Origin: a virus
Direction: 5' to 3' (one strand)
IMG/VR virus record: IMGVR_UViG_3300023184_000544
Span: 1 to 22,924 of that record
DNA length: 22,924 nt
Under the pieces are notes generated by a model. It searched no databases, had not been told where the DNA came from, and saw only the letters and a list, made by a program, of their open reading frames with translations. Positions 1-22,924 of the stretch are shown one piece after another (within the stretch, counting starts at the first letter, position 1; every line of letters begins with the position of its first letter). The translations under genes and the position numbers were made by a program.

Positions 1-2223
1 AACAAACAAACAGGTGAGGCTGTGCCAGATACTGAATTCTCGCCTCGCAATACAGCAGATCAGTTGACCAGGTTGCAAGATTATGTCAATCATGGTCAAC
101 ACGGAATGAGCGCACAAGACGCCGCTACGATTTTTAGTGTTCGCCCTATTGAAGGAGACAACACCGCCGGTGCCTTTACCAGTCCTCCTGCCTCATACAG
201 CAGACCCAATGACCCCAACGGTCGCTATGCCATTGTGCCACGTTCAGATCCGGCCTTGTATGGCAGTTCAACCGGCGGCACTCCTGACTATCAGTTTAGA
301 TTCAACATGGGCAATCCAGCAGAGCAGGCACAAGGTAGATATGTTCTCCAAGCCTGGGCTGCCAGAAACAATTTAGTCGCTGCTGACTACATGGTGGTGG
401 ACACTGAACAATGGGATCGGCCTGCAGATGCAGCATCAAATGGTATCATTGACATTGAACCTGATATATCACAGTATGTTCAACCCGGCAGCACAGCAGA
501 CCTTGCACAGCAACGAGCCACACCCGGTACATTCTCTGGTGCTTGGAAGATCCTGGTCAACGGTGAAGAAGTCCACAGATTCTCAGGTGTGGGCAACAAT
601 CAATCAGATGCCAACAGAGTTGCTGCTCAATGGCTGCGCGACAATGGCCGGGGCGTATCAGGCGAAGGCTTTGAAGTGTATCCTATCATGACAGAAGGCC
701 TGGCAGAATCAGCCAGTGATTACAAAATACATGACCGTCCCAAGCTAGATCGTGTGCTGGCCAAATGCTGCCGCATGGTAGTGCAAGGTCAACAGCGAGA
801 TCCCGAACGCTATGGCCAAGTTGCTGCTTGTGTGATTGACCCTGACAACAGAATGATCTACGGCATCAACTTGCCTGCTCGAGATGGCACACGCCGCCAT
901 GCTGAACGAGTGGCCATAGACAAGTATAGAAAAAGCATAGGTGAGATTCCCCAAGGGTCAATTGTTGTGACCACTTGCAGTCCTTGCAATTCGCCCATGG
1001 ATGAACGCCACGGTGAAAGTTGCAAAGACCTGTTGAACTCAGTGGGCATACACAAAGTATATGCAGGCTATCAAGACCCCACACAGCACGACGATTCAGA
1101 CGCTGACTTCCGTGTGTATGTGACAGAAAATGATAAACTATGGGGCGAGTGTCAGTTGTTTGCTCAAACATTCTTGAGCAAGGAAGAACTGCCAGAAGCA
1201 TTTGACCAGCCCTATAAAACCAAAACAGAAAAAAGTGATTATGGCGATGTTGACATGTTGGCCCGACTGCCAGATGGCACAAATTTAAGTATCATGTTTA
1301 ACAAGCAACAAAATAATGAAGGTGAAGAAACCATACAAGTTGAGTTCTATAGAAACAACAGCCAAGAAGTCACAGGTGAAGGTGATGCCCAAAAAATCTT
1401 TGCCACAGTGTTGACTTCCATACAAAAGTACATTAAAAAATACAAACCTGCAAGATTGAGTTTTTCAGCCAGCAAAGAAGTTGACCCGTCTACGTACTAT
1501 GGACCAGATGATGTTGTGCCAAATCCTGAAAGTCGTGCCAAGTTATATGACCGGCTGGTTCAGCGGTATGCCAAAGCATGGGGCTACAGAGCGTTCCGTG
1601 CAGACACTGGTGATTTAGTCATATATGAATTGCGTAGATTACAACCAGTTGCGGAAAACTTTGCAGGCGGCCAGAATCCTGTAAAATTTACAGTGACTTC
1701 GCCTGATGGATACCAACACAGTTTTCAAATAACACTTGCAGTGCATGGAAAACACGTGGGACATTTTAATTTTGTGAGAAGTGCTGATACAGATGATGTT
1801 AACAATGAAGCAGAAGTCGAAGCACGTTGGCAAGGACAAGGTTATGGTAAATTGTTGTTGATGAAAGCAATTGATGTTGCCAACAATCACGGGTTGGATT
1901 TTCAACAAGACATACGCGGTATTACTAATGCACAACAAAATGTCTATGACAGTTTAGAAAATGCTGGGTTGATTGTTTCCCCTGGGGATGGTTTTTGGTT
2001 TTTGACACCACAGGGTGAACAAGAATTAACGGGCCTAAATGAAAACTTTGCAGACGGCCGCAATCCACAAGACAAAGGCGATTCAAAGCGTTATGGCGTG
2101 CCCACCAAAGCAAGTGTAAGCACCCTGCGTAAAGTGGCCAAACAAGGCGGTCGCAAAGGGCAACTAGCACATTGGATGGCCAACATGAAGGCTGGACGGG
2201 CTAAAGCCAAACGCAATAAATAA
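1..2223 (+). CDS. Modular virion-type protein with deaminase-like and GNAT acetyltransferase domains (5' end open)
   Basis: The frame is open from base 1, so the gene probably starts upstream; the first in-window start is GTG at 22 (733 residues, numbering used here). Residues about 245-350 look like a cytidine/dCMP deaminase-type zinc domain: H293-A-E295, then C319-S-P-C322, with a further C334. Residues about 405-545 form a conserved-looking alpha/beta module I cannot name. Residues about 551-675 resemble a GNAT acetyltransferase, with the acetyl-CoA loop Q604-G-Q-G-Y-G609. The last 45 residues are very basic and could bind nucleic acid. The peptide E-N-F-A-x-G-x-N-P precedes both the GNAT module and the basic tail. 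The next gene follows after 6 bases. The modular build and the neighbours suggest a packaged virion protein; that is inference. Substrates of the deaminase and acetyltransferase domains are unknown. Confidence 0.72.
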   Translation, partial: NKQTGEAVPDTEFSPRNTADQLTRLQDYVNHGQHGMSAQDAATIFSVRPIEGDNTAGAFTSPPASYSRPNDPNGRYAIVPRSDPALYGSSTGGTPDYQFRFNMGNPAEQAQGRYVLQAWAARNNLVAADYMVVDTEQWDRPADAASNGIIDIEPDISQYVQPGSTADLAQQRATPGTFSGAWKILVNGEEVHRFSGVGNNQSDANRVAAQWLRDNGRGVSGEGFEVYPIMTEGLAESASDYKIHDRPKLDRVLAKCCRMVVQGQQRDPERYGQVAACVIDPDNRMIYGINLPARDGTRRHAERVAIDKYRKSIGEIPQGSIVVTTCSPCNSPMDERHGESCKDLLNSVGIHKVYAGYQDPTQHDDSDADFRVYVTENDKLWGECQLFAQTFLSKEELPEAFDQPYKTKTEKSDYGDVDMLARLPDGTNLSIMFNKQQNNEGEETIQVEFYRNNSQEVTGEGDAQKIFATVLTSIQKYIKKYKPARLSFSASKEVDPSTYYGPDDVVPNPESRAKLYDRLVQRYAKAWGYRAFRADTGDLVIYELRRLQPVAENFAGGQNPVKFTVTSPDGYQHSFQITLAVHGKHVGHFNFVRSADTDDVNNEAEVEARWQGQGYGKLLLMKAIDVANNHGLDFQQDIRGITNAQQNVYDSLENAGLIVSPGDGFWFLTPQGEQELTGLNENFADGRNPQDKGDSKRYGVPTKASVSTLRKVAKQGGRKGQLAHWMANMKAGRAKAKRNK
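1654..2066 (+). repeat. Two copies of a 26-base linker repeat
   Basis: Bases 1654-1679 and 2041-2066 match at 23 of 26 positions by eye. Both encode E-N-F-A-(G/D)-G-(Q/R)-N-P, in the same frame of one gene. Each copy lies at a domain boundary: one before the GNAT-like domain, the other before the basic tail. The copies are dispersed; the 361 bases between them are unique coding sequence. Confidence 0.6.
2215..2222 (+). promoter_or_regulatory. Possible T4-type late promoter octamer AATAAATA
   Basis: The octamer AATAAATA differs from the T4 late promoter TATAAATA only at its first base, and ends 7 bases before the ATG at 2230. It also encodes the last Asn-Lys codons and most of the stop of the preceding gene, so it may be chance. 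No Shine-Dalgarno sequence lies between it and the start. Confidence 0.28.
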
Positions 2224-2229
2224 ACTATC

Positions 2230-3876
2230 ATGAATCTCAACGACTTGTTTAACGAAGAAAAAGTGCGCCTGGACCCCAAATGCTGGACCGGCAAAAAGAT
2301 TGGCAATCCCAAGACCAAGATGAAGGGCGGCACACGTGTGAACAACTGTGTGCCTGCTGAATCAGTAGAGCAAGGTGTGGCGGAAGAATATGAACTAGCA
2401 GGTGTTGGCGTAGCATACGAACTGGGCCGTCGAGCATACAAACAAGGTATGACCATCAGAGACAATCCATATAGTGCCACAAGAGAAGCCCGTAAAAATG
2501 ACGAATGGGCCAAAGGATTAGAACGCGGCAAACACGATGCAAATGATGCTAGACATTTCCGCAGTAGTGTGAGAGAACAAGGCGTAGCGGAAGGCCTAGC
2601 ACAAGACGAAGCCGAAGAAGACAGCGGATGGCGAGCAGAGTTTGTGAATGAAATAAATTACAATACGTTTGAAGTCAAATTGACAAACACTAGATCAAAA
2701 GAATCGGCAAATTTTATTGTGCGTCCAGTTGATATGGTATCTTACGGTCCCACACTGTCAATAGAAACCATGGATGTGCATGATTTACAAACTGGTCAAA
2801 CAGAGAGTTGGACTAATGATGACCCAGCACCCGACGGTCCTATTGCTTATGCAATCAGTGGGTTGTTCTATGATAATAAACAACTTCAACAGAAACTTCA
2901 AAACATTATTAACACCCACGACACCAAAGGTCAAGACATGATGCCAGGCCTAGAGAAACGTCGCCGTATAGGTCAAGAAGTTGATGCCGATACTTACATT
3001 GATTCGCAGGAAAAAACTCAAGCCGCAATGGCAAAAATGAAAAAAGGCGTGGCAGAGAAACTGGGCGACAACCGTCCCAAGCTGGGCAGCAAGCGTGATG
3101 CAGGCAAAAGCATTCGCAAGTGGCGCAAGGGTCGTGGACTGGATGAAACTGGTGTGGCGGAAGAAGGCGAACGAGGGCGTGGTCGCCCAATAGCCGGTGA
3201 TTGGAATCCAACTTCAGGTAAGGTAGGCCGTACAGAGAAAACACCTACAGGTATTCGCCATCATGCAGACCCCAGCAGATATGGTGGAACTGAACCAGAA
3301 CATGAATTAGATACCTTAAACAAAGGCCAAGTAAGTTCCATGGACCGGGCCCTAGGCGTAAAGTGGGACAGAGAATCCAAGCGTTATTTCAGTCCAATCA
3401 AAGTAGACATGGACGAAGGTGACATGGACGAAGGGTGGAAAAGTGCATTGGGTGCTGCTGCATTGGCAGGAACTATGGCCATGGGTGCAGGTGGTGCTCA
3501 CGCAAGAGTCATGCCTGACGATGACCCTGGCATCAACCGATTGACCGGCAAGCCCATTGCAACTCAACAGGCAACTACCGATACAGCTCCTGCCAGAGCG
3601 GATGCTCCTAGTGGATTCAGCAAAGAATATCTCCTAAAGGCAGCCGATCCTGATCGCTTTGGAAGATTTCTGATCAGCATTGAAAAAGCACAAGAACTGC
3701 TCAAGCAAATGAACGAGAGCAAGCCCCGAGAAAAAGAAGCAGACTACGGCGATGACTATCAAGACATGGTGGCCAGAATGAAGAAACTGGCCGGACTGGG
3801 CCCACTCAAAACCGTTTGGGATCCTGCCAAGCGTGTGTATCGTAATGTACCAACCGCAGTACAGCCAAAGAAATGA
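2230..3876 (+). CDS. Modular G-V-A-E repeat protein with RMF-like motif and internal hydrophobic segment
   Basis: This 548-residue protein has no enzymatic motif that I recognise. It starts M-N-L-N-D-L-F-N-E-E, a short leader of the type seen in several neighbours. G-V-A-E occurs ending at E52, E121, E276 and E311, between low-similarity modules. Residues 61-103 have the spacing of ribosome modulation factor (A-Y..G..A...G, then N79-P-Y81, then W93..G96). Residues about 131-236 look like a compact domain of unknown type. Residues 403-425 are hydrophobic and end in A-H-A, like a Sec signal peptide but internal, just after a tandem D-M-D-E-G pair. The C-terminal 75 residues are charged and helical. 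No Shine-Dalgarno sequence precedes the ATG. It overlaps the next gene by ATGA. Probably a virion or injected protein; inferred from context. Confidence 0.7.
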   Translation: MNLNDLFNEEKVRLDPKCWTGKKIGNPKTKMKGGTRVNNCVPAESVEQGVAEEYELAGVGVAYELGRRAYKQGMTIRDNPYSATREARKNDEWAKGLERGKHDANDARHFRSSVREQGVAEGLAQDEAEEDSGWRAEFVNEINYNTFEVKLTNTRSKESANFIVRPVDMVSYGPTLSIETMDVHDLQTGQTESWTNDDPAPDGPIAYAISGLFYDNKQLQQKLQNIINTHDTKGQDMMPGLEKRRRIGQEVDADTYIDSQEKTQAAMAKMKKGVAEKLGDNRPKLGSKRDAGKSIRKWRKGRGLDETGVAEEGERGRGRPIAGDWNPTSGKVGRTEKTPTGIRHHADPSRYGGTEPEHELDTLNKGQVSSMDRALGVKWDRESKRYFSPIKVDMDEGDMDEGWKSALGAAALAGTMAMGAGGAHARVMPDDDPGINRLTGKPIATQQATTDTAPARADAPSGFSKEYLLKAADPDRFGRFLISIEKAQELLKQMNESKPREKEADYGDDYQDMVARMKKLAGLGPLKTVWDPAKRVYRNVPTAVQPKK

Positions 3877-4109
3877 GAGCACAAGAATTTACGCAAGGTG
3901 TGGCGGAAGGCAGAAAGCCATTTCGTGATTTAAAATCTTGGGCCAACCATGCAAAATCAGAAGGATTGAAAGTAAGCAAATCATCTAAACCCTTAGAATG
4001 GTCATACGATGCTACTGATAAAGAAGGTAATGTCCGTGGTAGATTTGTGGGTTCTAATATCCAACAAAATAGTCGAGGATTCATTCATCAGCAAGATGTG
4101 GCAGAAGAG
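2371..4109 (+). repeat. Six dispersed copies of an 18-base repeat encoding x-(G/D)-V-A-E-x
   Basis: Copies are at 2371-2388, 2578-2595, 3043-3060, 3148-3165, 3894-3911 and 4092-4109, all in the coding frame of two adjacent genes. The core is close to CAAGGTGTGGCGGAAG with third-position changes, so both the DNA and the peptide are similar. Copies fall between unlike modules. The last copy encodes D-V-A-E instead of G-V-A-E. Confidence 0.7.
3406..3435 (+). repeat. 15-base tandem duplication encoding D-M-D-E-G twice
   Basis: GACATGGACGAAGGT is followed directly by GACATGGACGAAGGG, matching at 14 of 15 bases. It keeps the frame of the host gene and sits immediately before the internal hydrophobic segment. 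Confidence 0.75.
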
Positions 4110-4268
4110 CAACTGGACGAACTCACCTTCATGGGTTCACAATGCACCAAAGACTGTTCTGGACATCGTGCCGGATACAACTGGAGCGTTTCAAAGGGCC
4201 GTAAGAGTGCAGCCTCCTGGTCAAACTCATTCAACAAAGGCGCTGAATTAGCAGCCACTGGTCATTGA
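3873..4268 (+). CDS. Small protein with capsid-targeting-like leader and G-V-A-E motifs
   Basis: This 131-residue protein begins M-R-A-Q-E-F-T-Q-G-V-A-E12-G. That resembles the ten-residue T4 capsid-targeting sequence (MKTYQEFIAE), which directs internal proteins into the prohead and is removed after its Glu by the prohead protease. A second V-A-E is at 76-78. The C-terminal part (about 83-131) is a Cys-containing basic module (C-T-K-D-C, then R-A-G-Y-N-W) that looks like an independent conserved unit. The ATG overlaps the TGA of the preceding gene. Function is unknown; packaging in the head is inference from the leader. Confidence 0.65.
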   Translation: MRAQEFTQGVAEGRKPFRDLKSWANHAKSEGLKVSKSSKPLEWSYDATDKEGNVRGRFVGSNIQQNSRGFIHQQDVAEEQLDELTFMGSQCTKDCSGHRAGYNWSVSKGRKSAASWSNSFNKGAELAATGH

Positions 4269-4283
4269 CCCATACATACTTGC

Positions 4284-5093
4284 ATGATTGATATCTGCAC
4301 AGTTGTATTTGAATCCGAACTTGACATACTAAAACTACAAGCCCGTAGCATTGAACTTTACTGCCAACACATTGGCTTGAAAAATATCTTTGTGATGGTG
4401 AATGATCTCAGTACAGTAGATCCCGCCTGGTATGGTGCATTTGCTGATCATGTGAAAATTGTGCCAAGATCCACATTTGATTGTGAGTGGAGCGACAACG
4501 GTTGGGTCAGTCAACAAGCATTAAAGATTTTAGGATCAGCCATGAGCACTAATGCCTGGTGCATGATCCTGGATGCCAAGACCTTGTTTGTTCAACCAGT
4601 TGAACTGGATCAAGTGCTAGTGGACGGTCGTGCTGCCACTGGAAGCATGCCAATCTATCCTGTATTTGAACCCAGTCTGCGTATAACCAATCAGTTGTTT
4701 GACATAGACTTGCCGGCACAGTTGGGACCAGGTGGTGTGCCATTCTTTGTGGAACCCAGTTTAATAAGAGACATGATACAAGAAGTAGAAAGTAGAACTG
4801 GTCAAGACTTCACTGACTACTTTCAACAGCAAGGCCGGCTCACAGAGTTCATACTGTATTCAGGCTATGTGTGGTATAGGGATCAATCATTTGATGAAAG
4901 ATATTACTCACAATCAAACATCCGTCCTGCCAATCTTTGCCACAGCGAAACTGGTATATTTGATTCAAAGTTCAACACAATGTGTCGGACCGAAACTCTC
5001 ACAGTGAGCATACACAGAAATGCGTGGACACAATTGACCGAGCAACAACAACAAAAATATCACGAGCTGTTGATTGCACGAGGAATACTATGA
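4284..5093 (+). CDS. Glycosyltransferase-like protein (DUF6492-like)
   Basis: A 269-residue protein with an N-terminal beta strand opening typical of GT-A folds, then Q-Q-A-L-K followed by a strand ending in D97-A-K. That arrangement resembles the glycosyltransferase-like DUF6492 group, in which an acidic motif after the strand binds the nucleotide-sugar. The protein at 7447-8331 shares the Q-Q-A-(L/I)-K then acidic-motif layout, suggesting the same fold. No obvious Shine-Dalgarno sequence precedes the ATG, which lies 15 bases after the previous stop. The TGA overlaps the ATG of the deacetylase gene, so the two are co-translated and probably act on the same sugar. The D-A-K motif is not a canonical D-x-D, so activity is uncertain. 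No transmembrane segment is seen. Confidence 0.55.
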   Translation: MIDICTVVFESELDILKLQARSIELYCQHIGLKNIFVMVNDLSTVDPAWYGAFADHVKIVPRSTFDCEWSDNGWVSQQALKILGSAMSTNAWCMILDAKTLFVQPVELDQVLVDGRAATGSMPIYPVFEPSLRITNQLFDIDLPAQLGPGGVPFFVEPSLIRDMIQEVESRTGQDFTDYFQQQGRLTEFILYSGYVWYRDQSFDERYYSQSNIRPANLCHSETGIFDSKFNTMCRTETLTVSIHRNAWTQLTEQQQQKYHELLIARGIL

Positions 5094-5605
5094 ACGCCTT
5101 GTGTTTGGTAGCACACCCTGACGACTGTGTGATATTTGCCTACAGTTTCATACACAATCATCCTGAGCACAAATGGACCATTGGATACTTGACTTACACT
5201 GCGCAAGATCCACGTGGACAAGAACTTTCAGCATTTTGGAAACAACGTAGCATTGAATGTGTGTTCTTGGGATTTGAAGATCACTGGCATGACAACGAAC
5301 AAAAGGTGTTCACACGCTGGCCCGAAGAATCCGCCGACCGGGCCTGTTGGCATCTAGCTCGTGACTATGATCTAGTGCTCACACATGACGAGCTGGGTGA
5401 CTACGGACACATACATCATGTGCTAGTGAATCGTGCAGTGCAGTGGCATCCTAACCTGGTGACATTTGCACGACCCGGCGAAGGAACTGTAACCCTCACT
5501 TTGCCGCCAGATACATATAGCATAGATGAACTACCACTGCATGGCGAAATTGTGCGTGGGTTTCATCCCATAACACACCAAAACGATTACAAGGAATCCC
5601 AATGA
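5090..5605 (+). CDS. PIG-L/LmbE family deacetylase
   Basis: I place the start at the ATG at 5090, not at upstream in-frame starts inside the previous gene: it gives ATGA overlap and puts the family motif at the N-terminus. The protein has 171 residues. A8-H-P-D-D12 is the zinc-binding signature of the PIG-L/LmbE group, and Y105-G-H-I-H-H110 supplies the second histidine motif. Family members remove acetyl groups from N-acetylglucosamine-type sugars. At 171 residues it is shorter than many members, but both motifs are present, so it may be active. It sits between a glycosyltransferase-like gene and an SGNH-like gene, overlapping both by four bases, which points to modification of a glycan. The actual substrate is unknown. 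Confidence 0.78.
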   Translation: MNALCLVAHPDDCVIFAYSFIHNHPEHKWTIGYLTYTAQDPRGQELSAFWKQRSIECVFLGFEDHWHDNEQKVFTRWPEESADRACWHLARDYDLVLTHDELGDYGHIHHVLVNRAVQWHPNLVTFARPGEGTVTLTLPPDTYSIDELPLHGEIVRGFHPITHQNDYKESQ

Positions 5606-6411
5606 AATTAATGGTAGCAGGCTGTTCATTTTCAGCTGTGAGTCAAACTCAACCAGGCACTGCTTGGAGCGAAAGATTAGCTGAAAAATTAGGTGGCTGG
5701 GAGTTGGTTAACTTAGCACGCCAAGGTTGTTCCAATGGCGGCATTCGCATACAGATGGACGAAATACGCAGACAGCGTCCGGACTTTGCTGTGATTGGTC
5801 CTACTTTTTGGGATAGAATGGAAATACCTGCCAACTCTGTGCCATACGATTGGAACCAAGCTCCCAGCGCAGGAGAGAATCCTCCACTGGAACGACACTT
5901 GCAGAATAGAAAACTAGGCAACGGTTATCGTAGAGAAGATGGCATCCGCAACGTAAACTACGGTCAAGAGCCCAGCAATATGATTTGCGAAACTATCTTT
6001 ACACTGGCAGAAAACTTTGATCATCCCTACAGAATGGGACGTATTACCAAGCAAGCACAGACAGGCATACGGCACTGGATTGATTCAATCTACGATAATG
6101 CTTGGAAAAAGCAACAGGATGAATGGATGATTCGAGAAGGTGTGATCACAATGTTCTTGGATGGCATCCGGTTCTTGGTGTTACCGAACTTGCTATGGCC
6201 GTTTGATCCAGACAACAATAATTTATGGCGCGAAGCGTTTCCTGCGATTGTGCCCGACCACTATATCAATTTAAATCAATCGTATTCACCACAGTCTATT
6301 TGTGGCAACAATCCGTTCAAAGGTGAAGACCCAGGCTATCATTCAAGTGCTGCTGGACAAGAAATCATTGCTGAAAATTTCTATCAGCACTGGCTTGCTC
6401 ACTTCAAGTGA
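5602..6411 (+). CDS. SGNH/GDSL-type hydrolase-like protein
   Basis: The 269-residue protein opens M-K-L-M-V-A-G-C-S9-F-S, matching block I of SGNH hydrolases, in which the serine is the nucleophile. N37-L-A-R-Q-G-C-S-N-G46 resembles the following conserved Gly/Asn region. Near the end, D243-P-G-Y-H247 may supply the catalytic Asp/His pair. SGNH enzymes often act as sugar O-acetylesterases or acyltransferases, which would suit the deacetylase and glycosyltransferase neighbours. The ATG overlaps the TGA of the upstream gene. Its stop overlaps the 3' end of the convergent minus-strand gene by 13 bases. The assignment rests on short motifs only. Confidence 0.6.
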   Translation: MKLMVAGCSFSAVSQTQPGTAWSERLAEKLGGWELVNLARQGCSNGGIRIQMDEIRRQRPDFAVIGPTFWDRMEIPANSVPYDWNQAPSAGENPPLERHLQNRKLGNGYRREDGIRNVNYGQEPSNMICETIFTLAENFDHPYRMGRITKQAQTGIRHWIDSIYDNAWKKQQDEWMIREGVITMFLDGIRFLVLPNLLWPFDPDNNNLWREAFPAIVPDHYINLNQSYSPQSICGNNPFKGEDPGYHSSAAGQEIIAENFYQHWLAHFK

Positions 6412-7472
6412 GCCACAACAAAATTTTGTAACTCTTGAGTTTTTTCTTGGTCAAATTCATACAGTCTATTGTGATTATGGTCTAGTCTAGGTTTTAATTT
6501 TTCCAGCAGTGCAGATAGATCTTGGCTGCATAACCATTGCACCTGTTCAAATGCTTTGCCCCAGCGCACAATATCATCTGGTTCAGTGTCGTATGATTCG
6601 TCTAAGACATCACCAAAAGTTTCAAAACCCCAGTCTCGGTAATGTTGTAAGAATCCTCGTATAGCAAACACCACAAACAATCTTCGAGCTTGCAAACACT
6701 TTGCTATTTTTTCTGCTGACAAAAACACACGGTCTGCATCGCGGTCTTTGCCCAGGGTTTCGCACACCACTGAAAACCAAGTACGATTGTATATTTCCCA
6801 AGGCACAAGTCCACTGACTGAGTGGTCCATTTGAGATTTTACTTCCCATGCAGAGTCAAGGTGCGGGCTTACATAAGGATATTTTAGCTTTGTATTCCCA
6901 AATAGTCTAGCCACACGTTCGGGAGTTTGATCAATCCAATGTCCCACAAATAAGTCTCTGTAGGTCACAATGCCTTGTTCCAATAGATTAGATTGTTGTA
7001 GACTCAGCATTGCAAAATCTCTATGTTCGCGCCTGGCGCCTAATAAACACTCAAATGCATATGGTCGGTCAAGCGGAAAATCCAAGCGTGGCGGGTTCCA
7101 GCGCAAGAAGTTAAAACTCCAAGCTGGTCTATATATTACTCTTGGATTGTGAGGTTCGTCTAGCCAAATACCAGCTGTGTGCAACAACCAATTTTCTACT
7201 CCCGTAGTTTCAATCCAGACCACAAGTTCTTTTTTACTGTGCCATTCAATGTCAGTAAACAACACAAGATCAAACTCATGCAAAGGAAATTGCATGTACT
7301 CTGGACGGTAATCAAACTTGTTAGGCAGACTATAGAATACTGGCATTACTGCTATGCGATACGGCTGTGCCAGGGCAGTTGACAAATCTACAATCTGATC
7401 GTAACTGAACCCCCATTCAGTTGCTTGGTAACCTGGGGAAAAAACTCTAAGTGTGGCGTGCAAGTCTTTCAC
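6399..7472 (-). CDS. Conserved phage protein, possible glycosyltransferase; paralogue of 14341-15228
   Basis: No initiator is clear. I chose GTG at 7472 (357 residues), overlapping the upstream gene by 26 bases; a TTG at 7496 gives 365 residues but is a weaker start. The C-terminal stretch S-A-E-K-I to Y-D-T-E-P aligns without gaps to the protein at 14341-15228, about 16 of 49 identical by eye. Both share E-K-I, G-F, Y-D-x-E-P and a following helical tail. The layout, with a Glu-Lys motif in a late loop and a long helical C-terminus, recalls retaining or fucosyltransferase-like glycosyltransferases, but I cannot assign a family. It is the last gene of the minus-strand trio. Its stop overlaps the SGNH gene end. 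Function is inferred from neighbours. Confidence 0.62.
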   Translation of the reverse strand: MKDLHATLRVFSPGYQATEWGFSYDQIVDLSTALAQPYRIAVMPVFYSLPNKFDYRPEYMQFPLHEFDLVLFTDIEWHSKKELVVWIETTGVENWLLHTAGIWLDEPHNPRVIYRPAWSFNFLRWNPPRLDFPLDRPYAFECLLGARREHRDFAMLSLQQSNLLEQGIVTYRDLFVGHWIDQTPERVARLFGNTKLKYPYVSPHLDSAWEVKSQMDHSVSGLVPWEIYNRTWFSVVCETLGKDRDADRVFLSAEKIAKCLQARRLFVVFAIRGFLQHYRDWGFETFGDVLDESYDTEPDDIVRWGKAFEQVQWLCSQDLSALLEKLKPRLDHNHNRLYEFDQEKTQELQNFVVAHLK

Positions 7473-8331
7473 GAATCTTGTCCATGTAGTAATCAAACCT
7501 AAGGATTTCTTTTTTATCCCAATCGTATTGTAAACTAAATCTCAAATCGGGCACGGCATCGCATACAGCAGTATGGTAAGCAGGATCAAAGTCACCAATC
7601 TTCTCCATGTTGTCGTAGTGATATCTGCGTTGGTATTCCATGGTAATGTCTTGACGACTCATGGCCCAGTTGCCGATGAATTCGTATTCAGAGAACCAAC
7701 GAATCAGTTCACCATTGCCCCATGGTGGCACAGTGGGTTCTGGAGGGCATGAATCAATCATGGCATTCAACCATTTCTTGTTGTGTTTTTCTTCCAGGAA
7801 TGTCACAAGGTCGTTAAAGTCTTTCTTTAATACAGGCACAAACTCTGAAATAAAGCAGTGCGGCGTTAGTCGTTCAAAGCCCAATGCATTCTTAATACTT
7901 TCATAGTAACCCCAGCTATGACGTTCGTTTTCTAACACCATGAAGTTGAGCTTGCCATCTTTAAAAGGTTCATAGTCTTTGATCAACAAACAATCACAGT
8001 CATGCATGATCATGAGATCATAATTGAGATAGTCCAGAAACGCAAACTTGATAGCTTGTTGGCGCAGCCAATATGTTCTGTAGTCGCCTTCAAACACCCA
8101 GTCGTTGACTTCGGGATATATTCTATAGATTTCTGAGTCAGGTGCATAATCAAACTTTGTGGTGTCTATACCGTATTGTTCGAACACAGGCCACAGTTCT
8201 TCTTTGGGCACAGGGCTGGCAATACAAGTTCTATCCACACCAATAAGGTGCTTGGTAAATTCTGGTTGCAGGCTCATGATAGCATGCGGCACACGATATC
8301 GTGCTAGGTATAAGATTTTTGCGCTGGTCAT
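7447..8331 (-). CDS. Glycosyltransferase-like protein with D-C-D motif (DUF6492-like)
   Basis: This 294-residue protein reads as a GT-A type glycosyltransferase. It has an N-terminal strand, then W88-L-R-Q-Q-A-I-K95, a hydrophobic strand and D111-C-D113, which fits the D-x-D motif that holds the metal and nucleotide-sugar. A later Pro-Pro-W-G-N-G-E segment may form the acceptor loop. The ATG at 8331 lies 8 bases after the stop of the radical SAM gene, and its own end overlaps the next minus-strand gene, so the three form one transcript. The donor and acceptor sugars are not determinable. Its layout resembles that of the product of 4284-5093, though overall similarity is low. Confidence 0.6.
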   Translation of the reverse strand: MTSAKILYLARYRVPHAIMSLQPEFTKHLIGVDRTCIASPVPKEELWPVFEQYGIDTTKFDYAPDSEIYRIYPEVNDWVFEGDYRTYWLRQQAIKFAFLDYLNYDLMIMHDCDCLLIKDYEPFKDGKLNFMVLENERHSWGYYESIKNALGFERLTPHCFISEFVPVLKKDFNDLVTFLEEKHNKKWLNAMIDSCPPEPTVPPWGNGELIRWFSEYEFIGNWAMSRQDITMEYQRRYHYDNMEKIGDFDPAYHTAVCDAVPDLRFSLQYDWDKKEILRFDYYMDKIRERLARHT

Positions 8332-8339
8332 GTTGTTAA

Positions 8340-9407
8340 TTATGAAGTGGCAGCCGCAGAGGCTGTTTTTCCGCAGGTGTTAACACACTGATATGGTCTG
8401 CCTTCGGCAATGCTAGATTTGCTCCAGGCCTTCTCTACACTTTCAAACCAGGCCAAACAGTGTTCCAATGGGTACTGCAAAGCATTGTTTTCTTGCACCA
8501 TTGGTGCTAGTTCTTGATTGCCTGGGTGACTCATGGTGTGTGGATAAAATCCAAGATAACAACAAGGATATACTGACCCATCAGCAGCAATGTATATTTC
8601 TTGATTTTTTTTATGAATGCAATCTATAGATAAATTTGGTACATCCTTATGTGAGCGATAAGTTTTTGCACTATACCAGGTGATATGATTTTCTATAAGT
8701 GCGTGTATAGGCGGAGGCTGATCGCCTGGCGGTGTAGGTCCAATGTAATGAGTAAACTTGCCATCTCTTGTGAAAACTGGGCCAGTATCTCGACCATCGT
8801 GTATGTTTTCAAACCCAAAAAAACCCATCTCTCTAGCCATCTTTCGACATTCTTGCTCTTGATGACGGTTGTGATCAAATGGCACAAAGCGCCACACAGC
8901 ACGGCCGCCGGCGGCAATCAAGGCTTGTGCATGTTCGATAATTCTATGCCAATCTGTGTCTTGACGATATAGTTTGTGGGTGTCACTCATGCCATCTATA
9001 GCAAATCCCACAGTGACCCCTGTCAGGGCCAGTCTGCGCCACCAGTCTGCATTGCGTAAACTGCCGTTGGTATTGATATGAACTGGTACGTCATACTCGG
9101 CAATGTATTCAACTATTTCCACAGCATCTCGAGCTGATGCAAAGTCACCAAGATTGCCATTGAATGTGATACCCCTAAATCCAAATATCTTGGGAACTAA
9201 TCCATTTATTGCAGCTTCGGGTTGAATTAATTGTGCCAGCAACTCTGGAGTCACAATGTGTTTGAAATCTGCCAATGACAGTTCACACAAAGGATATCCA
9301 GAATTAAATTCTGACCCTCTGTAATTACGCATGCACATGGGGCATCGAGCGTTGCATCTTGTAGTCAATTCAATGTGCAATCGACGAATTTCTGATAGTT
9401 TTAACAT
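8340..9407 (-). CDS. Radical SAM enzyme with C-terminal cysteine cluster
   Basis: I start at the ATG at 9407 (355 residues), because M-L-K-L-S-E-I-R-R-L leads straight into the family core; the upstream ATG at 9452 would overlap the divergent gene. C18-N-A-R-C22-P-M-C25 is the CxxxCxxC motif that binds the [4Fe-4S] cluster and cleaves S-adenosylmethionine. The barrel strands F-x-G-N-L-G-D and I-N-T-N-G-S follow, as in this superfamily. The C-terminal third has a D-G-S-V-Y-P-C-C segment and further Cys residues, as in SPASM/twitch auxiliary-cluster domains. Such enzymes modify peptides, sugars or small molecules. It heads a minus-strand trio with two glycosyltransferase-like genes, so a modified sugar or glycosylated peptide is plausible. 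Substrate unknown. Confidence 0.82.
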   Translation of the reverse strand: MLKLSEIRRLHIELTTRCNARCPMCMRNYRGSEFNSGYPLCELSLADFKHIVTPELLAQLIQPEAAINGLVPKIFGFRGITFNGNLGDFASARDAVEIVEYIAEYDVPVHINTNGSLRNADWWRRLALTGVTVGFAIDGMSDTHKLYRQDTDWHRIIEHAQALIAAGGRAVWRFVPFDHNRHQEQECRKMAREMGFFGFENIHDGRDTGPVFTRDGKFTHYIGPTPPGDQPPPIHALIENHITWYSAKTYRSHKDVPNLSIDCIHKKNQEIYIAADGSVYPCCYLGFYPHTMSHPGNQELAPMVQENNALQYPLEHCLAWFESVEKAWSKSSIAEGRPYQCVNTCGKTASAAATS

Positions 9408-9412
9408 TGTGA

Positions 9413-9420
9413 TATTTATA
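9413..9420 (-). promoter_or_regulatory. T4-type late promoter octamer TATAAATA (minus strand)
   Basis: The minus strand reads TATAAATA exactly, the T4 late promoter consensus recognised by the late sigma factor gp55. The usual spacing would put the transcript start at about base 9407, the first base of the radical SAM ATG, giving a leaderless or near-leaderless message. No Shine-Dalgarno sequence precedes that ATG. Confidence 0.45.
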
Positions 9421-9432
9421 GCTGTATATTTT

Positions 9433-9440
9433 GCTAAATA
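9433..9440 (+). promoter_or_regulatory. Possible late promoter octamer GCTAAATA (plus strand)
   Basis: GCTAAATA matches six of eight bases of the T4 late octamer. It ends 6 bases before the ATG at 9447, facing away from the minus-strand octamer in the same 39-base gap. The gap is AT-rich, so chance resemblance is possible. Confidence 0.3.
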
Positions 9441-9446
9441 TATCTT

Positions 9447-9746
9447 ATGCAAACCAAATCAGTTCAAGTTCATTGTGATGTTTATTGCAAATGGGATGGC
9501 AATGACACCCGCTACAGATTGTATGTAAATGACGAGTTGTTTACAGAAAGATCCTGGATTTGGAACGGCAAAGATTACTACTTGGAAGAAGTAATACCCA
9601 TTCAGGCACCACCAGGTTTGTACAAAATTAAATATGAACTACTTGAACCGTGTGGCAGCAAATTAAAAATAAGAAACATGCGGGTAGCAAGTAAAAATGC
9701 TGCAATACACGAAGATCAAATAACATTGGAAATACCATCATCATGA
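9447..9746 (+). CDS. Small beta-rich conserved-type protein
   Basis: The 99-residue protein alternates polar and hydrophobic residues through most of its length, with W-D-G-N-D, R-Y-R-L-Y-V-N-D and P-P-G-L-Y-K-I-K-Y, which reads like a small beta-sandwich such as a carbohydrate-binding or fibre-associated module. I do not recognise a family. The TGA overlaps the ATG of the next gene. No Shine-Dalgarno sequence is present; a late-like octamer lies immediately upstream. It starts the plus-strand block that leads to the Dps-like and LysM genes, which suggests a late, virion-associated role, but that is inference. Confidence 0.6.
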   Translation: MQTKSVQVHCDVYCKWDGNDTRYRLYVNDELFTERSWIWNGKDYYLEEVIPIQAPPGLYKIKYELLEPCGSKLKIRNMRVASKNAAIHEDQITLEIPSS

Positions 9747-9961
9747 GAATAAAAGAAATCATGGAAAATGCATCGGTGGGCGGCACTAGTGCTGGTGCTA
9801 TGGCGCCTGTAGAGTCAGCATTAGGTATGCAATCAAGATCAGGTGGAAGCATGCTAAGTGGTAAATATATAACAGGCTCTGATCCCACACCGAACACGCC
9901 TAAGGAATACAAAAGGAATAAACATGTTAGCGGACGCTTTAAAAATTCTCCTGGCAACTGA
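9743..9961 (+). CDS. Short leader-bearing hypothetical protein
   Basis: The 72-residue protein begins M-R-I-K-E-I-M-E-N-A, like the other short amphipathic leaders in the window, followed by a Gly/Ser-rich body (G-G-T-S-A-G-A-M and M-Q-S-R-S-G-G-S-M) and a basic end. It overlaps the stop of the upstream gene by ATGA, and its 3' end runs 38 bases into the Dps-like gene. That long overlap is unusual here. The composition suggests an unstructured small virion or scaffold-type protein; I do not assign a function. Confidence 0.5.
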   Translation: MRIKEIMENASVGGTSAGAMAPVESALGMQSRSGGSMLSGKYITGSDPTPNTPKEYKRNKHVSGRFKNSPGN

Positions 9962-10367
9962 ATATGCATTCAGTCTGAAGGCCCAGCTATTTCACTGGAA
10001 TGTGGAAGGCCCAGACTTTGCTCAATTGCATGAGTTTTTTGGCAACCTCTACGAAGAAGTCTACAACAACAGTATAGACAAAACAGCAGAATACATTCGT
10101 GCATTAGGCGACTATGCCCCTGGCAGTTATGAACGTTTTAGCGAACTAACTATTATAAAAGGTCAAGTCAAAATTCCTCGTGCTCGACTCATGATCGAAG
10201 AACTGTTGGCCAACAACGGTCAACTGTTGGATTTACTCAATGAAACATTTGCCACAGCTGAACAAGAAAATCAGCAAGGCATTGCAAATTTTATAGCAGA
10301 ACGCATTGATGCTCAACAGAAGCACGGCTGGATGCTGAGAAGTTTCTTGAAAGACGAAAGAGCATGA
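9924..10367 (+). CDS. Dps/ferritin-like protein
   Basis: This 147-residue protein is of usual Dps length. F23-H24-W-N-V-x-G-P30 followed by L35-H36-E37 has the twelve-residue His-His spacing of the Dps ferroxidase site, and I51-D52 with A55-E56 gives the next acidic pair. The Asp that normally follows the second His by four residues is Gly40 here, and the next acidic pair is shifted by one, so iron oxidation may be weak. The start is set by AGGA at 9914-9917, six bases before the ATG. It overlaps the previous gene by 38 bases and the next by ATGA. Dps proteins bind DNA and protect it from iron and peroxide. Related proteins occur in T4-like aquatic phages, where a virion role is likely; that part is family knowledge recalled, not seen. 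Confidence 0.75.
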   Translation: MLADALKILLATEYAFSLKAQLFHWNVEGPDFAQLHEFFGNLYEEVYNNSIDKTAEYIRALGDYAPGSYERFSELTIIKGQVKIPRARLMIEELLANNGQLLDLLNETFATAEQENQQGIANFIAERIDAQQKHGWMLRSFLKDERA

Positions 10368-11035
10368 GCCACGACATTAGATCAATCCTAGACCGATTGG
10401 CTGTGGTAGAAGGCACCAGTCCAGTTGGCATCAAACATGGATTAAATTCTCAACAAAAATCAGTGCATCAATTGCCTGCGTTGTTCAAACCACGTGGTAT
10501 CCGAGCACTGGCAGCCAAAACAGATCCTCAACATCCCATGCATGGTGAGTTGGTTGGCGACTCTGTTGAGCCCAAGAAGCCAAGTCTTGGCGAAGCCATG
10601 CAAGAAGTTGAAGAAGATATGTTGAGCAAGGTCAAGAAGGACCTCACACAGTATCTTGATCAGTTAGAGAAAAAAGTTCGAATTGATCGTGAACTCAAAG
10701 ACAAAGCTCTTGATGCAGTTGATCGTCACGAAGTTGAAGAAAACGATTATGAGTTAACCGATCCTGGCACAGTGCATGACGTTGAGGCCCAGGTGAATAC
10801 TGCTGCCGCCCAACCACAACAGCCCATCAAGGTGATGGAACTGGATGACGGTGCTGTGTTTGAAATCCACGGTGATGACACTGTGGGGTATGGCATACAC
10901 CATCGCGGTCGTAGCTTGCCCAGCAGATTCCGAACTGCCGACGAAGCAGGCATAGCAGTTGATTTGTTCCGCGCACATAGACAGCGTAACCGACCAGCAC
11001 AAGATTTAAGTCAAGATTACATAGAAGAAAGATAA
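10364..11035 (+). CDS. Coiled-coil conserved-type protein, probably virion-associated
   Basis: The 223-residue protein starts M-S-H-D-I-R-S-I-L-D-R-L-A-V-V-E-G, an amphipathic leader with V-V-E-G, then a Gln-rich linker and P-A-L-F-K-P-R. Residues about 75-125 are highly charged with heptad-like spacing and probably form a coiled coil. Residues about 145-215 look like a compact beta-containing domain (V-M-E-L-D-D-G-A-V-F-E-I). The ATG overlaps the TGA of the Dps-like gene, and the LysM gene follows after 5 bases. No enzymatic motif is seen and I know no named family. Placement between Dps-like and LysM genes suggests a structural or packaged protein. Confidence 0.58.
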   Translation: MSHDIRSILDRLAVVEGTSPVGIKHGLNSQQKSVHQLPALFKPRGIRALAAKTDPQHPMHGELVGDSVEPKKPSLGEAMQEVEEDMLSKVKKDLTQYLDQLEKKVRIDRELKDKALDAVDRHEVEENDYELTDPGTVHDVEAQVNTAAAQPQQPIKVMELDDGAVFEIHGDDTVGYGIHHRGRSLPSRFRTADEAGIAVDLFRAHRQRNRPAQDLSQDYIEER

Positions 11036-11040
11036 TTGCC

Positions 11041-13749
11041 ATGATCATTAGAGATTTGATTATTAAAGAACATGCTCAAGTTAGAGTGCTAACTGAATCT
11101 CAAGCACGAGCTCAGTTGATGGAAGATCCAGTTTTCCGTCAAGCTCGTCAATTTGGACAGTTGTTAGTAGAATACAATCTGACCAAGGCTCAAGTTCAAC
11201 AGCTATTCAAAGATGTAGAACAAGGTGCTACTGCGGCAGGCAGCAACCGCACAGGTCTAGGCAAAGCAAAAGATTACACTACCAAAGCAATTGGTAGTGT
11301 ACAAAACATGTTGTCTAGTGCAAGAAAGTGGGTCAAGGACCGCCCCACATATCAAGCTGTTGATGCAGAATACAACAAAGCCATGACCGCACTGGGCAAG
11401 GCAGGCGGCGAAAATGGTGAAGCCAATGCTATCACCAAGGCCATTTACAAATATCGTGACGCAGCCAAAAACTATCCTAGAGCCACCGGCCTGGCCAAAT
11501 GGGCTATTATTACTGCTGCTGGTCTTGCCACAGGTGGTGTGGGCGGAGCAGGCGTTGCTGCCGGATTGGCTGCAATTGACTCTGCGCTTAAAGACAAAGA
11601 AATTGTTGACATTGTGGGTGATGCCGCAACAGCAGCCTTGGTCAGTGGTGCAGCACAAGGTGCCGCGGAACTGGGTGGCCGGGCAATGGATGCCTACCGT
11701 GGCTTGCCAAGCAGTAGCGATATTGCTGCCAACAATGCAGCCTTGGGCAACTGGAACGATACAGATGTACCTGGCGGTGCTGCCAGCAACATCAACGGAT
11801 TGGATTTGCCAGCAGGTGCTGGAGTGGGCGATGGTACTGCTATGGGCGACACTGACCCGTCAATCAGTGGCGGTCAAGATATTGGCGACACTGGTCCTAA
11901 CATTGTGGGTCCGGGCACAGAAGGATTGAGTCCAGAAGAAATGGCCAAAGCGGCTGCACAAGCAAAAGCATATGGGTTTGACGGCGATGTCACATTGGAT
12001 CAACTCAACCAAGCTATCATGCAAACAGCCGAGCCAGGTACTGTGCCAGCTGACTACAGCCAAATTGGTGCAGGCGGTGGTACCACAGACTATACTGCTG
12101 TCAAAGGTGACACTTTGAGCAAAATTGCAGAAAAGAATGGAGTGTCAGTTAAAGAACTCGCTGATGCAAACGGAATTGATTACAAAGATGTACATAACAT
12201 CAAAGCTGGCCAAACTTTAAAAATCCCCAGTGAAACTGGCAGCGCAGTATACGACCAAGGTGTAGGTGCAGGCGGACCTGGGTCAGGCATGAGCGCAGCA
12301 GATGCAGCCAGAATGCAAGATCAAGCTGATGCGGCGTACTACCGAGACAAGCCCGACGACTTTGGAATCAACCCAAGAAGCAATGACGCAGTGGGAACTG
12401 GCATGCCAGGATCGGCTGCCGGAACCACAGAACGATTTATTCCTCAGAAGGATGGCAGTTGGATTGACGCCAGTACTGGAAAGATTGCTGATCCTGCTAA
12501 ATTACAAGCATCGCAAGCTGCTGTGAGAAACGCATTGGGAGTGAGAGAATCTGTTTGGTCCAAAGTTGCTGAGTCTGTCAAAGTCAAAGTGCTGCCAAAC
12601 AATCAGTTGATTGACAGCAAGTTTACTGTATATGCATGGGCACTGAATGAAAGCACCAATCGTGACATGGGCCGTAGTTTACAATTGACCAAACTTGGTG
12701 TGCGTACTGTATTTGAAAACATTGGACGTTATCGCCGTGCATACTTGAAAGAATACATAGGCGCACCCACAGCTGATTATGGTCATCCCACAGCAGCAGG
12801 TGCACCAGCCGGTGCCACTGCTGGCCAAGGCAAACCACAAGGTTGGTTTGGCCGACAACTTGATACCATTGGCAGAGGCGTTGATAAAGTAGGCAAATGG
12901 GCCAGCAATGTTGGACATAATGTTATTACCAAAGTCACTGCTGACAAGCTCAACAACATGTGGAACCGCGCTGGCGAACCATACGACAGTGATAGATTGT
13001 ATCAGTTGTTGACCACCGACTGGGGTGTACCAAAAGCAGTTGTTGACAGTGTGTATCAACGCATGAATTTGTCTCCTGCACCTGCTCCGGGACCAGCACC
13101 AGCACCAACACCAGCACCAGCACCAACACCAGCACCAGGACCAACACCAGGTCCTAAGGTGTTAGGGACTGTTAAAAATCCTGCATCGACTGTTCCAAAC
13201 TTTGGCAGACAACCCACTGGATATGCTAGTGTTAATCAACCTACCACAGTTTCGACCACAACTGCGGCAGCAGCACCAAATCCGTTTGGCCAAATGACCA
13301 AAACTTTAGGCACATACGCACCTCCAACAACAACCAGTACTGGTGGAACGTTAACACAAACACCAACAGGTCAGGTACATCGAGCAAAAGCAAATAATCC
13401 AAACGCCGCGGTAGCCACACCTACTACTCCTGCTACTCCTGTTAAACAACGCACAGGTGGTAGAGTAAAAGGACAGCCACCAAGCGAAACTCCTAATGCT
13501 ATTCGCAAGCGTGAAGCTAGAGCGGCCAAAAAGGCACCAGCAGCAACACCAGCTGGTGCAACACAATGGAAGGGCCGCAAGCCCTCTGGAAAACTTGGTG
13601 CGTATAATGCTGCACTAGCCAACCGTGGTGCTGATATGGATGCCGAAAGAAACAATCCGGCCATGGCCCAACTCGAATCGTTGTCCTGGAGCCGAAACTT
13701 CAATCCAGGCATGACACTGTTCCGCCAAATGAAACGGGAACAATCATAA
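11041..13749 (+). CDS. LysM-domain virion-type protein with hydrophobic segment and Pro-Ala repeat
   Basis: A 902-residue protein. The leader M-I-I-R-D-L-I-I-K-E matches the style of neighbouring leaders. Residues 151-180 are a Gly/Ala-rich hydrophobic segment that could cross or insert in a membrane. Residues 351-396 form one LysM domain (A-V-K-G-D-T-L-S-K-I-A, ending G-Q-T-L-K-I-P), which binds peptidoglycan or chitin-type glycans. Residues about 679-705 are a Pro-Ala-Thr repeat. The C-terminal 100 residues are basic. No lytic catalytic motif is visible, so cell-wall binding rather than cleavage is indicated. It follows the coiled-coil gene by 5 bases, and its TAA overlaps the next ATG. A tail or injected protein acting at the cell wall is plausible but inferred. 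Confidence 0.7.
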   Translation: MIIRDLIIKEHAQVRVLTESQARAQLMEDPVFRQARQFGQLLVEYNLTKAQVQQLFKDVEQGATAAGSNRTGLGKAKDYTTKAIGSVQNMLSSARKWVKDRPTYQAVDAEYNKAMTALGKAGGENGEANAITKAIYKYRDAAKNYPRATGLAKWAIITAAGLATGGVGGAGVAAGLAAIDSALKDKEIVDIVGDAATAALVSGAAQGAAELGGRAMDAYRGLPSSSDIAANNAALGNWNDTDVPGGAASNINGLDLPAGAGVGDGTAMGDTDPSISGGQDIGDTGPNIVGPGTEGLSPEEMAKAAAQAKAYGFDGDVTLDQLNQAIMQTAEPGTVPADYSQIGAGGGTTDYTAVKGDTLSKIAEKNGVSVKELADANGIDYKDVHNIKAGQTLKIPSETGSAVYDQGVGAGGPGSGMSAADAARMQDQADAAYYRDKPDDFGINPRSNDAVGTGMPGSAAGTTERFIPQKDGSWIDASTGKIADPAKLQASQAAVRNALGVRESVWSKVAESVKVKVLPNNQLIDSKFTVYAWALNESTNRDMGRSLQLTKLGVRTVFENIGRYRRAYLKEYIGAPTADYGHPTAAGAPAGATAGQGKPQGWFGRQLDTIGRGVDKVGKWASNVGHNVITKVTADKLNNMWNRAGEPYDSDRLYQLLTTDWGVPKAVVDSVYQRMNLSPAPAPGPAPAPTPAPAPTPAPGPTPGPKVLGTVKNPASTVPNFGRQPTGYASVNQPTTVSTTTAAAAPNPFGQMTKTLGTYAPPTTTSTGGTLTQTPTGQVHRAKANNPNAAVATPTTPATPVKQRTGGRVKGQPPSETPNAIRKREARAAKKAPAATPAGATQWKGRKPSGKLGAYNAALANRGADMDAERNNPAMAQLESLSWSRNFNPGMTLFRQMKREQS
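13093..13146 (+). repeat. Three tandem copies of an 18-base repeat (Pro-Ala-Pro-Ala-Pro-Thr)
   Basis: The unit CCAGCACCAGCACCAACA occurs at 13093-13110 and 13111-13128 identically, and at 13129-13146 with one change. It encodes the Pro-Ala-Thr linker of the LysM protein. Such perfect units are prone to length change and may vary between related phages. Confidence 0.85.
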
Positions 13750-13952
13750 TGCGCCTGAATGAAATTACCAATCCGCCAGTTGATATTGCGTCATTGAAAC
13801 AAGAATTGGCTGCAAAACAAGCTGAATTTGAACGACTGGGCGGTATGAGTTATCAATACGCTGATCGCATGATGCCACAAGATTATCAAGCACAACAAGT
13901 GCATAGAGAAATCGACTCTCTACAGAGAAGAATACAAGCCGCAGGTGGCTAA
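13749..13952 (+). CDS. Small coiled-coil hypothetical protein
   Basis: The 67-residue protein begins M-R-L-N-E-I-T-N-P-P, again a short M-R-x-x-E-I leader, followed by two charged helical runs (K-Q-E-L-A-A-K-Q-A-E-F and H-R-E-I-D-S-L-Q-R-R-I) that probably pair. The ATG overlaps the TAA of the LysM gene by one base, so it is translated with it. It ends the late-type block before a hairpin and a strong promoter. No function can be assigned. Confidence 0.55.
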   Translation: MRLNEITNPPVDIASLKQELAAKQAEFERLGGMSYQYADRMMPQDYQAQQVHREIDSLQRRIQAAGG

Positions 13953-13962
13953 CCAAACTCAG

Positions 13963-14000
13963 CCTTAGGACCGAGTGGGCGGCTGCTGCCCGGGCTAAGG
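13963..14000 (+). terminator. Imperfect hairpin, possible terminator or mRNA 3' end
   Basis: CCTTAG (13963-13968) pairs with CTAAGG (13995-14000); inside it CC (13971-13972) can pair with GG (13992-13993) and GGGC (13977-13980) with GCCC (13988-13991). No run of T follows, so it is not a standard intrinsic terminator. It lies between the last late-type gene and the sigma-70 promoter. Confidence 0.4.
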
Positions 14001-14038
14001 AATTCGCTACTCCACGGCCCAAAGTGAGCAAATTGTTG

Positions 14039-14067
14039 TTGACACGCCACTCTTAAAACTGTATACT
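14039..14067 (+). promoter_or_regulatory. Consensus sigma-70 promoter before the dsbA-like gene
   Basis: TTGACA (14039-14044) and TATACT (14062-14067) are separated by 17 bases, so the -35 box is perfect and the spacing optimal. Transcription should start near 14074 and run into the dsbA-like, paralogue and polymerase genes. An AGGAGG at 14077-14082 lies four bases before the ATG. Confidence 0.8.
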
Positions 14068-14086
14068 TGTTTTTTTAGGAGGCTCT

Positions 14087-14344
14087 ATGAGCAAGACATT
14101 TAACGGCGAACAAAAAATAAAGTTGACTACAATGATCAATGAGGGCATGGCGGTGCTGCACGAGATTGAAACACTCAACGGTGGACTTACCGACACCATC
14201 AAGGCTGTGGCTGAAGAGTTAGAAATCAAACCTGCCATTCTCAAGAAGGCCATCAAACTGGCACACAAGGCCGAATTTGGCCGAGAGAAGCAAGATCACG
14301 AGACCCTGGAAACTATTTTAGAAACTGTCGGCAAGACTCTTTGA
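14087..14344 (+). CDS. dsbA: DsbA-like dsDNA-binding protein (phage late transcription type)
   Basis: The 85-residue protein is near the length of T4 DsbA (89 residues), a small double-stranded-DNA-binding protein that supports late transcription; it is unrelated to the bacterial disulfide isomerase. The core L-T-D-T-I-K-A-V-A-E-E-L-E-I-K-P followed by A-I-L-K-K-A-I-K-L-A-H-K reads as a helix-turn-helix-like pair of basic helices. The start is set by AGGAGG four bases upstream, the strongest ribosome binding site in the window. The stop overlaps a TTG start of the next gene. The consensus sigma-70 promoter suggests early expression. The assignment is by pattern and size; a distinct small DNA-binding protein is possible. 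Confidence 0.6.
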   Translation: MSKTFNGEQKIKLTTMINEGMAVLHEIETLNGGLTDTIKAVAEELEIKPAILKKAIKLAHKAEFGREKQDHETLETILETVGKTL

Positions 14345-15228
14345 ACTCTGTTTACACTGATCAGATTTGGCACAAGTCTCAATGTAGAAAAATTGAGCAG
14401 GATACCTACGAATTGTTTCGTAGCAAAAGGATACCTGTTAGATTAGTTGATGCCATTGATGTTACATCATTAACTAAACTTGTGGTAACTGACAATGTAG
14501 TAAATCGTCCACATGCAGGACTATACCCTGAATTTTGGGGCAGTTTTAGTTATCAACCTGAATATACTGCACGACCCCCAACTCGGTTGTTCAACTGTTT
14601 TATCAATCGAGTTTGTACAACCAGACAAAGTTGGTTTTATCAATTTGTTCGCAGAGATTTAATACATTCTGGTTGGGTTAGTTTTTTGTTAGACTATAGA
14701 AAACTGCCACCAGGTGTTGTTTCCAAACAAGATCTCTACGAATACAATTACAATCAGGGATACGATATTTTTGAAGCCGAACATGATCTCATGCGCGATC
14801 ATGTGCCATTTTGTAATTTTGCAGGCGATCTAGATCAAGTTATCGTTGACAGTTGTATAAGTCTTGTGATTGAAACATATTTTGATTGGCCGGACACTAT
14901 AGCGTTTAGCGAAAAAATATTTAGGGCATTGCAACTGCCGCGACCTATAATATTGTACAGCATGCCAGGATCAGTGGCAGTGCTTCGTAAGTACGGGTTT
15001 GATGTATGGGATGATATTGTTGATCATGCTTATGATTCTGAACCCAATCAAATACAGCGCCAGATCCAAATTTTAGATCAATTGTGCCAATTGAGAGATT
15101 TGACATACACTGATCAACAGTTGGAAGAGTTCGAGCTTCGCGCACAACACAATAGAGATTTATTGCAAAAATTTAGATTGCAATGGTCTGACAAATTAAA
15201 AAACACTCTAGCGCAGTTATGTGCATAA
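14341..15228 (+). CDS. Conserved phage protein, paralogue of 6399-7472
   Basis: The best start is TTG at 14341, overlapping the preceding TGA as TTGA (295 residues). A188-F-S-E-K-I193 through Y231-D-S-E-P aligns with the minus-strand protein at 6399-7472 (about 16 of 49 identical by eye), including E-K-I, L-Q, G-F and Y-D-x-E-P. The N-terminal halves are much less alike, so the shared C-terminal domain probably holds the common activity. A glycosyltransferase-like role is possible, but no family is assigned. It lies between the dsbA-like and polymerase genes, an unusual place for a sugar enzyme, and a link to DNA cannot be excluded. The A+T content seems slightly higher than its neighbours by eye. 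Confidence 0.62.
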   Translation: MNSVYTDQIWHKSQCRKIEQDTYELFRSKRIPVRLVDAIDVTSLTKLVVTDNVVNRPHAGLYPEFWGSFSYQPEYTARPPTRLFNCFINRVCTTRQSWFYQFVRRDLIHSGWVSFLLDYRKLPPGVVSKQDLYEYNYNQGYDIFEAEHDLMRDHVPFCNFAGDLDQVIVDSCISLVIETYFDWPDTIAFSEKIFRALQLPRPIILYSMPGSVAVLRKYGFDVWDDIVDHAYDSEPNQIQRQIQILDQLCQLRDLTYTDQQLEEFELRAQHNRDLLQKFRLQWSDKLKNTLAQLCA

Positions 15229-15241
15229 GTAACAATGAGTC

Positions 15242-15279
15242 GCTCACATTACGAGCATGTATCATGGCCAGTCCGGCCA
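15242..15279 (+). promoter_or_regulatory. Two hairpins in the polymerase mRNA leader, possible translational operator
   Basis: GCTC (15242-15245) pairs with GAGC (15253-15256) over a 7-base loop, and TGGCC (15265-15269) pairs with GGCCA (15275-15279) over a 5-base loop. The second hairpin ends 5 bases before the GGAG at 15285-15288 of the polymerase gene. In T4, gp43 represses its own translation by binding a hairpin just upstream of its ribosome binding site; this has the same position but not the T4 sequence. Confidence 0.4.
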
Positions 15280-15292
15280 CAAACGGAGAACA

Positions 15293-17953
15293 ATGAGTTA
15301 TATTGACGCACTATTTGATCGTGAACACGATCGCATCCATGTTGTAGAACGCCGCAGCGGCGTAAGGCAATACCGCGAGTATCCTGCCAACTACATCTTC
15401 TATTACGACGACCCTAGAGGCAAGTTTCAAAGCATTTACGGCACACCGGTCAATAGATTTTCATCACGCAACAACAAAGAATTTCGCAAAGAAGTTCGCA
15501 GCCAATCTGGCAAGCAGTTGTATGAATCAGACATCAATCCTATCTTTAGATGCCTGGAAGAAAACTACAAAGATCAAGATGCTCCTGAACTGCACACAGC
15601 ATTTTTCGACATTGAAGTTGCGTTTGATCAAGAACGTGGATTCTCGCCTGTGGCAGATCCCTTCAATCCCATCACTGCAATATCTGTATATTTGGATTGG
15701 CTGGATCAAATGATCACACTGACTGTGCCACCCAAACATCTAAGTTGGGACACAGCACAAGAACTGGTGAGTGAATTTGAAAACACCATGTTGTTTGAGC
15801 GTGAAGAAGATATGATCAAGATGTTCCTTGATGTGATTGAAGATGCAGACGTGCTTACCGGTTGGAACTCAGAAGGCTATGACATTCCTTACACCGTGAA
15901 TCGTACCACAAGAATACTCAGCAAGGACGACACCAGACGTTTTTGTTTGTGGGGGCAGTTTCCCAAGCAGAGGATGTTTGAACGCTTTGGTGCAGAGAAT
16001 CAAACTTACGACTTGATTGGTCGTGTGCACATGGACTATATGCAGTTGTATCGCAAATACACATACGAAGAACGCCACTCATACTCATTGGATGCCATTG
16101 GTGAATATGAACTGGGCGAACGCAAAACACAATTTGAAGGCACACTGGATCAATTGTACAATCAACACTTCAAGAAGTTTATTGAGTATAACCGCCAAGA
16201 CACTATGATTATTGCCAAGCTGGACAAGAAATTGCGTTTCTTGGACCTGGCCAACGAACTGGCACATGCCAACACTGTGTTGCTACAGACCACAATGGGT
16301 GCTGTGGCAGTGACTGAACAGGCTATCATAAACGAAGCACATGAACGTGGCATGGTTGTTCCTAATCGCAAGCAACGTCTTACAGACGATGACACACAGG
16401 CCGCTGGTGCTTATGTGGCATATCCTAAAAAGGGTTTGCACATGTGGATTGGATCAGTAGACATTAACTCACTGTATCCATCAGCCATTCGTGCCATGAA
16501 CATGGGTCCAGAAACTGTGGTAGGCCAATTGCGGCAGACCATGACTGATCGCCTGATTAAAGAACGCATGGCCAAAGACGACTCCTTTGCGGCTGCTTGG
16601 GAAGGATTGTTTGCCAGCTTAGAATACACTGCCGTGATGGAACAACAGCGTGGCACAGAAATCACAATTGACTGGGAAGGTGGCGAAGAGTCAGTTCACT
16701 CGGCCATGGAAATCTGGCACATGATCTTTGACTCACATCAACCTTGGATTCTTACTGCTAATGGTACCATTCTCACTTACGAGAAGAAAGGCATCATTCC
16801 CGGCTTGTTGGAACGCTGGTATCGTGAACGCCAAGAGCTACAGGCCAAGAAGAAAGAAACCAAGGATCCCAAAGAGATTGCGTTCTGGGACAAGCGTCAG
16901 TTGGTCAAGAAAATTAATCTTAACAGCCTGTACGGCGCTATTTTGAATCCAGGTTGCCGTTTCTTTGATAAGCGTATTGGTCAGTCAACCACACTGGCCG
17001 GCAGATCCATTGCCAAGCACATGGATGCATACATCAACGAGTGTATCACAGGCGAATATGATCACACAGGCAAGGCCATCATCTATGGTGATACAGACTC
17101 ATGTTATTTTTCTGCTTGGCCCATCTTGGAAAAAGAAGTTGCAGAAGGGCGCATGGAATGGTCAAAAGAAACTTGCATCCAACTGTATGATTCAATTGCT
17201 GATCAAGTTAACGAGAGCTTTCCGGCATTTATGGAACAGGCATTCCATTGTCCCAGAGACATGGGCTCACTGATCAAGGCCGGTCGTGAACTGGTTGCTG
17301 ACCGCAGTTTGTTCATTACCAAGAAGCGTTATGCTGTAAACATCATTGACTTGGAAGGCAAGCGACTGGATGTAGAAGGCAAGATTGGCAAGACCAAGGC
17401 CATGGGCCTGGACTTGAAACGCTCAGACACACCCAAAGTAATTCAAGACTTCCTGTTGGAAATTCTAAATAAAGTTCTAGCAGGTATACAACGAGATGAG
17501 ATTATTGAACGCATTAGAGAATTCAAGTACGAGTTTAAAGAGCGTCCAGGCTGGGAGAAAGGGTCGCCCAAGCGTGTGAACAACTTGACCAAGTACAGCA
17601 AAGAAGAAGAACGACTGGGTCGTGCCAACATGCCCGGGCATGTAAGAGCAGCACTTAACTGGAACAATCTGCGTAGAATGCATTCAGACAATTACTCAAT
17701 GCAAGTTGTGGATGGCATGAAAACCATTGTGTGTAAATTAAAATCAAATGCTCTTGGATGGACATCAATTGGCTATCCCACAGACGAGATGCACTTGCCA
17801 CAGTGGTTCAAAGACCTGCCGTTTGACGACACAGAAATGGAAGCAACTGTAGTAGATCAAAAGATTGACAACTTGCTGGGTGTGCTGGAGTGGGATCTTG
17901 CGTCTGCTACCAACACAGAAAACACATTTACATCATTATTTTCATTCGAATGA
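15293..17953 (+). CDS. gp43: Family B DNA polymerase, T4 gp43 type
   Basis: The replicative polymerase, with 3'-5' proofreading. I start at ATG 15293 (886 residues; T4 has 898) because GGAG lies four bases upstream and the protein then begins M-S-Y-I-D-A-L-F; an in-frame ATG 36 bases earlier lacks a ribosome binding site. Exonuclease motifs are D106-I-E108, N192 with D197, and Y299-N-R-Q-D303. Polymerase motif A is D390-I-N-S-L-Y-P-S, motif B K540-I-N-L-N-S-L-Y-G548, and motif C Y598-G-D-T-D-S603. All catalytic residues are present. The last eight residues, F-T-S-L-F-S-F-E, are a hydrophobic tail in the position of the clamp-binding peptide of T4-like polymerases. The TGA overlaps the next ATG. 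It is the anchor of the DNA block. Confidence 0.97.
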   Translation: MSYIDALFDREHDRIHVVERRSGVRQYREYPANYIFYYDDPRGKFQSIYGTPVNRFSSRNNKEFRKEVRSQSGKQLYESDINPIFRCLEENYKDQDAPELHTAFFDIEVAFDQERGFSPVADPFNPITAISVYLDWLDQMITLTVPPKHLSWDTAQELVSEFENTMLFEREEDMIKMFLDVIEDADVLTGWNSEGYDIPYTVNRTTRILSKDDTRRFCLWGQFPKQRMFERFGAENQTYDLIGRVHMDYMQLYRKYTYEERHSYSLDAIGEYELGERKTQFEGTLDQLYNQHFKKFIEYNRQDTMIIAKLDKKLRFLDLANELAHANTVLLQTTMGAVAVTEQAIINEAHERGMVVPNRKQRLTDDDTQAAGAYVAYPKKGLHMWIGSVDINSLYPSAIRAMNMGPETVVGQLRQTMTDRLIKERMAKDDSFAAAWEGLFASLEYTAVMEQQRGTEITIDWEGGEESVHSAMEIWHMIFDSHQPWILTANGTILTYEKKGIIPGLLERWYRERQELQAKKKETKDPKEIAFWDKRQLVKKINLNSLYGAILNPGCRFFDKRIGQSTTLAGRSIAKHMDAYINECITGEYDHTGKAIIYGDTDSCYFSAWPILEKEVAEGRMEWSKETCIQLYDSIADQVNESFPAFMEQAFHCPRDMGSLIKAGRELVADRSLFITKKRYAVNIIDLEGKRLDVEGKIGKTKAMGLDLKRSDTPKVIQDFLLEILNKVLAGIQRDEIIERIREFKYEFKERPGWEKGSPKRVNNLTKYSKEEERLGRANMPGHVRAALNWNNLRRMHSDNYSMQVVDGMKTIVCKLKSNALGWTSIGYPTDEMHLPQWFKDLPFDDTEMEATVVDQKIDNLLGVLEWDLASATNTENTFTSLFSFE

Positions 17954-18891
17954 AGCTGAGCCAAGTTGTTGCATACCTAAACATGTTAGACAGCACTGAC
18001 ATGGATCCGTCTTATGGCAATATAACTGACAAGTTAGATGACATATTAGTCGCCGTTAAACAAAGAGATTTGCAGTATCATTCTGCCACCGCGGAACTCG
18101 ATGAGCGCCTGGGCGATGTCAAACATTCAATTGGCAAATTTGATCAATCACTTCAAGCACTCAAGCAACAGTTGATAAATGACGTTGATCGACTGGCGCC
18201 CGAATACTACGCTGAAAGCTGGAAACGATATGAGCAAGAAATGTGTTTTGAAACTGTAGAGCATTTGATCAATCGTAAATTGCCTATTGAGTTTGAAGAT
18301 CACAAACGTCTGCGCAATACAATAAAGAATTACACTGATTGGAGATTACCAGGCATGGTAATTGGTGCCAGACGCGAAACATTCATAGAAGACATGGTGC
18401 CAATGGATCCATTGTATCTTGTGGATCACGATAGAGAATTGATCAATGTTGCCATGAGTCCATTTACCCAAGAGTATCAACGTCGATTGAGACCTTATGT
18501 GATTAACGACTGGAAAGACACAGAAATTTTTGCAGCATTGCCAACCAATCAGTTTGGCTTGGTATTTGCTTACAACTATTTCAACTGGAAACCAATTGAG
18601 ATGATTGAAAAGTTTCTTTCAGAAATATATCAAAAACTACGACCTGGTGGCGCTTTGGTTTTTACCTACAATGAATGCGATAGTTGGTACGGTGTTGGTG
18701 CTGTAGAAAATGCTTGGATGTGTTACACTCCAGGCAGTCGCATACAATCAATAGCTCGAAACCTTGGCTATAAAATTATCGACCAATGCACCGGTTCTGG
18801 TGGCATTGCTTGGTTTGAAATGCGTAGACCTGGAGAAATCCAAAGTCTGCGAGGCGGGCAAACTTTGGCAAAAGTAATTCGTCAAGAATGA
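17950..18891 (+). CDS. Methyltransferase-like protein with coiled-coil N-terminus
   Basis: I start at the ATG at 17950, overlapping the polymerase TGA (313 residues); upstream starts lie inside the polymerase. Residues about 50-100 are charged with heptad character and probably coil. The C-terminal half resembles a class I SAM-dependent methyltransferase: a strand with P-L-Y-L-V-D-H-D, in the place of the acidic loop, then F-G-L-V-F-A-Y-N and, after a helix, L-R-P-G-G-A-L-V-F-T-Y-N, typical of the motif after the fifth strand. The usual first Gly-rich loop is not obvious, so cofactor binding is uncertain. It separates the polymerase and clamp genes and is on the polymerase transcript. Substrate unknown. 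Confidence 0.6.
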   Translation: MKLSQVVAYLNMLDSTDMDPSYGNITDKLDDILVAVKQRDLQYHSATAELDERLGDVKHSIGKFDQSLQALKQQLINDVDRLAPEYYAESWKRYEQEMCFETVEHLINRKLPIEFEDHKRLRNTIKNYTDWRLPGMVIGARRETFIEDMVPMDPLYLVDHDRELINVAMSPFTQEYQRRLRPYVINDWKDTEIFAALPTNQFGLVFAYNYFNWKPIEMIEKFLSEIYQKLRPGGALVFTYNECDSWYGVGAVENAWMCYTPGSRIQSIARNLGYKIIDQCTGSGGIAWFEMRRPGEIQSLRGGQTLAKVIRQE

Positions 18892-18920
18892 TTGCAAATT
18901 CTAAATACATCTGTTATAAT
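18892..18920 (+). promoter_or_regulatory. Consensus sigma-70 promoter before the sliding clamp gene
   Basis: TTGCAA (18892-18897) and a perfect TATAAT (18915-18920) are 17 bases apart. Transcription should start near 18927, followed by AGGAG at 18930-18934, six bases before the ATG. A CTAAATA sequence, like a late octamer, lies within the spacer at 18901-18907 and could give overlapping late expression. Confidence 0.82.
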
Positions 18921-18940
18921 CAAACACTTAGGAGTAAACC

Positions 18941-19663
18941 ATGAGAGATTATCTATTAGACTTAGTACAACACACACATGATCTGGGCTGCATTGACTTG
19001 ATCAAGATCGTGGGCGACGACAAATCCACACAAATTGTAGGTCTGGCCGAAGACATGAGTGTGGTAGTGGAAGGTGAATTTAAAAATCCACACCCAGACT
19101 TTGTGGGCACATTTGGCATGCCTAACTTGGCCAAACTCAAAATCTTGTTGAATCTACAAGAATATAAAGAAAATGCCAAGCTCAGCTTGAGTCGCAGAGC
19201 AGGTGGCGAGCCAGATGGTATCAACTTTGAAAATGCCACAGGCGACTTTAAAAACAACTATCGTTTCATGGCCGAAGCTATTGTGACTGAAAAACTTAAA
19301 ACACCCAAGTTTAAAGGTGTGAACTGGCACATTGAATTTGAACCCACTGTGGCTGCTATCAATCGACTGCGCATGCAAGCACAGGCCAATGCCGAAGAAC
19401 CACACTTCCAGGCAAAGACTGAAAATGGCGACTTGAAGTTTTTCTTTGGTGATCATTCAACACACTCTGGCAACTTTGTGTTCCACCCAGGTGTGAATGG
19501 ACAATTGAAACGTGCATGGTCGTGGCCTGCTCAACAAGTCATGAGCATCTTGGCACTCACAGGTGACAAGACTATTCGCATTAGTGATGATGGTGCAGCC
19601 AAAATCACTGTGGACAGTGGCATGGTTGTTTACAACTACATCTTACCAGCACAAAGCAAGTGA
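18941..19663 (+). CDS. gp45: Sliding clamp, T4 gp45 type
   Basis: A 240-residue protein close to the T4 clamp length of 228. It has two beta-rich halves, with L-A-K-L-K-I-L-L-N-L and V-A-A-I-N-R-L-R-M in places where clamp subunits carry their inner helices, and an ending N-Y-I-L-P-A in the position of the last clamp strand. The ring tethers the polymerase and, in T4, also late transcription factors. Sequence similarity to T4 gp45 is low by eye, so the call rests on size, fold pattern and position near gp43. It has its own consensus promoter and AGGAG ribosome binding site. Its TGA overlaps the GTG of the DpdA-like gene. Confidence 0.75.
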   Translation: MRDYLLDLVQHTHDLGCIDLIKIVGDDKSTQIVGLAEDMSVVVEGEFKNPHPDFVGTFGMPNLAKLKILLNLQEYKENAKLSLSRRAGGEPDGINFENATGDFKNNYRFMAEAIVTEKLKTPKFKGVNWHIEFEPTVAAINRLRMQAQANAEEPHFQAKTENGDLKFFFGDHSTHSGNFVFHPGVNGQLKRAWSWPAQQVMSILALTGDKTIRISDDGAAKITVDSGMVVYNYILPAQSK

Positions 19664-21210
19664 GCCAAGATAATTTAACTGCCAAACAATCAGACTACGC
19701 TGTGTTCCTTCCGGCCATTAGCGGGTTCTATTCCACATTTGTGGGCAAGCAAAGGAACGAACACTATGTGGATCCTGCACGATTTCCGCAAGGCTTTACA
19801 GATATGGAACAACTTAACTGGCTCAATTCCCAGAAGGCTTTGTTTCCTTATCGTTGGTCACTTGCGTCTGGAGGCCATGCCAACCTTGATCTCTCCAAAC
19901 AAGACTGGTCAGAAGACATGGTACGAAACCGTGAACCTGGCACGTTCCTCTTAGGCGACTCCGGTGGTTTTCAGATTGCCAAAGGCCTGTGGGAAGGCGA
20001 TTGGAAGGCCAACTCAGGTTGTGCTAAAGCTCAAAAGAAACGTGAACTGGTGCTCAACTGGCTGGACAATGTTTCTAATTACTGCATGACACTTGACATT
20101 CCCACTTGGGTTATTCATGACAAGAAAGCATCCACAGCATGTCAAATTTCCACACTGCAAGAAGCAGTGGATGCTACCAAGTTCAACAACGAATACTTCA
20201 TGAAGCACCGCAAGGGCGTTCGCAATGGCGGCACCAAGATCTTAAATGTGTTGCAGGGCGACAATCATGGCAGTGCAGATCAGTGGTATGACACCATGAA
20301 GGAATACTGCGATCCTGTCAAGTATCCAGACACACACTTTGACGGTTGGTCAATGGGCGGACAGAACATGTGTGACGTTCACTTGGTACTAAGACGCTTG
20401 GTGGCCCTGCGTTATGACAATTTGTTGCAGGAAGGTGTGCATGACTGGATGCACTTCTTGGGCACATCAAAGTTGGAATGGGCTGTGCTGCTTACTGTGA
20501 TTCAAAGGGCAGTTAGAAAATACGTCAATCCAGCTTTCACTATCAGTTTTGATTGTGCCAGCCCATTCCTTGCCACAGCCAATGGACAGGTCTATTTTGA
20601 AAATGTATTTGAACACGACTCAAAATGGTCTTATCGCATGGCTCCGTCAGCTGATGACAAAAAGTACTCAACAGACACACGCAAGTGGTCAACTGGTGTG
20701 GTGGCAGATGGAATCTATCCACGCTGGGAAGACAGTCCTCTAAGCGACTTGTTCAAGATGAAAGATATTTGTATCTACAAGCCTGGCGATCTAAATAAGA
20801 TTGGCAAAGAAGGCAAGACATCATGGGATAGTTTCTCATATGCACTGCTTATGGGGCATAATGTTTGGATGCATCTAACTGCTGTGCAAGAAGCCAATCG
20901 TCGATTTGATGCAGGAGAGCATCCTGCAATGATGCGCCGTAGCACAGGTGACTATGCTCGATTTGAAGACATTGTGGAAGCAATCTTTGCTGCGCCAGAT
21001 CGTGATACCGCAGAAGCCATTATCGAAACATACGATAGTTATTGGATGGAGATTGTGGGCACCCGAGGATTCAAAGGTAAGAAAACTAAAAATGCAAGAA
21101 CTCAATTTAATGCACTGTTCTCTTTTGAACAACCAGAAGTTGACACAGACCCCGAAGATCAGTTACAATCAGAAGCATTACAACTGCTTGAAAGCGAGCA
21201 AATCAAATGA
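19660..21210 (+). CDS. dpdA: DpdA-like DNA transglycosylase (7-deazaguanine insertion) with clamp-binding-like motif
   Basis: The 516-residue protein starts at GTG 19660, overlapping the clamp stop as GTGA. It matches the tRNA-guanine transglycosylase barrel: G99-D100-S-G-G-F-Q105 (acid/base Asp), L145-D146, Q199-G200, M232-G233-G234 and F297-D298-C-A-S-P302, where D298 matches the covalent nucleophile. The C-terminal Cys3-His zinc site of bacterial tRNA enzymes is missing. In phages such paralogues, DpdA, exchange guanine in DNA for a 7-deazaguanine base. Residues 481-490 read T-Q-F-N-A-L-F-S-F-E, nearly the same as the polymerase tail, followed by an acidic C-terminus. Neighbours include a QueD-like gene, which supports a deazaguanine role. 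Acting on DNA rather than tRNA is inferred from context. Confidence 0.82.
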   Translation: MSQDNLTAKQSDYAVFLPAISGFYSTFVGKQRNEHYVDPARFPQGFTDMEQLNWLNSQKALFPYRWSLASGGHANLDLSKQDWSEDMVRNREPGTFLLGDSGGFQIAKGLWEGDWKANSGCAKAQKKRELVLNWLDNVSNYCMTLDIPTWVIHDKKASTACQISTLQEAVDATKFNNEYFMKHRKGVRNGGTKILNVLQGDNHGSADQWYDTMKEYCDPVKYPDTHFDGWSMGGQNMCDVHLVLRRLVALRYDNLLQEGVHDWMHFLGTSKLEWAVLLTVIQRAVRKYVNPAFTISFDCASPFLATANGQVYFENVFEHDSKWSYRMAPSADDKKYSTDTRKWSTGVVADGIYPRWEDSPLSDLFKMKDICIYKPGDLNKIGKEGKTSWDSFSYALLMGHNVWMHLTAVQEANRRFDAGEHPAMMRRSTGDYARFEDIVEAIFAAPDRDTAEAIIETYDSYWMEIVGTRGFKGKKTKNARTQFNALFSFEQPEVDTDPEDQLQSEALQLLESEQIK

Positions 21211-21740
21211 ATCGTCAAGGACACGAAGATACCAATTTCTTTGTAGGCACAGAAGTTGAGGCCAGCCCTGCTGCTGGACATCGCACACTGTTTGTTATAG
21301 GACTACAAACCACTGAAGCAATTGATTGGACACGTGGGAACATTGATTCCAAAGCAAGAAATCCAATCACACACATTTACTTTGGTGCCAATCAAAGTTT
21401 TCCAAATCCCACTTTCAACGATGCCGGAATCTGGACTGCTTGGGAACGCATGATTCAACCGTGGTTGGATCGTGGTTACTGGTGTACATTGGATCTTGAT
21501 TCAAGTGCTGTGGAAGGCCTTTGCGAAGGCAGTTTATGTGAACAATCACAATTTATTCCCATGATATCTGTAAAACTGCCTTACATCAAACTGCTGGGCT
21601 ACAATACCACAATCAAACTGGACGATAAAGACTTCAAAGCAACCAACCCCGGAGTATGGTGTCATAGCCTGCATGATTTGCTGGATAGAAAAACATTCAC
21701 CTCCTGGGATCAATACACAAAGGACGAAGTAATCAAATGA
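21207..21740 (+). CDS. Conserved-type protein of unknown function in the deazaguanine block
   Basis: A 177-residue protein, overlapping both neighbours by ATGA. It alternates strands and helices: T-L-F-V-I-G-L-Q, H-I-Y-F-G-A-N-Q-S-F, Y-W-C-T-L-D-L-D and F-I-P-M-I-S-V-K-L-P, which suggests part of a TIM barrel or a Rossmann-like fold. The final part includes N-P-G-V-W-C-H-S-L-H-D. No CxxxCxxC motif is present, so it is not a normal QueE. I do not recognise a named family. Its tight placement between DpdA-like and QueD-like genes suggests it helps make or load the deazaguanine base, perhaps as a cofactor or a regulator; this is guilt by association only. Confidence 0.6.
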   Translation: MNRQGHEDTNFFVGTEVEASPAAGHRTLFVIGLQTTEAIDWTRGNIDSKARNPITHIYFGANQSFPNPTFNDAGIWTAWERMIQPWLDRGYWCTLDLDSSAVEGLCEGSLCEQSQFIPMISVKLPYIKLLGYNTTIKLDDKDFKATNPGVWCHSLHDLLDRKTFTSWDQYTKDEVIK

Positions 21741-22180
21741 CACAAGTCGAACGCGAAACTATAGAAAGAATCCGGCATGCAGCTCAACGAAAAATCTGGG
21801 TCACGTTTCAAAAGGAAGGCATTCATTGCTATCCAGCCGCAGCAACTGATCCGCAATTGGCGACGGGTGATGAGTACGATGTTAGTTTTCTTGGTACTCC
21901 TCATCGTCATATCTTCCACTTCCGGGTGTGGATATCTGTTGTACACAATGATAGAGACATCGAATTCATCCAGTTCAAGCGATGGCTCGAAAAACTCTAT
22001 TACGAAGGAACCATCCAACTCGACTACAAGAGCTGTGAAATGATGGCAGACGATTTGTATTTGCAAATTGCCGCACGGTATCCAGAGCGTTCAGTCTGGA
22101 TTGAGGTCTCCGAAGATGGTGAAAACGGAGCTCTTATCAAGTATGACACTCACCGCCCCAATATCAGCATTGCTATCTAA
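21737..22180 (+). CDS. QueD/6-pyruvoyltetrahydropterin synthase-like protein
   Basis: The 147-residue protein has the order of a T-fold QueD: C31-Y-P-A-A-A, then H56-R-H58 followed by a long strand (F-H-F-R-V-W-I-S-V), D-R-D-I-E-F then F80-K-R-W-L, and near the end S-C-E-M-M-A-D-D-L-Y and V-W-I-E-V-S-E-D, in the position of the C-terminal Glu strand. QueD makes 6-carboxytetrahydropterin, the second step to preQ0. The first zinc His, usually in A-A-H, is not at the expected position, so activity may be altered or lost. It overlaps the upstream gene by ATGA. A T-fold protein with another role is an alternative. Confidence 0.5.
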   Translation: MTQVERETIERIRHAAQRKIWVTFQKEGIHCYPAAATDPQLATGDEYDVSFLGTPHRHIFHFRVWISVVHNDRDIEFIQFKRWLEKLYYEGTIQLDYKSCEMMADDLYLQIAARYPERSVWIEVSEDGENGALIKYDTHRPNISIAI

Positions 22181-22192
22181 TAGGAAAACAAA

Positions 22193-22414
22193 ATGGCAAA
22201 AATTATTCACAAATCTAACCCCCGTGTAGCAGAGATCCAAGGCGACTTGGAAAAACTCCTAGAGTTCTGCCAGGACTTCGGCTATCGCTACAACGAGGCC
22301 GATTTGTACAACTTCAAGAGTTATGCTTGGCAACAGTATAACAAATATTCACAAGGCAAAAATGCCAAGAACATGTGGGACGAAGATGCTCGTCGCTTTG
22401 CTGGAAGATTCTAA
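22193..22414 (+). CDS. Small conserved-type hypothetical protein
   Basis: A 73-residue charged protein rich in Tyr, Asn and Lys, probably helical (E-I-Q-G-D-L-E-K-L-L-E-F-C). The start is supported by AGGA at 22182-22185, seven bases before the ATG. Its TAA overlaps the next ATG by one base. No motif is recognised. It follows the QueD-like gene by 12 bases and probably shares its transcript. Confidence 0.62.
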   Translation: MAKIIHKSNPRVAEIQGDLEKLLEFCQDFGYRYNEADLYNFKSYAWQQYNKYSQGKNAKNMWDEDARRFAGRF

Positions 22415-22924
22415 TGAGAAAACTATTTTACATGGGCTTGGAAAGCTACGAAGCCCGCTACACTCTACAACTCACAGAGTGGAACCGACGTGTTTTTGAC
22501 CGCAGAGGCCTTGATGTTGTTTATGTGCCTGGCACCACGATTGACAACACACAGGCCATCTCGGTAGGGCAAGTGCTAGATGCACACGGTCGCAGTTTCT
22601 TTGCCATGAGCCAAATGATGAACTTGGTTCAACTGATGAAGAACGGTGATGTTGGGGGAGAGGATGTGATCTACTTTGAAGACATGTTCCAGCCGGGCTT
22701 TGAAAGTCTTGGTTATATCATGAATCAGATTCCACAAGAACAATGTCCAAAGATCTATGTTCGTTGTTTGGCACAGGCCATCGATCCTGATGACTTTGTG
22801 CATGTGTGGGGTATGGCTAAGTGGATGAACTTGTATGAACAAATGGTCAATGAGATGGTGGCTTTCTCGGGGGGTGCAGTATTGGCAACCAATGAGGAAA
22901 TGGTCGCGCACATGCGCATTGCTG
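22414..22924 (+). CDS. Partial protein, possible GT-B glycosyltransferase (3' end cut by window)
   Basis: The frame opens at ATG 22414, overlapping the preceding TAA, and stays open to the window end (170 codons seen). It begins M-R-K-L-F-Y-M-G-L-E-S-Y-E-A-R-Y, an N-terminal strand and loop of the Rossmann type, and contains Y-F-E-D-M-F-Q-P-G, K-I-Y-V-R-C-L-A-Q and V-W-G-M-A-K-W-M. This pattern would fit the N-terminal domain of a GT-B glycosyltransferase, but the nucleotide-binding half lies beyond the window. Phages with modified bases often add sugars to DNA, so a link to the DpdA-like gene is possible. The family remains unproved. Confidence 0.55.
   Translation, partial: MRKLFYMGLESYEARYTLQLTEWNRRVFDRRGLDVVYVPGTTIDNTQAISVGQVLDAHGRSFFAMSQMMNLVQLMKNGDVGGEDVIYFEDMFQPGFESLGYIMNQIPQEQCPKIYVRCLAQAIDPDDFVHVWGMAKWMNLYEQMVNEMVAFSGGAVLATNEEMVAHMRIA

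Follow-up and report, generated by a model that had tools for sequence, protein, structure and literature searches.

The 22,924 nt (22.9 kb) phage fragment analysed here, below called the window (IMG/VR record IMGVR_UViG_3300023184_000544), encodes a DpdA-like transglycosylase whose C-terminal tail carries a close copy of the peptide with which the phage's own DNA polymerase ends. We consider it probable (about 0.8) that this enzyme is tethered to the phage sliding clamp by its tail copy of the polymerase motif, which would aim base modification at phage-replicated DNA. The C-terminus of the polymerase reads ...NTENTFTSLFSFE and its last eight residues are FTSLFSFE (17927-17950, + strand), a putative clamp-binding motif in view of the sequence itself and of the polymerase ends of relatives. 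The DpdA-like protein contains F483-N-A-L-F-S-F-E490 (21106-21129, + strand), which, as the sequence-only reading had pointed out, is identical at six of eight positions. When the DpdA sequence of the window was shuffled, an 8-mer as close to FTSLFSFE appeared in 10 of 20,000 shuffles.

Genes and folds at the locus

The gene order on the + strand of the window is a family B DNA polymerase (PolB, T4 gp43-like, 898 aa, 15257-17953; Pfam PF00136, E 2.9e-34, and PF03104; phrog_262, E 1.8e-195), an ORF of 333 aa ending at 18891 which matches methyltransferases weakly, a sliding clamp (240 aa, 18941-19663) and the DpdA-like gene (516 aa, GTG start, 19660-21210). The clamp gene was indeed found directly upstream of dpdA, the two overlapping by GTGA at 19660-19663, and in some relatives dpdA follows the clamp stop codon in frame. 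Two small conserved genes, of 177 aa and 147 aa (the latter phrog_17812), are located 3' of dpdA at 21207-22180; in the locus L016 equivalents of both likewise come after dpdA, upstream of FolE and QueD. Elsewhere in the window a Radical-SAM-like protein with a weak match to the viperin family (PADLOC pVip, E 5e-7) is encoded at 8340-9452 (- strand). A glycosyltransferase-like gene with the N-terminal pattern ExRYT is common to the window, PA5oct and Sinorhizobium phage Phosso, where it is found near dpdA or near polymerase/FolE genes (22414-22923 in the window, with an open end; L082:7617-8678; L167:7800-8891); the modified base might be a substrate of its product.

No named DpdA or TGT family in Pfam, PHROG, NCBIfam or PADLOC matches the DpdA-like protein, and its sole family link by profile comparison is a weak match to DpdA2 over 45 columns. 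A search of PDB sequences yielded no convincing relatives of either the clamp or DpdA, so that fold comparison was needed. For the AlphaFold2 model of the window DpdA (mean pLDDT 89) the best PDB matches in Foldseek are all tRNA-guanine transglycosylases (E 1.6e-8, 13-14% identity), and its L162 homologue reaches a VIA Z of 18.0 to T. maritima TGT. The residues D100, S101, G102, G103, Q105 and D298 do not vary among 70 DpdA relatives; as in Z. mobilis TGT, DSGGFQ and the Asp in FDCASPF are taken to fill the catalytic roles. The (beta/alpha)8 barrel of TGT and the preserved catalytic signature thus agree with the initial assignment, "DpdA-like" being the safe name for a divergent type that lacks a named-profile match. 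Genes for 7-deazaguanine biosynthesis accompany dpdA in long relatives (FolE in 10 of 10, QueD in 7 of 10, QueC in Vibrio phage 2.275.O only); none is present in the window fragment, which may end before them. We regard the enzyme as a phage DpdA-type transglycosylase which probably exchanges guanine for a 7-deazaguanine.

The clamp is assigned to no named family by sequence and matches only the unnamed phrog_12062 (E 2e-32), while for its homologue in Vibrio phage 2.275.O a hit to phrog_223, annotated as "DNA polymerase processivity factor", was obtained in addition (E 6.7e-5). When the L162 homologue was modelled, its clamp portion proved similar to PCNA (E 1.8e-10 in Foldseek, VIA Z 18.1); the predicted two-domain fold confirms that the gene upstream of dpdA codes for a clamp of the PCNA/gp45 type.

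The tail peptide and its polymerase counterpart

Within the model of the window DpdA, residues 1-469 (19660-21066, + strand) form a TGT-like body which harbours the invariant columns and whose pLDDT is mostly above 90, while residues 470-516 (21067-21207, + strand) form an acidic tail with pLDDT below 50. Hence, the peptide belongs not to the catalytic barrel but to a tail predicted to be disordered, as had been proposed, and is not buried in the predicted fold. A second conserved element of the LxxLE type, recognised by column conservation, occupies residues 507-511 of this tail (21178-21192, + strand).

The collection of IMG/VR and named-phage loci comprised about 390 entries, with 287 distinct DpdAs among them; a three-sequence alignment retrieved such loci, whereas single-protein pattern scans with the PA5oct or Vibrio DpdA found nothing. 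The peptide is present in most of the 287 and is therefore no peculiarity of the window. Among 70 representatives with pairwise identities below 78%, all have F487 (70/70), 52 have F at position 483, 64 have L or F at 486 and 58 have E or D at 488, whereas the tail columns flanking the peptide are weakly conserved. The pattern F..[LF]F was found in 71% of these tails; the corresponding figures are 3% for shuffled tails and 0.4% for body windows of equal length. The aromatic residue at +3 of the polymerase motif is retained in only part of the DpdAs. An [LFI]F core is absent from 17 of the 287 tails, some of which show near variants (LY, HF, FI), while those of L263, L264 and L092 bear little resemblance to the motif. 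In 47 relatives the motif lies within about four residues of the C-terminus, and L199, L200, L210 and L216 possess two FFEE-type motifs, one at the usual site and one at the C-terminus.

The polymerase C-termini of the relatives examined have the [LFI]F core as well. A scoring matrix was built from polymerase C-termini alone; for 129 of 138 DpdAs, its highest-scoring window in the full-length protein fell among the last 75 residues. Across the gene neighbourhoods, a score of at least 12 is reached by 44% of the DpdAs compared to 0.3% of 3,874 other genes, and in one relative (G001, 331 kb) the two highest-scoring genes of 453 are those of the polymerase and DpdA, in this order.

The suggestion that the two peptides change together was followed across the relatives, in which the cores of polymerase and DpdA pair as L/L in 174 cases, F/F in 49, L/F in five and F/L in one. 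Since most of the F/F class belongs to a single clade, a tree-based Pagel test was used, with p 0.002 for the DpdA tree and p 0.026 for the polymerase tree. Coupling of the two sequences thus appears to survive tree correction, if modestly, and for the same reason independent co-switches are few; L152 represents one such joint switch of both peptides. Individual phages illustrate the matching. In Vibrio phage 2.275.O the polymerase ends with NNTDLFDW and DpdA with NNNDLFGW, in L173 the respective ends are VMDNFFEF and VMDTFFEF, and in PA5oct a polymerase ending with FDSLFGW is accompanied by a DpdA containing FNSLFDV. The resemblance is weak in Phosso, whose DpdA ends with EGLF and whose polymerase ends with NDLFTF. 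An apparent return of the group of L090/L202 from FF to LF is not counted as firm; it depends on the DpdA tree, where the node support is 0.25, whereas in the trees of polymerase and clamp the group falls outside the FF clade.

In several lineages (L279, L299, L306, L312 and L055/L057/L062/L074) the motif has degenerated in its usual place, and one resembling it is found at the very C-terminus of DpdA, which then ends with NLFEF, FTNLFDE, FDTLFE or a sequence of the SLFE or ELFGE type. Such a relocation is as expected of a short linear motif under selection.

Three columns of the clamp, W129 (19325-19327, + strand), A219 and I234 (19640-19642, + strand, within the C-terminal YILPA strand), separate the phages of the FFEF clade from their nearest LF relatives, matching most other LF phages; L189 does so less sharply. 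W129 is replaced by F or Y in 51 of 51 clamps of the FFEF class and I234 by Leu in 50 of 51. L086, an LF phage, likewise has F129. Judged from the register of secondary structure rather than from a residue-level alignment with PCNA, W129 is placed close to where the interdomain connector ends and I234 in the last strand; given the PCNA-like fold, both would be expected near the peptide pocket, an assignment which for this reason is approximate.

To view clamp and DpdA together we folded an L162 clamp-DpdA fusion, i.e. the natural sequence with the clamp stop codon read through. For the motif this fusion gives a pLDDT of only about 53 and the model of the window DpdA by itself one of about 38, two values which stem from different proteins and alignments. 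The helix matching the LxxLE element reaches a pLDDT of 83 in the fusion.

Known clamp clients and competing explanations

In T4, gp43 ends with SLDFLFG and gp55 contains SLDFLYE near its end; such hydrophobic-acidic ends bind gp45, and one can take the place of the other (PMC2988020). That the C-terminal peptide of T4-like polymerases docks on gp45, from which the sequence-only reading had argued, is supported by that paper and by PMC7892883. The DpdA tail resembles gp55 and gp33 in that a short hydrophobic-acidic peptide is shared with the polymerase C-terminus and sits on a flexible, divergent linker (pLDDT below 50 at 470-516, flanks poorly conserved). The T4 proteins differ in being transcription factors and in bearing SLDFL[FY] instead of Fxx[LF]F; moreover, their motif is at or near the C-terminus, whereas 26 residues follow it in the window DpdA. 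By analogy with these T4 ends, the DpdA tail is probably a clamp tether.

A closer functional parallel is T4 alpha-glucosyltransferase, which binds gp45 (Sommer 2004; PMC13216743) and, like DpdA on our reading, would represent a phage DNA-modifying enzyme on a phage sliding clamp. It glucosylates hydroxymethylcytosine, whereas a DpdA-type enzyme exchanges the base, and no comparable tail motif is detected in it by the polymerase matrix (best score 6.3, internal). According to a 2026 study, its dominance results mostly from expression and little from clamp binding (PMC13216743). Clamp-bound DNA modification in phages is thus already known from the one precedent found, which weakens both the timing and the novelty of a DpdA tether. 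Nor does the trait extend to all DpdAs. The DpdA2 of Vibrio phage nt-1, a divergent TGT-like protein in a preQ0 locus as well (PMC6884629), lacks the tail motif (it ends with PDFKS) and does not adjoin a clamp gene, so that tethering of all DpdAs is ruled out and the trait would be confined to the present branch. PA5oct belongs to this branch, its enzyme being homologous (35% identity) and its polymerase and clamp occurring in the same order. Its system for deazaguanine synthesis and incorporation was recognised in a 2021 jumbo-phage survey (PMC7824862), while the literature on the system yielded no description of the tail peptide or of a clamp link. In the openly accessible literature, to which the search extended, we found no link between any DpdA and a sliding clamp, in keeping with what had been stated at the outset.

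The shortness of the motif and its absence from some DpdAs could be taken to indicate that a conserved hydrophobic tail resembles the polymerase end by coincidence, with no function in common. Given the shuffle and neighbourhood controls, the invariance of F487 within a disordered tail, the phage-by-phage matching and the relocation to the C-terminus, we regard this as very improbable. It is unlikely, too, that the peptide is directed at another partner, be it the phage SSB, the clamp loader, another replication protein or DpdA itself (as a dimer or in autoinhibition), and resembles the polymerase end because both use one non-clamp hub. In the AlphaFold2 fusion the motif is not confidently placed on the clamp, and in view of the well-predicted LxxLE element the tail may have further contacts. 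Yet, a peptide shared in this way is the gp45-binding epitope in T4-like phages (PMC2988020, PMC7892883), the clamp gene is in the same locus as dpdA in 282 of the 287 distinct relatives, and the clamp columns which set the FFEF clade apart from its nearest LF relatives include W129 and I234, which would be expected close to that pocket of the clamp where the peptide binds.

A doubtful but more serious possibility is that the clamp does tether DpdA, though for another purpose, namely exclusion of host DNA, clamp-activated late transcription or repair; as a variant of our preferred explanation it overlaps with it. The T4 clamp also tethers late-transcription factors (PMC7892883), and clamp binding of alpha-glucosyltransferase did not set the share of modification (PMC13216743). 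The polymerase-type peptides and the linkage to the PolB gene point towards replication, which they favour without deciding the matter.

A proposed clamp-tethered transglycosylase

Conservation, the disordered tail, the matching with the polymerase, relocation and the predicted folds together provide good indirect support for the initial proposal that the clamp recruits DpdA; direct binding, the pocket, the base acted upon and an action close to replication are inferred. In the mechanism we favour, the C-terminal tail of DpdA would serve as a flexible tether with a short clamp-binding motif copied from the polymerase, and this motif would insert into the peptide pocket of the clamp encoded just upstream. 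The clamp, as a ring with several sites, would hold DpdA on DNA in the way the polymerase is held, and base exchange would therefore be directed to clamp-loaded, phage-replicated DNA and be processive along it. That guanine might be replaced just behind the fork, as proposed before, is a reasonable reading. With the docking peptide of the polymerase copied in DpdA, the DNA would be chemically armoured by the protective 7-deazaguanine where it has just been copied.

More speculatively, the clamp could be a tool-belt for DNA hypermodification, on which DpdA and, in some phages, further enzymes ride, guanine being rewritten co-replicatively as a step of the replisome. In Vibrio phage 2.275.O an amidoligase-like protein, gp469 (L084:7723-8835, identical to L430:16034-17146; PF12224, E 1.8e-4), is encoded directly after dpdA; its start, MFNELFDFND, is the best polymerase-type motif among 536 predicted genes, and gp469 is possibly a second clamp client. 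The metallophosphoesterases (phrog_1649) of two distant phages end with NFDDFFSVEI (L421:1576-2370) and VFDPNFSFDV (L434:12873-13706), both resembling the clamp motif.

To our knowledge, T4 alpha-glucosyltransferase is the only case in which DNA hypermodification is coupled to a phage clamp. A clamp tether of DpdA, if true, would bear on the time and place at which guanine gives way to 7-deazaguanine in phage DNA as well as on the sparing of host DNA, and would reduce the question to a point mutant (F487A). It would also mean that clamp-coupled hypermodification has arisen for another chemistry, and this in uncultured phages by the hundreds as well as in jumbo phages that can be cultured, PA5oct among them.
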